Below, in pieces: positions 1 to 64,000 of a DNA stretch of 64,000 nucleotides. The notes below the pieces were generated by a model. That model saw only the letters and a list, made by a program, of their open reading frames with translations. It made no database searches and was not told the DNA's origin. The number at the start of each line of letters is the position of its first letter. Positions within the stretch are counted from its first letter, which is position 1. The position numbers and the translations under genes were made by a program. Source of the stretch: an uncultured Actinomycetes bacterium (GTDB taxonomy: Bacteria; Actinomycetota; Actinomycetes; Nanopelagicales; Nanopelagicaceae); assembly GCA_903834145.1 (NCBI GenBank), contig CAILHY010000020.1, positions 1 through 64,000 of the forward strand, written 5' to 3'.

Positions 1-172
1 AATTCGCCTCTGGCTTGATGGAGATATTCGCATCATCATTCGTCCAAGTGGAACTGAAGCAAAAGTGAAGTGCTACATAGAAGTAGTGACGCACGGCGTC
101 AATGCACAAGATGATTCTGCGATAGCAATAAATGGGCTAAAACCTGATTTGCTGGCGATACTTTCCTCGTAA
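1..172 (+). CDS. Phosphomannomutase/phosphoglucomutase family protein, C-terminal fragment
   Basis: Only the last 56 codons lie in the window; the gene begins upstream of base 1 and the first full codon is at base 2. The visible segment carries the phosphate-binding signature of the alpha-D-phosphohexomutase C-terminal domain, IIIRPSGTEAKVKCYIE. This superfamily moves phosphate between the 1- and 5/6-positions of sugars. Next to iunH, rbsK, deoC and other nucleoside genes, a phosphopentomutase-like role (ribose-1-P to ribose-5-P) is an attractive inference, but the substrate-specificity loops are outside the window. No convincing intrinsic terminator follows the stop. Confidence 0.85.
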   Translation, partial: IRLWLDGDIRIIIRPSGTEAKVKCYIEVVTHGVNAQDDSAIAINGLKPDLLAILSS

Positions 173-227
173 ACTCGCATAAAGAAGACTTGGGGGCATG
201 TCAAGGGTTTTCTGGGCTTTTTTTGAG

Positions 228-297
228 GGATTTTCGCCCGTGATTCTGCTCGTGTGAGCATTCTGCCCCCCCTCACGCAGGGGGCTCGTCCAAATCC
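228..297. other. Unassigned structured intergenic region (two hairpins inside a closing stem)
   Basis: The 166-base gap between the mutase gene and the DUF4389 gene can fold on itself. GGATTT (228-233) is complementary to AAATCC (292-297). Inside are a hairpin GCTC-GTGT-GAGC (248-259, extendable by one T-A pair) and a strong hairpin GCCCCC / GGGGGC (265-270 with 280-285). Each inner hairpin is preceded by ATTCTGC (243-249 and 260-266). Neither hairpin has a T-run on either strand, so it is not a typical intrinsic terminator. It does not match a tRNA, SRP RNA or riboswitch that I recognise. It could be a small RNA, a 3'-UTR element or an untypical leader. Confidence 0.35.
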
Positions 298-325
298 ATC
301 TCCCACGCCGACGGAGAGCTTTCAT

Positions 326-331
326 TAGGCT
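326..331 (+). promoter_or_regulatory. Putative -10 element TAGGCT for a leaderless DUF4389 transcript
   Basis: TAGGCT lies exactly 7 bases before the ATG at 339, so transcription would start at or next to the start codon. There is no Shine-Dalgarno sequence in that spacer, and no clear -35 element. The same hexamer at the same 7-base distance precedes iunH (3521-3526), and the same hexamer with a 17-base-spaced -35 precedes groES. Confidence 0.45.
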
Positions 332-338
332 TTGATTT

Positions 339-932
339 ATGAGCACCCAAATAGAAACGACTTTCAAAGTCCAACTTGATAATAGAGACCGCAAGACTGT
401 TTTCTTTCGCGCCATCTTGGTAGCGCCTGTTTTCTTCTTTGCCTCCTCATTCACCGTAGATAACTGGGATAACCGCAATACCTCCAGCTACGGTCTTCTG
501 ATCCTGCCTGTTGTGTTAGCGCTTGTCTTTCGTGGCGTATACCCCAGTTGGGTTTTAACTTTCAATAAATCTCTTTTTGCTTTGGTGAACCGCATATGTG
601 CCTACTTCTTGCTTCTCACCGACGACTACCCATCCATCGAAGAAAGCGAAGCAGTCTCAATCACCTACCCTGAGATTGATGGCGGTAGGACACTTAATCG
701 TTGGTTGCCTCTCATTAAATGGGCAATGGCAATCCCTTTATTTATCGTGGGACTCGCATACACGCTCTATGCATTCGTCCTGTTGGTTTTAGGCTGGTTT
801 AGCATTCTGCTCAATGCCTCACTTCCGGACTATTGCGCCGATGGAATAGTGCGTACCGCTCAATACTGGAACCGCATTTACGGCTACGCCATTTTGCTTG
901 TTACGGACGAGTATCCAACATTCTCTTTATGA
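339..932 (+). CDS. DUF4389 domain-containing membrane protein
   Basis: A 197-residue membrane protein with hydrophobic segments near residues 22-38, 52-65, 80-94 and 128-160. It contains an internal repeat: NRICAYFLLLTDDYPSI (about residues 84-100) and NRIYGYAILLVTDEYPTF (about 178-195), the NRI-x-Y-x-LL-x-TD-x-YP pattern characteristic of DUF4389. The biochemical function of this family is unknown. The ATG at 339 was chosen because a TAGGCT -10-like box sits 7 bases upstream (leaderless arrangement). Its stop overlaps the start of the next, secreted, protein gene in an ATGA, which suggests translational coupling and a shared role at the envelope (inference). Confidence 0.75.
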   Translation: MSTQIETTFKVQLDNRDRKTVFFRAILVAPVFFFASSFTVDNWDNRNTSSYGLLILPVVLALVFRGVYPSWVLTFNKSLFALVNRICAYFLLLTDDYPSIEESEAVSITYPEIDGGRTLNRWLPLIKWAMAIPLFIVGLAYTLYAFVLLVLGWFSILLNASLPDYCADGIVRTAQYWNRIYGYAILLVTDEYPTFSL

Positions 933-1480
933 AGGGGTCTGCCCAAAAGTCCTTGGCAAAAAAAGTATTCTCACTCCTCCTTGCTGCTGTATTTGCTTTA
1001 CCATCAAGTGCCTTTGCTATGGGCTCAGGCGACAAATTTGTCGATGCTCAAACTGGATTGACTTATGCCGTGAGTAGGCCTGTTCAAACTCTTGGGCTCA
1101 AACTGACTGCATTCCAATTGCTTGTCTGTGCTCCAGGAAAAGAACAGTGGATATATGCCAAATATGGCACCGGCATAAAATATGTAGAGATTATGGAAAC
1201 GATGGCTGGAGATAAATGCTCTAACCCTGGATTATCCAAGAGTCTCGCCTCCATCACTATCAATAAAATAAAGACCCAGGTACACGTGTATTGCGATCCC
1301 ACTAAGTCTGCAGCTTTTAAGAAATGCTCAACCGCCGATATAGGCAAGGTTGGAGGTTACCTAATCTTTTCAACAAAGCCGACGAAATTGCTCAAAGGAA
1401 CTGAAGTACAAGTGCAAGGTATGGGCGGGGTTACTTATGCACAACTTGTCCTGGTGGCTAAAAGTCTAAAAACTTTATAA
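929..1480 (+). CDS. Secreted protein of unknown function with four cysteines
   Basis: I do not recognise the family. The ATG at 929 overlaps the preceding TGA (ATGA) and begins a 183-residue protein with a Sec signal peptide: a basic start with KK, hydrophobic FSLLLAAVFAL, then an SSAFA-type cleavage site. A longer in-frame reading from 833 would run through the DUF4389 gene and remove the signal peptide from the terminus, so it was rejected. The mature part has four cysteines (in LLVCAPG, GDKCSNPG, HVYCDP and FKKCST), enough for two disulfides, and no lipobox. Overlap with the DUF4389 gene suggests co-translation. The stop overlaps the 3' end of the convergent glycosyltransferase gene by 6 bases. 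Confidence 0.7.
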   Translation: MKGSAQKSLAKKVFSLLLAAVFALPSSAFAMGSGDKFVDAQTGLTYAVSRPVQTLGLKLTAFQLLVCAPGKEQWIYAKYGTGIKYVEIMETMAGDKCSNPGLSKSLASITINKIKTQVHVYCDPTKSAAFKKCSTADIGKVGGYLIFSTKPTKLLKGTEVQVQGMGGVTYAQLVLVAKSLKTL

Positions 1481-2494
1481 AGGTCCGCTACCTAGAAGCC
1501 ACAAAGCTCCATAGATCCCGCTTCCAATACTCACGAATCCCAGCATATAAACGATGCTTTTATTAGCACGCAAAGATAAGAAACGCGCGATCGGAAAGAG
1601 CAATGGAAATGCCGGCAATAAGTAGCGTGGTTTCGATCCGAAGTAACCCGAAGTTGTGAGTGCGATAAATACAAATGCGCCTACGTAAATAAGCAGTGGA
1701 AGCGGTTGTTTATCTCGTATGCACTTCCATAACAATGTCAGCAAACCAGCCACCGCAAGTGAGATCGCTAAACCCTGTAGCGCAGAACCGTGAATGATCC
1801 ATTTGAGAAACGAGAGCCCACCATCAAAGGTATTTCCCCAGCCTTGCGCAACGGAAAAATAACCACCGCTATTGCCTAATTGAATATTCACCCATTCCAT
1901 ATAACCGAGCAATCCCAAAGGCGCAATAAGCAGTGATCCAATCAACCTGAAAGACCAACCTCGTCGAAATTCCAGTAGAAGTGAAATCACAACCGCAGTG
2001 ACGACCGCTAAGCCCACGGGCCTGGTTCCACCTGCGAACGAGGCAAGAATTGCTGCACGAAGAAATTTCTTTTGAAGAATGAAATACAGCGACCAAACGG
2101 CAAGTGCGCTAAAAAGGGATTCGCTATAGGCCAACCATTGAACAACCCCCATAGGCAAGATTGCCCACAAAGCCACTGAAATCAAGGCTATCTGATCCCC
2201 AAAAAGATATCGGGAAATTTTATATATTCCAGCTGCTGCAAATATCGAAGCGATAACGCTGACAAATATTCCGGAATTAATCACACTTAATGTGGTGACC
2301 GAATGAAGTACTCGTTCAAGAAATGGGTAGACGGGGAAGAATGCATAATCTTTGAGAGAACGACCATCAGGATGGTGATAGATATAGCCATAACCATTTT
2401 GCGCAATTCTGCGATACCACTGTGCATCCCACCGCGTGAATGGAGCGTAGGCAGAGTCATGGCGCACAGAGGAAAGTGTTATCAGTATGAGCAA
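1475..2494 (-). CDS. PIG-V-like (mannosyltransferase family) integral membrane glycosyltransferase
   Basis: A polytopic membrane protein of about 339 residues. The N-terminal FTRWDAQWYRRIAQNGYGY resembles the W/F-D-x-x-x-Y-x-x-I-A-x-x-G-Y luminal motif of PIG-V-type (GPI mannosyltransferase 2-like) enzymes, which use polyprenyl-phosphate sugars, and about eight hydrophobic helices follow. The sugar and acceptor are unknown. The start is uncertain. The TTG at 2494 is the first accepted start codon, but the open frame continues upstream without a stop and encodes a plausible first helix (ALALFVGIRTCFLLILITL), reaching towards the iunH stop near 2563 with no ATG, GTG or TTG. The true start may therefore be a rare codon (for example ATT or ATA). 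It follows iunH on the same strand. Confidence 0.65.
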   Translation of the reverse strand: MLILITLSSVRHDSAYAPFTRWDAQWYRRIAQNGYGYIYHHPDGRSLKDYAFFPVYPFLERVLHSVTTLSVINSGIFVSVIASIFAAAGIYKISRYLFGDQIALISVALWAILPMGVVQWLAYSESLFSALAVWSLYFILQKKFLRAAILASFAGGTRPVGLAVVTAVVISLLLEFRRGWSFRLIGSLLIAPLGLLGYMEWVNIQLGNSGGYFSVAQGWGNTFDGGLSFLKWIIHGSALQGLAISLAVAGLLTLLWKCIRDKQPLPLLIYVGAFVFIALTTSGYFGSKPRYLLPAFPLLFPIARFLSLRANKSIVYMLGFVSIGSGIYGALWLLGSGPL

Positions 2495-2562
2495 AAAACA
2501 CGTGCGAATTCCGACAAAGAGCGCAAGGGCCTCTGTTAAAGGATGGACTTTTTTAGGAATTT

Positions 2563-3513
2563 TTATTTCCAGTGCTGATCAATCGTTGTCAGCCAAAGAT
2601 TACGCATTCCTTCAACGTCAAGATCCAGAGTCACTTCAACATGTGCTCCACTTTCAAGTCGCATCGGTTCGATCTCTAATTCCAGCGGTGGCCTTCGATC
2701 CACAATAGTTTGACCGCGTGCAGGACCAGCGGATGTATCGACGACGACGTCAAAGAATTGAGTCGTGATTAATTCAGGAGCAATGACACTTGCCACTGCC
2801 CCATAATCCCCGAGCGTCACTGGTGAGCCAATTCTTTCAACGAAGGCACTGATAAGCGCGCCCGCAAACTGGGCACATGGATCGGTCGATGCTTCTAATG
2901 ATTTGGCTTCTTCCGCGGTAACTCCGGGGCGCATAAAGACATCGAGGCCATACATCAAGATTGGAACACCACTTTGAAAAACGATCGCAGCCGCTTCAGG
3001 GTCGTGCCAGACATTGAATTCTGCGGCCGGTGTTGCATTTCCCGCAGAAGCTGATCCACCCATCAATACGATACGTTCCACCTTCTTCGCAGTCTCTGGA
3101 AATGCTCGCAAGAAGAGTGCAATGTTGGTCAGAGGTGCCAGCGGTACAAGGGTGACCGGATCAGAGGAAGCCTCTACGAGGTCACGAATAAGTTCTACCG
3201 CCGTTCGCGAATCAATGGATCGCGTGGAATCTGGTAAACCTAGATCGCCCATGCCATCGGCTCCGTGCACATATTCTGCGTAATGGGATTGCCCAAGTAA
3301 AGGCTTTACCGCACCACGGGCTACAGGAATATCTCCAGCACCAGCCGCATCGAGAACTTTTAGGGTATTTGCGATCACCTGATCCACATTGGTATTGCCA
3401 TCAACACAGGTAACGCCGAGTAAATTGATCTTGGGATGTCTGGCTGCAAAAAGTAAAGCAAATGCATCATCAATGCCGGTATCAACATCCAAAATCACAG
3501 AAGTACGAGTCAT
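2563..3513 (-). CDS. iunH: Inosine-uridine preferring nucleoside hydrolase
   Basis: A 316-residue cytoplasmic hydrolase that splits ribonucleosides into ribose and base. The Ca2+-binding signature DVDTGIDDAFAL sits at about residues 9-20, followed by a GVTCVDGNT segment and an N-x-WHDPEAA region typical of the IU-nucleoside hydrolase fold. Length matches the family. The ribose released can be phosphorylated by the ribokinase encoded divergently 66 bases away, so the two form a functional pair. A TAGGCT box 7 bases upstream of the ATG suggests a leaderless transcript. Exact base preference cannot be read from the sequence. Confidence 0.92.
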   Translation of the reverse strand: MTRTSVILDVDTGIDDAFALLFAARHPKINLLGVTCVDGNTNVDQVIANTLKVLDAAGAGDIPVARGAVKPLLGQSHYAEYVHGADGMGDLGLPDSTRSIDSRTAVELIRDLVEASSDPVTLVPLAPLTNIALFLRAFPETAKKVERIVLMGGSASAGNATPAAEFNVWHDPEAAAIVFQSGVPILMYGLDVFMRPGVTAEEAKSLEASTDPCAQFAGALISAFVERIGSPVTLGDYGAVASVIAPELITTQFFDVVVDTSAGPARGQTIVDRRPPLELEIEPMRLESGAHVEVTLDLDVEGMRNLWLTTIDQHWK

Positions 3514-3520
3514 GGGCGGT

Positions 3521-3526
3521 AGCCTA
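3521..3526 (-). promoter_or_regulatory. Putative -10 element TAGGCT for iunH (leaderless)
   Basis: On the minus strand TAGGCT is followed by exactly 7 bases and the iunH ATG at 3513. No Shine-Dalgarno sequence and no convincing -35 are visible. It lies in the 66-base divergent spacer shared with rbsK. Confidence 0.4.
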
Positions 3527-3564
3527 CTTTGAAATTACGTCTTCCTAGTCATCGTTGGAGACAT

Positions 3565-3570
3565 TAGAAT
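3565..3570 (+). promoter_or_regulatory. Putative -10 element TAGAAT for rbsK
   Basis: TAGAAT is followed by 9 bases and the rbsK ATG at 3580, placing the expected transcription start within a few bases of the start codon. No Shine-Dalgarno sequence is visible. The -35 position is weak (TTCCTA, 17 bases upstream). Confidence 0.4.
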
Positions 3571-3579
3571 GAACCCCTT

Positions 3580-4509
3580 ATGTCAGCCACTCATCCCCCT
3601 GTCATTGCAGTCGTCGGAAGTTCAGCAATGGATATGACCTGCTACGCAGATGTACTTCCCTCAGCTGGTGAGACGATCATCGGCAATCTCTTTACAACTG
3701 GATTCGGGGGCAAAGGCGCCAATCAGGCCGTTATGGCAGCTCGCGCAGGTGCAACCGTCTACATGGTCGGCAGAGTCGGTGATGATGTTTTTGGCAAGTC
3801 AGTTCTTGAAAATTTCGCGGATCAAGGAATCAATACTGACTATGTAGGGATTTCGTCATTGGCAACAGGTGTTGCTCATATCTGGGTGGATGGCGGCGGA
3901 GAAAATCGGATCCTCATTATTCCCGGCGCCAACCACGATATCGATATCCAAGAAGCGACCCAAGCAATTAATTCGATTCCAGATTTAGAGATCGTGATCG
4001 GGCAATGTGAAGTAATACAAGAGGTTACGTTGGCGGCTTTTACTGCTGCTAAAACCCGCGGCTGCACCACGATTCTCAACCCTGCGCCCTATCAGCCCTT
4101 ATCCAAAGAACTTCTTGCCGTGACGGATTGGCTCATCCCAAACGAAACTGAATTTTCTCAAATTCACCCTGAACAAGTATTGCCAACTTCAGATGAAATC
4201 ATTGCCTCGTTGCGTCCGGGCCAATCTGTGATTGTGACTCTCGGAGCAGAAGGCGCAGCGATGGTGGATTCCAGCGGTGTGATTTCACGCGTTCCCTCCC
4301 CTCGAGTTATTGCGGTGGACTCAACGGGAGCAGGCGATTGCTTTATCGGAACCCTTGCTGCAGCTCTCGGATCTGGAATGGATTCTTCCCCCGCGATGCA
4401 ATCAGCATGCGCATGCGCCGCCCTGAGCGTTACTCGCAAAGGCGCTCAGTCTTCGTATCCATCCCGCGAAGAAACAGCAGATATTTTGAATACGTCGGGT
4501 GTCCTGTGA
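3580..4509 (+). CDS. rbsK: Ribokinase (PfkB family carbohydrate kinase)
   Basis: A 309-residue kinase that phosphorylates ribose to ribose-5-phosphate. It shows the PfkB N-terminal signature GFGGKGANQAVMAARAGA (about residues 44-61) and the C-terminal catalytic signature DSTGAGDCFIGTLAAALGSG (about 247-266), where the Asp of GAGD is the catalytic base. It is divergent from iunH, which would supply ribose, and its stop overlaps the GTG start of deoC (GTGA), giving a tightly coupled rbsK-deoC-aldehyde dehydrogenase operon. A related 2-deoxyribose kinase function is possible given deoC next door, and the sequence alone cannot separate the two. Confidence 0.88.
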   Translation: MSATHPPVIAVVGSSAMDMTCYADVLPSAGETIIGNLFTTGFGGKGANQAVMAARAGATVYMVGRVGDDVFGKSVLENFADQGINTDYVGISSLATGVAHIWVDGGGENRILIIPGANHDIDIQEATQAINSIPDLEIVIGQCEVIQEVTLAAFTAAKTRGCTTILNPAPYQPLSKELLAVTDWLIPNETEFSQIHPEQVLPTSDEIIASLRPGQSVIVTLGAEGAAMVDSSGVISRVPSPRVIAVDSTGAGDCFIGTLAAALGSGMDSSPAMQSACACAALSVTRKGAQSSYPSREETADILNTSGVL

Positions 4510-5453
4510 AAACATATTCGATCATTGATGGCAGTGAAAGTTCGCTGAAGAACTTCCTTAAAACATTGCCTGGCGTAGACCAAGTTGGCGCCGAAGCACG
4601 AGCCGCGATGCTCGCAACACGAAGTATTAAGAATGCAAGTAAAGCCTTTGCCATTGATTTGGCTATCTCCATGGTGGACCTGACAACACTCGAAGGCGCA
4701 GATACTCCTGGCAAAGTCCGTGCTCTCTGTTCGAAAGGTTTGCGACCAGACCCCACCGATTCCACCGTTCCTCATGTTGGGGCGATTTGCGTCTACAACG
4801 ACATGGTGGGCATCGCGAGAAAACATCTCGATGCCATCGGTGGCGAAGAAATACCTATCGCAGCAGTTTCCACAGCATTTCCATCAGGGCGCGCTTCCTT
4901 GGCAGTCAAAATTCAAGATACAGAAGATGCCATTTCTTCAGGCGCCGCCGAAATAGATATGGTCATAGATCGTGGCGCATTTCTATCAGGTCGTTTTGGA
5001 GAAGTTTTCGAAGAGATCCAAATAATTAGAGGTATCTGTGGAGACCGTGCGCATCTTAAAGTAATTCTTGAAACGGGCGAGCTCGTCACTTATGACAATG
5101 TTCGTAAAGCCTCATATTTAGCAATGCTGGCTGGCGCGGACTTCATTAAAACATCAACAGGCAAGGTGGCTCCAGCGGCTACTGCCCCCGTAGTACTGGT
5201 CATGCTCGAAGCCGTTCGTGACTTCTACGAAATGACGGGCACGCGCATTGGCGTGAAGCCAGCTGGTGGAATCCGCAATACCAAAGATGCAATAAAACAA
5301 CTGGTTCTCGTGAACGAAACCGCTGGCCCTGAATGGCTTACTCCGACCCTTTTCCGCATCGGAGCAAGCGCGCTACTTAATGATTTGCTTCAACAACGCA
5401 TGAAGATGCGCGATGGACGATATGCAAGCCCCAACTACGTGACGATCGATTGA
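4506..5453 (+). CDS. deoC: Deoxyribose-phosphate aldolase
   Basis: Cleaves 2-deoxyribose-5-phosphate into acetaldehyde and glyceraldehyde-3-phosphate. The Schiff-base lysine lies in AGADFIKTSTGK near residue 220, and the GTRIGVKPAGGIRN segment carries the second conserved lysine. The GTG at 4506 is chosen because it overlaps the rbsK stop (GTGA) and gives 315 residues, a usual length for the longer actinobacterial DeoC. An in-frame extension to 4338 would lie inside rbsK and is not credible. The next gene, an aldehyde dehydrogenase, could oxidise the acetaldehyde produced. Confidence 0.93.
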   Translation: MKTYSIIDGSESSLKNFLKTLPGVDQVGAEARAAMLATRSIKNASKAFAIDLAISMVDLTTLEGADTPGKVRALCSKGLRPDPTDSTVPHVGAICVYNDMVGIARKHLDAIGGEEIPIAAVSTAFPSGRASLAVKIQDTEDAISSGAAEIDMVIDRGAFLSGRFGEVFEEIQIIRGICGDRAHLKVILETGELVTYDNVRKASYLAMLAGADFIKTSTGKVAPAATAPVVLVMLEAVRDFYEMTGTRIGVKPAGGIRNTKDAIKQLVLVNETAGPEWLTPTLFRIGASALLNDLLQQRMKMRDGRYASPNYVTID

Positions 5454-5455
5454 AA

Positions 5456-6916
5456 ATGAGTGATGAGAAAATGAGCATATTCGAATACGCCCCCGCTCCT
5501 GAATCACAAGCTGTAGTAACAATTGAGCCTGAATACGGACTCTTCATCAACGGCAAATTCATCAACGGCAAGAGACACTTCCCGACAGTTAACCCTGCAA
5601 ATGGCAAGAAGCTCAGTTCCATCTCTCAAGCGAGTGTGGCCGATGTAAATAAAGCTGTGATCGCTGCTCGCACTGCATATGTCAAAGTATGGTCAAAGAT
5701 GGCTCCGGCTGAGCGCGCCAAATATCTCTACCGCATCGCTCGAATTATGCAAGAGCGTGCCCGGGAATTTGCCGTCCTCGAAACTCTCGATAACGGGAAA
5801 CCCATCAGAGAATCGCGTGACGTGGATGTTCCCCTTGCTGCGGCTCACTTTTTCTATCACGCTGGATGGGCAGATAAATTGCAATATGCAGGTTTCGGTG
5901 AAAATCCAAAACCCCATGGCGTTGTTGGACAAATCATCCCATGGAATTTTCCACTTCTTATGTTGGCCTGGAAAGTTGCGCCCGCTCTTGCAACAGGAAA
6001 TACCGTCGTTCTTAAACCTGCTGAATCAACCTCGCTAACGGCGCTTCTATTTGCACAAGTCTGCCAACAAGCCGGGCTACCTGCCGGCGTAGTAAATATT
6101 GTCACGGGCGATGGCGCAGTGGGAGCAGCAATCGTTAATCACCCCGATATCGACAAGATCGCATTCACGGGTTCCACCGAAGTAGGAAAGATCATCGCTC
6201 GTTCTGTAGCTGTCTCTGGCAAGAGTGTCACCCTAGAACTCGGTGGCAAAGGCGCGAACATCGTCTTTGAAGATGCTGCGATTGATGAAGCAGTTGAGGG
6301 AATTGTTAACGGTATCTTCTTTAATCAAGGGCACGTCTGCTGCGCAGGTTCGCGTTTGCTGATTCAAGAAGGCATTCATGATGAGGTCATTGAAAAACTC
6401 AAGCATCGCATGTCCCAAATTCGCGTCGGTGACCCTATGGACAAGAACACTGATTTAGGTGCCATAAATTCAGGCGAGCAACTATCAAAGATTAAAGAAC
6501 TAGCGGCTTCTGGGGTTGCAGAAGGCGCAGAAATCTGGAGCCCCAACTGCGCTTTGCCCGATAAAGGTTTCTGGTTTGCCCCAACTATTTTCTCTGGAGT
6601 CACCCAAGCCCACCGCATCGCACGTGAAGAAATCTTCGGCCCAGTCCTTTCCATTTTGACCTTCCGCACTCCTGCTGAGGCTATAGAGAAGGCGAATAAC
6701 ACCCCTTTCGGCTTATCGGCAGGCATTTGGAGCGAGAAAGGTTCGCGAATTCTCTGGGCCAGTAAGCACTTACAAGCGGGAGTTATCTGGGCAAACACCT
6801 TTAATAAATTTGACCCAACGAGCCCCTTTGGCGGATACAAAGAGTCAGGATGGGGCCGCGAAGGTGGTCGTCATGGCCTCTCGGCATATCTTGCAAGTGG
6901 AAAGGCTGGTAAGTAA
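5456..6916 (+). CDS. NAD(P)-dependent aldehyde dehydrogenase
   Basis: A full-length ALDH-superfamily enzyme of 486 residues. Landmarks: IIPWNFPLLM (about 160-169), KPAESTSL with the cofactor-binding lysine (about 187), FTGSTEVGK (about 237-245), LELGGKGAN with the general-base glutamate (about 261), and FNQGHVCCAGSR with the catalytic cysteine (about 295). The usual GQ before that cysteine is GH here. The ATG at 5456 begins three bases after the deoC stop; a TTG overlapping the stop at 5450 and an ATG at 5471 are alternatives. Directly behind deoC, oxidation of acetaldehyde to acetate is the likely role, as in many actinobacterial deoC loci (inference from context). Confidence 0.87.
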   Translation: MSDEKMSIFEYAPAPESQAVVTIEPEYGLFINGKFINGKRHFPTVNPANGKKLSSISQASVADVNKAVIAARTAYVKVWSKMAPAERAKYLYRIARIMQERAREFAVLETLDNGKPIRESRDVDVPLAAAHFFYHAGWADKLQYAGFGENPKPHGVVGQIIPWNFPLLMLAWKVAPALATGNTVVLKPAESTSLTALLFAQVCQQAGLPAGVVNIVTGDGAVGAAIVNHPDIDKIAFTGSTEVGKIIARSVAVSGKSVTLELGGKGANIVFEDAAIDEAVEGIVNGIFFNQGHVCCAGSRLLIQEGIHDEVIEKLKHRMSQIRVGDPMDKNTDLGAINSGEQLSKIKELAASGVAEGAEIWSPNCALPDKGFWFAPTIFSGVTQAHRIAREEIFGPVLSILTFRTPAEAIEKANNTPFGLSAGIWSEKGSRILWASKHLQAGVIWANTFNKFDPTSPFGGYKESGWGREGGRHGLSAYLASGKAGK

Positions 6917-6919
6917 AAA

Positions 6920-7774
6920 GTGGCTACAGCAAAAACTCCGCGCATTGATGTTATGAAAACTTACAAACTCTTTATCAATGGACAATTTCCCCGCAGTGAA
7001 TCCGGAAGAGTATATGAAGTGAAGTCTGGTACAACTTTTATTGCAAATCCTTCTCAAGCTTCTCGAAAAGATTTACGTGACGCGGTAGTTGCAGCACGTG
7101 CTGCTCAACCCGGTTGGGCTAAGGCAACCGCTTATAACCGCGGACAAATCCTTTATCGAATCGCAGAAGTACTTGAGGGTCGTACCGCCCAATTCGTTGA
7201 AGAAATTTGCCTCCTAGAGAAAGTCACACCTGCCCAAGCCAAACTTCAAGTGGGCACCAGTATCGATCGTTGGGTTTGGTATGCGGGCTGGGCAGACAAG
7301 ATCGCATCAGTATTTGGAGCCACCAACCCTGTTGCTGGTCCGTATTACAACTTCACAATTCCTGAGCCAATGGGAGTTGTCGGAATTCTTGCCCCAGAAA
7401 AACCATCTCTACTTGGACTTATCGATTCCCTAGCACCCGTATTAGTTTCAGGAAATAGCGCAGTGCTTGTGGCAAGCCAGAGCGCACCACTTCCTGCAAT
7501 CTCCTTCTCGGAAGTACTTGCCACCAGCGATCTTCCAGCAGGTGTGTGCAATATTCTTACGGGTTTCAAAGATGAACTTGCACCTTGGATGGCCTCACAC
7601 ATGGATATCAACGCCATGGATATTTCAGGAATTGCCGCGAAATCTCAACCTGCACTTCGCGTTGCGGGGGCCCATAACTTGAAACGAATTTCCTCCTTTA
7701 CCTCCGTTGCAACGCCAGAGCGAATCACCGCGTTCTTGGAAGCGAAGACCGTCTGGCACCCCATCGGCGTGTAG
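6920..7774 (+). CDS. Truncated aldehyde dehydrogenase-like protein (probable pseudoenzyme)
   Basis: A 284-residue relative of the preceding ALDH, starting with GTG three bases after its stop. The N-terminal half aligns by eye (KTYKLFINGQF, WYAGWADKI, PAGVCNILTG). The essential parts are absent: PWNFP has become APEKPS, the cofactor lysine motif KPAE has become VASQS, GSTEVG is lost, and the protein ends where the catalytic cysteine domain would begin. There is no frameshift and the frame stays intact, so it seems maintained rather than decaying. A regulatory or structural partner of the active ALDH (hetero-oligomer) is a reasonable inference. It closes the rbsK-deoC operon. Confidence 0.75.
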   Translation: MATAKTPRIDVMKTYKLFINGQFPRSESGRVYEVKSGTTFIANPSQASRKDLRDAVVAARAAQPGWAKATAYNRGQILYRIAEVLEGRTAQFVEEICLLEKVTPAQAKLQVGTSIDRWVWYAGWADKIASVFGATNPVAGPYYNFTIPEPMGVVGILAPEKPSLLGLIDSLAPVLVSGNSAVLVASQSAPLPAISFSEVLATSDLPAGVCNILTGFKDELAPWMASHMDINAMDISGIAAKSQPALRVAGAHNLKRISSFTSVATPERITAFLEAKTVWHPIGV

Positions 7775-7854
7775 GCAGATTTGATTTCTTGACCAACGGC
7801 TGAGAAATCTTCTTCGGGAAACGTCCTATCACCATCATTGAAGGAAATGGGATA

Positions 7855-7883
7855 TTGGAGCATGGAGCTTTTGAATCTAAACT
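7855..7883 (+). promoter_or_regulatory. Putative sigma70-type promoter of the secreted HExxH protein gene
   Basis: TTGGAG (7855-7860) and TAAACT (7878-7883) are separated by 17 bases. The ATG at 7890 follows only 6 bases after the -10, so the mRNA would be leaderless; no Shine-Dalgarno is present. It lies in the 115-base gap behind the ALDH operon, which otherwise shows no clear terminator. Confidence 0.5.
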
Positions 7884-7889
7884 ATCCTT

Positions 7890-8948
7890 ATGCGTAGAAG
7901 GTTAATAGCTCTTCTAACTTTGCCTGTCTTGGGAACCCTCTTGCTTCCCGCCGCCTCCGCAGCCGTTAAGACAGGAGCAACGTGTCCTAAACTCAACCAA
8001 AGTTTAATAACTGCTGGATATAAATTCACATGCATTAAGTCTGGAAAGAAATTGGTGTGGAGTAACGGTGTAAAAGTTACACTTCAATCTCTTACCGACT
8101 TACATCAAGTTGCTGCAAGGTTTTCGGATATATCATCGTTGGCGTTCAGGGCAAGCCTAGGAACGCTTCGTACTGCTGGTATCGACAATTCAAAGATTGC
8201 CCTTTTTCTAGGTCCTCATTCACAAGACACGGCTCCTAGTGATTTTCTTGCGGTTCGCAATGTGCAAAAACTGTTCTTTGGTTCAAATCTGCCTTCCAAC
8301 ATTGATCTATTTTATTACTCCTCGAGCGATCACGATTGGGCCATAAACAAGATGATGGAGTTGATTCCACGGCCCGAGTACATGAATTCAGATGATGGTC
8401 CTAAAACAGCCACGGATGGAACGGCGATTGTCGCACTTAAATACACGGGTGTTCCGAGCCAGTACGTGACCTCTGGAGCGTTGGAAGCCCACGAATTTTT
8501 CCATACTGTTCAACAAAGGCAGTTCTCCAACTCCCAATTTAAGGTCTGGACGATGCCTCGCTGGTGGATCGAGGGTGGTGGTCGATTCGTCGAAAACCTT
8601 CAACTAGATAATTATGATGAAAAGAAGTATCTACTCATTTCAAAGAATAATGAACTCACTCAGTACAACGCACAGTACTTTTCTGATTTTCTAGATGCCA
8701 CCACAGTCCCCGCAAATGGGGATGCGTGGACAAACTCTTATAACTACAGCACTGCCGTCGTGTATGGAGTTGGAGCCAAAATTCAAGAAATGCTCGTTGC
8801 ATTCAAGGGGCCCTCATCCTTGGTTGGCCTTATGGGTGAGGTGGCAACGAGTGGAGACTTTCTTACGAGCTTCAATAAACTCTATGGGATAACCTGGTCG
8901 GAATTCGTTCCACTTGCGGCACAATCGATTTATCGATCCACCCGGTAA
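7890..8948 (+). CDS. Secreted putative zinc metalloprotease-like protein (HExxH)
   Basis: A 352-residue exported protein that I cannot place in a named family. Order: RRR start and hydrophobic signal peptide with an AASAA cleavage region (1-25); a small two-cysteine module, C32 to C48, ending CIKSGKKLVWSNG, a type I associate with secreted acI proteins; then a larger domain containing HEFFH (201-205) and WWIEGGGRFVE (225-235). HExxH with a downstream W-x-x-E-G-x-x-x-x-x-E helix is the zinc site of gluzincin metallopeptidases, the third ligand probably being E228 or E235. It has no lipobox, so it is secreted or retained by the N-terminal module. Transcription appears to be from its own leaderless promoter. 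Confidence 0.7.
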   Translation: MRRRLIALLTLPVLGTLLLPAASAAVKTGATCPKLNQSLITAGYKFTCIKSGKKLVWSNGVKVTLQSLTDLHQVAARFSDISSLAFRASLGTLRTAGIDNSKIALFLGPHSQDTAPSDFLAVRNVQKLFFGSNLPSNIDLFYYSSSDHDWAINKMMELIPRPEYMNSDDGPKTATDGTAIVALKYTGVPSQYVTSGALEAHEFFHTVQQRQFSNSQFKVWTMPRWWIEGGGRFVENLQLDNYDEKKYLLISKNNELTQYNAQYFSDFLDATTVPANGDAWTNSYNYSTAVVYGVGAKIQEMLVAFKGPSSLVGLMGEVATSGDFLTSFNKLYGITWSEFVPLAAQSIYRSTR

Positions 8949-8962
8949 TTCAACTAATTACC
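8944..8962. terminator. Small inverted repeat spanning two convergent stop codons
   Basis: GGTAATT (8944-8950) and AATTACC (8956-8962) form a 7-bp stem with a 5-base loop that contains the stop codons of both the HExxH protein gene and the convergent rarA. Only three T residues follow on the plus strand, so it would be a weak terminator. Confidence 0.3.
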
Positions 8963-10243
8963 TTTGAGCATCTTACGGATTTGTTCTAGCGCAGTTTTTA
9001 CTCGCGCTTCATAACCGTGAACCGTAGGGTGGTAATACTCCCTACCAACCAATGCATCGGGTAAATACTGTTGCTGAGCAACACCCAGAGCCTCGTCGTG
9101 CGGGTAGATATAAGCAGATGATTCGCGTACTGCGCTTTCCTTCTTATCGCGAAGAGAACCTGAATTAGGATCGCGCAATGGAACAGGCACAGGTCCACCT
9201 TTGCCGGCACGAAGATCTGCGATAGCGGATTCAATCCCAAGGTAGGCAGCATTGGATTTCGGTGCACAGGCAAGATAGGTGACCGCTTCGGCGAGAATGA
9301 TTCGCGCTTCTGGCATTCCAACGAGTGCAACCGCTTGAGCAGCGGCAACGGCTAGCCCTAAAGCCCCGGGATCGGCCATTCCGACATCTTCACTGGCGCT
9401 GATCATCACACGGCGAGCAATAAAGCGTGGATCCTCCCCCGCTTCCAACATGCGAGCCAAATAATGAAGAGCTGCGTCTACATCTGAGCCACGAATGCTC
9501 TTAATGAATGCACTTGCGACGTCGTAATGATTGTCACCGCCTCTGTCATAGTTTTCGATGACACGATCTACTGCTCGGCTTAGTACTTCCGAAGTGATTT
9601 GGCCATTTGAAGCACCTGCTGCTGCTTCAAGATAGGTAAGTGCTCGGCGGGCATCACCTGCTGCGAGCCTGACTAATGAATCAGATGCTTGCGCTGAAAT
9701 CGTGACCTCGTTATTGAGGCCGCGGAGATCGGTAAGTGCGCGATTAATAAGCGTTTCGATATCGTCATCAGAAATTCGCCGAAGAGTAAGCACAATGGAA
9801 CGCGAAAGCAGTGGAGAAATTATGGAGAAGGAAGGGTTCTCTGTTGTTGCGGCTACTAACGTCACCCACCTGTTCTCAACCCCTGGCAACAAAGCATCTT
9901 GTTGGGCTTTGGAAAAACGATGCACCTCGTCAATGAACAGGACTGTCTCTTTATTTTCTTGCTCTAGTCTCTCTTGGGCCTGCGTGAGTACTTCGCGAAC
10001 TTGAGCAACTCCAGAACTCACCGCTGAAAGTTCAACAAAGGTGCGAGAACCAGAATTCGCGATCATCTTGGCAAGGGTTGTTTTACCGCTACCTGGTGGA
10101 CCATAAAGCAGAACACTGGTGATGTGTTTTTCTTGACCCTGAATTAATCGCTCCAGCGGCGAACCAGTTTGCAGGAGGTGTTGCTGACCAAGAATTTCTT
10201 GGAGGGTTGAAGGGCGAAGTCTGACAGCTAACGGCGCGCTCAC
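8954..10243 (-). CDS. rarA: Replication-associated recombination protein A (RarA/MgsA, AAA+ ATPase)
   Basis: A 429-residue AAA+ ATPase acting at stalled replication forks and related to clamp loaders. It has an N-terminal PLAVRLRPSTLQEILGQQHLL segment, Walker A GPPGSGKTT (48-56), Walker B VLFIDEVHRF (101-110), sensor ATTENPSF, and the C-terminal MgsA tetramerisation domain (SEDVGMADPGAL ... REYYHPT). Length is usual. Its ATG overlaps the stop of the upstream P450 gene by 4 bases, which places a DNA-repair ATPase at the end of the nucleoside uptake and salvage operon. Confidence 0.93.
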   Translation of the reverse strand: MSAPLAVRLRPSTLQEILGQQHLLQTGSPLERLIQGQEKHITSVLLYGPPGSGKTTLAKMIANSGSRTFVELSAVSSGVAQVREVLTQAQERLEQENKETVLFIDEVHRFSKAQQDALLPGVENRWVTLVAATTENPSFSIISPLLSRSIVLTLRRISDDDIETLINRALTDLRGLNNEVTISAQASDSLVRLAAGDARRALTYLEAAAGASNGQITSEVLSRAVDRVIENYDRGGDNHYDVASAFIKSIRGSDVDAALHYLARMLEAGEDPRFIARRVMISASEDVGMADPGALGLAVAAAQAVALVGMPEARIILAEAVTYLACAPKSNAAYLGIESAIADLRAGKGGPVPVPLRDPNSGSLRDKKESAVRESSAYIYPHDEALGVAQQQYLPDALVGREYYHPTVHGYEARVKTALEQIRKMLKGN

Positions 10244-11424
10244 GCCTGTATCTCCACGCTTTCATACCCACGTAATACGAAAGTCGGCCTGCGAATCGGT
10301 TCGCTGGCTAATTCCATATTTGGGAAACGCTCACAGAGCGCAGGCAATGAAATGCCCATCTCTAAGCGCGCTAATGGGCCACCTAAACAAAAGTGAATAC
10401 CCGCCCCAAAACCAATATGTGGGTTTGGATCGCGTAGTAAGTCCATATCATCCGGGCGGTCAAATACATCGGCATCACGATTCGCTGATCCGATTAGAGC
10501 CGCAATTTTTTGGCCAGGTTCAATAGTGACCCCGCCAAGTTCAGTGATTTGCGTTGCGGTTCGCTCAAAGAGGTGAAGTGGAGCATCAAAGCGTAAGAAT
10601 TCTTCCACTGCGGTTTCTGCGATGTCGCGAGATTTGCTCCGCAAGAGTTCTGCTTGATCTGGGCGGCGAAGTGCAGCGACCATTCCATTTCCGAATGCAT
10701 TTACACTTGCTTCGTGGCCGGCATTGAGAAGCAATACGCACGTCGCTACAAGTTCTTGGGCGTTGAGTTTTTCGCCACCCTCCTCCACAGCCGCTAGATC
10801 GCTGATGAGGTCACTACCAGGGTTCACTTTTCGCTCCAGCATTAATCCCCGCACATAGTCGGCGAACTCTCGCGCTGCAGTCTTTGCCTCTTCTTGATGA
10901 GCAAGGGATGGTGAAACCTCATACATCTTGACAATGGATTGTGACCAAGGGCGAAGCAAGTGTTCATCAGAGGCAGGAAAGCCCAGGAGCGCCGCAATTA
11001 CCTTCACAGGTAGGGGTTCTGCGAAGTCAGCGATCAGATCAAAGGTTTTTCCATCATTGACCTTGATGGAAATATCCTCAATGAGTTCTTGAGTGAGCCG
11101 TTCAATATCTGGGCGCAATCCTTCAATTTTTTGGCGATTAAAAGCCTTGGCAACAAGTGAGCGCAAGCGTGTGTGCTTGGGCGGTTCGCTATCAAGAAGA
11201 GAATCGGAGTGGAGCCAGTTGAAAACTTCCCATTCAAACTCAGGTGTACGTTCTTTGAAGATACGACCCAAAGTCTTTGTACGAAAGACTGCATTGGCAT
11301 GTTCGTGATTGGGCGCCAGGAAGAGTTGTAGGCCCTCGTGCCACACAGGTTTGCCATGAGCTCGTAGCTCTTTGAGCGCAGGGTATGGATCAATGAGGAA
11401 TTGTGGATCCGAAAAATCGATCAA
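10240..11424 (-). CDS. Cytochrome P450 (bacterial soluble type)
   Basis: A 394-residue P450 monooxygenase. The heme-binding motif is FGAGIHFCLGG (339-349, Cys346 as iron ligand); the K-helix ExxR is in EEFLRFDAP; the I-helix LNAGHEASVNAF carries the acid (HE), but the usual following threonine is alanine then serine. It has no membrane anchor. The start abuts the add stop and the end overlaps rarA by 4 bases, so it lies inside the nucleoside operon. No ferredoxin or reductase gene is nearby. The substrate cannot be deduced; the operon context allows modified nucleosides as a hypothesis only. Confidence 0.9.
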   Translation of the reverse strand: MIDFSDPQFLIDPYPALKELRAHGKPVWHEGLQLFLAPNHEHANAVFRTKTLGRIFKERTPEFEWEVFNWLHSDSLLDSEPPKHTRLRSLVAKAFNRQKIEGLRPDIERLTQELIEDISIKVNDGKTFDLIADFAEPLPVKVIAALLGFPASDEHLLRPWSQSIVKMYEVSPSLAHQEEAKTAAREFADYVRGLMLERKVNPGSDLISDLAAVEEGGEKLNAQELVATCVLLLNAGHEASVNAFGNGMVAALRRPDQAELLRSKSRDIAETAVEEFLRFDAPLHLFERTATQITELGGVTIEPGQKIAALIGSANRDADVFDRPDDMDLLRDPNPHIGFGAGIHFCLGGPLARLEMGISLPALCERFPNMELASEPIRRPTFVLRGYESVEIQA

Positions 11425-12519
11425 TTACTCAGCCGCAATCGATGCATAGCCTGGCTTAATGATCGACTCAATAATTTCCAAACGTTGAGGGTAGGGAATA
11501 AAGGCGCTCTTCATCGCATTAATCGTGACTCTTTGCAATTCTGCAAGGTCCCAATTAAATGCCTTGACCACCTCTTCCATTTCAAAAGACATCGAAGTTT
11601 GACTCATAAGGCGATTATCCGTGTTGAGTGTGACGCGAAAACGTAATTTCGCGAGGACTCCGATTGGATGTTCGCCGATGTTTTTCGCAGCGCCCGTTTG
11701 TAAATTAGATGTCGGGCAAAGCTCCAAAGGGATGCGTCGATCACGAACGTAGGATGCAAGCAAACCCAACTTAGGTTCGGGTCCACTCATATCGATGTCG
11801 TCGATGATGCGAACGCCGTGTCCTAAACGCTCTGCGCCACATAATTGAATGGCTTCCCAAATAGAAGGAAGTCCGTATGCCTCACCTGCGTGAATCGTGA
11901 AGTGAGCATTTTCATGACGTAAATAATCAAATGCTTCTTGTTGATCACTTGGTGGAAAACCATCCTCAGGTCCAGCAATATCAAATCCAACAACACCTTT
12001 GTCGCGATACTTCACGACAAGTTCTGCCACCTCATCAGAGCGCTTGTTCTGGCGCATTCCACAAAGGAGTGCCTGGACCTGGATAGTGAAACCTTCCGCC
12101 TTTGCATCGGATTCACCGAGGCGGTAGCCCGCCAATGTTGCATCAATAACATCGGAAAGAGTGAGTCCTTGCTCGGTGAAGAGTTCGGGCGCACCACGTA
12201 CTTCAGCGTAGACAACGCCATCTCGTGCAAGATCTAGTGCACATTCGCGCGCTACGCGTGTGATTCCTTCGCGAGTCTGCATAACGGCAATGGTGTGAGA
12301 GAAAGTTTCAAGGTAGCGGACAAGAGATCCAGAATCGCAAGATTCGCGAAACCATGTAGCCAATTCAGCAGCATCCGTTGTAGGAAGCAGGGTGTAACCA
12401 ATTTCTTGAGCAATATCGATAATGGTCTGAGGACGCAGTCCGCCATCCAAGTGATCATGCAAGAGAACTTTTGGAATTCGCTTGATCTGATCCTTAGTAG
12501 GGATAATTTTCATACTCAC
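11425..12519 (-). CDS. add: Adenosine deaminase
   Basis: A 364-residue zinc deaminase converting adenosine and deoxyadenosine to inosine and deoxyinosine. It has the N-terminal metal site HDHLDGG (H21, H23), the catalytic HAGEAYG segment, ERLGHGVRI, and LNTDNRLMS where the family usually has NTDDP; this last variation is worth noting. Start choice: GTG at 12519 or ATG two codons later (12513); neither has a strong Shine-Dalgarno. It sits 10 bases behind deoA and directly before the P450 gene in the nup-cdd-deoA-add operon. Confidence 0.92.
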
Positions 12520-12529
12520 GATAGCGCTT

Positions 12530-13834
12530 CTACCCTTCGATACGTTCGAGAATTAATGGCATGCGATCCACCTTACCGCCTTGAGGTAATTGACCAATAA
12601 TTACGCTATCGCTCAAAATCTCTTGCGCACGTGCAAAACGCTCTGGAGTATCTGTATGTAAGGTGAATATTGGAGATCCAGCGGTTATGACTTCACCTGG
12701 CTTGCAATGAATCTCGATACCAGCCCCCGCTTGCACTTGTTCTCCTTGACGAGAGCGTCCTGCCCCCAATCTCCATACAGCGACGCCAACTTTCATTGCA
12801 TCCATCGAAAGCATCGTCCCGGAGCTCGGTGCGCTTATTACTAATTGTTCTCGTGCTACAGGTAGGGGTGCATCGGGATTGCCACCTTGCGCGCTAATCA
12901 TGGTTCGCCATACATCCATGGCGCTTCCATCTTTCAGCGCCTTCTCTGGATCTTTACCGGATATTCCGGCCGCATCCAACATTTCTCTGGCAAGAATGAG
13001 AGTCAGTTCAACGATGTCATTGGGCCCACCACCAGCAAGAACTTCAACAGATTCACGAACTTCAAGTGCGTTACCGGCAGTCATTCCCAGTGGAACATCC
13101 ATAGCTGTAACAAGTGCGCGCGTATTTACACCGGCACGTTTGCCCAGATCTACCATCGTTCTCGCTAATTCTTTGGCGCGCTCTGGGTCAGCCATAAATG
13201 CACCGACGCCAGTTTTAACATCCAGAATAAGGGCGCTCGTTCCTTCAGCAATCTTCTTGCTCATGATCGAGGATGCAATCAAAGGAATCGCTTCAACAGT
13301 GGCGGTGACATCACGTAGCGCATAAAGTTTTTTATCTGCTGGAGCAAGTCCCGCACCTGCAGCGCAGATAACAGCGCCGCACTTTTGTAAGACTGCCAGC
13401 ATTTCTTCATTAGAAATCGATGCGCGCCACCCTGGGATGGATTCCAACTTATCGAGCGTGCCGCCGGTATGACCCAACCCACGGCCCGAAAGCTGTGGAA
13501 CTGCGCCTCCACAAGCAGCAACGAGAGGTGCAAGTGGCAAAGTAATTTTGTCGCCCACTCCCCCTGTTGAATGCTTATCGACAGTGGGTCGATCTAGCGC
13601 CGACCAATTCATGCGTTCGCCGCTATTGATCATGGCATCGGTCCATCGTGCAATTTCGTGAGACCCCATGCCGTTGAGAAGGATCGCCATCAAGAGTGCA
13701 GACATTTGTTCATCAGCAACAACACCGCGTGTGTAGGCGTCAATGACCCAATCGATTTGGGGATCCGTTAAAACATTGCGATCACGTTTTGCGGCAATGA
13801 TTTCTACTGCAGAGAATGATTCGACGGCGCTCAT
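12530..13834 (-). CDS. deoA: Thymidine/pyrimidine-nucleoside phosphorylase
   Basis: A 434-residue phosphorylase cleaving thymidine, deoxyuridine (and perhaps uridine) to base plus (deoxy)ribose-1-phosphate. The phosphate-binding glycine-rich segment [10 protein letters not shown] is at 87-96, followed by [20 protein letters not shown] and, later, the SLPLP-region equivalent and a C-terminal domain. It starts immediately after the cdd stop, consistent with co-translation. Its sugar-phosphate product would feed the mutase (window start) and deoC. Confidence 0.93.
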
Positions 13835-14236
13835 TTATCGTTCGTTGCGATCAAGATCATCGGGACCAAATGCCCAAGGCAACATCGCCGACATTTTCAT
13901 CGGGCCATCTGGAGTCATCAAGACAAGCTCGGGTCCACCGTGTTCGAAGAGCAACTGGCGGCATCGACCACACGGCGCTAAATAATCACCTTTGCCATCA
14001 ACGCAAAGAACGGCAACTAAACGACCGCCACCTGTTGCAGCAAGAGATGAGACCATGCCGCATTCGGCACACAGTCCTAAGCCGTAACTAGCATTTTCCA
14101 CGTTGCAGCCAGAAACAATGCGCCCATCGCTCACGAGGCCAGCAACACCCACTGGGAATTTTGAATACGGAACATAAGCGCTTTTGCTGATTGCGATCGC
14201 AGCAGCATGCAACTCTTCCCAATTGGGATTAAGCAT
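13835..14236 (-). CDS. cdd: Cytidine deaminase
   Basis: A 133-residue homotetrameric-type cytidine/deoxycytidine deaminase. The zinc site is complete: C56-A-E58 with the proton-shuttling glutamate, and PCGRC with C89 and C92; SGCNVENASYG is the substrate-binding segment. The product, (deoxy)uridine, is a substrate of the phosphorylase encoded next. The gene begins 9 bases after the permease stop within the transporter operon. Confidence 0.94.
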   Translation of the reverse strand: MLNPNWEELHAAAIAISKSAYVPYSKFPVGVAGLVSDGRIVSGCNVENASYGLGLCAECGMVSSLAATGGGRLVAVLCVDGKGDYLAPCGRCRQLLFEHGGPELVLMTPDGPMKMSAMLPWAFGPDDLDRNER

Positions 14237-14245
14237 GTATTACTC

Positions 14246-15508
14246 CTATTTCAATCCGCCTCGGCGGTATGGAATTCCATCGGCCGCCGGTGCTCGAAGT
14301 TTTTGCGAAGCCATGGATAGAACTATCAGTGTCGCAAGGTATGGCGTCATGGTGACCAACTGCCCTGGTAACTCCTTATAGGTCATAAAGAACCAGGCAA
14401 AGAATCCAGCAATTACTAGATTGATAACAGCCGGAATCCTGCGCGACTTACGGAAGTCACGAAAGGATAGGAAGAGCAGCGCTAGTACGATCAAAAGCAA
14501 CAGGGCATGAATAGCCGAAGCATCACGCAGCTGCAGCGCATCTGCAAAGCCAAAGAGACCAGCACCTGCCAACAATCCACCTGGACGCCAGTTACCAAAG
14601 AGCATGGCAGCAAGACCGATAAAACCGCGACCACCTGTTTGGTTTTCTTGGTAATGGTTGGAAGCAACCAGAGCCAAGAAACCACCACCGAGACCAGCAA
14701 GGGCTCCTGAAATCAAAACTCCAGCATATTTCATGGCGTAAACATTGACTCCGAGTGACTCAGCCGCAACGGGGGCTTCGCCCGCGCTACGAAGACGAAG
14801 GCCAAATGCTGTTCTCCACAAGATGAAATATGAAATAGGAACCAAGAGAATCGCAAAGAGTGTCACATAGGAAAGATCTCCAGTGAGCCCTCTTAAAACA
14901 TTGGCAAAATCTGATATCAAGAACCAGTTTTTACTTCCTAATTTTGTTAAAAGGTCCGGACTCTTCCACCCAAAGAATTCTCCGCCAGATAAAACCGGAA
15001 GCCCATTTAAGGAAATAGTCTTCACATCAGGAGACTGTGATGGGCCAAGCCATGATCCTCCTTTGTACAAGATTGTTGAAAGATAACGAGCGAGGCCGGC
15101 GGCGATAATGTTGATGGCAACACCCGAGACAACATGGTCAACACCAAAGGTGATCGTGGCTAGTGCATGTATACCGGCGCCCAAGAGGCCGCAGAATATG
15201 GATCCTGCAAGGCCAGCCCAAGGTCCAAACTTCACTCCAAAGAACCCGCCGCCCCATGCGCCCAGGATCATCATTCCTTCGAGACCAATATTTACCACTC
15301 CGGCGCGCTCGGAGAAGAGACCTCCAAGTGCAGCAAGCACAATAGGAACCGAAAGCAAGAGTGCAGCACTTGCAGTGCCGATACTTGTTAAGTCAGAGGC
15401 ACCAGTAATAACTCTAAGTATCGAGAGCACGAAAACAACGCCTGTCATTAAAACCAAAATCTTGCGAACGCCAACTAAGTTTTTCGCTCTAGTGAGTACT
15501 GATTTCAT
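14246..15508 (-). CDS. Nucleoside ABC transporter permease (NupQ/YufQ-like)
   Basis: A 420-residue integral membrane protein of the BPD_transp_2 (simple sugar/nucleoside) permease family. GLFSERAGVVNIGLEGMMILGAWGG near residues 61-85 is the family signature of the cytoplasmic coupling region. About ten hydrophobic helices follow, with an extra soluble loop (SLNGLPVLSGGEF region). The start overlaps the stop of the partner permease by 4 bases. With the ATPase, the partner permease and the BMP binding protein it forms a nucleoside importer; the following cdd, deoA and add support nucleosides as cargo. Confidence 0.88.
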   Translation of the reverse strand: MKSVLTRAKNLVGVRKILVLMTGVVFVLSILRVITGASDLTSIGTASAALLLSVPIVLAALGGLFSERAGVVNIGLEGMMILGAWGGGFFGVKFGPWAGLAGSIFCGLLGAGIHALATITFGVDHVVSGVAINIIAAGLARYLSTILYKGGSWLGPSQSPDVKTISLNGLPVLSGGEFFGWKSPDLLTKLGSKNWFLISDFANVLRGLTGDLSYVTLFAILLVPISYFILWRTAFGLRLRSAGEAPVAAESLGVNVYAMKYAGVLISGALAGLGGGFLALVASNHYQENQTGGRGFIGLAAMLFGNWRPGGLLAGAGLFGFADALQLRDASAIHALLLLIVLALLFLSFRDFRKSRRIPAVINLVIAGFFAWFFMTYKELPGQLVTMTPYLATLIVLSMASQKLRAPAADGIPYRRGGLK

Positions 15509-16608
15509 TTGTCGCCCACCTTTGCTAACGCTTCACTGTGCAGCGTGAGTTGGAATCTTCGAACTACCTCATAGGCAACAACTGCGCTGAGCAAAATAGA
15601 TCCTTGCATGATGATGTAGGTCTCCGGTGCGATATTGATGAGGTCTAATGTTTGTGAGGCAACTTCCAAGAATCCAAAGAGCAGGGCACTTATTGCCATG
15701 CCCACAGCAGAGTTTCGCCCAAGTAGCGCGATCGCAATTGCTGAGAATCCAATTCCTGATCTGAAACCAAGATTGTATGCGTGTGTATCGCCCAAGACTG
15801 TTGGCAAGCCAGCGAGCCCTGCAATGGCACCACTTCCTACCAATGCAATGACGGTCATTTTCTTGGCGTTTACACCACTTACACGCGCCGCAATCGGATT
15901 GGCGCCACTGGCACGAAGTTCAAAACCAAAGCGGGTTCTATTTGTCAGGAACCAGAATCCAATCCCAAGTGCGATGGCAACGAAGAGCATTCCGTAAACG
16001 CCACCACCTGGTTGATTCTTAATTCCAATTTTGTTAAGCAAGGGCATTAAGTCAGGGAACTGACCACTCTTGGGCAAGATCTTTGTACTCAAATCATTGC
16101 TTCCAGGAATTCGCACTGTGAAATGCTTGGAAAGTAAATATGCAGCCAATCCGCCAGAAATACTGTTGAGCATGATGGTGGAAATAACTTCACTCACTCC
16201 GCGCTTTACTTTCATATACGCAGCTATTGCTGCCCACGATCCACCAACAAGCATGGCGATCAACATAATGGCCATAACGTGCAGCACGGGTGGCAAGGTA
16301 AACATCGCACCGAAGTAGGCCGAGACAAGAGCCCCTAAGCGCAATTGGCCTTCAACACCGATATTGAAAAGTCCCGCACGGAAAGTAAGCGCGATTGCAA
16401 CTGCGGCAATGAAATAGGCCGTTGCAAGGTTGACCGCAGCCATGAGCGATGCTGACTCAATGCCGTAACTCCACATGAGACTAAATGCTTCCCATGGAGA
16501 TTTGTGTGTTGCCAACACTGCCAAACTTGAAACTCCGAGTCCGAAGATCGCAGCAAAAAGCGGCGCGGCAAGTGCAAGAGAGATCCGCGAAGTTAATATT
16601 TTTTTCAT
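15505..16608 (-). CDS. Nucleoside ABC transporter permease (NupP/YufP-like)
   Basis: A 367-residue polytopic membrane protein, the second permease of the importer. The family signature AGLFNIGVEGQLRLGALVSAY (split here as AGLFNIGVEGQLRLG) appears near residue 79, followed by further helices and the conserved SGVNAKKM segment. Both flanking genes overlap it by 4 bases, so ATPase, this permease and the second permease are translationally coupled. Assignment as P-type rather than Q-type subunit rests on order and length and is less sure than the family. Confidence 0.88.
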   Translation of the reverse strand: MKKILTSRISLALAAPLFAAIFGLGVSSLAVLATHKSPWEAFSLMWSYGIESASLMAAVNLATAYFIAAVAIALTFRAGLFNIGVEGQLRLGALVSAYFGAMFTLPPVLHVMAIMLIAMLVGGSWAAIAAYMKVKRGVSEVISTIMLNSISGGLAAYLLSKHFTVRIPGSNDLSTKILPKSGQFPDLMPLLNKIGIKNQPGGGVYGMLFVAIALGIGFWFLTNRTRFGFELRASGANPIAARVSGVNAKKMTVIALVGSGAIAGLAGLPTVLGDTHAYNLGFRSGIGFSAIAIALLGRNSAVGMAISALLFGFLEVASQTLDLINIAPETYIIMQGSILLSAVVAYEVVRRFQLTLHSEALAKVGDK

Positions 16609-18110
16609 TTTGCACCCGTCATTGCTGAACCCAGAAGCTCCGGCGTCGTTGTCTTTGGATCTAATTCGGCAGTCACTTCACCGCGAAGCATGACTAATAG
16701 GCGATCTGACATTCCGATGAGTTCTTCCAAATCTGCACTCACCATGACGATGGCCATCCCTTTTTCGCGAGCCGAACGTAGTTCGTTCCAAATTGCTGCT
16801 TGCGCCCCCACGTCAACTCCGCGTGTAGGGTGCGCCGCCAACAAAAGCAATGGCTCCCCGCGCATTTCTCGTCCCACAATGAATTTTTGTTGATTTCCGC
16901 CAGAGAGCGCCATCGCGGGAGTATCTGGTCCAGGTGCTCGGACGTCGTACTCGGCCATGATAGAAACCGTGTCCGCGATGGTTGCCTTCTTGTCGATAAC
17001 AAAACCATTCATGACGGGTTTACTTCGTTGATGACCCAAAATTCGGTTCTCCCACAAAGGGCTTGCCATCAAAAGTGCTTGGCGCTGCCTATCTTCGGGA
17101 ATGAATCCAATTCCGAGATCGCGGCGCTCTGAAACAGAGAGATGCTCAACTGATTCGCTCCGAAAGGAGATTGAACCTGTCGAATTTCGAAGGCCAATAA
17201 TTGCCTCAATGAGTTCGCTCTGTCCATTGCCTTCAACGCCAGCAATACCAATGATTTCACCGGCATGAAGTTCGAAACTCACCTCGCTAACAACATCTCT
17301 GGCACCGGATGAGGAAGGTACGGTCACATTCTTGAGTGAAAGTGTCACAAGATCTTGTCGGGTTGAGCCCGTGGTTTCAGGAGAGGGAAGCTCGCTACCC
17401 ACCATGAGTTCAGCCAACATGCGTGGAGTTGTATCGCTGGACTTTACTTCAGCAACAGTGCTCCCTGCGCGTACCACGGTGACATCATCTGCTACGCGAA
17501 GAACTTCATCCAACTTGTGAGAGATGAAAATTACCGTCATGCCATCAGCGCGCAAGCCATGAAGTGCTGCGAAGAGTTCGTCCACTTCTTGTGGAACGAG
17601 CACTGCAGTTGGCTCATCAAAAATGAGGATCTTTGCGCCACGGTAAAGCACCTTAAGAATTTCGACTCTCTGGCGTTGGCCCACACCTAGCTCTTCAACG
17701 AGCACATCGGGGTCTACTTCTAGTCCATAGGCATTGGACATTTCCAGAATCTTCTTGCGGGCAAGATCGCGATCAATCACCGCGCCTTTTGTGGGTTCGT
17801 ATCCCAAAATCACATTCTCTAAAACCGTAAAATTGTCGGCCAACATAAAGTGTTGGTGCACCATGCCAATACCTGCCGCAATTGCATCTGCAGGTTTCTT
17901 AAAGGAGATAGCTTGGCCATTGACTAAAATCTCACCACTGTCAGGGTGCTGCATTCCATAAAGAATTTTCATGACGGTGGATTTTCCTGCACCGTTTTCT
18001 CCAACTAGGGCGTGGACTGAACCACCTTCAACCTTCATGGAGACATCCCTGTTCGCCACGACACCAGGGAATCGCTTACTAATGTTCCTCAACTCGACGA
18101 CAACAGCCAC
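16605..18110 (-). CDS. Nucleoside ABC transporter ATP-binding protein (NupO-like, two NBDs)
   Basis: A 501-residue protein with two fused ABC domains, as in RbsA/NupO-type importers. The first NBD has Walker A GENGAGKST (37-45) and Walker B ILIFDEP. The second has a degenerate Walker A, GVEGNGQSE, lacking the lysine, with signature ALSGGNQQK; this asymmetry is usual for the family. The start is GTG at 18110, because AGGAG lies 9 bases upstream, whereas the ATG at 18146 would run through that Shine-Dalgarno. It is separated from the binding-protein gene by an intrinsic terminator. Confidence 0.9.
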   Translation of the reverse strand: MAVVVELRNISKRFPGVVANRDVSMKVEGGSVHALVGENGAGKSTVMKILYGMQHPDSGEILVNGQAISFKKPADAIAAGIGMVHQHFMLADNFTVLENVILGYEPTKGAVIDRDLARKKILEMSNAYGLEVDPDVLVEELGVGQRQRVEILKVLYRGAKILIFDEPTAVLVPQEVDELFAALHGLRADGMTVIFISHKLDEVLRVADDVTVVRAGSTVAEVKSSDTTPRMLAELMVGSELPSPETTGSTRQDLVTLSLKNVTVPSSSGARDVVSEVSFELHAGEIIGIAGVEGNGQSELIEAIIGLRNSTGSISFRSESVEHLSVSERRDLGIGFIPEDRQRQALLMASPLWENRILGHQRSKPVMNGFVIDKKATIADTVSIMAEYDVRAPGPDTPAMALSGGNQQKFIVGREMRGEPLLLLAAHPTRGVDVGAQAAIWNELRSAREKGMAIVMVSADLEELIGMSDRLLVMLRGEVTAELDPKTTTPELLGSAMTGAK

Positions 18111-18152
18111 GCTACCAAATCTCCTCTTCGTTGAGAAAAATTTCACTGATTA

Positions 18153-18202
18153 AAAAACGCTCTGGTCCAATGAGGAGATTTAACTCCTCATTGGACCCGA
18201 GC
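18153..18202 (-). terminator. Intrinsic terminator between the binding-protein gene and the ABC operon
   Basis: GGTCCAATGAGGAG (18164-18177) pairs perfectly with CTCCTCATTGGACC (18184-18197) around a 6-base loop, and the stem resumes after one mismatch (18159-18162 with 18199-18202). On the minus strand it is followed by six T residues (18158-18153). It would end most transcripts of the BMP gene and let a fraction read into the ATPase and permeases, a common way to make binding protein in excess. Confidence 0.85.
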
Positions 18203-18251
18203 GCTACTACCTAACTCAGTTGCTCTTTTACTTCTTATCTAGGACAGAGAA

Positions 18252-19307
18252 TCAAGGAGCAGTTGGAACCTTGATCTTGCCGGAGATGATTGCCTTCGAT
18301 GCTGCATCGATTTGTGCCTTGTACTTGGTGATGTATCCACCTGAGTAGGAGACGCCAACGCCGCCCTTAGCAAGGTTGTACAAACGACCGTAGATGCCAG
18401 CCTTGGCATCAAGAACATCGTTGACAGAGCTTCCACGAACTGAAGCTGCAATAACGTCGTAAACAGCGTTATCAACGCGCTTTACAGCAGATGTCAGCGT
18501 GATCTTCTTCTCTGCAGCTGAAGCAGTTAGGTACTGATCAGAGTCAACTCCGATAGCCCAAACTTTCTTACCTGCTGCTGCTGCATCAGTTGCTGCAGCA
18601 AAGTTTCCTGCACCAGATCCACCGGCTGCTGAGTAAACAACATCAGTACCCTTGTCGATCATTCCCTTAACAATAACTTTCATCTTTGCAGGATCGCTAA
18701 AGCCAGAGAAGTCAGGTGGCTCTGAGACGTACTTCACGTCAACAGTTGCTGATTTCTTTGTGGCCTTTACGCCAGCAACAAATCCTGCTTCAAATGCTTG
18801 AAGCAAAGGAATGCGAACTCCGCCGACATAACCGATCTTGCCGTTCTTTGATGCGAGTGCTGCAGCAACGCCTGCAAGGTATGAACCTTCGTTAGCTGCG
18901 AAAACCAGTGAAGCAACATTGAGCAAATCAATAGATGCATCATCAACAATTCCGAATTGAACATTTGGGTAATCCATTGCAACCTTCTTCAATGGACCTG
19001 AGTACAAGTAGCCAACAGCAATAATTGGGTTGTATCCAGCCTTAGCAAGAAGACGAAGCTTTGCTTCGCGCTCTTGATCGCTACCAACAGTGACAGTTAC
19101 TTCTTTGGCTGTTACGCCTAGGGTCTTCTCTGCACGAATAAGGCCTGCTGCAGCTGAGTCATTGAATGACTTGTCGCCGCGGCCGCCGATGTCGTACGCA
19201 AGACCAACTTTTACCTTTGTCGCTGCACTGGCACTTGGCACTGAAATGAAGCCAACTGCGAGTGTTGTAGCCGCAGCGAGTGCGACTAGACGCAATGATT
19301 TTCTCAA
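18252..19307 (-). CDS. BMP-family nucleoside-binding protein of ABC importer (NupN-like)
   Basis: A 351-residue extracellular solute-binding protein of the BMP/PnrA family, which binds purine and other nucleosides. A Sec signal peptide (LRLVALAAATTLAVGFI, cleavage near SASAA) precedes VGLAYDIGGRGDKSFNDSA, the family's N-terminal signature. There is no cysteine at the cleavage site, so it is not a classical lipoprotein. The start is TTG at 19307, preceded by a strong GGGAGG Shine-Dalgarno (19314-19319) at 6 bases; no ATG is available. It is the first gene of the nucleoside uptake operon and is followed by a terminator. Confidence 0.9.
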   Translation of the reverse strand: MRKSLRLVALAAATTLAVGFISVPSASAATKVKVGLAYDIGGRGDKSFNDSAAAGLIRAEKTLGVTAKEVTVTVGSDQEREAKLRLLAKAGYNPIIAVGYLYSGPLKKVAMDYPNVQFGIVDDASIDLLNVASLVFAANEGSYLAGVAAALASKNGKIGYVGGVRIPLLQAFEAGFVAGVKATKKSATVDVKYVSEPPDFSGFSDPAKMKVIVKGMIDKGTDVVYSAAGGSGAGNFAAATDAAAAGKKVWAIGVDSDQYLTASAAEKKITLTSAVKRVDNAVYDVIAASVRGSSVNDVLDAKAGIYGRLYNLAKGGVGVSYSGGYITKYKAQIDAASKAIISGKIKVPTAP

Positions 19308-19313
19308 GTTATT

Positions 19314-19342
19314 CCTCCCGGGGGGCCCATGCTTTTCATGGG
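19314..19342 (-). promoter_or_regulatory. 5'-UTR hairpin and Shine-Dalgarno of the nucleoside-binding protein gene
   Basis: On the minus strand CCCATG / CATGGG (19326-19331 with 19337-19342, loop of 5) forms a hairpin. It is followed by six C residues (minus strand, 19325-19320) directly against the Shine-Dalgarno GGGAGG (19319-19314). The C-run could pair with the Shine-Dalgarno in an alternative fold, which with the TTG start would limit translation. A TAGGCT -10-like box occurs further upstream in the same 127-base gap. Regulation by such folding is a hypothesis. Confidence 0.4.
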
Positions 19343-19434
19343 GTGATTTGAGGCGAGCCTAGTATGTTTGAGCGTAAAAGAGGAATAAAAGTGACAAATG
19401 ATTTGGGCGTGGGAGGTAACTTCTAGGTAAACAC

Positions 19435-20439
19435 TCAACCCAAGGTAGAAAGTTTTGATGCTTTTACTGCGGCAATATTTATCGATTTAGCGAATTTTGC
19501 GAGAGTCGGGGACCAGAGGGATAGCCCTATCGCGTTCTCAGCAATTCCATATCTGCGCCCATAGACTCCGAGTTCAGAATTAATGACATCAGTGAGCATG
19601 CGATCTGCACTTGCTTGCGTAATGAAATCAATAAGTGCTCTATCAAATCTCTTCACAACAGAGGCGAGAATATATTTGCGCGCCTCGGCAGTAAGAGTGA
19701 GGTACTGATCGGGCTCAACTCCGATGAGACCCACGGATTTTCCCGCCTTATTGGCGCTCACAACTGCGCTAAATACGGAGGCATCGGAACCCGAAGTTGT
19801 GAGGAAAAGAACATCGCTTCCGGAGTTGATGAGCGCCGATGCAATCGCACCACCATCGCCTCCGACATATTTAGTATCTACGACAATCTTCTTATTGGTC
19901 GCCTTCGCCCCTGCCAAGAAACCATTTTCATAATCTGGGCTTTGCCCCAAACCTGCGATCAGCCCAAGTCTTTGCTTTTTCGAGACCAAGGCGCCAGCTA
20001 CTCCCGCAAGATATCCCCCCTGACTTTCTGAAAAGACAAGGGCTGCAACATTGAGTGAATCCACGCTTGCATCATTAAGTATGGCAAATTTGTGGTCGGG
20101 AAAATCAAGGGAAACTTTCTTAATCGTCGTTGCATATCCGCTACCGACAACGACAACTGGATCGCATCCTTTGGCAACGAGGGCTCGGATACGAGATTCG
20201 CGATCAGCATCGGTGCCGATAGTTACGGTCGCATCTACCATCACAGAAAATTTCTTTTGAACGGCGATAACAGCTGCCGCTGCGGCGTCGTTTATGGAAT
20301 GGTCCCCCACCCCGCCGGTGTCATAGGCAATTCCAATGTGGAGGACAGGTGCAGCAAGAGCAGGCGCAGTGACTGGAAGTGTTAACGCGGCTACGGCGGC
20401 CACTATGGCAACCAGTGCGCTAAAACTTCGCAACCTCAT
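19435..20439 (-). CDS. Second BMP-family ABC substrate-binding protein
   Basis: A 334-residue paralogue of the nucleoside-binding protein, with Sec signal peptide ([21 protein letters not shown]) and the signature [19 protein letters not shown]. It again has no lipobox cysteine. It shares segments such as [24 protein letters not shown] with the first copy but is clearly diverged. The ATG overlaps the trpS stop by 4 bases, so it is expressed with trpS rather than with the transporter, although it lies just upstream of the nup genes. It may widen the substrate range of the single transporter encoded here (inference). Confidence 0.85.
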
Positions 20440-21434
20440 TGGACTAAGCCGAGATTCTTATATGTCAGTGCCAATGTTTTCTCTGCTACTACTCGAGCTT
20501 TCTCTGCTCCTTCATGCAATATCTTCACCAATGCCGTTTCATCTTCTAGCAACTCAACTGCCTTGGCGCGGATAGGTCGTAGGTACTCCACTACGATTTC
20601 AGCGACGGCACCTTTGAAATCTCCGTAGCCTTTGTTTTCAAATTCCTTTTCGATATCAGCAATCGAACTTCCCGACAGCGCCGAATGAATAGTCATGAGA
20701 TTGCTAATACCCGGCTTTTCCGTTTGATCGAATCGAATTTCGCGTCCGGCATCGGTCATAGAACTCTTAATCTTCTTTGCGTTAATTTCGGCAGTATCCA
20801 TAATTTCTATGACGCCCTGCATTGAAGCGGCTGACTTGCTCATTTTGGATGTTGGATCTTGCAGATCGTTAATCTTTGCGCCACTTTTTAAAATGTGTGG
20901 TTCGGGAATCTGAAAAGTTTGCCCGTATCGAGAATTAAATCGTCCCGCGAGATCTCTGGTGAGTTCGATATGTTGACGTTGATCCTCACCCACGGGAACA
21001 CGATCTGCTTGGTATAACAAAATATCCGCTGCCTGAAGCATGGGGTATGTGAATAACCCAACGGCAGTGCGATCTGTTCCTGTTTTTTGAGACTTATCTT
21101 TAAATTGGGTCATACGACTTGCTTCGCCAAATCCTGCTAGGCATTCCATAATCCATCCCAATTGATTGTGTTGGGAAACATGCGATTGCAAAAATAGCGT
21201 GCACTTTTGAGGATCTACACCCGATGCAATCAATTGGGCGGCAGAGAGCAGAGATCTTTTGCGCAAGAGTGCTGGATCTGTCTCAATTGTGAGTGCATGA
21301 AGATCGGCAATGAAAAAGAAGACATCGTGATCTTCTTGCAATTGAACCCATTGCTTCACCGCACCGAGATAGTTGCCCAGGTGAAAGGAATCGGCAGTGG
21401 GCTGAATTCCCGAAAGAACGCGTTTGCAAGTCAT
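20436..21434 (-). CDS. trpS: Tryptophanyl-tRNA synthetase
   Basis: A 332-residue class I aminoacyl-tRNA synthetase charging tRNA-Trp. The HIGH-type motif is HLGN (18-21) and the KMSKS loop is exact, KMSKS (197-201). Length matches the bacterial enzyme. A GAGAAT box 7 bases before the ATG fits the leaderless pattern seen elsewhere in the window. It is followed by the second BMP protein with a 4-base overlap. Confidence 0.95.
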
Positions 21435-21454
21435 AGAGTCAATTCTCGCATGAA

Positions 21455-22771
21455 TTACTGGACACGGGCGATCAATATTCGACCCGCGCGTTTTCCCTCC
21501 ATGGAAAGCACGGTGATTCGAATTCCATCGATACTGACAACATCATGTTCGCGAGGGATTCGACCTAAGAAATGCATGACAAAGCCGCTGACGGTCTCGT
21601 AAGGACCTTCAGGAATTTCTATACCTGCCTCATCCCTCAGATCCTCGATGGAAATCAGTCCGTCAATTTCAAAGTCACCTGTTCGCGCCTCTTCTTCGAC
21701 GTCCACTTCATGGGAGTCGTACTCGTCACGGATTTCACCAATGAGGCATTCAACGAGATCCTCCATCGTGATGATTCCATCGGTGCCGCCATATTCATCC
21801 AGAACGATGGCCAAATGTTGACGTTGATTGCGCATTTCCGTGAGAGCTGGCAAGACTCCTTTCGTGCCAGGCAGGAACATGACAGGTCGAACAAGTTCTT
21901 GGATCTTTCCGCCATTTCCCGTTGTGGCCCCCATTGAAGTTTCAAGAAGGTCGCGCACATGTATAAATCCAATAACTTCATCACTGGAACCTCGAACAAC
22001 GGGGTATCGAGAATGTGCCCGCTCTACCGCTTGCGTTATCGCTTTTGCGATAGTGAGCGAACCATCCAGAAAATCAACTTCAGTGCGTGGCACCATGACT
22101 TCATGTACTTGTCGCTCTGATGCATTAAAAACTTCTTCAACAATCTCGCGCTCTTCTGCCGTCAGAGCCGAGTGGCCCGTCACGAGATCGAGCAACTCTT
22201 CTTCAGACATTTGTGTCCGTTGCTCTGCTGGATCTATCCCAAAAATACGGACGACAAAATTGGTGGAGTGTGACAGGAGCCAAATAACAGGCCGGAAGAT
22301 CATGGCCAAAACATCGATGATCGGTGCCGCTGCCAGTGCAATCGCTTCCGTTCGAAAAAGTGCCAAACGCTTAGGAACTAATTCTCCAAAAACTAATGAG
22401 AAATAAGCGATGATCAAAGTAAGTCCGACCAAGGAGAGTGCATTGCTCCAACCGCGCGAGAAACCCAATCCTTCAAGCCACGGTTCAACGTAGGTGCCTA
22501 TACGTTCAGCTCCCAACGCTGCCGAAAGAAAACCGCACACAGTTACGCCGACTTGGGCAGCAGCGAGAAAGCGATTGGGGTTTTCTGAGAGGGCTGCCAC
22601 CCTGGCGCCGCGACGACCGCGCGTGGCCATTTGGCGAACTTGGCTATCTCGGAGGGAAATCAAAGCAATTTCTGCCGCAACAAAGAGGGCAGCAAGCAGG
22701 ATTAGCGCGGCAACGACTCCAATATCCGTGAGAAGCGCTCCTAAAGAACGCCCCGTGGGGTCAGGTGACAT
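21455..22771 (-). CDS. CorC/HlyC-family membrane protein (CNNM/DUF21, CBS pair, CorC_HlyC domain)
   Basis: A 438-residue membrane protein. The N-terminal CNNM/DUF21 domain (about residues 15-200) has four hydrophobic helices with [15 protein letters not shown]. It is followed by a tandem CBS module ([16 protein letters not shown] through [22 protein letters not shown]) and a C-terminal CorC_HlyC domain ([17 protein letters not shown]). Members are linked to Mg2+/Co2+ efflux or envelope integrity; the name hemolysin is historical. It is divergent from the UgpC-type ATPase gene and 20 bases upstream of trpS. Confidence 0.88.
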
Positions 22772-22879
22772 ACGTATAAGGATATAGCCAGGAACTTCCC
22801 TTGTGGCGCTCTTATGCCGTAACCTCCTGGCAACGCATTTGGGGCAACTGCCTTAAATGACCTTCATCCAACGGACCGT

Positions 22880-22897
22880 CGGGCACGTACCTGCCCG
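22880..22897 (+). promoter_or_regulatory. 5'-UTR hairpin just before the Shine-Dalgarno of the UgpC/MsmK-type ATPase gene
   Basis: CGGGCA (22880-22885) and TGCCCG (22892-22897) form a perfect 6-bp stem with a 6-base loop, immediately followed by AAGGAG (22901-22906) and the ATG at 22916. No T-run follows, so it is not a terminator. It may stabilise the mRNA or expose the ribosome site. The divergent gap of 144 bases otherwise shows no convincing -35/-10 pair. Confidence 0.4.
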
Positions 22898-22915
22898 GAG
22901 AAGGAGAAATCTCGC

Positions 22916-23998
22916 ATGGCATCAGTTGTATTTGATAAGGCAACACGAATTTATCCAGGCACTACCGCTCCCGCAGTCGACAAACTTGATCTCGTTGTTA
23001 ATGACGGAGAGTTTCTCGTACTGGTCGGACCTTCAGGTTGCGGAAAGTCAACATCACTTCGCATGTTGGCCGGGCTTGAAGAAATCGATAACGGTCGCAT
23101 CCTTATTGGAGATCGCGACGTTACAAATATCGCACCAAAGGATCGCGATATTGCGATGGTTTTCCAGTCTTATGCGCTCTACCCCCATATGACTGTTGCA
23201 GAAAATATGGGTTTCGCTCTTAAAATTGCTGGAACTCCAAAAGAAGAACGTGAACGTCGCGTCCTTGAAGCGGCAAAGTTGCTTGATCTTGAGCCATACT
23301 TAGAGCGAAAGCCAAAAGCGCTATCTGGTGGTCAACGCCAGCGCGTTGCAATGGGTCGCGCAATTGTTCGCGAGCCACAGGTATTTCTTATGGACGAGCC
23401 GTTGTCCAACTTAGATGCGAAGTTGCGTGTTGCAACTCGTACGCAGATCGCGGCGCTTCAGCGTCGCCTTGGCATCACAACAGTTTATGTAACACACGAT
23501 CAAGTTGAGGCTATGACTATGGGAGATCGCGTTGCGGTTCTCAAAGATGGTCTGCTGCAACAAGTGGATACTCCACGCAATCTCTATGACAATCCAGCTA
23601 ATGCTTTCGTTGCTGGCTTCATCGGATCACCTGCCATGAACTTGTTGGTTGCACCAGTTTCTGGTGGACAAGCAAAGCTCGGCGGCCTTTCTGTTGCAGC
23701 CCCTGCCAGTGCTGGAAATTCAGTCACTATCGGTATTCGTCCAGAAGGCTTCGCGCCATCTTCGGCTGGATTTGATGTCGTCGTTGAGGTTGTTGAAGAA
23801 CTTGGTGCAGATGCATTTGTTTACGGTAAGCCAGCAGATGCTTCTGTGAAGTTTGCTCACTCAACAGATGAAGGCGCACAAGTAATTCTTCGTTGGGATC
23901 CTAAGAATCCGCCTAAGCCAGGAACTACTGTTACTGTCTCAGCGATTCCTTCTGCCATCCACTTCTTCGATGCAACAACTGGAGAGCGTCTTAAGTAA
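22916..23998 (+). CDS. Carbohydrate ABC transporter ATP-binding protein (UgpC/MsmK type)
   Basis: A 360-residue ATPase of the CUT1 class. Walker A GPSGCGKST (38-46), signature LSGGQ (136-140), Walker B VFLMDE (156-161) and a C-terminal TOBE/OB regulatory domain (from about residue 235, IGIRPEGFAP). Shine-Dalgarno AAGGAG is 9 bases upstream. No permease or binding-protein gene is adjacent, so it probably energises several sugar importers encoded elsewhere, as MsmK and MsiK do (established for those proteins, inferred here). A very strong bidirectional terminator follows. Confidence 0.9.
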   Translation: MASVVFDKATRIYPGTTAPAVDKLDLVVNDGEFLVLVGPSGCGKSTSLRMLAGLEEIDNGRILIGDRDVTNIAPKDRDIAMVFQSYALYPHMTVAENMGFALKIAGTPKEERERRVLEAAKLLDLEPYLERKPKALSGGQRQRVAMGRAIVREPQVFLMDEPLSNLDAKLRVATRTQIAALQRRLGITTVYVTHDQVEAMTMGDRVAVLKDGLLQQVDTPRNLYDNPANAFVAGFIGSPAMNLLVAPVSGGQAKLGGLSVAAPASAGNSVTIGIRPEGFAPSSAGFDVVVEVVEELGADAFVYGKPADASVKFAHSTDEGAQVILRWDPKNPPKPGTTVTVSAIPSAIHFFDATTGERLK

Positions 23999-24000
23999 TG

Positions 24001-24049
24001 AGTAATAGAAAAGCCCCCAGTCACTATGACTGGGGGCTTTTCTATTACT
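24001..24049. terminator. Bidirectional intrinsic terminator, 23-bp perfect stem
   Basis: Bases 24001-24023 and 24027-24049 are perfectly complementary, leaving a 3-base loop. The core AAAAGCCCCCAGTCA / TGACTGGGGGCTTTT has A-runs and T-runs on both sides, so it works in both directions between the convergent ATPase gene and icd. Confidence 0.95.
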
Positions 24050-24070
24050 TCTCCTACTTCTTCTTTCCAG

Positions 24071-25285
24071 TTAAGCCATTGCTTTACGCAGATTTTCATC
24101 AATGGAAGCCAAGAAATCCTGGGTTGTCTGCCATGGTGCATCCGGTGAAATAAGGAGGGCTAAATCCTTCGTCATTTTCCCTGATTCAACAGTTTCGATG
24201 CAGACTCGCTCTAAGGTTTCAGCAAACCTTGCTAGCTCTGGGGTGTTATCCAACTTTGCTCGATGTAACAAGCCACGTGTCCAAGCAAAGATGGATGCGA
24301 TTGGATTTGTCGATGTTGGTCGACCTTTCTGGTGTTCGCGGAAGTGACGTGTCACCGTCCCGTGAGCGGCCTCAGCTTCAACAATCTTTCCATCTGGAGT
24401 CATCAAAACACTTGTCATTAAACCAAGTGATCCATACCCCTGTGCGATCGTGTCGGACTGCACGTCACCGTCATAATTCTTACAAGCCCAAACGTAGCCA
24501 CCGTCCCACTTCAAAGCCGTAGCGACCATGTCATCGATGAGGCGATGTTCGTAGGTGATTCCCAACTTATCAAATTCAGCTTTGAACTCAGTTTGGTAAA
24601 TCTCTTCAAAAATATCTTTGAATCGACCATCGTAGGCTTTGAGAATCGTGTTCTTGGTCGAAAGATATACTGGGTACTTACGCAAAATACCGTAGTTGAG
24701 CGATGCGCGAGCGAAGTCGCGAATGGACTCATCCAAGTTGTACATACCCATCGCGACACCAGAACCTGGGAATTTATACACTTCAAATTCAATCGGTGCT
24801 GACTTATCTTCAGGCGTAAATGTCATAGTCAAAGTTCCTGCACTTGGAACCAAGAAATCAGTTGCCTTGTATTGATCACCAAATGCATGACGGCCAATAA
24901 CGATGGGCTTAGTCCAGTGTGGAACCAAACGAGGCACATTGCTGATGATGATTGGCTCACGGAAAATTACTCCGCCAAGAATATTGCGGACAGTTCCATT
25001 GGGAGATTTCCACATCTTCTTGAGACCAAACTCTTCAACGCGAGCTTCATCTGGAGTGATTGTTGCGCACTTGACGCCGACTCCATGTTTTTGAATTGCA
25101 TGTGCAGAATCAATGGTCACCTGATCATTGGTTGCATCACGGTGTTCCATCCCTAGGTCGTAATACTCAAGATTGATATCCAAGTAAGGCAAAATCAATT
25201 GTTCCTTGATGAACTGCCAGATAATGCGTGTCATTTCATCGCCGTCTAGTTCTACTACGGTTCCTACGACTTTAATCTTGTTCAT
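24071..25285 (-). CDS. icd: Isocitrate dehydrogenase, NADP-dependent (homodimeric type II)
   Basis: A 404-residue enzyme oxidising isocitrate to 2-oxoglutarate in the TCA cycle. [17 protein letters not shown] near the N-terminus and [19 protein letters not shown] (about residues 94-112, substrate serine) identify the eukaryote-like homodimeric class rather than the E. coli type. Later [18 protein letters not shown] and AHGTVTRH match the metal and cofactor regions. A GGAG Shine-Dalgarno precedes the ATG. It lies 20 bases behind mdh and forms an mdh-icd operon ended by the strong terminator. Confidence 0.95.
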
Positions 25286-25305
25286 TTCTTCTCCGCTCCT
25301 AAAGC

Positions 25306-26256
25306 CTAAAGGCTTTGTACGTCTGCTTGTTTTGTACGAACAGCCTCAGCGGCTACTTTAAGTTCAGCTAATTCGGTAGCTGAAAGATCGGTCTCAACAA
25401 CTTTTACGATTCCTGAACGTCCTACCTGAGCTTCTACACCAAGGTACACACCGGAAATTCCGTACTCACCATCAACCCATGCACACACTGGCATCACGTT
25501 TCCGGCATCTTCGATCACAGCTTTTGCCATACGCGCTGCAGCAGCCGATGGTGCGTAGTAAGCCGAGCCGGTTTTCAGCAAGGCAACAATTTCTGCGCCA
25601 CCATTTCGAGTGCGGGTAACTAGTTCATCGATTTCTTCGGCAGAAAGCTTCTGCGAAAGTGGTACACCGTCAACAGTGCAACGACTTGGAACTGGCACCA
25701 TGGTGTCTCCATGGGAGCCAAGGGTCAAAGTCTTCACCGATCCAACAGCAACCCCAAGTTTTTCTGCAACGAAATTTGTGAAGCGTGCTGTATCGAGCAT
25801 TCCCGCTTGCCCCATAACGCGATGATGAGGGAAACCAGTGGCAAGTTGAGCCAGGGCGGTCATTTCATCCAGCGGATTAGAAACCACAATGATGACTGCA
25901 TTGGGGCTGTGCTTGGCAATATTTTCAGCAACCCCTCGAACAATTCCTGCATTTACTCCAATGAGATCCATGCGGCTCATACCAGGTTTGCGAGGAAGGC
26001 CCGCTGTAATGACGACAACATCTGAATTAGCCGTGGCTTCATATCCAGCGCCTTCAGGAGTTGTTGTTGCGCCAACAACCTTAGATTCAAAACCTTCGAT
26101 GGAGCGCGATTGATTAATATCTAACGCGATACCTTCTGATTTGCCTTCAACAATATCTGTGAGTACCACTGTGTCGAAAACATTGTATTCGGCCAATCGC
26201 AGAGCAGTTGTTGATCCATAAAAACCTGCTCCGACTACCGTGACTTTGCCTGCCAT
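25306..26256 (-). CDS. mdh: Malate dehydrogenase (LDH-like type)
   Basis: A 316-residue NAD-dependent dehydrogenase interconverting malate and oxaloacetate. It has the Rossmann motif [14 protein letters not shown], an acidic NAD-selecting residue in [23 protein letters not shown] in the substrate loop, and catalytic GSHGDTMVP. It resembles the lactate-dehydrogenase-like MDH group. The ATG at 26256 opens with [10 protein letters not shown]; a GTG three codons earlier (26265) is also possible, with GGAAGG upstream of both. A TTGACG -35-like element overlaps a TTGACGTCAA palindrome upstream. Confidence 0.9.
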
Positions 26257-26283
26257 AACCTTCACTGCCTTCCGTCTGGTTTT

Positions 26284-26310
26284 TGTCTAGGAAAACTCTC
26301 TTGACGTCAA
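26284..26310 (-). promoter_or_regulatory. Putative mdh promoter with palindrome TTGACGTCAA
   Basis: On the minus strand TTGACG (26310-26305) and TAGACA (26289-26284) are 15 bases apart, a short but possible promoter in the 52-61-base gap before mdh. The -35 is half of a perfect 10-base palindrome, TTGACGTCAA (26301-26310), that could be a repressor site. Confidence 0.35.
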
Positions 26311-26317
26311 GATAATT

Positions 26318-26539
26318 CTACCGCCCGCGAGGAAGTGCTATTGCCAAGGCGAAGAGCGCCACGGCCATAGTGAGCGGAAGAAATCGACCAATCATGCGCT
26401 CATTTCGTTGAGAAATGGCAATCGCAGCACACCCCGCCGCAATGAGCACGGATCCGCCTCGAACTACTCCAAAAATGCCCAACACCAGCCCTAGCCCAAT
26501 TACGGCATAGCTTGCGAGAGAAAATGGAGTTAGCGACAT
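26318..26539 (-). CDS. Small membrane protein, DUF3017 family
   Basis: A 73-residue protein with three hydrophobic stretches (about residues 9-25, 29-43 and 52-69) and a short basic linker RNERMIGRF. Size, topology and position directly behind folD (10-base overlap) match the actinobacterial DUF3017 family, whose function is unknown. The ATG at 26539 lies inside the last codons of folD, so translation is probably coupled. Confidence 0.75.
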
Positions 26540-27369
26540 GCATCCACAACATTTTTAATGAGCATGGCGCGAGTCATTGGTCCGACTCCCCCAGGCATTG
26601 GCGCAACATAAGCGGCAACGTTCATGACATCTGGGTGAACATCGCCAAGTAACCCAGCATCGGTTCGAGAAATGCCAACATCAACAATCGCAGCACCAGA
26701 CTTGATCATCGCCGCGGTAAGGAAATGGGCTTTGCCAATAGCAGCGACGAGGATGTCGGCGTTCTTTGTATGACGCAGGAGATCACGTGTGCCGGTATGA
26801 GTCAATGTGACAGTGGCATTTTCGCTCTTGCGTGTGAGCAATAAACCCAGTGGCCGACCAACGGTAAGCCCGCGACCGATAACGGTGATCTCTGCGCCAT
26901 CGATAGGCACATTGTAATGACGCAATAATTCAACGATCCCGTGAGGAGTGCACGGAAGGGGCGCTCTCTCGCCACTTACTAAACGACCAAGATTTAATGG
27001 GTGAAGGCCGTCAGCATCTTTATCGGGATCGATAGCCTCTAACACGCGTTGTGAATTGATTCCGCGTGGCAACGGTAACTGCACGATATATCCCGTGCAT
27101 TCTTTCGATGCATTCAAGTCAGCGATTGCAGCGAGTACGTCAGTTTCGGATGCGCTCTCAGGAAGATCAACCCGAATGGAGTTGATACCAACCTCGTGAC
27201 AATCACGATGTTTTCCGCCGACATAGGAATGTGACCCCGGGTCATCACCAACAAGGACCGTACCTAGTCCGGGTGTACGGCCCAATTTCTTTAACTCAAC
27301 GACATCTGCAGCAAGTTGCGTCTTAATTTTTGTCGCCAGGGCTTTTCCATCAAGTATTTGTGCGCTCAT
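26530..27369 (-). CDS. folD: Methylenetetrahydrofolate dehydrogenase/methenyltetrahydrofolate cyclohydrolase
   Basis: A 279-residue bifunctional enzyme of one-carbon metabolism, making 10-formyl-THF for the two transformylation steps of purine synthesis. The catalytic lysine lies in [15 protein letters not shown] (about residues 49-63); [14 protein letters not shown] is the NADP-binding region, and [13 protein letters not shown] is the C-terminal signature. It follows purH by 19 bases and purN just beyond, whose products use its formyl-folate. Confidence 0.95.
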
Positions 27370-27388
27370 GCCTCAATACTAATCGCGA

Positions 27389-28936
27389 TTATGCGTGGGA
27401 AAAGTGACGTGTTCCCGTGAAAAACATTGGGATATTCCTCACCTTGGCCGCGGCAATCACTTCCTCATCACGCACGCTTCCCCCTGGTTGCACGATGGCG
27501 ACCACGCCTGCCGCTAGCAAGATTTCAAGGCCATCGCCAAAGGGGAAGAAGGCATCGCTTGCTGCCACCGAACCAGCAACTCGTTCTCCGGCTCGATCCA
27601 CGGCAAGTTTGGCCGAATCCACGCGATTGACCTGTCCCATTCCAATGCCCACCGATGCTGCGTCTTTGGCCAAAAGAATCGCGTTGCTTTTTACTGCTCG
27701 GACAGATTTCCAAGCGAAGAGAAGATCGCGCATGATTTCTGGGCTCACTTGTGGCCCACAGACCTGAGTCCAATTTTGGGCATCATCACCCGGCGCATCA
27801 ATGAGATCGCTCTCTTGAATCAGCATCCCTCCACTTACGGGACGAAATTCTCGATGAGAGATTTCAGAACTTTCGCACTGAAGAATCCTTATCGATGGTT
27901 TTCTTCGCAGAATATCCAGGGCCTTAGGTGAAAACGAAGGAGCCACCACAACTTCAGTGAAGATCTCTGAAAGCGTGAGCGCCATCTCATCGTCGACTTC
28001 GCGATTTGTGGCAACAACGCCGCCAAAGGCAGAAACTGGATCGCATGCGTGCGCCGCCTTATGTGCCAAAGAAATAGTTGAGGCCGTTGCGATTCCGCAT
28101 GGGTTGGCATGTTTGATAATTGCCACGCATGGTTCTTGATGATCGTGTGCAGCACGCCAAGCGGCATCGGCATCGGTGTAATTATTGAATGACATCTCTT
28201 TCCCATGAAGCTGAACGGCGCCAACTAGACCTGAGGAGTTTCCAGCATCTGCGTACAGCGCTGCCGCTTGATGGGGATTCTCTCCGTAGCGCAAATCGTT
28301 CTTCTTGGACCACACCTTGCCAAACCATTGTGGCAAAACGTTTTCATCATCAGACCCTAACCAGTTCGCAATTGCCAAGTCATACTGAGCTGTAGCCCTA
28401 AACACTTCAAGAGCGAGCTGCTTGCGTTGAGTAAGAGTGAAGCCGCCGTTGTTTAGCGCTTCAATCAATTCAGGATATTGAGTTGGCTGGCAAATGACCG
28501 CCACAGATCCATGATTTTTTGCAGCTCCGCGCAACATTGAAGGGCCACCTATATCGATTTGCTCAATGCAATCAACAAAATTGGCTCCTGATGCGATCGT
28601 GGCTTCGAATGGATAAAGGTTAATAACAACCAAATCAAATGGTTCGATGTCATGCTCAGCTATTTGTCGCAAGTGATCTGGATTTCCTTGGTCAGCCAAA
28701 ATTCCAGAATGAATTCTTGGGTGCAAAGTTTTTACTCGCCCTCCCATAATTTCAGGAAAGCCTGTGTATGCACTAACTTCGATGACCGCTATACCTGCTG
28801 CTGCAATCGTTTTTGCAGTGGAACCAGTTGAAAGTATTTCCACCCCTTGTGCACTCAAAGCGGTAGCGAGTTCCACAAGACCAGTTTTGTCATAAACGCT
28901 CACTAGGGCTCTTCGAATTCTTTTGCGATCAGACAT
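27389..28936 (-). CDS. purH: Bifunctional AICAR transformylase/IMP cyclohydrolase
   Basis: A 515-residue enzyme catalysing the last two steps to IMP. The N-terminal MGS-like cyclohydrolase domain (about residues 1-195) has [14 protein letters not shown] and [17 protein letters not shown]. The C-terminal transformylase domain has [13 protein letters not shown] and KHANPCGIA, with the catalytic Lys-His pair in that segment, and ends GTRHFSH. It shares one base with purN upstream, so the two are co-translated. Confidence 0.96.
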
Positions 28937-29514
28937 TACTTTTCACTTTCCAAAGATTGGGAATAGATTGGGATGAGTGTGCGAATGGTCGCAACGATGA
29001 GACCGCGTTCCTGAATCTTAATGCGCTCGTGCAATGACTCCTCCGTGTCGCTAGGCAAAATATCCACCGCTACCTGAGCGATGACCTCACCCGTGTCCAC
29101 ACCCTCATCGACCCAATGCATTGTTGTACCAGTGCGTGTAACACCGGCCTTTAGGGCATCTCGGACCGCGTGAGCACCAGGAAAATTCGGCAAGAGAGCA
29201 GGATGGGAATTGATAATCCTAAAGCGCCGTACGAAATCCGGCGCCAAAATTCGCATAAAGCCAGCGCTGACCAGGAGATCAGGGTTGAGCGACTGCGCAA
29301 CAGCAAATAGATCGCGATCCCACTGCAATCTTTCTGGTTTCATCGGTACTACAAAAGTCTTAATACCCAACTGCACGGCTCGATCGAGCACAGGCGCTGC
29401 GGGCTGATCGGAAATAACTCCAATAATTTCAACACTCAACTCTCCCGCGGATACGGAATCGAAGATTGCTTGCGCAAGTGAACCGGCACCTGATGCGAGG
29501 ATTACGATCTTCAT
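28936..29514 (-). CDS. purN: Phosphoribosylglycinamide formyltransferase
   Basis: A 192-residue GAR transformylase using 10-formyl-THF. [13 protein letters not shown] is the phosphate-binding N-terminus; [17 protein letters not shown] contains the catalytic Asn-x-His; and [15 protein letters not shown] carries the catalytic aspartate. The start overlaps the perM stop by 4 bases and the stop shares one base with purH. Confidence 0.95.
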
Positions 29515-30611
29515 CTACGTAACCTAGGAACTAGAGCCAGCAAGCGAGGCATGGTCATAGCAAGAATGATTCCCACTCCGATTTCGCAGGTAACTGCCAA
29601 GGTGAATTGCCATGCAGAAACTCCGACAGCACTCATCGCGGTAGTAATAAGGGATCCGCTACTTAAGAAAGCAAGGATGCCCAAGCCGATGAGAATATAG
29701 AGAAAACTCTTGATAAAAATTCGCGAACTTTGGGCGATTGTTACATTATAAAGTATCGCCCCCATTACAACCATGACTGCTATCGAGAGAAGCACCAGCG
29801 GATGTCTTCCCGTTGGCAGACCACCCAAGAAAGGGAGCGCTGGAATTTCAGAGACTCGATGAGTTAAGGGAGAGATCAAAGTGTGTGAACCAACCGCGAA
29901 ACCAGGACCCACTAAATACGAGAGCGTTGAAACAATCGCATTAGGGAGGTAGAGCAGATTCAGGAGAAGCAAAAGTAAACCGCCAACAAAACCTGGTTGT
30001 AAAATTGTGGTCAAGTTCTCAACCGTTTTTAGATTGAGGAATAAGTCGACTCCAAAAACTATGGCCGATACTCCGGTAACTATTGCCACTATTTGCAAAG
30101 ATATTTGGAGCGAAGAGACTTCATATTTGCGAACTTTTGCTTTCGAGGAAACGGTAGAAATCCAGACCATTGCGAGAGTGATTGCAGGAGTCCAATAAAG
30201 ATTTGGTGCGACGCCAGTAGTAGTTGAGCCCCACGCAACTAATGAAGCAAAGCCTGCATAAATAAGTGCAAAGAGCGCACGGGAAAGCTGCTTTTCTTGC
30301 GCAACATTATCGAGCCTCTCGCAGGCGCGACCATAGCAACTTCGAATAGCCAAAGTGGGGAAGAGCATCGCGCCAATAGGCAGATAAGAGAGAAATCCAG
30401 GCGCACCACCTGGAGGCATAATCAAGTGAAAAGGAATGTGATGAGCGCCAAGCCAGAGCCACATCGTGGCGCGGATGGGATCGGAAGTATTCCCATTACT
30501 GCTACCTGCCGTCGCCCATGCAAATAAGGATATAAAACCCATCGGCAAAAGAATTACTGAAACGCTACGAAGGACCTGTGTCAACGAGACCCATAGGACG
30601 CGTTGGAACAT
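29511..30611 (-). CDS. perM: PerM-like polytopic membrane protein (DUF6350 family)
   Basis: A 366-residue membrane protein with about nine to ten hydrophobic helices. Little is known at motif level, but position between sucD and purN is where actinobacteria encode the DUF6350/PerM protein; in mycobacteria PerM supports cell division (established there). Here the assignment rests on synteny and topology. It lies 5 bases after sucD and overlaps purN by 4. Confidence 0.65.
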   Translation of the reverse strand: MFQRVLWVSLTQVLRSVSVILLPMGFISLFAWATAGSSNGNTSDPIRATMWLWLGAHHIPFHLIMPPGGAPGFLSYLPIGAMLFPTLAIRSCYGRACERLDNVAQEKQLSRALFALIYAGFASLVAWGSTTTGVAPNLYWTPAITLAMVWISTVSSKAKVRKYEVSSLQISLQIVAIVTGVSAIVFGVDLFLNLKTVENLTTILQPGFVGGLLLLLLNLLYLPNAIVSTLSYLVGPGFAVGSHTLISPLTHRVSEIPALPFLGGLPTGRHPLVLLSIAVMVVMGAILYNVTIAQSSRIFIKSFLYILIGLGILAFLSSGSLITTAMSAVGVSAWQFTLAVTCEIGVGIILAMTMPRLLALVPRLRR

Positions 30612-30616
30612 CTGCG

Positions 30617-31498
30617 TTATCGGCTAAGAATCGCGCGCATAATGCGCGCAGTCTCGCTTGGTGTTTGTCCAACTTGTACGCCAGCGGCCTCCAAGGCATC
30701 TTTCTTGCCTTTGGCTGTTCCTGAAGATCCAGAGACGATTGCGCCAGCATGGCCCATCGTTTTCCCTTCAGGTGCGGTAAATCCCGCAACATATCCGACA
30801 ACTGGTTTCGTAACATATTCACTGATGAAAGCTGCCGCGCGCTCTTCAGCATCTCCGCCGATTTCACCGATCATCACGATTGCTTGGGTGTCGGGATCAT
30901 CTTGGAAAGCTCGCAAACAATCTATGTGGGTGGTACCAATAATTGGGTCTCCACCGATACCTACCGCCGTGCTAAATCCAATATCGCGAAGCTCATACAT
31001 CATTTGATAGGTGAGAGTTCCAGATTTAGAGACGAGACCAATCGGACCAGCACCGGTGATATCCGCGGGAATAATTCCGACGTTGCTTTGGCCCGGAGTA
31101 ATAAGACCTGGGCAGTTGGGGCCAATAATTCTTGTAGTTCCTTTGCTTTGAGAATAGGCGAAAAACGCCGCCGTGTCGTGCACCGGAATTCCCTCGGTAA
31201 TAACAACAACCAATGGCACCGCTGCATCAATCGCATCAACTACTGCTGCCTTTGCAAACTTAGGTGGTACGAAAACAACCGAAACATTTGCTTGCGTTGC
31301 GGCAACAGCTTCGGCAACAGTGTTGAAGACGGGCAATTGATGGCCATCAATATCAACAACTTGGCCACCTTTGCCTGGCGTTACTCCGCCAACGATGACC
31401 GTACCCGATGCGAGCATTCGACGTGTGTGTTTGGTTCCTTCAGAACCCGTCATTCCTTGAACGATTACACGTGAATGCGTATTAATAAAGATAGACAT
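30617..31498 (-). CDS. sucD: Succinyl-CoA synthetase alpha subunit
   Basis: A 293-residue CoA-binding subunit. [16 protein letters not shown] is the CoA-binding start, [11 protein letters not shown] follows, and [11 protein letters not shown] holds the histidine that is phosphorylated in catalysis. It pairs with SucC, with which it shares one base, for substrate-level phosphorylation in the TCA cycle. Confidence 0.96.
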
Positions 31499-32661
31499 TA
31501 GTTGGCCGCCAATTCTGCGGCGCGTGCTGCTGCGCCATCCATAGTGTCAAGTTGTTGAATGAGAGGGTGAGCCGCATCATTGAGAATTCTTCGGCCCTCT
31601 AGAACGTTGTTTCCATCTAAACGTACGACTATTGGCTTTGTTGCTTTATCGCCCAGGATTTCAAGCGCTTGCACAATTCCATTAGCGACAGCATCGCATG
31701 CTGTGATTCCACCAAAAACATTGACGAAGACACTCTTAACATCTTTATCGCCAAGAATGATAGAAAGCCCATCGGCCATAATTTGAGCAGATGCTCCGCC
31801 GCCGATATCTAGGAAGTTTGCTGGTTTCACGCCGCCGAATTTTTCGCCTGCGTAGGCCACGACATCCAGAGTGCTCATAACCAAACCTGCACCATTACCG
31901 ATGATGCCAACTTCGCCATCGAGTTTCACATAGTTGAGATCTTTTTCTTTAGCGGCTGCTTCGAGCGCATTCGTTGCCGACGCGTCAACTAGTGCTTCAT
32001 GATCGGGGTGACGAAATCCTGCATTGTCATCCAATGTGACTTTTCCATCGAGTGCGATGATGCGGCCATCGGAAGTTTTGACGAGTGGATTCACTTCGAC
32101 GAGGGTTGCATCTTCAGAAACGAAGACACCCCATAAAAGAACAAGTGCCTCGGCTACTTGGTCGGCAATATCAGCGGGGAACTTTGCGTCGTTGATGATT
32201 TTGAGCGCATCGGCTTTTGAAATTCCATCGTTTGAGTTAACAGGAACTTTAACGAGTTTCTCAGGGGTCTCATGTGCGACCTGCTCAATGTCCATTCCAC
32301 CAGCTACAGACGCCATCACCAGGAATGTGCGATTAGAGCGATCGAGCAAAATTGCTAAGTAATACTCTTCCTCGATAGGAGCAGCTTGGGCAATCATTAC
32401 TTTGCCAACAATGTGACCCTTGATATCCATTCCAAGAATTGCTGCTGCCTTTTCGCGGGCGTCGTCTGCGTTCTCCGCAAGTTTTACTCCGCCAGCTTTA
32501 CCGCGACCACCAACTTTTACTTGCGCTTTAACAACAACTTTTCCACCCATCGATCGGGCAGCCGCTTCGGCTTCTTCGGGAGTTGTTGCAACGGCGCCCG
32601 CTAAAACAGGGACTCCATGTTTTTCGAAAAGATCTCTGGCTTGATATTCAAAGAGATCCAC
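31498..32661 (-). CDS. sucC: Succinyl-CoA synthetase beta subunit
   Basis: A 387-residue ATP-grasp subunit starting [19 protein letters not shown], the canonical N-terminus. The GTG at 32661 is preferred: GGAG lies 6 bases before it, and the length matches the family (about 388), whereas the ATG at 32673 would include that Shine-Dalgarno. [15 protein letters not shown] is the nucleotide-binding loop, and [18 protein letters not shown] is the C-terminal CoA-ligase domain. It lies downstream of pcrA on the same strand. Confidence 0.95.
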
Positions 32662-32717
32662 GTGGGACTCCATTCATGTTTGAAGGCGAATTCTCATGCT
32701 TGCGAACGGGTGTAATC

Positions 32718-34949
32718 CTAGAGCTTCTCCACCGGCGCATAACGCAACAGCAATCGCTTCTCACCATATTGCCCGAAATTAATCGTCGCTTCGGCTTTAT
32801 CGCCTTCGCCGGCCACGCCAACGACCGTTCCTAGTCCAAATGTGTCGTGAGACACACGCTCTCCCACCACGAGCACCATTGCTGAGGACTTCTTGCCCGT
32901 TGCACGCGGTGGCGGAGTGGTGAAATCTCGTCGTCGTGAAATGGGAGAGGCGGTGACGCTTTTATTGCGCCAGGCAATCACCTCCTCAGGGATCTCATCT
33001 AAGAATCTCGAAGGCGGATTGTAATTTGGGCTACCCCACGATGATCGATATTCAGCACGAGTCAGGTAAAGGCGTTGCTCTGCACGAGTCAAGCCGACAT
33101 AGGCCAGTCGACGTTCTTCTTCAATTTCTTTCTTCTCCCCCAGAGTTCGAGAATGAGGAAAAATTCCATCTTCTAAGCCAGTCAGAAATACAGTGGGAAA
33201 TTCCAGTCCTTTCGCGGTGTGCAATGTCATCAGCGTGACTACGCCACCATGATCTTCGCCCTCTGGAATTTCATCTGCATCCGCGACGAGTGAAACTTGC
33301 TCGAGGAATCCTGCCAACGAAATTTCCTCATCTTCACCCAGTGACTCGAAAGGTCTTTCTTCGTATTCCATCGAAACGGCAACGAGTTCTTGTAGGTTCT
33401 CAACACGTACTTCATCTTGTGGATCTGTGCTGGCTGATAGTTCGGCCAATAATCCCGACTGCTCTAGAACGGCTTCAATAATCACTGAAGGGCGAACTTT
33501 GGCTTCTACTAATACTCGGAGCGTTCCAATCATTGTCAGAAATTCATGAATCGATGAAGCTGCGCGCGCAGGCATATCAGCAATTTCATTGCAACGGTGC
33601 AACCCTTCCCAAAAGGAAGTGAATTCAGATTGAGAAAAAGTATCTACGTAATCAAGGGCGCGATCGCCGATACCGCGCTTTGGGACATTAATGATCCGAC
33701 GTAGCGACACTTCATCGCTGGGATTAGCCAGAACTCTCAAATAAGCCAATAAATCTTTTACCTCTTTGCGTTCGTAGAATCGGACCCCGCCGACAACCTT
33801 GTAAGGAAGGGCTGCGCGCATAAAGACTTCTTCAAACACACGTGACTGCGCATTAGTGCGATAAAAGATTGCCGTATCCCCAGGTTGCGATGTGCCGGCG
33901 CTTTGTAACGTGCGAATCTCATCCCTAATGAAATTTGCTTCGTCGTGTTCGCTCTCTGCAACATATCCAACAAGCGGCGAGCCCGCACCCGCTTGTGACC
34001 ACAAATTCTTCTCTTTACGACTCTCGTTCTGAGTGATGACCGCGTTTGCGGCGTTGAGGATATTTTGGGTCGAACGATAATTTTGCTCTAGTAGCACGGT
34101 CGTGGCGTTGGGATAATCCATTTCAAATTGCAAAATGTTTCGAATCGTGGCGCCACGAAAACCGTAAATCGATTGATCAGCATCACCTACAACACAAAGT
34201 TCAGCCGGTGGAAGTCCGTCAGCATCAGTACCGACAAGTTCGCGAATAAGTTGATACTGAGCGTGGTTAGTATCTTGATACTCATCCACTAGTACATGGC
34301 GAAAACGCGAACGAAAACGTGCCTTGGTCTCGGGGAACCTTTGCAGGACTTCCACTGTCTTCAAAATCAAGTCATCGAAATCCATGGCATTGGCTTGGTT
34401 TAGACGCTTCTGGTAGACCGCGTAAACCTCGGCAATTACCTGCTCGAATTGATTCTGTGTTGAATTCAAATAATCTGAAGGCCCGAGAAGTTCATTCTTA
34501 GCGTTAGAAATCATGGATTGAAATTGGCGTGCTGGATAGCGCTTGGAATCAAGATTGAGCTCTTTGGCAACGATCGTGATCAGGCGCAAACTATCTGCCT
34601 GGTCGTAGATACTAAAGGAATTGCTATAGCCAAGCCGTGAAGCTTCCTGGCGAAGCATTCGTACACACGCGGAGTGAAATGTTGAGACCCACATCGATCG
34701 AGCAATAGGCCCCACGAGTTCAGCAACTCTCTCCTTCATTTCACCTGCTGCCTTATTGGTGAAAGTGATGGCCAAAATTTCATAGGGAGCAACGCCTCGG
34801 CGCGACATCAGATAGGCAATTCGCCTTGTGAGGACTCGAGTTTTACCTGAACCGGCCCCTGCAACGACAAGCAAGGGCCCGCCAGCATGTTCGACTGCCG
34901 CTTTTTGTTGGGGGTTGAGCCCGTCAATCAAAGGATCAGGACTCATCAT
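32718..34949 (-). CDS. pcrA: ATP-dependent DNA helicase PcrA/UvrD type
   Basis: A 743-residue superfamily 1A helicase for repair and plasmid or fork processing. It has Q-motif GLNPQQKAAVEH, Walker A AGAGSGKTR, VDEYQDTNHAQY (motif II), GDADQSIYGFRGA (III), QNYRSTQNIL (IV), LMTLHTAKGLEFPTVFL (V) and VGLTRAEQRLYL (VI). The C-terminus carries the Tudor-like VSHDTFGLGTVVGV module, as in PcrA. The ATG at 34949 (or the adjacent 34946) is chosen because TAGAAT lies exactly 7 bases upstream; a TTG at 34979 would read through this promoter box. Confidence 0.93.
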   Translation of the reverse strand: MMSPDPLIDGLNPQQKAAVEHAGGPLLVVAGAGSGKTRVLTRRIAYLMSRRGVAPYEILAITFTNKAAGEMKERVAELVGPIARSMWVSTFHSACVRMLRQEASRLGYSNSFSIYDQADSLRLITIVAKELNLDSKRYPARQFQSMISNAKNELLGPSDYLNSTQNQFEQVIAEVYAVYQKRLNQANAMDFDDLILKTVEVLQRFPETKARFRSRFRHVLVDEYQDTNHAQYQLIRELVGTDADGLPPAELCVVGDADQSIYGFRGATIRNILQFEMDYPNATTVLLEQNYRSTQNILNAANAVITQNESRKEKNLWSQAGAGSPLVGYVAESEHDEANFIRDEIRTLQSAGTSQPGDTAIFYRTNAQSRVFEEVFMRAALPYKVVGGVRFYERKEVKDLLAYLRVLANPSDEVSLRRIINVPKRGIGDRALDYVDTFSQSEFTSFWEGLHRCNEIADMPARAASSIHEFLTMIGTLRVLVEAKVRPSVIIEAVLEQSGLLAELSASTDPQDEVRVENLQELVAVSMEYEERPFESLGEDEEISLAGFLEQVSLVADADEIPEGEDHGGVVTLMTLHTAKGLEFPTVFLTGLEDGIFPHSRTLGEKKEIEEERRLAYVGLTRAEQRLYLTRAEYRSSWGSPNYNPPSRFLDEIPEEVIAWRNKSVTASPISRRRDFTTPPPRATGKKSSAMVLVVGERVSHDTFGLGTVVGVAGEGDKAEATINFGQYGEKRLLLRYAPVEKL

Positions 34950-34956
34950 GGGGCGC

Positions 34957-34962
34957 ATTCTA
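34957..34962 (-). promoter_or_regulatory. Putative -10 element TAGAAT for leaderless pcrA
   Basis: Minus-strand TAGAAT followed by 7 bases and ATG (34949), the same spacing as at 339 and 3513. The adjacent TAGGCT on the plus strand (34964-34969) could serve the divergent PIG-L gene, giving back-to-back -10 boxes. Confidence 0.4.
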
Positions 34963-35011
34963 TTAGGCTTCGCCGACAAGATTACATTTCGCGAGTGAGG
35001 GACAAATAACT

Positions 35012-35734
35012 ATGCAGCCGATTGCCGACGCCGAGATCAAACGAGTTCTCGTTATTAGCGCCCATCCTGACGACTCTGATTTCGGAGCATCCGGCACGAT
35101 TGCTCAATGGGTTGCGCAAGGTATTGAAGTTGCCTATTGCTTCTGCACCAACGGAGATCAAGGGGGCGAGGAGTCCGGCATTCCTGTTGAAGAGATGCCT
35201 GCAGTACGCCAACGCGAACAACGTGCAGCAGGTGCCGCTATCGGCGTTACAGATATTACGTTTTTGAATTATCGCGACGGTTCACTCGAGCCAACTCTGG
35301 GATTGCGCAAAGATCTTGTAAAGATGATTCGCATTGCACAGCCAGATCGAATCGTTTGCCAAAGTCCTGAAAGAAACTGGGATCGGATCGGTGCAAGCCA
35401 TCCAGACCACTTAGCTGCTGGAGAAAGTTCTATCCAAGCCGTTTATCCAGATGCTCGTAACCCTTTTGCATTTCCTGAATTCATGGCAGAGGGACTACAA
35501 CCATGGCGAGTCAAAGAAGTTTGGGTTACAGCTCATCACCAACCGGATCACTTCGTTGACATCACGGATACCTTCCATTTGAAAATGGCCGCGTTGCACT
35601 GCCATGCTTCACAGACAGCACACAACCCCGAGCTCGAAAACATGGTTCGCTCGTGGGGTGAGCGAAATGCCGCGGCAGGCGGGTTCGCTGAAGGTCGCGT
35701 AGCGGAAGCGTTTAAAATCGTTAATACGAACTAA
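35012..35734 (+). CDS. PIG-L/LmbE family zinc deacetylase (MshB/Mca-like)
   Basis: A 240-residue metal-dependent N-deacetylase. The zinc motif is AHPDDSDFG near residue 15 (AHPDD) and ASHPDHLAAG near residue 132 supplies the third ligand. In actinobacteria this family includes MshB (mycothiol biosynthesis) and Mca (mycothiol conjugate amidase), and which one this is cannot be decided by eye. GAGGG precedes the ATG by 10 bases. It is divergent from pcrA and convergent with the cyclophilin gene, the stops being one base apart. Confidence 0.85.
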   Translation: MQPIADAEIKRVLVISAHPDDSDFGASGTIAQWVAQGIEVAYCFCTNGDQGGEESGIPVEEMPAVRQREQRAAGAAIGVTDITFLNYRDGSLEPTLGLRKDLVKMIRIAQPDRIVCQSPERNWDRIGASHPDHLAAGESSIQAVYPDARNPFAFPEFMAEGLQPWRVKEVWVTAHHQPDHFVDITDTFHLKMAALHCHASQTAHNPELENMVRSWGERNAAAGGFAEGRVAEAFKIVNTN

Positions 35735-35748
35735 CTTACTTAACGATT
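35716..35748. terminator. Inverted repeat across the convergent PIG-L and cyclophilin stops
   Basis: AATCGTTAA (35716-35724) and TTAACGATT (35740-35748) form a 9-bp stem over a 15-base loop holding both stop codons. There is no long T-run, so it would be a modest bidirectional terminator, if one at all. Confidence 0.3.
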
Positions 35749-36380
35749 ACCTTTTCGATCGCGATCGTCTTCACGGGCGTTCCATCAGTTCCGCCACCTT
35801 TGACACCAGCAGCTCCAACTGCTTTAAGGATGTCTAAACCTGAAGTGATCTTGCCCCAGATCGTGTAACTTGCTGGCAAAGTTGTATTTCCGTAGACCAA
35901 GAAGAACTGACTTCCATTTGTATTTGGTCCGGAATTCGCCATCGCGACAGTTCCTGAAGGGTAATTATTCTTAGCTGTTGCAGGAAGGTTTTCGTCTCTA
36001 TAAGAAAAAGTTGGTCCACCATTTCCCTTAGCAGTTGGATCTCCACATTGCAGAACCCACATCTGAGTTGTCGTTAAACGATGACAGAGTGAGTGATCAA
36101 AAAAACCAGCTTTCGCCAAGACTGTCATGGCGGTTAACGTAATCGGTGCCTTTACTCCATCAGTAGAGATGACGATGTTTCCGCAGTTTGTCACTAGTGT
36201 CATGGTGCCCATTTTTCCAGGCAAGGCTTTAGTTGGTGGAGTCACATTTTTTGGATTGTGAGCAACTGATTTTGTTACTGCACACGTGAGCGCAGAAGCC
36301 TGCGCAAATGAAGCATGCGCCATAGCGGGAACGCTGCTCACAAGTAAACCTAGGACAATTGCGCTCAGAACGCGTTTCAT
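35736..36380 (-). CDS. Secreted cyclophilin-type peptidyl-prolyl cis-trans isomerase
   Basis: A 214-residue exported PPIase. The signal peptide VLSAIVLGLLVSSVPAMAHA (about 4-23) is followed by a cyclophilin domain: FFDHSLCHRL with the catalytic arginine, LQCGDPTAKGNGGP, GTVAMANSGPNTNGSQFFLVYG, and a C-terminal GGTDGTPVKTIAIEKVIV. It would assist folding of secreted proteins. A GGGAG Shine-Dalgarno precedes the ATG. It lies 52 bases behind guaA on the same strand. Confidence 0.9.
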   Translation of the reverse strand: MKRVLSAIVLGLLVSSVPAMAHASFAQASALTCAVTKSVAHNPKNVTPPTKALPGKMGTMTLVTNCGNIVISTDGVKAPITLTAMTVLAKAGFFDHSLCHRLTTTQMWVLQCGDPTAKGNGGPTFSYRDENLPATAKNNYPSGTVAMANSGPNTNGSQFFLVYGNTTLPASYTIWGKITSGLDILKAVGAAGVKGGGTDGTPVKTIAIEKVIVK

Positions 36381-36432
36381 TTTCTCTCCCTTTGATTCAA
36401 CTCTTTCGTGTGTTGGTGCGGAATTCTAGTAA

Positions 36433-37981
36433 CTATTCCCACTCAATTGTTCCTGGGGGTTTGCTGGTGATATCTAGAACTACTCGATTAACATCACGAA
36501 CTTCATTAGTAATGCGGGTAGAAATCTTCTCCAATAGGTCATACGGCAAGCGCGACCAATCCGCAGTCATGGCGTCTTCGCTGGATACGGGGCGCAGGAC
36601 GATGGGGTGGCCATACGTGCGTCCATCTCCCTGTACGCCAACACTTCGCACATCGGCTAGCAGTACGACCGGGCACTGCCAAATGAGACGATCTTGTCCT
36701 GCCGTGTGCAATTCTTCACGAGCGATTCGATCGGCGTGACGCAAGATTGCTAATCGGTCCGGCGTCACTTGCCCGATGATGCGAATTGCTAACCCTGGCC
36801 CTGGAAATGGTTGGCGCATCACGATTTCCTCTGGCAATGCCAGTTCTAATCCCACTTGACGAACTTCATCCTTAAAGAGAGTTCTAAGCGGCTCAATCAG
36901 AGTGAACTTCAAATCATCTGGAAGCCCACCAACATTGTGATGAGATTTAATATTTGCAGTTCCTGTTCCACCACCAGACTCAACAACGTCAGGGTAGAGA
37001 GTTCCTTGCACTAGAAATTCAACGTCTCCCCCAGCGGCAATTTCTCGAGCGGCAGATTCAAAACTACGAATGAATTCACGGCCAATAATCTTGCGCTTAG
37101 TTTCTGGATCACTTACACCTGCAAGGGCGGTTAAGAATTGTTCACGCGCATCAACCACCATAAGTTTTACACCCGTGGCAGCAACAAAATCAGTTTCTAC
37201 CTGCTCTGCTTCGCCCTCGCGCAATAGCCCGTGATTGACAAAAACGCAGGTAAGTTGCGCTCCAATTGCTTTTTGAACAATCGCCGCAGCCACCGCAGAA
37301 TCAACGCCTCCCGACAGACCGCAAATGACTCGCTTGGTTCCAACAAGTTCCTTAACTTTCGCTATTTCAGTTTCGGCAATATTGCTTGTTGTCCATGCCG
37401 GTTTGCATCCTGCGACATCAATGATCCAGTGTCGCAATATTTCTTGCCCGTATTCTGAATGAAGAACTTCTGGATGAAATTGCACGCCGGCAAGAAGCCC
37501 AGTTTCATTTTCAAATGCTGCAATTCCAGTGTCTTTTGTAGATGCGCAGGTTGTGAACCCGAGAGGTGTTTGCGTTACGGCGTCGCCGTGGCTCATCCAC
37601 ACAAGTTGATTTGTCGGAAGGACTGCAAATACTTTAGATCCATTTTCTGAAGTTAACGGAGTGCGTCCGAATTCAGATTTACCAGTCTGGCTGACAACGC
37701 CACCTAGTGCCGCAGCCATCACTTGAAAACCGTAGCAAATTCCAAAAACTGGAATCCCTAAATCAAAGATTGCGCTGTCGAATGACGGTGCGCCTTTTGC
37801 GTACACACTTGAGGGGCCCCCGGAGAGAATGATCGCTTCTGGATTCTTTGATGCAACCTCGGCAGCGCTAATGGAGGATGGAACGATCTCGCTAAATACA
37901 TGGACTTCTCGAACACGCCTGGCAATGAGTTGGGCGTATTGCGCCCCAAAATCGACGACTAATACGCCCTGGCGCGCATGA

Positions 37982-37989
<8 letters not shown>
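36433..37989 (-). CDS. guaA: GMP synthase (glutamine-hydrolysing)
   Basis: A 518-residue two-domain enzyme making GMP from XMP. The class I glutaminase domain has VFGICYGFQ with the nucleophilic cysteine and GVQFHPEV; the ATP-pyrophosphatase domain has the P-loop [14 protein letters not shown]; and [13 protein letters not shown] and GTIEWE end the dimerisation domain. GTG at 37989 is preferred: it overlaps the guaB3 stop by 8 bases and gives standard length, while a start at 38028 would extend 47 bases into guaB3. Confidence 0.95.
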
Positions 37990-40224
<2,235 letters not shown>

Positions 40225-40233
40225 TCGGTGTGG

Positions 40234-41148
40234 CTAGAGTCCAACCGCCCGCGAAATCTCCTCGCACGTTGAGGCAAGGTCATCGACAAAGTGGGCATCA
40301 GGACACGCTTCACGATCCCAGCCTGGACCACCTAAAAGAATCCGCGGAGCGGGGCGAACCTTAGGCAAATTCCGGAAAAATTGCGGGTCGGCATTCTCGC
40401 TCATGATTGCCCAGAGAAATATCGCTGGCGGGGCAACGCGTGAAACCATCGCTATAACCGCTTCGTTCGGGGTGCGCGCGCCTAGGTAATATGAGGCAAT
40501 ATTTCTCTCGGCTAGCGCAGCCTTGACCGCTATCAGCGCAATATTGTGTTGCTCTTCCGAAACTGCCGCGAGCAACACCGGACGCGTGTTGCGCGCCTCG
40601 GTCAATTCCACCCGGTGAAGGCATCGCTTGACGATTTCAGAAACCAGATGTTCGACTTCTATGCCGGCATCAGTGCGCTGCCATTCTTGACCAATTTTTA
40701 CAAGCAACGGAACGATGATCTCTTGCCAAGTCTTGATAACGCCTTCATCGCAAATTGCCTTGTTGAGGCTAGCTTCCAGAAATCTTGCATCGAGTCCATA
40801 TGCTGCGCGAAAAAGTGAGGTGACAACGTCATCACGAATCAGCGCAGGTTCCATTTCAGGTATGTGCGTAACTGGGCCCGTGTACTGCTTGGCCAACTCT
40901 GCGGCCTGCGCTGGAAGAATCCCCGAAACGATCAGGCGACGCATGTGAAGAAGTTTTGCCAGATCCTCATGGGAGTAGCGGCGATGTTGGCCACTTTCAT
41001 GTTGGGAAGGCCCTAAACCATATCTGCGATCCCACGTACGCAAAGTTGCCGGCGCAATAGCCATGACGCGAGCCACGCCAGCAACGCTGAGGAACTCCTG
41101 GGTCTGGGTCACAGGGCTATTTTGCAGGGACTTTCCTGCCTGCACCAC
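40234..41148 (-). CDS. MerR-family regulator with CarH/LitR-type cobalamin-binding domain
   Basis: A 304-residue regulator. An N-terminal MerR helix-turn-helix (about 20-70) has APATLRTWDRRYG and HRRYSHEDLAKL. A four-helix cap contains W156 and E166-H167, an exact W-x9-EH, the motif that marks the AdoCbl light-sensing site of CarH. The Rossmann-like B12 domain follows: VSEEQHNIAL with H201 as candidate axial ligand, although the usual E-x-H-x-x-G ends in alanine. LLGGPGWD is near the end. By analogy it would repress DNA in the dark and release it in light. The start is uncertain (tandem GTGs at 41148 and 41145). It is divergent from whiB across a candidate operator. Confidence 0.85.
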   Translation of the reverse strand: MVQAGKSLQNSPVTQTQEFLSVAGVARVMAIAPATLRTWDRRYGLGPSQHESGQHRRYSHEDLAKLLHMRRLIVSGILPAQAAELAKQYTGPVTHIPEMEPALIRDDVVTSLFRAAYGLDARFLEASLNKAICDEGVIKTWQEIIVPLLVKIGQEWQRTDAGIEVEHLVSEIVKRCLHRVELTEARNTRPVLLAAVSEEQHNIALIAVKAALAERNIASYYLGARTPNEAVIAMVSRVAPPAIFLWAIMSENADPQFFRNLPKVRPAPRILLGGPGWDREACPDAHFVDDLASTCEEISRAVGL

Positions 41149-41149
41149 T

Positions 41150-41185
41150 CCAAATCACTTCCTGAGGGGGCAAGAGTGATTTTGG
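41150..41185. promoter_or_regulatory. Imperfect inverted repeat, candidate operator between the MerR gene and whiB
   Basis: CCAAATCACT (41150-41159) and AGTGATTTTGG (41175-41185) are inverted copies with one extra T and a 15-base spacer. They lie just upstream of the start of the CarH-like gene and end 4 bases before the whiB -35 box, a good place for the regulator to act on both genes. Binding is inferred from position and symmetry only. Confidence 0.45.
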
Positions 41186-41189
41186 CAAG

Positions 41190-41218
41190 TTGAACAATCT
41201 ATGCAACGGTTGTAGAGT
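41190..41218 (+). promoter_or_regulatory. Putative sigma70-type promoter of whiB
   Basis: TTGAAC (41190-41195), 17-base spacer, TAGAGT (41213-41218). The transcript would start near 41225, giving a short leader with AGGAG (41232-41236) five bases before the ATG at 41242. Confidence 0.6.
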
Positions 41219-41241
41219 TCCATCAAACGTTAGGAGTGGTC

Positions 41242-41541
41242 ATGGCTGAGATATCTCGTCTTCCCAAACCGATTGCTGATTTGTGGCAATGGCAATATTC
41301 CGGTGCTTGCCAAGACTTGCCCTCTGAAATCTTCTTCCACCCGGATGGGGAGCGCGGTCCTCGTAGACGAAATCGCGAAAACACGGCTAAAGCCATATGC
41401 GCGGCCTGCCCTGTGATTCAACAATGTCGCACTCATGCCTTGAGCGTTCAAGAACCTTACGGAATTTGGGGCGGCCTGAGTGAAGATGATCGCTTAGCGA
41501 TCCTGGGTAACAACGATGGGGATATTTCACACGCGTCTTAA
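41242..41541 (+). CDS. whiB: WhiB-family iron-sulfur transcriptional regulator
   Basis: A 99-residue Wbl protein. Four cysteines (C23, C53, C56, C62, giving C-x2-C-x5-C for the last three) can hold a [4Fe-4S] cluster; GIWGG (74-78) is the turn that contacts the sigma factor; a few charged residues follow. Upstream RRRNRENTAKAICAACP is typical. The ATG at 41242 has AGGAG at a 5-base spacing. Wbl proteins work with the primary sigma factor and respond to redox or nutrient state. The subclass (WhiB1/WblE-like or other) is not certain. It is divergent from the CarH-like regulator. Confidence 0.92.
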   Translation: MAEISRLPKPIADLWQWQYSGACQDLPSEIFFHPDGERGPRRRNRENTAKAICAACPVIQQCRTHALSVQEPYGIWGGLSEDDRLAILGNNDGDISHAS

Positions 41542-41560
41542 TTTCTCCAAACTGCGAGTA

Positions 41561-42547
41561 TTAAGAATGCGTCAGAAAAGCCCACAACGGTTTTTCAAGT
41601 GTTGCCGCAAAAGTAGCGGTGAGATGGCCGCCATCAACGTAGATTAAATAGTTCCCCATTAGTGGAGAACATGGATTCGTTGTACAAATCCATGGGGTGG
41701 GATTCACCCATGTCGCTCCCACGCTTTCGGCGACATGTTTCTCTTCGGCCAGCCAAGATTGCGAGACCGCTTTTGCAAACGGCGTACTACAAGCGGTGAT
41801 GCTGTTCTTATGGGCAGCTAGGCAGTCCGGCACAATAAAATCTGAAACAGGGGTATCGCCTAAATACACAACTTGCTTACTCGAGCTTTTGAGTGATTGC
41901 AAAGTTCGAGTCATACCCGCATCCCAGACACTTGTCCTGGCATCTGCTTTGATAACATTTCCTTGAGCATCAATTGTAGAAAATCCGCGAGTACCGGCGA
42001 CAAAAATCATATAGGGATGAATGCTCGTTATTTGTTTAAGAGTGTTCTTGCGCCAAATTGCACAATTCTTCATTAATATCTGAGTTGTCGAATTCCATGC
42101 GGGGATATCTGCCGGCCAACATGAAGACATGGTCAAAGAATAAAATCCCCAGTCTTTGGCTCTTGCTAGAACTTGAATTGCAGGAAACCACGACAACGCA
42201 TGACTGTCCCCAAAGAGCACAATTGCTTTGGAAGATTTTGAATCTCCGTAAAAACAGCTTACTTGGGAAGCAGTTAAATTCTGCTGGGTGTGACATCGAT
42301 CTTTGTACGGAGTCGGACGATCATTTTTTGCATTCGCTATCGATGGTTTCAAGGATGCGGGAACTGGTCGATCAACAAGAGGAGAAAGTGTTGGCATAGG
42401 AATAGGAGCGGGGGTTGTAGAAGTGATACTGACTGAAGCGGTTTGCGAATCCAAAGTGACTGGTGGAGGTGTTACATCAGCAAAGGCCGAGAAGCTGAAG
42501 GACATAAACAGCGCTGCCAATGCAATCCATAGCCCGTGCCGTTTCAT
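41561..42547 (-). CDS. Secreted SGNH-hydrolase-like protein
   Basis: A 328-residue protein with signal peptide (LWIALAALFMSFSFSAFA), a proline- and threonine-rich linker (about 27-65), then an SGNH domain of the kind fused to acyltransferase-3 proteins. Block I is VLFGDSHALSW (GDSH at 113-116) and the C-terminal catalytic pair is in YVDGGHLT. CYS residues in RCHTQQ, SCFYGD, SSCWP, PDC, ACST, ICTTNPCS may form disulfides. Likely an O-acyl esterase or transferase acting on envelope glycans (inference). It lies 12 bases downstream of the ROK kinase gene and convergent with whiB. Confidence 0.8.
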   Translation of the reverse strand: MKRHGLWIALAALFMSFSFSAFADVTPPPVTLDSQTASVSITSTTPAPIPMPTLSPLVDRPVPASLKPSIANAKNDRPTPYKDRCHTQQNLTASQVSCFYGDSKSSKAIVLFGDSHALSWFPAIQVLARAKDWGFYSLTMSSCWPADIPAWNSTTQILMKNCAIWRKNTLKQITSIHPYMIFVAGTRGFSTIDAQGNVIKADARTSVWDAGMTRTLQSLKSSSKQVVYLGDTPVSDFIVPDCLAAHKNSITACSTPFAKAVSQSWLAEEKHVAESVGATWVNPTPWICTTNPCSPLMGNYLIYVDGGHLTATFAATLEKPLWAFLTHS

Positions 42548-42559
42548 CGATCTATCTAA

Positions 42560-43321
42560 TCAGTCTTTGCTGGGAATCAAACTCCACGCGCGCACGCCAC
42601 CGATTATTCCCGCCTCATTAGGGACGATCACAACATCATTGCCGAGGCGATGAATAACGACATCTTTAATCCGGCGAGCGTTGCCCCCGCCGATATACAA
42701 ACGATCCCAGAGGAACACTGGGCGAAGCTCATCCACCATGGCTCTTACTCGCCTAGACCAAAAACTATCGCCCAACCGGCGGCGTTCGTTTTCGCCAATC
42801 CATGTGTCATAAGTGGTAAGTCGACGTACGGGTGCATGAGAGAACTCAATATGCGGGGCTAGTACTCCTCCATCAAATATGGCGCTACCAAGGCCCGTTC
42901 CCAATGTTAAAACAACTTCAAAACCTGAACCAGCAACTACTCCTGCTCCATGAACTTCAGCGTCATTGAGCACAAGGGTGTGCATCCCCAGTGCATCGGT
43001 GAGGGCTTGGCGCATATCAAAGCCATCCCACGCCTTTTTTAATTCGGGATCCATGCGAGTAAGCGGTCCAGCAACGTTGATGTAGTGAGGTGTAGCGACA
43101 ACGACGCCGTGACGAATCATTCCTGGAACACCTACCGTTGCCCGATCTGCTTTAGGCAAAGTTTTTGCCAAATCCGCAATCGTCTCAACTAGTCTTTGAG
43201 GAGAGAGCGGATAAGGAGTAGGAATGCGAACGGCTGGGATTCTCATTGTTCCGGCGCTATCGAGCACCGAAGCTTTGATTCCCAGGCCGCCGCAATCTAC
43301 TGAAAGGGTGAGCTGTTCCAC
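42560..43321 (-). CDS. ppgK: ROK-family kinase, polyphosphate glucokinase-like
   Basis: A 253-residue sugar kinase. VDCGGLGIKASVLD (about 8-21) is the phosphate-1 motif in the form seen in polyphosphate/ATP glucokinases, VLNDAEVHGAGVV holds the catalytic aspartate, and LGTGLGSAIFDGGVLAP is phosphate-2. The following EFSHAP corresponds to the ExGH of the family with E-F-S-H. Use of polyphosphate is inferred from resemblance. It starts 16 bases after groEL and is probably co-transcribed. Confidence 0.8.
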   Translation of the reverse strand: MEQLTLSVDCGGLGIKASVLDSAGTMRIPAVRIPTPYPLSPQRLVETIADLAKTLPKADRATVGVPGMIRHGVVVATPHYINVAGPLTRMDPELKKAWDGFDMRQALTDALGMHTLVLNDAEVHGAGVVAGSGFEVVLTLGTGLGSAIFDGGVLAPHIEFSHAPVRRLTTYDTWIGENERRRLGDSFWSRRVRAMVDELRPVFLWDRLYIGGGNARRIKDVVIHRLGNDVVIVPNEAGIIGGVRAWSLIPSKD

Positions 43322-43337
43322 GTAGGAAATTTACTCG

Positions 43338-44972
<1,635 letters not shown>

Positions 44973-45269
44973 TTACTTCTTCTCAATCACGGCAAGGATG
45001 TCACGAGCGGAAAGAACTAAGTACTCCTCGTTGTTGTACTTAACTTCAGTTCCGCCGTACTTGCTGTACAAGACAACATCCCCGACAGCGACATCCATAG
45101 GAACGCGAGCGCCGTCATCAAAGCGACCTGGGCCCACTGCAATAACAGTGCCTTCTTGTGGCTTCTCTTTGGCTGTGTCAGGGATAACGAGACCTGAGGC
45201 AGTTGTTGTCTCGGCCGCATTGGCCTTTACAACGATGCGATCTTCTAGTGGCTTAATGGCGACGGCCAT
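44973..45269 (-). CDS. groES: Co-chaperonin GroES
   Basis: A 98-residue lid subunit: [16 protein letters not shown] at the N-terminus, [14 protein letters not shown] around the mobile region, and [21 protein letters not shown]. An AGGAG Shine-Dalgarno precedes the ATG. It stops directly before groEL. Confidence 0.97.
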
Positions 45270-45348
45270 GTGGTGACTCCTTCATATGTTGTTGAATGTT
45301 GTTGATTGCGTTAGTACAGATCCATTTCAGGCTCCGAAATTTCGGCAA

Positions 45349-45375
45349 ATTAGCAGACTCGGGTCCTGAGTGCTA
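45349..45375 (-). promoter_or_regulatory. CIRCE element (HrcA operator) of groESL
   Basis: The 27-base site reads, on the minus strand, TTAGCACTC, 9 bases, then GTCTGCTAA: one arm matches the CIRCE consensus exactly (9 of 9) and the other in 7 of 9 positions, with the canonical 9-base spacer. It begins about 5-6 bases beyond the -10 box, overlapping the expected transcription start, so HrcA binding would block initiation. Confidence 0.88.
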
Positions 45376-45380
45376 ACGCC

Positions 45381-45409
45381 AAGCCTATGCGTGGGTATAG
45401 GCAACGGCA
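45381..45409 (-). promoter_or_regulatory. groESL promoter
   Basis: Minus strand: TTGCCG (45409-45404), exactly 17 bases, TAGGCT (45386-45381), followed immediately by CIRCE. This is the best-supported promoter in the window and shows TAGGCT acting as a -10 in this genome. A CCGAAATTTCGG palindrome (45333-45344) lies in the leader. Confidence 0.65.
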
Positions 45410-45423
45410 AATCCAAATGGTGG

Positions 45424-46458
45424 CTAAATAGAGACGGTGCTCACGCTCAGGCTGGAGGTCGCCTCAAGGTCAATAGAGCTGGCTGGACGTCCAGCCGAGA
45501 CCATGAGCGAGCCCAATGCGGCAACCATGGCACCGTTATCGGTACAGAGCCCCGGGGCTGGAATCCGAAGGCGAATCTTCGCCTCATGGCATCGATGCTT
45601 GGCAACCGCTCGTAACCGAGAATTGGCTGCAACTCCCCCGGCGATCACCAAAGAATCAATACCGGTCTTTTTGCATGCAGCTAGGGCTTTGAGGAGCAAC
45701 ACATCGACGATTGATTCTTGGAAGGAAGCAGCAACATCGGCTTTTGCGTAATCGGGAGTGCTCTCTAAATAACGAGCAACCGCCGTTTTCAATCCAGAGA
45801 AAGAAAAATCAAAAGGGCGAGTCGCCCAATCATTGGAATGCGTGAGTCCTCGTGGAAAATCAATTGCTTCCGGATTTCCCGCAATCGCTTCGCGATCAAT
45901 GGCAGGTCCGCCTGGAAAACCCAACCCCATGACGCGAGCAATCTTGTCGAATGCCTCCCCCGCTGCATCGTCCATACTTTCACCCAGTTTGATGACCGAT
46001 GATGTGATGTCATCGACTTGAAGCAGCGATGAATGTCCACCGCTCACAAGCAAAGCAATTGTTGGTTCTCGTGGTAAATCATGAGTAAGTAAATCAACAC
46101 AGACATGCGCTGCTAAATGGTTAACACCATACAAAGGTTTTCCAAGTCCAAGGGCTAAACCGCTTGCAGATGCAACGCCCACCAATAAGGCACCGATAAG
46201 TCCAGGACCAGCAGTGACAGCTACTGCGTCAATATCGCTCAAGGAAATCTTCGCATCAATGACTGCTTGTTGAAGACTCGGTAACATCGCCTCAAGATGC
46301 GCGCGGCTAGCGATTTCAGGAACAACGCCACCAAAACGTGCATGTTCTTCAACGCTTGAAGCAATCACATTTGCCAATAAGGTGCGCCCGCGCACGATTC
46401 CGATTGCAGTTTCGTCACAGGAAGTTTCAATGCCAAGGACTAAAGGCTCGTACATCAT
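45424..46458 (-). CDS. tsaD: tRNA N6-threonylcarbamoyladenosine synthase, TsaD
   Basis: A 344-residue ASKHA-fold protein that transfers threonylcarbamoyl to A37 of ANN-decoding tRNAs. [14 protein letters not shown] (8-21) is the family signature and GVNHLAAH gives the metal-binding histidines (H114, H118); [11 protein letters not shown] and [13 protein letters not shown] follow. The start overlaps rimI by 4 bases. Last gene of the tsaE-tsaB-rimI-tsaD group. Confidence 0.96.
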
Positions 46459-46913
46459 GACAATTCCTTCTTCATCACAAGTGCATGCACACCCGTGCCG
46501 TAATAATCATTTCGGCGTGAAATCGGCGTGAAACCACTCGATAGGTAGAGCGGATTTGCCTCGGAGTTGTCCTCACGCATTTCAAGAAAAATAGCGGGAG
46601 ATTTTCGCTCTTTAGCCCAATCAATGAGCTGATTCAACATTGCCCGACCGATACCTTGGCGTCGGTATTTCGGATCTACCGTAAGCGTATGAATATCCGC
46701 ATCGATTTCGTAATCGGGTGCAAATACTCCGGCATATCCAACAATCTGATTTTCACTATTGAGAGCCACTATGAGATACCGATTCTTGGGAACCCCCGCT
46801 AACTCTTCTTTGAATTGAGTCACTGCCCACGCATCATGCGGATAGATCGCGCGTTCCATACTGGCAACCACGGGAATATCTAGCGCCATCATTGCGCGAT
46901 AAGAAATACTCAC
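46455..46913 (-). CDS. rimI: Ribosomal-protein-alanine N-acetyltransferase-like GNAT protein
   Basis: A 152-residue GNAT acetyltransferase. The acetyl-CoA loop is [10 protein letters not shown] (about residues 85-94), and [27 protein letters not shown] complete the fold. Position between tsaB and tsaD is the usual place of RimI; protein N-terminal acetylation is the likely activity, though the substrate is not visible in sequence. It overlaps both neighbours by 4 bases. Confidence 0.88.
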
Positions 46914-47512
46914 GGTGTGCGCTCGCTTGTTGGCACCGCATCAGGACGGCGCAAATAGATCGGTTGGTCCAGGTGAAGATCTTGATTCTTTGCAAGTTCA
47001 ACCAAGGCTGCAACATCAGGGAATTGAATTTCATCATCACCTGTTAAAAGGTACTTCACGGCGCCCTCTCCAAATATAGGAACTCCTTGTAGCGCCACAT
47101 CTGCTGGGAAATCAACGGCAGGTGCATCTACGCGATCGCCATTGAAATATCGTGCCCAGTAAATCTCTTTACGCCTTGCATCTGTTGCCACAATGAAATC
47201 GTCTTTCGTTCGCACTTGTGTTGCGATGGCATCGAGTGAACAAATCCCTACGAGTGGGATCTGCCTTGCCAAAGCAAAGGATCGAGCGAAAGAGATTCCC
47301 ACGCGAAGCCCCGTGTAGGGACCAGGACCCATTCCCACAACAACTTGGTCGATCTCGAATTGAACTTCAAGGGCTTGCGCAACCATTCCAGGCAGTGCAT
47401 GACCATGGGAAGTAGCACCATCACGAAATCCGTGCCACAAAAGCGCGCTTTCATCGATGATCGCGACGGACGTCCGAGATGTTGAGGTGTCAATCGAGAG
47501 AGAAATACTCAT
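46910..47512 (-). CDS. tsaB: t6A biosynthesis protein TsaB
   Basis: A 200-residue ASKHA-fold partner of TsaD. ISLSIDTSTSRTSVAI is the N-terminal phosphate-1-like motif and VVGMGPGPYTGLRVGISFA the central signature. ATG at 47512 overlaps the tsaE stop in ATGA and is preferred over a start at 47530 inside tsaE. Confidence 0.93.
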   Translation of the reverse strand: MSISLSIDTSTSRTSVAIIDESALLWHGFRDGATSHGHALPGMVAQALEVQFEIDQVVVGMGPGPYTGLRVGISFARSFALARQIPLVGICSLDAIATQVRTKDDFIVATDARRKEIYWARYFNGDRVDAPAVDFPADVALQGVPIFGEGAVKYLLTGDDEIQFPDVAALVELAKNQDLHLDQPIYLRRPDAVPTSERTP

Positions 47513-47949
47513 AGAGAAAAGCCACCCCAACGTGCGCCGTGAGTTGTGAAAGTAACTTTGCGCTCTTCCTGCGTTCGATCTATAAAGATCTCTAGTCGCT
47601 CATCCGATAATCGCGCACTCTCTGCCCCACCCCATTCAATAACAGTGACGGCCCCTTCGCGCTCTGAATCCAGATCAAGATCATCCAAGGATAAATTGGG
47701 GTTATCGGATTCTAATAATCGATAGGCATCGACATGAATAAGCGGAATCAGACCAGGATGAATACGAGAGATAACAAATGTCGGTGAAGTAACTCCTTCA
47801 ATGCCCAGTGACGAGGCAATCCCTTGAGTCAGCAAGGTCTTTCCTGCTCCCAATGAACCATTAAGCAAAATCAGATCCCCGGCCTTGAGTTGCGATCCAA
47901 GGCGTTGGCCCAATGCGAACATCTCATCAGCCCTCGATATAGAGATCAT
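47509..47949 (-). CDS. tsaE: t6A biosynthesis ATPase TsaE
   Basis: A 146-residue P-loop ATPase of the t6A complex. Walker A GSLGAGKT (31-38), then GIEGVTSPTFVI and VDAYRL with the Walker-B-like aspartate. First gene of the tsaE-tsaB-rimI-tsaD cluster and just downstream of the terminator that closes the hydrolase gene. Confidence 0.94.
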   Translation of the reverse strand: MISISRADEMFALGQRLGSQLKAGDLILLNGSLGAGKTLLTQGIASSLGIEGVTSPTFVISRIHPGLIPLIHVDAYRLLESDNPNLSLDDLDLDSEREGAVTVIEWGGAESARLSDERLEIFIDRTQEERKVTFTTHGARWGGFSL

Positions 47950-47983
47950 GTATTCAAGGTTAGTAGATGAGACTCATAAAGAC

Positions 47984-48020
47984 ATAAAAAATGCGGGGCT
48001 CCGATTTCTCGAAGCCCCGC
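47984..48020 (-). terminator. Intrinsic terminator after the secreted hydrolase gene
   Basis: GCGGGGCT (47993-48000) pairs with AGCCCCGC (48013-48020); on the minus strand the stem is followed, after an A, by a run of six T residues. It separates the transport cassette and hydrolase from tsaE. Confidence 0.9.
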
Positions 48021-48036
48021 ACCGGTTTCTTACTAT

Positions 48037-49677
48037 TTATTCATAGAACTTCAGCGCAGGAGCCCGGTACATTGGGTCAACACTGAGGTTTCCAGCTTTG
48101 CGAACCAACGTTGCAAGTGCTGAACCCGCTACGAATCCACCAGTTTTATCAACACTAACGAGTTCCTTCGCCACGACCATAAATTGCGCCGTCGTGAAGT
48201 TACAGTGATTAGTGCCTGGTGCAGCCGGTGTTGAAGTAATTGGCGCCGCTGTTGCATCGAATTTGGTGTACGAAGCTGGAGTCGTGCTCCAGATCGAGAC
48301 CAATTGCTTCTTAGGAGGTACATACGCACCTGTTGTCTTGTATGCCGACATCGCAGCAGCCTTTTCTGCTGCGAATTGTGCAGCGTACTTATCGGCTAAC
48401 CACTGTGAGGCACCTGCTGGAGTAATCGGATCAGCAACGCCCACCATAGTTACGGTAGGAATTGAAATCTTTCCAGTGTGTTGAATGAGTGCACGCATCT
48501 TGGCCATTGCTGCTGCATTTCCGGTAGCACGTGGTGCTCCTGGATTTGCAGTACTAAGAGCGCCAAGCATTCCTGCGATTGCTTCATCTCCACCTAGGGC
48601 GACGTTGAAAACAACACTGCCTGTAGCAACACGCGCTGCGTAGTCAGTTTTGGTGTTGTCAAATATCGCACCCCCGGATTGTCCCTCAACATCTTGAATT
48701 GCCAAGATTGCGAGAGCACCGGCATTCGCTCCATTTTCCAAGACAGCAAGTGCTGGGCTGACTGCCAATGGGAACGCTAACTTCAACGCGCCCGCTGGGC
48801 CAGAGATGGAATCGAAATGTGCACTCTGTGTGTTGATGCCTGACATTAAACCAATCAAGAGCAACGCACTACGGACTGGAATTCCAGCCTTTGCAAGTGC
48901 TTGACCCGTTGCACTGGAAGTATCTGGCCATGCACCTGAACTGATTCCGGCTTGAACTTTGCCAAGAACGGTAAAGAACTTAACGAGGTCGCCCATTGCT
49001 TGCGCATATCCGGCAGCACCTGCGGCGTAATTGCCACCTTGAATGGATGGATCAAATAGAGTTTTTACTCCCCATAAGAAATCTCCAGCCATTGTGAGTT
49101 CGTTCTCTACTGTTCCCGCTGCCATACACATAGGTGCAGCAGCTGTGAGCAAATCAGGATGAGTCTCTGCAAGTGCCTGAGTAATAAAGCCACCAAGAGA
49201 TTGTCCCCATGCCATAACCTTTTTAGTCGTTGGGAATTGCTTCTTCACGATGCCGATTAATTCGACGTCCGTTGCAACAGCAGAATCTGCGTTCCAACCT
49301 TGACGAGCAAATCCGGAACCAGTAAGCGCATATCCCTGACTTAATAGGTACTGAGAAATTGCCATGTTGCCACCAGATTGTCCTGGTGCAGTCTCAGCAG
49401 TATTCGTAACCTTGTATCCACCGTATCCAGGTATTCCTGCAGGAACTGGCACATTGGGACGATAGCCATGCGAGTAGAGAATGACTGTTCCATTGAAGTT
49501 TCCAGGAACTTGAATTGCATACGGCGCACCATCAGAGGTAACTCCACCGCATGAATTAAGAGTCAGTTTGCCATCGCAGGCAGGGTCTGCAGCATGGGCT
49601 GCAGTTGGAAGTGCGACAACCATCATTGATACCAATGCGGTCGCCGATAGCATTGAAAGTACACGTGCCTTCGTCAT
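48037..49677 (-). CDS. Secreted alpha/beta hydrolase
   Basis: A 546-residue exported hydrolase. The signal peptide (VLSMLSATALVSMMVVALPTAAHA) is followed by VPGNFNGTVILYSHGYRP, with the oxyanion-hole HG. The nucleophile elbow is WGQSLGG (Ser160). GVADPITPAGASQW is a candidate acid region, and TNHCNF near the C-terminus probably contains the catalytic histidine. ATG at 49677 is preferred (GAGG upstream) over one at 49692 that sits on the stop of the previous gene. It lies directly behind the solute-binding protein of the branched-chain type transporter, so it may release a transported product (inference). Substrate unknown. Confidence 0.8.
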   Translation of the reverse strand: MTKARVLSMLSATALVSMMVVALPTAAHAADPACDGKLTLNSCGGVTSDGAPYAIQVPGNFNGTVILYSHGYRPNVPVPAGIPGYGGYKVTNTAETAPGQSGGNMAISQYLLSQGYALTGSGFARQGWNADSAVATDVELIGIVKKQFPTTKKVMAWGQSLGGFITQALAETHPDLLTAAAPMCMAAGTVENELTMAGDFLWGVKTLFDPSIQGGNYAAGAAGYAQAMGDLVKFFTVLGKVQAGISSGAWPDTSSATGQALAKAGIPVRSALLLIGLMSGINTQSAHFDSISGPAGALKLAFPLAVSPALAVLENGANAGALAILAIQDVEGQSGGAIFDNTKTDYAARVATGSVVFNVALGGDEAIAGMLGALSTANPGAPRATGNAAAMAKMRALIQHTGKISIPTVTMVGVADPITPAGASQWLADKYAAQFAAEKAAAMSAYKTTGAYVPPKKQLVSIWSTTPASYTKFDATAAPITSTPAAPGTNHCNFTTAQFMVVAKELVSVDKTGGFVAGSALATLVRKAGNLSVDPMYRAPALKFYE

Positions 49678-49691
49678 AGTTAGTGTCCTCA

Positions 49692-50999
49692 TTAGTTTGT
49701 TGGCAATCCGTTAACTGGCATTGCTGGACGCTTATATGTGGACTTAGCCACGGCGCCTGCTCCAGAGTCGGTTGTGTAAACGGTGTAAACACCACCATTT
49801 GGTTTCAAGGTTGCAGTTCCATCGTAGGTTCCAAACCAGTAGCCGTCATATCCGGTATGGCTTGTAGCAGTTGGTGCCATTGGCGTGAGGCCAGCACTTG
49901 CGAAGGTAGAACCCTTAGTTTCGATGGCTGTAATCAAGCCCTTTCGGGTGAGATTTTTTCCAGCCGCAGCAATGGCTTGAACGGTCACGAATGCAGTATT
50001 CATGCCTGCCAAGATGTTGTTATCGAATGTTGCGCCAGGGTTGTACTTGGTGTTGATGGTCTGGAACAACTTAACGTACTCATCCGTTGTGTCAGCAGGT
50101 GCTGGCAAGAATGACGCAGTCTGAACGCCTGTAAACAATGGAGCAGGTACGCCAGCAAGTTTGATTGCCGTTGCATCTCCACCAACAGAACCAAGAATCC
50201 ACTGTGGGTGATACTTCATTGCATATGCCGCGCCAAGTGCTGCGGCCGTTGCGCTAGACACACCAAAAAGAACAACAACTTCAGCGCCACCGGCTTGTAA
50301 CTTCGTAATCCATGTTGGTGGTGTTGTTGGTGTTGCCTGTGAGAGAGGTGCATAAGGAACGGTTACATCAAAAGTAACTCCGCCGGTTTTAAATCCAGCA
50401 AGAGCATCGCGACCGAAATCATCGGCTTGATAGAGCAATCCCAATTTCTTTCCAGGGAAATTCTCCTTGATGTACATCGACATAATCTTTGCTTCCATGA
50501 TGTAAGAAGGAAAGAGTGAGAATGTTGTTGGGTAAGCCTTCTTATCTGCGAAGCCGCTGAATCCTGTGTTTACGAAGAGATCAGGAATTCCACGACGACC
50601 AGGGTTGACAAGGGCAGCAACAGCTTTGTTGTTTGCGGTACCTAGTGCTCCGACCATTGCAAAGACTTTATCTTGCAAAATTAATTCATTCGTTGCCTGC
50701 ACTGAAGCAGTAGGAGTGTAAGCATCGTCTTTTACGACCAAAGTGATCTTTCGACCATTGACGCCACCATTTGCATTGACATAATCAAAATACGCCTTCA
50801 TTGCACCAGGGATCTTGTTGTAACCAGGTGATGCGGCGCCAGTCATTGGCAACGTGATACCTAACTTAATTGAGTTGGAAGTAACTCCAACTTCATTGCG
50901 CACTGAGAAGGCTTGAGCTGGAATAGCCGAAAGGGTTAGGGCTCCAGTTACAAGCACCGCAGAAGCTACGAGAAGCTTCCGACGATTTGTTCCGATCAT
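49692..50999 (-). CDS. Branched-chain amino acid/amide-type ABC substrate-binding protein (LivJ-like)
   Basis: A 435-residue Leu/Ile/Val-type (periplasmic binding protein type 1) receptor. A Sec signal peptide (LLVASAVLVTGALTLSAIPAQA) is followed by GVTSNSIKLGITLPMTGAASPG and YVNANGGVNGRKI, typical of the family. No cysteine is present at the cleavage site, so it is not a standard lipoprotein. It follows the permease genes with a 47-base gap and is followed by a secreted hydrolase. Family members bind branched-chain amino acids, amides, urea or aromatic acids, and cargo cannot be decided here. Confidence 0.88.
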   Translation of the reverse strand: MIGTNRRKLLVASAVLVTGALTLSAIPAQAFSVRNEVGVTSNSIKLGITLPMTGAASPGYNKIPGAMKAYFDYVNANGGVNGRKITLVVKDDAYTPTASVQATNELILQDKVFAMVGALGTANNKAVAALVNPGRRGIPDLFVNTGFSGFADKKAYPTTFSLFPSYIMEAKIMSMYIKENFPGKKLGLLYQADDFGRDALAGFKTGGVTFDVTVPYAPLSQATPTTPPTWITKLQAGGAEVVVLFGVSSATAAALGAAYAMKYHPQWILGSVGGDATAIKLAGVPAPLFTGVQTASFLPAPADTTDEYVKLFQTINTKYNPGATFDNNILAGMNTAFVTVQAIAAAGKNLTRKGLITAIETKGSTFASAGLTPMAPTATSHTGYDGYWFGTYDGTATLKPNGGVYTVYTTDSGAGAVAKSTYKRPAMPVNGLPTN

Positions 51000-51046
51000 G
51001 TATGTCCTTCCATCGAGGGGTGGTTGGCCTGATGATTAATGATCGG

Positions 51047-52048
51047 TTAACGCGAGGTGGACACACTCCTTCGAGTGCGAATACTTCGCAACTGTTCTAC
51101 TGGTCCGTTCGGAACGAGCATGACCACCAGAATCAGTAACGCGCTCACCAATAAACCAGGCAAGTTCGAGGTCACCGCACCTGAGTCTCCAAGGCGATGG
51201 GATATCGCGTTGGCAATTTCAGGCGTAGCGACCAGGGTCACTGCGCCAATCATGACGCCTGGGAGGGTGGTTACGCCAGAGAGAACCGCGCCCGTTAGGA
51301 GGGAAAAAGACAAGGTCAACGGGAAGGCGCTAGGGGAAACGGTACCGATAGTCATTGCGAGCAAAGCTCCGGCCAGGCCTGCCAGGCCGGCGCTGAGCGT
51401 AAATGCTAACGTTTTAGCCTTACCCACGTGGATTCCAGCCAATTCGGCCGCTACTTCATTGCCGCGTACAGCCCGCCACGTACGCCCATAGCGCGAACGA
51501 AGAATGTTTTGGAGCCACCACAGCGCTATGAGAGCGGCCGATGAGGCTATCCAGAAGTACCACTTATAGGGAGAAAAATCGGCGCCTAAAGAGGCAGGTG
51601 GCGCTCCCACATCAAAGAGCAAGCCTTGTTCGCCTCCCAAAAAGGAGAACTGATTGGCGATCGATGGAAGTCCGACCGCCAAAGCTAACGTGGTGCCAGC
51701 AAGGTAGGGGCCAGACAAGCGAGCGGCGGCGGTCCCTAGCACTGAGCCCGCTGCCGCAGTGGCCAACACGGCAACAGCAAAACACAACCAGATCGGCAGC
51801 GACCAATAATTTCTCGCAAGCACTGCTGAATAACCACCAATGGCAAGGAGGGCTCCGTGACCGAGGGAAACTTGTCCCGAGTAACCCGTTAATAAAATTA
51901 TTGAAGAGATTGCCACGACAAACATGGCCAATGTTGCGCCTTGATAAACGCGAAGTTCATCCACGCGATTTCCGGCTAAGAAAAGCAGGCAGCCCAGAGC
52001 GCCAAAGAAAAGAAGGCGTCCGATATTGGAGTGAATTAATTTATGCAC
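51047..52048 (-). CDS. livM: Branched-chain amino acid-type ABC permease LivM
   Basis: A 333-residue membrane permease with about nine helices. LLTGYSGQVSLGHGALLAIGGYSAVL (its core GYSGQVSLGHGALLAIGG) is the LivM signature; AVRGNEVAAELAGIHVGKAK is the coupling helix region. It overlaps livH by 8 bases and precedes the binding-protein gene. Confidence 0.9.
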   Translation of the reverse strand: MHKLIHSNIGRLLFFGALGCLLFLAGNRVDELRVYQGATLAMFVVAISSIILLTGYSGQVSLGHGALLAIGGYSAVLARNYWSLPIWLCFAVAVLATAAAGSVLGTAAARLSGPYLAGTTLALAVGLPSIANQFSFLGGEQGLLFDVGAPPASLGADFSPYKWYFWIASSAALIALWWLQNILRSRYGRTWRAVRGNEVAAELAGIHVGKAKTLAFTLSAGLAGLAGALLAMTIGTVSPSAFPLTLSFSLLTGAVLSGVTTLPGVMIGAVTLVATPEIANAISHRLGDSGAVTSNLPGLLVSALLILVVMLVPNGPVEQLRSIRTRRSVSTSR

Positions 52049-52946
52049 GTCGACCTGCTTTCTTGCCCATTATTCCTTGAGGGCGCACCAGCAATACAAC
52101 GATCAATAAAACAAAAGCAGTCATAAAAAGAAGCGTCGCATTCACATACATCAAAACTATTGCCAGAACTAATCCCAACAAAAGTCCACCGATGACAGCT
52201 CCGACCAAACTTTCAAGCCCGCCAATAACGGCAGCGATAAATCCAAAAACGAGTAGCAAACTAAATTCCAATGAATCTGGAGAAAGCGCTCCCGTGCCGT
52301 TGGGCGTTTGCAACATTCCAGCCGCGGCGCCAGCTGCGCCAGCAATTGCCCAACCGAGGGTGCGGATTGCGTCAACTTTTACCCCAGCCAATCGTGCAAT
52401 TTCCGGTGCATATGCCGATGCCCGAAGAGCTAAACCAATATTGGTCTTTGTAAAGATTAAAGAAAGAAGAATCATCATGATGAGTACTGCAGAAAGGATT
52501 ACTAATTTAAAAGGCGAAAGCGCAAAAGTATGTCCTGAAATTGTAAATCCAACATTCGATAATGGCGGGCGAATGATCGTTTCTTTTCCACCCATAAAAA
52601 TTCCGATGCCGCCTCGGATAATTCCCAACAGCCCCAATGTCGCAATGATCGGAGCGACACCGGCGATCGGACCTGTGTTGCGTTTGAATAAAGTGCGCAT
52701 GAAGAGCATTTCAATGAGTGCCGAAACGCCGGCCCCAAGAATCATCGCCAGCGCCAAAGCGATCCAGAAAGAGTGAAAACGGCCCATACATTCGTATCCG
52801 ATGTAGGTAGAAAGTAAGGCTTGACCCGCTTGAGCAAAATTAACGACCCGAGTGCTTCGCCAAACAAGAACTAAGGCAATAGCCATGAGGGAATAAACCG
52901 CGCCAGAAGTAAGGCCGATAAGAAGGGTATCTATAAAAGTAAACAC
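52041..52946 (-). CDS. livH: Branched-chain amino acid-type ABC permease LivH
   Basis: A 301-residue membrane permease. N-terminal LIGLTSGAVYSLMAIALVL and the coupling segment ALRASAYAPEIARLAGVKVD are typical LivH features; the C-terminus RPQGIMGKK is characteristic. It lies 12 bases behind livF. Confidence 0.9.
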   Translation of the reverse strand: MFTFIDTLLIGLTSGAVYSLMAIALVLVWRSTRVVNFAQAGQALLSTYIGYECMGRFHSFWIALALAMILGAGVSALIEMLFMRTLFKRNTGPIAGVAPIIATLGLLGIIRGGIGIFMGGKETIIRPPLSNVGFTISGHTFALSPFKLVILSAVLIMMILLSLIFTKTNIGLALRASAYAPEIARLAGVKVDAIRTLGWAIAGAAGAAAGMLQTPNGTGALSPDSLEFSLLLVFGFIAAVIGGLESLVGAVIGGLLLGLVLAIVLMYVNATLLFMTAFVLLIVVLLVRPQGIMGKKAGRRA

Positions 52947-52958
52947 TGATATCGCCTC

Positions 52959-53669
52959 CTAATATCCCAAGTAAGCCGCACGCACTTGCGGATTCTCGAT
53001 AAGGGATTGGGCGCGATCTGTAGCGGCAATTCGACCAAGATTAAGCACAATTCCAACATCAGCAATTTCCAACGCACCTAAAGCGTTCTGCTCCACCAAA
53101 ACAACAGTGAGCCCCATTTGCGTCGTGAGATCGCGAATACTTTGGAAGATTTGCGCAATTACTAACGGCGCGAGCCCCAAGGAAGGTTCATCTAGCAAAA
53201 GCAACTCTGGTTTGGCCATGAGCGCCCTGCCTATGGCGAGCATCTGGCGTTCACCTCCAGAGAGCGTGTCAGCAAGTTGCCCTGCTCTTTCTTCTAATCG
53301 TGGAAAAGTTTCAAATATTTTGTTGCGCGTTTGCTCAGATTCTTTCGCATTTCTCCTCCAAAGCGCGCCGAGATTTAGATTCTCTTCCACGCTTAATTCA
53401 GGGATTACAGACTTGCCTTCGGAAACATGTGAGACGCCAAAGCGCACCAGTTTTTCAGGTTTCGAATGGAGTAGATCGTGACCCTTCCATGTTGCGCTAC
53501 CGCTTCTTGCCGGTGTGAGACCAGATAATGCTCGAAGCAATGTGGTCTTTCCTGCGCCATTTGCCCCAATTACAGCAGCAAGTTGACCTTGTTCGATTCT
53601 CAACGAAACGTGATCAACAGCGCGAATCGCTCCGTGATCAACACAAAGTTCGCTAACGATAAGAGTCAT
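52959..53669 (-). CDS. livF: Branched-chain amino acid-type ABC ATPase LivF
   Basis: A 236-residue ATPase. Walker A GANGAGKTT (35-43), signature LSGGERQMLAIGRALM, Walker B LLLLDEPSLGLAP (the SLGLAP form is typical of LivF). The start overlaps livG by 4 bases. Confidence 0.93.
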   Translation of the reverse strand: MTLIVSELCVDHGAIRAVDHVSLRIEQGQLAAVIGANGAGKTTLLRALSGLTPARSGSATWKGHDLLHSKPEKLVRFGVSHVSEGKSVIPELSVEENLNLGALWRRNAKESEQTRNKIFETFPRLEERAGQLADTLSGGERQMLAIGRALMAKPELLLLDEPSLGLAPLVIAQIFQSIRDLTTQMGLTVVLVEQNALGALEIADVGIVLNLGRIAATDRAQSLIENPQVRAAYLGY

Positions 53670-54430
53670 GTTGCACTCGCCCCAAGATATGCCGCGATAA
53701 CGGCTGGGTCACGTCGAACAGTTTCCGCAGCACCACTGGAAATCACTTCACCAAAGTTAAGGACATAGAGACGATCACAGACTGACATAACGACATCCAT
53801 GTGATGCTCAACCAACAAAATAGAGCACTGCAATTTTAAGTTATGGATTAACCCATTCATCCACGCGATATCTTCGGCACCTAATCCTCCAGCTGGTTCA
53901 TCCAACATAAGGATTCGGGGTTCACTCACAAGTGCGCGCGCAATTGCGACCCGCTTCGTATCAGGATAGGACAAAGTGTCAGCGCGACGATCCGCCAAAC
54001 CCGTTGCATATACTCGTTCGAGTGCGAGCATTGCGCGATCTCGTAATTTGCTTTCATCTTTGCTTCTGCCAAATGCCGCAGAAATAAAACCCGTATGCGC
54101 AAATTTCTGAGCACCGATCATGACGTTTTCGACGACCGTCAGATCCGGGAACAGGGCAACACCTTGAAGAGTCCTGGCAATTCCAAAATCAACAAGTTCA
54201 TTGGTCTTTGGCCAACTGTGCGATTTTCCATCAAGAGTGAGTTGACCTTGAGTAGGTTCCACTAATCCACACAGCGCATTAAATAGCGTGGTCTTGCCGG
54301 CGCCATTGGGTCCAATAACTCCGACTACTTCTTGATGCCGAAGTTCAAGAAAGACATCATTGAGCGCACGAAGCCCACCAAAATCGACGCGAAGATTTTC
54401 GACGCCAAGGAGCGCAGAGGGGGTGGTCAC
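53666..54430 (-). CDS. livG: Branched-chain amino acid-type ABC ATPase LivG
   Basis: A 254-residue ATPase. Walker A GPNGAGKTT (40-48), Walker B ILMLDEPAGGLGAED (LivG form), followed by VEHHMDVVMSVCDRLYVLNFG. The region before Walker B reads DTLSYPDTKRVAIARAL, where the family more often has LSYGxQR, so the signature is modified. The start overlaps the alr stop by 4 bases, linking the transporter genes to the cell-wall operon. Confidence 0.92.
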   Translation of the reverse strand: MTTPSALLGVENLRVDFGGLRALNDVFLELRHQEVVGVIGPNGAGKTTLFNALCGLVEPTQGQLTLDGKSHSWPKTNELVDFGIARTLQGVALFPDLTVVENVMIGAQKFAHTGFISAAFGRSKDESKLRDRAMLALERVYATGLADRRADTLSYPDTKRVAIARALVSEPRILMLDEPAGGLGAEDIAWMNGLIHNLKLQCSILLVEHHMDVVMSVCDRLYVLNFGEVISSGAAETVRRDPAVIAAYLGASAT

Positions 54431-55566
54431 AAAGCTCCAATGGTCGTAGCGGGTTTGTAAATTCTAGGCACACGGGATGCAATTCGAGTCACAATCTCGT
54501 AATTAATACTAGAACTCGCAGTGCCCCAATCATCTGCTGTGTACTCACCTTCATAGCCTGGTCCGAAAACCGTGACCCAATCCCCACCTTGTGCGGTGGA
54601 ATGCGCACCTAAGTCAACAACAAATTGGTCCATGGAGACTCGGCCAATGATCGGAGCCCGTTTTCCGTTGTAGAAAATTCCAGCACCCTGAGCGATCCGA
54701 GGTATTCCATCGGCATACCCCATTGCTACGACTCCTAATTTTGTATTAGAACTAGTTGACGTCAGTGCTCCATAACCTACGGGAGTATCAGATAACACTT
54801 CTTTGACAAGATGCAGTCTTGCGCGCAGTGTCATTGCCGGCATTATCCCTAAGGAATCAGAACTCCCGAGATTTTCTCGGTCAGGACTCAGTCCGTACAT
54901 CGCAATTCCGGTGCGAACGAGATCAAAGTGCGCCGAGGCATCAATCAAGGTTGCGGCCGAATTCGAAAGGTGGTGAATTTCCGGTTCTATTCCGATGCGA
55001 TTGAGATCATCTGACATCTCCGTAAAACGTTTAAGTTGAATTGCATTTTGCGGCTGTCCGGGTTCATCTGCTCGAGCAAAATGAGAAAAGAGTCCTACTA
55101 CTTCAACACGTTCACTTTCATTGACCAAGAGATCTAAGAACGTTTCCCATTCAGAAAGAAATCCACCTCGCGTCATACCCGTATCAACTTCAACATGAAT
55201 CCGAGCTCGCTTCTTCATGTGCTGGGCCGCGCTGCAAATCTCATAGAAGATCTCTAAAGAGGCAACACCTAAATCAATGTCAGAAGCGATAGCGGTTGCA
55301 AAATCTGAACCTGGCGGAACTAACCAGGCAATGATGGGGGCGCGCACTCCACTTTCTCGAAGTGCCAGCGCTTCCTCAAGCAAAGCCACCCCTAACCATT
55401 GAGCGCCTGCATCAATTGCTACTCGAGCCACGGGAACTAACCCGTGTCCATATGCATCTGCTTTTACAACAGCCAAAATCGGCACACCAGCCTTTTCCTT
55501 GAGAGCTCGAACATTGCTAGCAATTGCGCCAAGGTCAACGATTACTTCTGCTCGTCTAAATGTCAT
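54427..55566 (-). CDS. alr: Alanine racemase
   Basis: A 379-residue PLP enzyme supplying D-alanine for peptidoglycan. The cofactor lysine is in [10 protein letters not shown] (K35); GMTRGGF and YGLSPD are barrel motifs; the C-terminal domain has [12 protein letters not shown] with the catalytic tyrosine and [13 protein letters not shown]. The start overlaps acpS by 4 bases. Confidence 0.95.
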
Positions 55567-55907
55567 GTTCGCTCGACAATCACCATTGCAGAGGCAATTC
55601 CGGCATCGTGTGAGAGAGACAAGTGCACAGATGCTCCGTCGACTAAATTCGCGATCTCTCCTCGGAAAAAGAATTCAGGTTTTCCAGACTCTAAATTTAC
55701 GACTTCTGCTTCCAACCACGATAAACCTTTGCCCGCGTTGAGCGCTTTGGCTAGGGCCTCTTTAGCTGCAAAACGTGCCGCTTGCGAGGAGAGAGGAAGG
55801 AGCATCTCGGCCGGCGTAAAAATGCGGGTAGCAAGAGATGGAGTCCGTTTGAGGGATGCCGCAAAGCGCTCAATATCTACTACATCTATCCCGATGCCTG
55901 CAATCAT
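55563..55907 (-). CDS. acpS: Holo-[acyl-carrier-protein] synthase
   Basis: A 114-residue trimeric-type phosphopantetheinyl transferase that activates acyl carrier protein. [13 protein letters not shown] (4-16, metal aspartate D8) and [13 protein letters not shown] are the two family motifs; [10 protein letters not shown] is the third. It lies 14 bases behind the PAP2 gene and overlaps alr. Confidence 0.93.
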
Positions 55908-55921
55908 GAGGCAATACTAAG

Positions 55922-56587
55922 TCAGGAGCGCTGACTATCAGAAGGGACAAAGCGATCAATCGCAATAATCAAGACCAATAGGGCTCCACCAATAAATAAC
56001 CCGCCTAATAAATCAGAAAACCAGTGCGTATTTCTAAAGAGAGAGACTGCACATACGGCAAGAGTGATGGTTCCTACCGAAATCGCAAGTGCCCTTCCAT
56101 GCAGTGCCGCATGGTGCGTGTATCGATAAGCAATGTAGGCAAGCATTCCCCATGTCAGCAAAGCGTTTGAAGCATGCCCGCTTGGATAGGAAAGACCACC
56201 GGCCTTCACCAAATCAATATTTAAACGTGGCTTGGTTCGTCCGATTGCAAGCTTGGAAATTCCAACGACCCCGTTGAGCGCTAGTAAAGAAAGCGCTGCG
56301 AGATTAAGTGGGCGCCAGGATTTGTATCGTCTGGAAACGATGACGGCAGCAAGGATCAAAATCGTTGCTGTTAATCCGCGCAACCCCAAGTTATCAATCT
56401 TCATTAAGACAAATTCGATCCAGTGCCCCATCTTTGGACGCTTATCACGGGCTAACCAAGCATCGAAGTCGATGAGGGGACCTTCTGTCATCACCTGCTG
56501 AGTAACAATGAGAAAACCCGCAAGCAGCAATCCAGCCCATCGAAGTGCTCGATTCATTTGAGCTCGGCGAATGGTTGCTTGCATCAT
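55922..56587 (-). CDS. PAP2-family membrane phosphatase
   Basis: A 221-residue protein with about six hydrophobic helices. The catalytic motifs are KLAIGRTKPR (a K-x6-RP variant ending KPR), PSGHASN and FRNTHWFSDLLGG (motif 3: R, H, D). The family removes phosphate from lipid or isoprenoid phosphates; undecaprenyl-pyrophosphate recycling would suit its position among cell-wall genes, but this is inference. An in-frame second ATG follows the first. Confidence 0.87.
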   Translation of the reverse strand: MMQATIRRAQMNRALRWAGLLLAGFLIVTQQVMTEGPLIDFDAWLARDKRPKMGHWIEFVLMKIDNLGLRGLTATILILAAVIVSRRYKSWRPLNLAALSLLALNGVVGISKLAIGRTKPRLNIDLVKAGGLSYPSGHASNALLTWGMLAYIAYRYTHHAALHGRALAISVGTITLAVCAVSLFRNTHWFSDLLGGLFIGGALLVLIIAIDRFVPSDSQRS

Positions 56588-56590
56588 GGG

Positions 56591-58429
56591 TTATTCAACT
56601 GTGACTGATTTTGCAAGGTTTCGTGGTTGATCCACATCATTGCCACGAGTTACTGCCATCTCGTAGGCAAAAACCTGCAATGGAACTGTCGCCAGGATGG
56701 GTTGAAAGATCGCTGGTGCAATTGGGATGCGAATAATGTGTTCGGCGCCTGTAACTTGGGCACCCTCTTCGGCAATGACGATGACTTTTGCACCACGAGC
56801 TTTTACTTCTTGAACGTTACTTAACATTTTTTCATCAAGCCCATGTTCGTGACCGACAGGAAGAATCGCGATGACCGGTGTTCCTTCTTCAATCAAAGCG
56901 ATTGGGCCATGCTTGAGTTCACCACCGGCGAATCCTTCGGCGTGCATGTATGCCAATTCTTTTAACTTTAGAGCGCCTTCTAGCGCTACAGGGAAACCAA
57001 CATTGCGTCCCAGGAAAAGCACAGAGGTTGACTGCGCAAATCCACGAGTGAGTTCTCTGAGTGGTTCAACAGTCTCCAAGATTTGTTCAATCTTTCCTGG
57101 AAGTTCGACCATCTCATTAAAGATTGCTTTGACATCAAGATCACTCATGACGCCCCGACGTTGAGCAAGGTGAAGACCAATTAAATAGACAGCAATTACC
57201 TGTGTTAAGAACGCCTTTGTCGATGCCACTGCAATCTCTGGTCCCGCATGGGTGTAAAGCACTGCATCGGATTCGCGTGGAATCGTGGAACTATTGGTAT
57301 TACACACTGCCAGAATTCGCGCTCCACAAGCTTTTGCATGACGAAGTGCCATCAACGTGTCCATCGTTTCACCCGATTGGGAAATGGCAATAACTAAAGT
57401 GTGTGAATCGATGAGCGGATCTCGATAACGGAATTCACTAGCAAGTTCAACTTCGACAGCAATTTTCGCCCATTTTTCAATAGCGTATTTTGCAAGCATC
57501 CCTGCGTGGTAGGCGGTTCCGCAAGCAAGAACAACAATTTTTTGAAGTCCTTGGATATCTTCTTCAGAAAGATGGAGTTCATCGAGCACAATTTGGTTGC
57601 TTTGGCTTAAGCGCCCCAGCAAAGTATCCGCGACTGCTTTTGGTTGTTCGAATATTTCTTTCAACATGAAATGGTTAAAGCCGCCTTTTTGTGCGGCAGC
57701 TGAATCCCACGTAATTGCATATTCTTTAGGTTGCAAAGGTGCACCATCAAGATTTGTGATGGAAATTCCTGAGGGTGAGATTGTTACGACTTCATCTTGA
57801 CCCAACTCCACAGCACGTTTGGTGTAGTCAATGAATGCCGCAACATCAGATGCCATGAAATTTTCGCCATCGCCAAGTCCAACAACTAATGGAGAATTTC
57901 GGCGAACGCCCACGATGACTTCGGGTTGGTCGGCATGAATTGCTAACAATGTAAATGATCCTCGCAAGGATGTAACCGCTTCGCGCATAGCAGCCGAAAG
58001 ATCTCCTCCATGTTCTTTTCTTAAATCGCTGAGTAAATGCGCAACTGATTCAGTATCGGTATCTGAATCGAACCTGTGTCCTCGCGCTTCAAGGTCTGCA
58101 CGTAATTGTGTGTAATTCTCAATTATGCCGTTATGAATAACAGCTAACTTTCCTTCATTGTCGACGTGCGGATGAGCATTACGATCCGTTGGCCCGCCAT
58201 GGGTAGCCCAACGAGTATGGCCAATCCCGCTATGCACTTCAGGTAATGAATCCCCCAACGCATTTTCAAGATTGATGAGTTTGCCTGCGCGCTTTTCAAT
58301 ATATAAACGATCTGGTGTTCCCAGTGCTATACCTGCCGAGTCGTACCCTCTATATTCGAGACGACGAAGGCCCTCAATAAGTGGAGTGATTGCAGACTGC
58401 GGGCCTGTGTAACCAACAATCCCGCACAC
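56591..58429 (-). CDS. glmS: Glutamine-fructose-6-phosphate aminotransferase
   Basis: A 612-residue enzyme making glucosamine-6-phosphate. Ntn glutaminase domain with N-terminal nucleophile Cys2 (MCGIVGYTG) and GHTRWATHG; two SIS isomerase domains with VACGTAYHAG, AISQSGETMDT and ELKHGPIALIEEG; C-terminus QPRNLAKSVTVE. It lies 3 bases behind glmM, whose product takes the next step of the same pathway. Confidence 0.97.
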   Translation of the reverse strand: MCGIVGYTGPQSAITPLIEGLRRLEYRGYDSAGIALGTPDRLYIEKRAGKLINLENALGDSLPEVHSGIGHTRWATHGGPTDRNAHPHVDNEGKLAVIHNGIIENYTQLRADLEARGHRFDSDTDTESVAHLLSDLRKEHGGDLSAAMREAVTSLRGSFTLLAIHADQPEVIVGVRRNSPLVVGLGDGENFMASDVAAFIDYTKRAVELGQDEVVTISPSGISITNLDGAPLQPKEYAITWDSAAAQKGGFNHFMLKEIFEQPKAVADTLLGRLSQSNQIVLDELHLSEEDIQGLQKIVVLACGTAYHAGMLAKYAIEKWAKIAVEVELASEFRYRDPLIDSHTLVIAISQSGETMDTLMALRHAKACGARILAVCNTNSSTIPRESDAVLYTHAGPEIAVASTKAFLTQVIAVYLIGLHLAQRRGVMSDLDVKAIFNEMVELPGKIEQILETVEPLRELTRGFAQSTSVLFLGRNVGFPVALEGALKLKELAYMHAEGFAGGELKHGPIALIEEGTPVIAILPVGHEHGLDEKMLSNVQEVKARGAKVIVIAEEGAQVTGAEHIIRIPIAPAIFQPILATVPLQVFAYEMAVTRGNDVDQPRNLAKSVTVE

Positions 58430-58432
58430 GTA

Positions 58433-59773
58433 TTACCCCAATTCCTTTTCGACCACTCCAGCAATTCTCGTTGCGATTTCAGTGGCAACGCTATCACTTG
58501 AGGCTTCCACCATCACTCTTACTAAGGCTTCCGTACCTGAGGCCCGCAGGAGCACTCTTCCATTTTCGCCTAACTCTGCCTCGGCAATGCGCACATGATC
58601 TGCAATCTCATTGGAGGTTGATAATTTCTCTTTTGCTACGTTCTTAACGTTGATCAGGACTTGAGGAAAACGTGACATCTCTCCCGCGAGTTCGCGCGCG
58701 CTCTTTCCGGATCGCTTGAGCTCTTGCAACAATGCAAGGGCAGTGAGAAGGCCATCACCAGTATTTGCAAAGTCACGCATGATCACGTGCCCTGATTGTT
58801 CGCCGCCAAGAGAGAAATCTTCGGCGATCATTTTCTCGAGCACATATCGATCACCAACGGGCGTAATTTCAACAGCGATTTCTGCCGACTTCATTGCGCG
58901 GAAAAATCCTAAATTACTCATCACGGTTGCAACGACTACATCACCTTTAAGTTTTCCTCGTGCTTTCATGCTTTTTGCAAGAATCGTAAGGATCTGATCT
59001 CCGTCAATGTCCCCGCCTTCGGCATCTACAGCCAGGCAACGATCTGCATCACCATCGTGTGCGATACCAATGTCAGCACCCATTTCGAGAACTTTTGCGC
59101 GAAGTGATTCCATGTGAGTGGATCCGCAGTTGTCGTTGATATTCCAACCATTGGGTTGATCGGACAAAGCAATTACTTCTGCCCCTGCGCGGCGTAAAGC
59201 TTCCGGGGCAACTCGGGAGGATGCGCCATTGGCACAATCAACTACAACTTTTAGCCCATCGAGTCGTGTATCCACCGAAGACAATAAATGAGCCAGGTAC
59301 CGCTCGGTTGCAGACTCATCAATAACAGCGCGTCCAACATCTTTACCTGTTGGTCGATCCCATGATTCGCCCATTCGCGCTTCAATCGCGGCCTCGAGTG
59401 CATCATCGAGTTTGCCGCCACCGCGAGAGAAAAGTTTAATTCCGTTATCAGGCATTGCATTATGTGAAGCGCTAATCATGACGCCGAGGTCGGCTCCAGA
59501 TTCACCAACAAGGTAGGCAATTGCGGGCGTTGGTAAAACGCCAACTCGATAAACATCTACGCCGGCACTTGTTAATCCTGCAACCACCGCTGCTTCAAGA
59601 AATTCTCCAGAGGCTCGCGAATCTTGCCCCACAATTGCGTGCGGACGGTGGGCAGTGGAACCTAATGATTCAACAAGGATATGGGCGGCCGCAACGGCAA
59701 CGTCCAAAGCAAGTTCTGCCGTGAGATCACGATTGGCTAAACCACGAATTCCATCGGTGCCAAATAGCGCCAT
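58433..59773 (-). CDS. glmM: Phosphoglucosamine mutase
   Basis: A 446-residue mutase converting glucosamine-6-P to glucosamine-1-P for UDP-GlcNAc. N-terminus MALFGTDGIRGLAN; phosphoserine loop MISASHNAMPDNGIK (Ser103); metal loop AHDGDADRCL; C-terminal RASGTEALVRVMVE. It precedes glmS and follows rpsI by 28 bases. Confidence 0.96.
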   Translation of the reverse strand: MALFGTDGIRGLANRDLTAELALDVAVAAAHILVESLGSTAHRPHAIVGQDSRASGEFLEAAVVAGLTSAGVDVYRVGVLPTPAIAYLVGESGADLGVMISASHNAMPDNGIKLFSRGGGKLDDALEAAIEARMGESWDRPTGKDVGRAVIDESATERYLAHLLSSVDTRLDGLKVVVDCANGASSRVAPEALRRAGAEVIALSDQPNGWNINDNCGSTHMESLRAKVLEMGADIGIAHDGDADRCLAVDAEGGDIDGDQILTILAKSMKARGKLKGDVVVATVMSNLGFFRAMKSAEIAVEITPVGDRYVLEKMIAEDFSLGGEQSGHVIMRDFANTGDGLLTALALLQELKRSGKSARELAGEMSRFPQVLINVKNVAKEKLSTSNEIADHVRIAEAELGENGRVLLRASGTEALVRVMVEASSDSVATEIATRIAGVVEKELG

Positions 59774-59801
59774 ATCGTGGCCTAAATATCGAGAATGTGA
59801 A

Positions 59802-60293
59802 TTAGCGCTTGCTGTACTGCGAGCGCTTACGGGCCTTCTTCAGACCGTACTTCTTGCGCTCAATAACACGAGCATCGCGTGTAAGGAATCCAGCCTTTTT
59901 TAGAGCTGGGCGATGTGCTTCTTCATCAATCTGATTGAGTGAACGTGCAACGCCAAGACGAAGAGCGCCGGCTTGACCAGAAACTCCACCACCATTGATG
60001 CGTGCAAAAACGTCGTAAGAATTTTCGGCACCTACAGTGCGAAATGGTTCAGAGACTAATTGTTGGTGAACTTTATTTGGAAAATATGCAGCAAGTTCTT
60101 TACCGTTTACAACCCAGCGACCAGTTCCAGGAACGAGACGTACGCGAGCTACTGCTTCCTTGCGACGGCCAGTGCCGGCACCTGGTGCTTTAATCGCAGG
60201 ACGATTAGTCGCAGCAGCAGGAGTTGATGATGAGTAAGAAGTCGGAACTTCATTCTCGTCGAGATCATTAATTACAGTGTTATCAGACATCAT
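59802..60293 (-). CDS. rpsI: 30S ribosomal protein S9
   Basis: A 163-residue ribosomal protein. The S9 core starts at [18 protein letters not shown] (about residue 40); the C-terminal [18 protein letters not shown] reaches the ribosomal P site. The first 35-40 residues (acidic, then Ser/Ala/Pro-rich) are an extension of the kind common in actinobacterial S9. Two tandem ATGs make the start ambiguous by one codon. Follows rplM by 13 bases. Confidence 0.96.
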
Positions 60294-60306
60294 TGATTTT
60301 TATCCT

Positions 60307-60759
60307 CTACTTAATGATCTGTGAAACTTGCTCGAAAACATATGGAGTTGGTGCTTGTGCTGCATGTGGGTGTTCTGGTCCTGCGTAAACCTTGAGCTTG
60401 CTAGCAATGGCGCGACCAAGTGTGTTCTTTGGAAGCATTCCTTTGATTGCTTTCTCAACGGCGCGTGTTGGGTACTTCATCAAGAGGTCGCCGTAAACAG
60501 TGGATGTTAAGCCGCCAGGAAAACCTGAGTGGTGGTGAGCAAATTTTTGCGTTGTCTTTGAACCAGACAGTGCAACCTTTTCAGCATTGATGATGATGAC
60601 GAAGTCACCCATATCCATGTGAGGTGCAAATGTTGGCTTGTTCTTGCCGCGCAATAGAACTGCTGCGTGGGTTGCAAGGCGACCCAATACGACATCTTGC
60701 GCATCGATGACGTGCCACTTACGCACTACATCTCCGGGCTTTGGGCTATATGTACGCAC
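60307..60759 (-). CDS. rplM: 50S ribosomal protein L13
   Basis: A 150-residue ribosomal protein. [36 protein letters not shown] and [11 protein letters not shown] are family signatures. Starts with GTG at 60759, with a GAGG Shine-Dalgarno about 8 bases upstream. First gene after the terminator-like hairpin that separates it from the ABC-F gene. Confidence 0.96.
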
Positions 60760-60792
60760 GGTCTTGCCTCGCTTCTCATGGTGACTTTTTTT

Positions 60793-60814
60793 AAAAATCG
60801 CGCCTTCGTGGCGC
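60793..60814 (-). terminator. Short intrinsic terminator between the ABC-F gene and rplM
   Basis: On the minus strand GCGCC-ACGAA-GGCGC (60814-60800) is followed by GA and five T residues. It could end the ABC-F transcript, or act as an attenuator in an L13 leader. The rest of the 124-base gap includes a GGGTACCC palindrome (60825-60832) and no promoter I can call with confidence. Confidence 0.6.
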
Positions 60815-60883
60815 AGGAGGGTAAGGGTACCCGTGAGGGCGCCAGTGGGTCAAAACGCCTGAACAACCCTGGACTAAGTGGAT

Positions 60884-62485
60884 TTAGTGCTCAAAAATGG
60901 GCTCAGGGCTCTCATAAACCTGGCCATTTGCGCCAAAAATCAGGTACCTGGTGAAACCTCGCGTGAACCACCGATCATGGGTCACCGAGATCACCGTTCC
61001 CTCATACTGGGCAAGGGCGTGCTCGAGGCTTTCGGCGCTGGCCAAATCCAAGTTATCCGTCGGCTCATCCAGCAAGAGCATGGTGGAACCAGATAGCTCA
61101 AGAAGCAAGACCTGGAATCTGGCTTGTTGACCGCCGCTGAGTGATCCAAACTTCTGCTCGGCTTGATTGTGGATTTCATATTTACGTAAAACGCTCTTTG
61201 CCGGGCCCAATTGCAATGAGTAATTTTCCCACAGCAATTCCAAAAGTGTTTTGCCCTGAAATTCAGGATGTGCGTGAGTTTGCGCAAAATATCCGGGCTG
61301 CACGCGCGCACCTAGTTTGAATTCTCCGGTGAACTTCACGGTGTTATCGCCTGAAATCATGCGCAAGAAATGCGATTTACCGGTGCCATTCTTGCCAAGG
61401 ACCGCGACGCGGTCTCCAAAGAAAATCTCAAAGTTAAAAGGTTCCGTCAAATTTGTCAGCGAAAGATTTTCAATCGTGAGTGCGCGCAACCCTGTACGGC
61501 CACCGCGTAGTGCTACCTGAACATCCTGCTCGATGGGTGGGGCTTCAGGTGGGCCTGCTTCTTCAAATTTTCGAAGGCGCGTTTGCATGGCGCGATATTT
61601 TGATGCCATGTCAGGGCTACTCGCTGCCTGCCATTGAAGTGTTCGGACTAACTCCTTGAGTCGGGCTAGTTCCTGTTCCCACCGCAGAAGAATCTCAGCA
61701 AAACGTTCATTGCGGGCCTTTCTTGCATCATGCCAGGTTGAAAATTTTCCACCGTGAATCCATGTGGTGTTTCCGTTCGCTCCTTGTTCTAAGGTCACGA
61801 TGCGATTGGCGGTGCGATCGAGCAATTCACGATCATGGCTGACAAAGAGGACGGTTTTATCAGTTTGTGTAATCATTTCTTCAAGCCATCGCTTTGATGG
61901 AACATCGAGATAGTTATCTGGCTCATCCAGAAGTAATACCTCCTCCGGACCTTGCAGAAGTGCACGCAATACCAATTTCTTCTGCTCGCCACCAGAGAGC
62001 GTATTTACCAAGCGCTCTTCAACACGATCAAAAGATTTACCGAGTGCTTCGGTGCAACACACATCCCAGATTACTTCAAAATCATACCCGCCAGCGTCTC
62101 CCCAATCTGAAAGTGCTTGGGCGTAAGCCATTTGATCTCGTTCTTTATTTCTTGTATTCATGAGTTCTTCAGAGTTCTTCACAGCAGCAGCGGCATCACG
62201 AATTCTCTTAGGTGCAAAGGAGATCAATAAATCTCGAACTGTGGTTTCATCACGGACGGATCCAATGAACTGACGCATGACACCTAATCCACCAGTGATA
62301 GATATAGAGCCTGAATCTGGTTGAAGGTCTCCGCAAATCATTTTAATAAGAGTGGTTTTACCGGAACCGTTTGCGCCGATCAATGCAACTTTGGCACCAT
62401 CTCCGACGCGGAAGTTCACATCGCTCAGCAGCACTCGTCCATCTGAAAGTGAGAAATCAACGCCACTGACATCGATGTGGCCCAT
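60884..62485 (-). CDS. ABC-F family ATPase (ribosome-associated type)
   Basis: A 533-residue protein with two ABC domains and no membrane segment. First Walker A GANGSGKTT and signature LSGGEQKKLVLRALL with LLLDEPDNYLD; second Walker A GKNGTGKSH and LSGGQQARFQVLLLE with LLLDEPTDNLD. The linker between them (about residues 235-320) is charged and helical (ARKARNERFAEILLRWEQE), as in EttA/Uup-type ABC-F proteins that act on the ribosome. The precise subfamily is not resolved. Its start shares one base with the truA stop (TAATG), placing it in the rplQ-truA operon. Confidence 0.9.
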   Translation of the reverse strand: MGHIDVSGVDFSLSDGRVLLSDVNFRVGDGAKVALIGANGSGKTTLIKMICGDLQPDSGSISITGGLGVMRQFIGSVRDETTVRDLLISFAPKRIRDAAAAVKNSEELMNTRNKERDQMAYAQALSDWGDAGGYDFEVIWDVCCTEALGKSFDRVEERLVNTLSGGEQKKLVLRALLQGPEEVLLLDEPDNYLDVPSKRWLEEMITQTDKTVLFVSHDRELLDRTANRIVTLEQGANGNTTWIHGGKFSTWHDARKARNERFAEILLRWEQELARLKELVRTLQWQAASSPDMASKYRAMQTRLRKFEEAGPPEAPPIEQDVQVALRGGRTGLRALTIENLSLTNLTEPFNFEIFFGDRVAVLGKNGTGKSHFLRMISGDNTVKFTGEFKLGARVQPGYFAQTHAHPEFQGKTLLELLWENYSLQLGPAKSVLRKYEIHNQAEQKFGSLSGGQQARFQVLLLELSGSTMLLLDEPTDNLDLASAESLEHALAQYEGTVISVTHDRWFTRGFTRYLIFGANGQVYESPEPIFEH

Positions 62486-63348
62486 TACTCTTCCTCGCCT
62501 CTGCGGCGAAGGGTTCGCTCAATACGAGCAACAAGTTCGTCATCGTTGGGGTAATCAACTCGGGTTAAAGTCAAACCGCGTGCAGGGAAAACTAAGCTGT
62601 CGGATATTCGCACTCGATTATTCAAGACATCCTTTACCCAGGAAGGTTCAAAGCGACCATCCGCAACGCAGACCACGGCGCCAACGAGATTTCTCACCAT
62701 CGAATAACAAAAAGCATCAGCAACCACTTCTGCCACAAGAACACCTTCGGAATTTCGACTCCATGAAAAAGTTTCGAGGTTGCGCACCGTTGTAGCGCTT
62801 TCGCGAAACTTGCAAAAGGCGGCAAAATCATTTTCTCCAAGCAATAGGGCGCTGGCCTCGTTGAGCACATCAACGCTCAGCGGGCGATACCAAGGCGCAA
62901 TATCAAAGCGCTGCAAAGGCAAGATGACTGTATTGCTATCAAGAATTTTGTATTCATAACACCGCCGAAGTGCTGAAAATCGGGCGTGGAATCCATAGGG
63001 AGCAACCGTTGCGGAGGTGATACGAATATCTTCATCAAGAATACGATTGAGTCGATAAGGCAGGTCGCCGAAATCCCAATTAACTTTCTTGGCGTAAGGG
63101 CCGCTTTCCATTTCAGGAATATCTACATGTACCACTTGTCCGGTTGCATGGACTCCGGCATCTGTGCGTCCTGCAACCACCGTTTCTGCCTTTGTCCGAG
63201 TAAGTTTTTGAAGCGTTTTTTCAACTTCTTCTTGCACGGTCCGTCGGTCGGGCTGCTTTCCCCAACCGGAAAAATTTGTTCCATCGTAGGCAAGATCAAG
63301 GCGCAAACGAAGGAACCCACTCTCGGCAAGGAGAGTGGGTTCCGTCAT
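62485..63348 (-). CDS. truA: tRNA pseudouridine(38-40) synthase
   Basis: A 287-residue enzyme if started at the ATG at 63348. LDLAYDGTNFSGWGKQ is the N-terminal signature and VAGRTDAGVHATGQ contains the catalytic aspartate; FCYSMVRNLVGAVV follows. A longer in-frame reading to 63579 overlaps rplQ and is rejected. The first 14 codons after 63348 are made of a perfect 13-bp hairpin, so the real start may instead be the TTG at 63306 (LRLDLAYDG), the usual TruA beginning. Confidence 0.92.
   Translation of the reverse strand: MTEPTLLAESGFLRLRLDLAYDGTNFSGWGKQPDRRTVQEEVEKTLQKLTRTKAETVVAGRTDAGVHATGQVVHVDIPEMESGPYAKKVNWDFGDLPYRLNRILDEDIRITSATVAPYGFHARFSALRRCYEYKILDSNTVILPLQRFDIAPWYRPLSVDVLNEASALLLGENDFAAFCKFRESATTVRNLETFSWSRNSEGVLVAEVVADAFCYSMVRNLVGAVVCVADGRFEPSWVKDVLNNRVRISDSLVFPARGLTLTRVDYPNDDELVARIERTLRRRGEEE
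63312..63343 (-). terminator. Perfect 13-bp hairpin between rplQ and the truA core
   Basis: GGAACCCACTCTC (63312-63324) and GAGAGTGGGTTCC (63331-63343) enclose a 6-base loop. On the minus strand it follows rplQ by about 24 bases and is trailed only by TTCGTTTG, a poor U-tract. It may be a leaky terminator, an RNA-processing site or a structure hiding the GAGAGTGGG that could serve as Shine-Dalgarno for a TTG start of truA. Confidence 0.5.
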
Positions 63349-63367
63349 CAGAATGTGAGGTGAGTTG

Positions 63368-63802
63368 TTACTCAGCATCTTTCTTAGCTGCGGCCTTTTT
63401 TGTAGCCTTCGTTGCTTCATCAACGGTTGCTTTCTTTGCTGCAACACCATCGGTGAGAACTTCGATGACTGCCATAGGAGCGTTATCGCCCTTACGAGGT
63501 CCGATCTTTGTGATGCGTGTGTAACCACCATTGCGCTCAGCAAAGCGAGGTCCGATTTCGGTGAAGAGGGTATGTACAACGCTCTTATTTGAAATGCGGG
63601 TCATAACTTCGCGACGCGCTGCAAGGTCGCCCTTCTTTGCGAAGGTGATCAACTTTTCAGCCAAGGGGCGAAGACGCTTTGCCTTTGCTTCAGTTGTCGT
63701 GATCTTGCCGTGCTCGAACAATTGCTCTGCAAGTGTTCCTAGGAGTAAGCGCTCGTGCGATGGGCCACTGCCCAGACGAGGACCTTTACTTGGTTTTGGC
63801 AT
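63368..63802 (-). CDS. rplQ: 50S ribosomal protein L17
   Basis: A 144-residue ribosomal protein. [28 protein letters not shown] and [20 protein letters not shown] are the conserved core (cited in parts: [19 protein letters not shown]). The C-terminal 25 residues are Ala/Lys/Thr-rich, an extension frequent in actinobacteria. Starts 16 bases after rpoA. Confidence 0.96.
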
Positions 63803-63818
63803 TTTATTCTCCTAGGCC

Positions 63819-64000
63819 TTAAGCCTGCTCGGGGGCGACGAATTCTTCTTCAAGAATATCGTCAAGATTGATGTCGTAGTTCTGGTGTTGAGTTGGATCA
63901 AATCCAACTGGGCTGTCCTTAAGGGACATTCCCATTGAGACCAACTTTGCCTTGACCTCATCGATGGACTTTGAACCAAAGTTACGAATATCGAGAAGGT
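63819..64000 (-). CDS. rpoA: RNA polymerase alpha subunit, C-terminal fragment
   Basis: Only the last 60 codons are inside the window; the gene continues past base 64000. The translated end contains [18 protein letters not shown], the last helix-hairpin-helix part of the alpha C-terminal domain that contacts UP elements and activators, then [14 protein letters not shown] and an acidic tail [14 protein letters not shown]. Position before rplQ is universal in bacteria. Confidence 0.95.

Follow-up and report, generated by a model that had tools for sequence, protein, structure and literature searches.

The gene described here, which lies in a 64,000-nt window (the whole stretch of DNA that was analysed) from an uncultured member of the Nanopelagicaceae (acI), most likely encodes, as judged from sequence, a photoreceptor-type MerR regulator. 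The regulator is real and conserved; it is of the LitR/CarH kind, with a predicted change in the cobalamin-tail pocket that extends across its clade, and it very probably has WhiB as its single target. Taken as a whole, the interpretation of the locus as a dedicated, one-target LitR/CarH-type switch of whiB appears reasonably probable. The initial annotation, which described a CarH-like cobalamin photoreceptor, covered neither the pocket residue W246 nor the divergent whiB promoter as the probable target. The aspects that are new here are the fixed divergent pairing with whiB, the presence of a merR-dependent 25-bp element once per genome, and the clade-wide tail-pocket change that includes W246.

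The domains, the key residues and the regulatory element are collected in Table 1. The MerR helix-turn-helix that was previously noted is borne out by a Pfam match above the cut-off; the positions assigned to H201 and to W156 and E166-H167, with their W-x9-EH spacing, are exact, and the E-x-H-x-x-A variant is indeed present as E199-Q-H201-N-I-A204, Ala or Pro at the last position being a trait of the clade. The B12 domain itself is recognized by a match below the Pfam cut-off together with the fold. Among the 128 distinct Nanopelagicaceae orthologues in which residue conservation was counted, E199 is Glu in 126 and Asp in 2, and the GG of the B12 motif (G273-G274) is kept in all. The designation CarH-like holds with respect to homology (the best solved relative is Thermus thermophilus CarH, TtCarH, E 4e-22), domain order, the W/E/H cap and the axial His; it does not extend to membership in the NCBIfam CarH equivalog NF052513, for which the score is 102.7 bits against a cut-off of 400.

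Table 1. Features of the merR-whiB locus (positions in the window)
Feature	Coordinates	Strand	Evidence and remarks
MerR/B12-domain regulator gene, LitR/CarH type	40234..41148	minus	ORF, GTG start, 304 aa; orthologues known
MerR winged helix-turn-helix, DNA-binding, residues 21-87	40888..41088	minus	Pfam MerR_1 PF13411, 44.1 bits, above cut-off
Four-helix bundle, B12-binding_2, residues 111-179	40612..40818	minus	PF02607, 36.2 bits, above cut-off; model helices 106-178
Rossmann B12-binding domain, residues 191-279	40312..40578	minus	PF02310, 26.5 bits against cut-off 32.1 (below); CarH/photocobilin fold, Z 19-21
W156 codon, W of Wx9EH, predicted adenosyl cap	40681..40683	minus	conserved in 128/128
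E166-H167 codons, EH of Wx9EH	40648..40653	minus	E 128/128, H 127/128
H201 codon, expected lower axial ligand of cobalt	40546..40548	minus	128/128; aligns with TtCarH H177
A204 codon, Gly/Pro position of CarH E-x-H-x-x-G/P	40537..40539	minus	A 100, P 25, V 2, T 1, G 0 (n=128)
W246 codon, replaces CarH cobalamin-tail Ser	40411..40413	minus	Trp 128/128; Ser in aligned TtCarH and CtMerR
guaB2 (IMP dehydrogenase), conserved neighbour downstream of merR	39091..40209	minus	locus marker; role in switch not known
whiB, class III (WhiB3/WhiD type), divergent from merR, likely target	41242..41541	plus	PF02467, 84.7 bits; synteny
Putative whiB promoter/operator element	41187..41218	plus	TTGAAC 41190-41195, 17-bp spacer, TAGAGT 41213-41218; 25-bp core 41190-41214
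Dyad arms of operator element	41194-41199 and 41208-41213	plus	conservation

With its MerR helix-turn-helix, four-helix bundle followed by a Rossmann B12 module, Wx9EH, axial His within E/D-x-H, and GG, the protein displays most of the features of class I LitR/CarH proteins, and it shares with TtCarH the domain order, Wx9EH, axial His, GG and fold (Z about 19). In contrast, the two proteins are only 27% identical, and the acI protein lacks the Gly after the axial His and has Trp in place of the tail Ser. The B12 motif of CarH and MetH has the form E/D-x-H-x2-G(P)-x41-S-x-T/V-x22-27-GG (PMC8156234, PMC9304148). In the acI protein the residue three positions past the axial His is A204, the broad G/P form being found in the part of the family that has Pro, and 41 residues beyond it W246 occupies the site of the Ser of x41-S-x-T/V. 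In SAerR, Thr189 bonds the dimethylbenzimidazole nitrogen, with Ser or Ala found instead in MetH and CarH (PMC9144470); by this comparison of sequences, W246 would represent a marked change in the cobalamin-tail pocket.

The structure prediction and comparison with Thermus CarH that the initial annotation had proposed as a check yielded a confident model that matches the B12 domains of CarH and the photocobilins (AlphaFold2 with an alignment of 45 sequences; mean pLDDT 84.5, block means of about 85-96 across residues 111-304). The best fold match of the B12 module is the photocobilin SasPcob (8j2x; Z 21.1, rmsd 2.5, 197 aligned), followed by CtMerR (8jbt, Z 19.4) and TtCarH (5c8a, Z 19.3), and by the AppA SCHIC domain and MetH at about 17. 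Since these matches span several ligand types, the fold alone cannot choose between AdoCbl, haem and no ligand. The ligand residues favour AdoCbl: from the TtCarH alignment and the fold match, W156, H167, H201 and W246 are predicted to line the pocket, and AdoCbl is, in our estimate, quite likely to be the ligand. A supply of the coenzyme is indicated by a PduO-type adenosyltransferase, which this genome and 82 of 83 good genomes of the family encode, and its use by NrdJ, an AdoCbl-dependent ribonucleotide reductase that is likewise encoded here. Elsewhere in the same genome (G000:C8, L206), genes for an MttC-like corrinoid protein (4684-5349, minus strand), an IclR-type regulator and an MttB-like methyltransferase (6069-7661, plus strand) are adjacent, and could possibly constitute a B12-dependent methylamine/betaine demethylation system.

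Orthologues of the regulator were detected in 105 of 151 Nanopelagicaceae genomes, named relatives including Candidatus Planktophila versatilis and Actinobacteria bacterium IMCC26103; a 106th match, in G094, is a paralogue (23%) and was excluded from this count. In the maximum-likelihood tree, the acI orthologues comprise one clade (95/95) within an actinobacterial LitR-like clade that is split by a 100/99 branch from TtCarH, two acI paralogues of the ordinary CarH type and the HxxG forms of the phylum, TtCarH being on a long branch and its exact placement unsure. The ordinary CarH-type B12-domain MerR proteins of two acI-family genomes (L055:5156-6034 in G133:C2, and L056:4736-5653 in G094:C8) have HEIG/HEMG and keep the Ser; both genes adjoin a fasciclin-domain gene, and G133 has its copy beside the LitR-like gene. 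No viral relatives were found, whether by protein or by operator searches.

The signature of the LitR-like clade, H-x-x-P/A with an aromatic residue in place of Ser, also occurs in homologues from several families of the wider class. The Streptomyces members adjoin an ECF sigma gene and/or crtI (L202 has both), and crtI is the neighbour of a clade homologue in two further families and in Nonomuraea. By gene neighbourhood, which is as expected of litR-litS-crt, the Streptomyces members would be orthologues of Streptomyces coelicolor LitR, described as a coenzyme-B12-based photosensor that promotes litS transcription in the light and whose dark repression is also strengthened by B12 (PMC12705666). 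Because the Streptomyces members fit litR-litS-crt and S. coelicolor LitR is described as a B12 photosensor, the clade signature is probably compatible with B12 light sensing. The Streptomyces relatives share with the acI proteins both H-x-x-P/A and Trp at the tail-Ser position, and in both cases the controlled neighbour is itself a sigma factor or a sigma-partner transcription factor. They differ in that the acI target is whiB rather than litS/crt, in having Wx10EH where acI has Wx9EH, and in the loss of GxxH in acI, at 32-36% identity. Within the clade, three members from family f4 (L196, L197, L198) retain the axial His and EH but have no Trp at the first position of Wx9EH; crtI is near the regulator in L196 and L197, and two such regulators are close together in L197 and L198. 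The Nonomuraea homologue near crtI (L238) is in NZ_LT559118.1, an 11.85-Mb record filed as a plasmid and evidently a chromosome.

The published light signature of cobalamin-binding domains (SignatureFinder) is represented by GxxW (G153/W156), EH (E166-H167) and GxxxP (G223/P227); GxxH, one of its four elements, is absent, residue 198 being E, and in most orthologues the Gly of this element sits one residue earlier. In fold, the B12 module comes closest to the photocobilins SasPcob and AbPcob and to CtMerR (Z 19-21), in which an AdoCbl-based light response has been demonstrated (PMC10979010, PMC11796333), the photocobilins differing in that they lack a MerR domain and contain a globin domain that binds a bilin. 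Judged by the behaviour of CarH and S. coelicolor LitR, there is a somewhat better than even prospect that light changes the output of the acI regulator. The rationale originally offered for such coupling, namely the use of rhodopsins by acI bacteria, fails: this genome (98.6% completeness) has no PF01036 match, and in the 151 family genomes the presence of rhodopsin is uncorrelated with that of merR (both, merR alone, rhodopsin alone and neither in 84/21/34/12; Fisher p = 0.40, phylogeny ignored). Neither does the gene have the linkage of a carotenogenesis regulator, as the crt cluster of this genome is on another contig (C28), where no copy of the operator was found. That cluster (G000:C28, L204, about 7620-14163) encodes phytoene synthase, CrtI and a second CrtI-like protein in a genome without a rhodopsin match.

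The upper cobalt ligand of the TtCarH light state is His132; in the acI orthologues the corresponding residue 157, directly after W156, is E, A, Q, V, K or S and never His (0/128). The leading alternative, which we deem unlikely, is that the protein senses AdoCbl and not light, reporting the level of coenzyme B12 to whiB, with photolysis being incidental or silent as the light-state His is missing. Consistent with such a role, the H132A variant of TtCarH still binds AdoCbl yet mostly stays tetrameric after light, rather than falling apart (PMC10442372), and both the use of AdoCbl by NrdJ and the independence of merR from rhodopsin would be accommodated. However, the W/E/H cap is near-invariant, CtMerR is light-responsive without a bis-His state (PMC11796333), and the relatives in the clade are linked to crt genes, S. 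coelicolor LitR being a reported B12 photosensor (PMC12705666).

A further and rather improbable alternative is that the B12 domain is degenerate, with the Trp in the tail pocket and Ala/Pro for Gly preventing cobalamin binding; it would then mediate dimerization independently of B12 or accept a different ligand, in the manner of class II/III LitR, CarA and AppA. The universal W246 with A/P204 and the subthreshold Pfam match are compatible with this possibility, as are the function of CarA and class II LitR without B12 (PMC8156234, PMC9758184) and the shared fold of the AppA SCHIC domain. Against it, the axial His and the adenosyl-capping W/E/H residues are constrained beyond the needs of a scaffold, and the Streptomyces clade members beside ECF sigma and crtI have the same Trp at the tail position. 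Moreover, Myxococcus xanthus CarA, which likewise combines MerR with a B12 module and acts without B12, has lost the Trp of Wx9EH, whereas this residue is invariant in the acI orthologues.

With respect to the target, merR is divergent from whiB in all tabulated orthologous acI loci, with guaB normally on the other side. The product of whiB matches WhiB3 (8cyf, E 7e-33) and contains the EPYGIWGG motif with its EPY triplet; NCBIfam gave no match for the WhiB protein. Across the 151 genomes both genes, merR alone, whiB alone and neither occur in 104/1/13/33, so that merR is almost never present without whiB and whiB is sometimes present without merR. Directly upstream of whiB lies TACTTGAACAACCTATGGCGCGGTTGTATGGT or a close variant, most positions carrying 1.4-1.9 bits, in which a TTGAAC hexamer and TAnnnT are separated by a 17-bp spacer and a 20-bp dyad, ACAACC-N8-GGTTGT, is centred in the spacer; the four outer dyad pairs hold in 117-125 of 126 sites. 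A simple sigma-70 scan found nothing, the promoter hexamers being below threshold, and the -35/-10 reading thus rests on conservation and position. The operator differs from that of CarH in consisting of one 20-bp dyad rather than three 11-bp direct repeats: the half-site TACTTGAACAA fits the CarH-type pattern nAnnTnnACAn, no tandem of three was found, and the dyad fits better. As a separate observation, loci of genus g16 (L019, L022, L024 and others) have a weaker second half site, TGAACAACNTNTGGAGCG, 26 bp upstream of the main operator, which might perhaps provide a second binding step or merR autoregulation.

The element was found in 126 of 128 merR-containing loci, with a median score of 48 bits, the exceptions being the distant outgroups L085 and L086, and it is gone from all 13 loci that keep whiB and lack merR (Fisher 1.3e-16, phylogeny ignored), one of which, L213, is only partly informative as its contig ends 45 bases upstream of whiB. 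These losses of merR span three genera (g1, g15 and g2), which implies at least three loss events. Whole-genome scans with the pattern gave one site, at whiB, in 17/17 genomes with merR and none in 3 genomes without it; within the 64,000-nt window the chance expectation of the 41190-41214 site is 0.00. A wider regulon was considered and rejected, the scan of these 20 genomes having returned the whiB site alone apart from a 3-mismatch match in G061 that we attribute to chance. The comparative sequence data thus make a strong case for the whiB promoter as what the protein controls via the predicted operator, with hardly any further targets, and it is very probable that the 25-bp element mediates this targeting. 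That the element is instead a site for WhiB itself or for another factor at the whiB promoter is quite improbable: it does overlap the whiB core promoter, and Wbl proteins act with sigma-A at the -35 element (PMC6282962), but its disappearance with merR in three genera and the absence of any other site in the scanned genomes, including those with other Wbl genes, argue against such an origin. A search of the literature on acI diel expression or on a MerR-WhiB link found nothing relevant.

Under the favoured interpretation, a one-target LitR/CarH-type switch, the MerR domain would bind the 20-bp dyad, which takes up the spacer separating the -35-like from the -10-like element in the divergent whiB promoter, and the C-terminal module would bind AdoCbl, with H201 below the cobalt and W156, E166 and H167 capping the adenosyl group. 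A 17-bp spacer suits sigma-A as it is, so that in the simplest case a regulator bound across it would be a repressor. If the protein behaves as CarH and S. coelicolor LitR do, its AdoCbl-bound form would keep the whiB promoter shut in the dark, and Co-C photolysis in the light would release the regulator or make it an activator, a LitR-style switch to activation being possible. Either light or a loss of AdoCbl would thereby increase the amount of an Fe-S transcription factor of the WhiB3/WhiD type. Counting against this explanation are the replacement of the tail-pocket Gly and Ser by Ala/Pro and Trp, the missing GxxH and the absence of His132.

The acI locus resembles the whiB3 locus of Mycobacterium and the whiD locus of Streptomyces in that a class III Wbl gene is beside groEL/groES/tsaD and guaB; it differs in having the B12-domain MerR gene between whiB and guaB. 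The merR-whiB pair is also present in four other families (L190, L193, L194, L199), and since these branch low in the clade, the pair may be the older wiring and the control of litS/crt derived. A bolder and rather improbable proposal is that Trp and Ala/Pro reshape the dimethylbenzimidazole-tail pocket and that the regulator reads another corrinoid (one that has no tail or carries a different lower base), or binds AdoCbl with its tail placed in a new way, reporting with or without light to the Fe-S protein WhiB via a one-operator switch older than the Streptomyces litS/crt wiring.

Cells of the acI actinobacteria rank with the most abundant in lakes, and a conserved regulator of the B12-photoreceptor type bears on light sensing in this group apart from rhodopsins. 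The acI orthologues offer a natural series of Trp-for-Ser variants of the tail pocket for B12 photobiology. Furthermore, the single operator at the WhiB gene defines a concrete, testable circuit in which light or B12 would be coupled to an Fe-S redox regulator.
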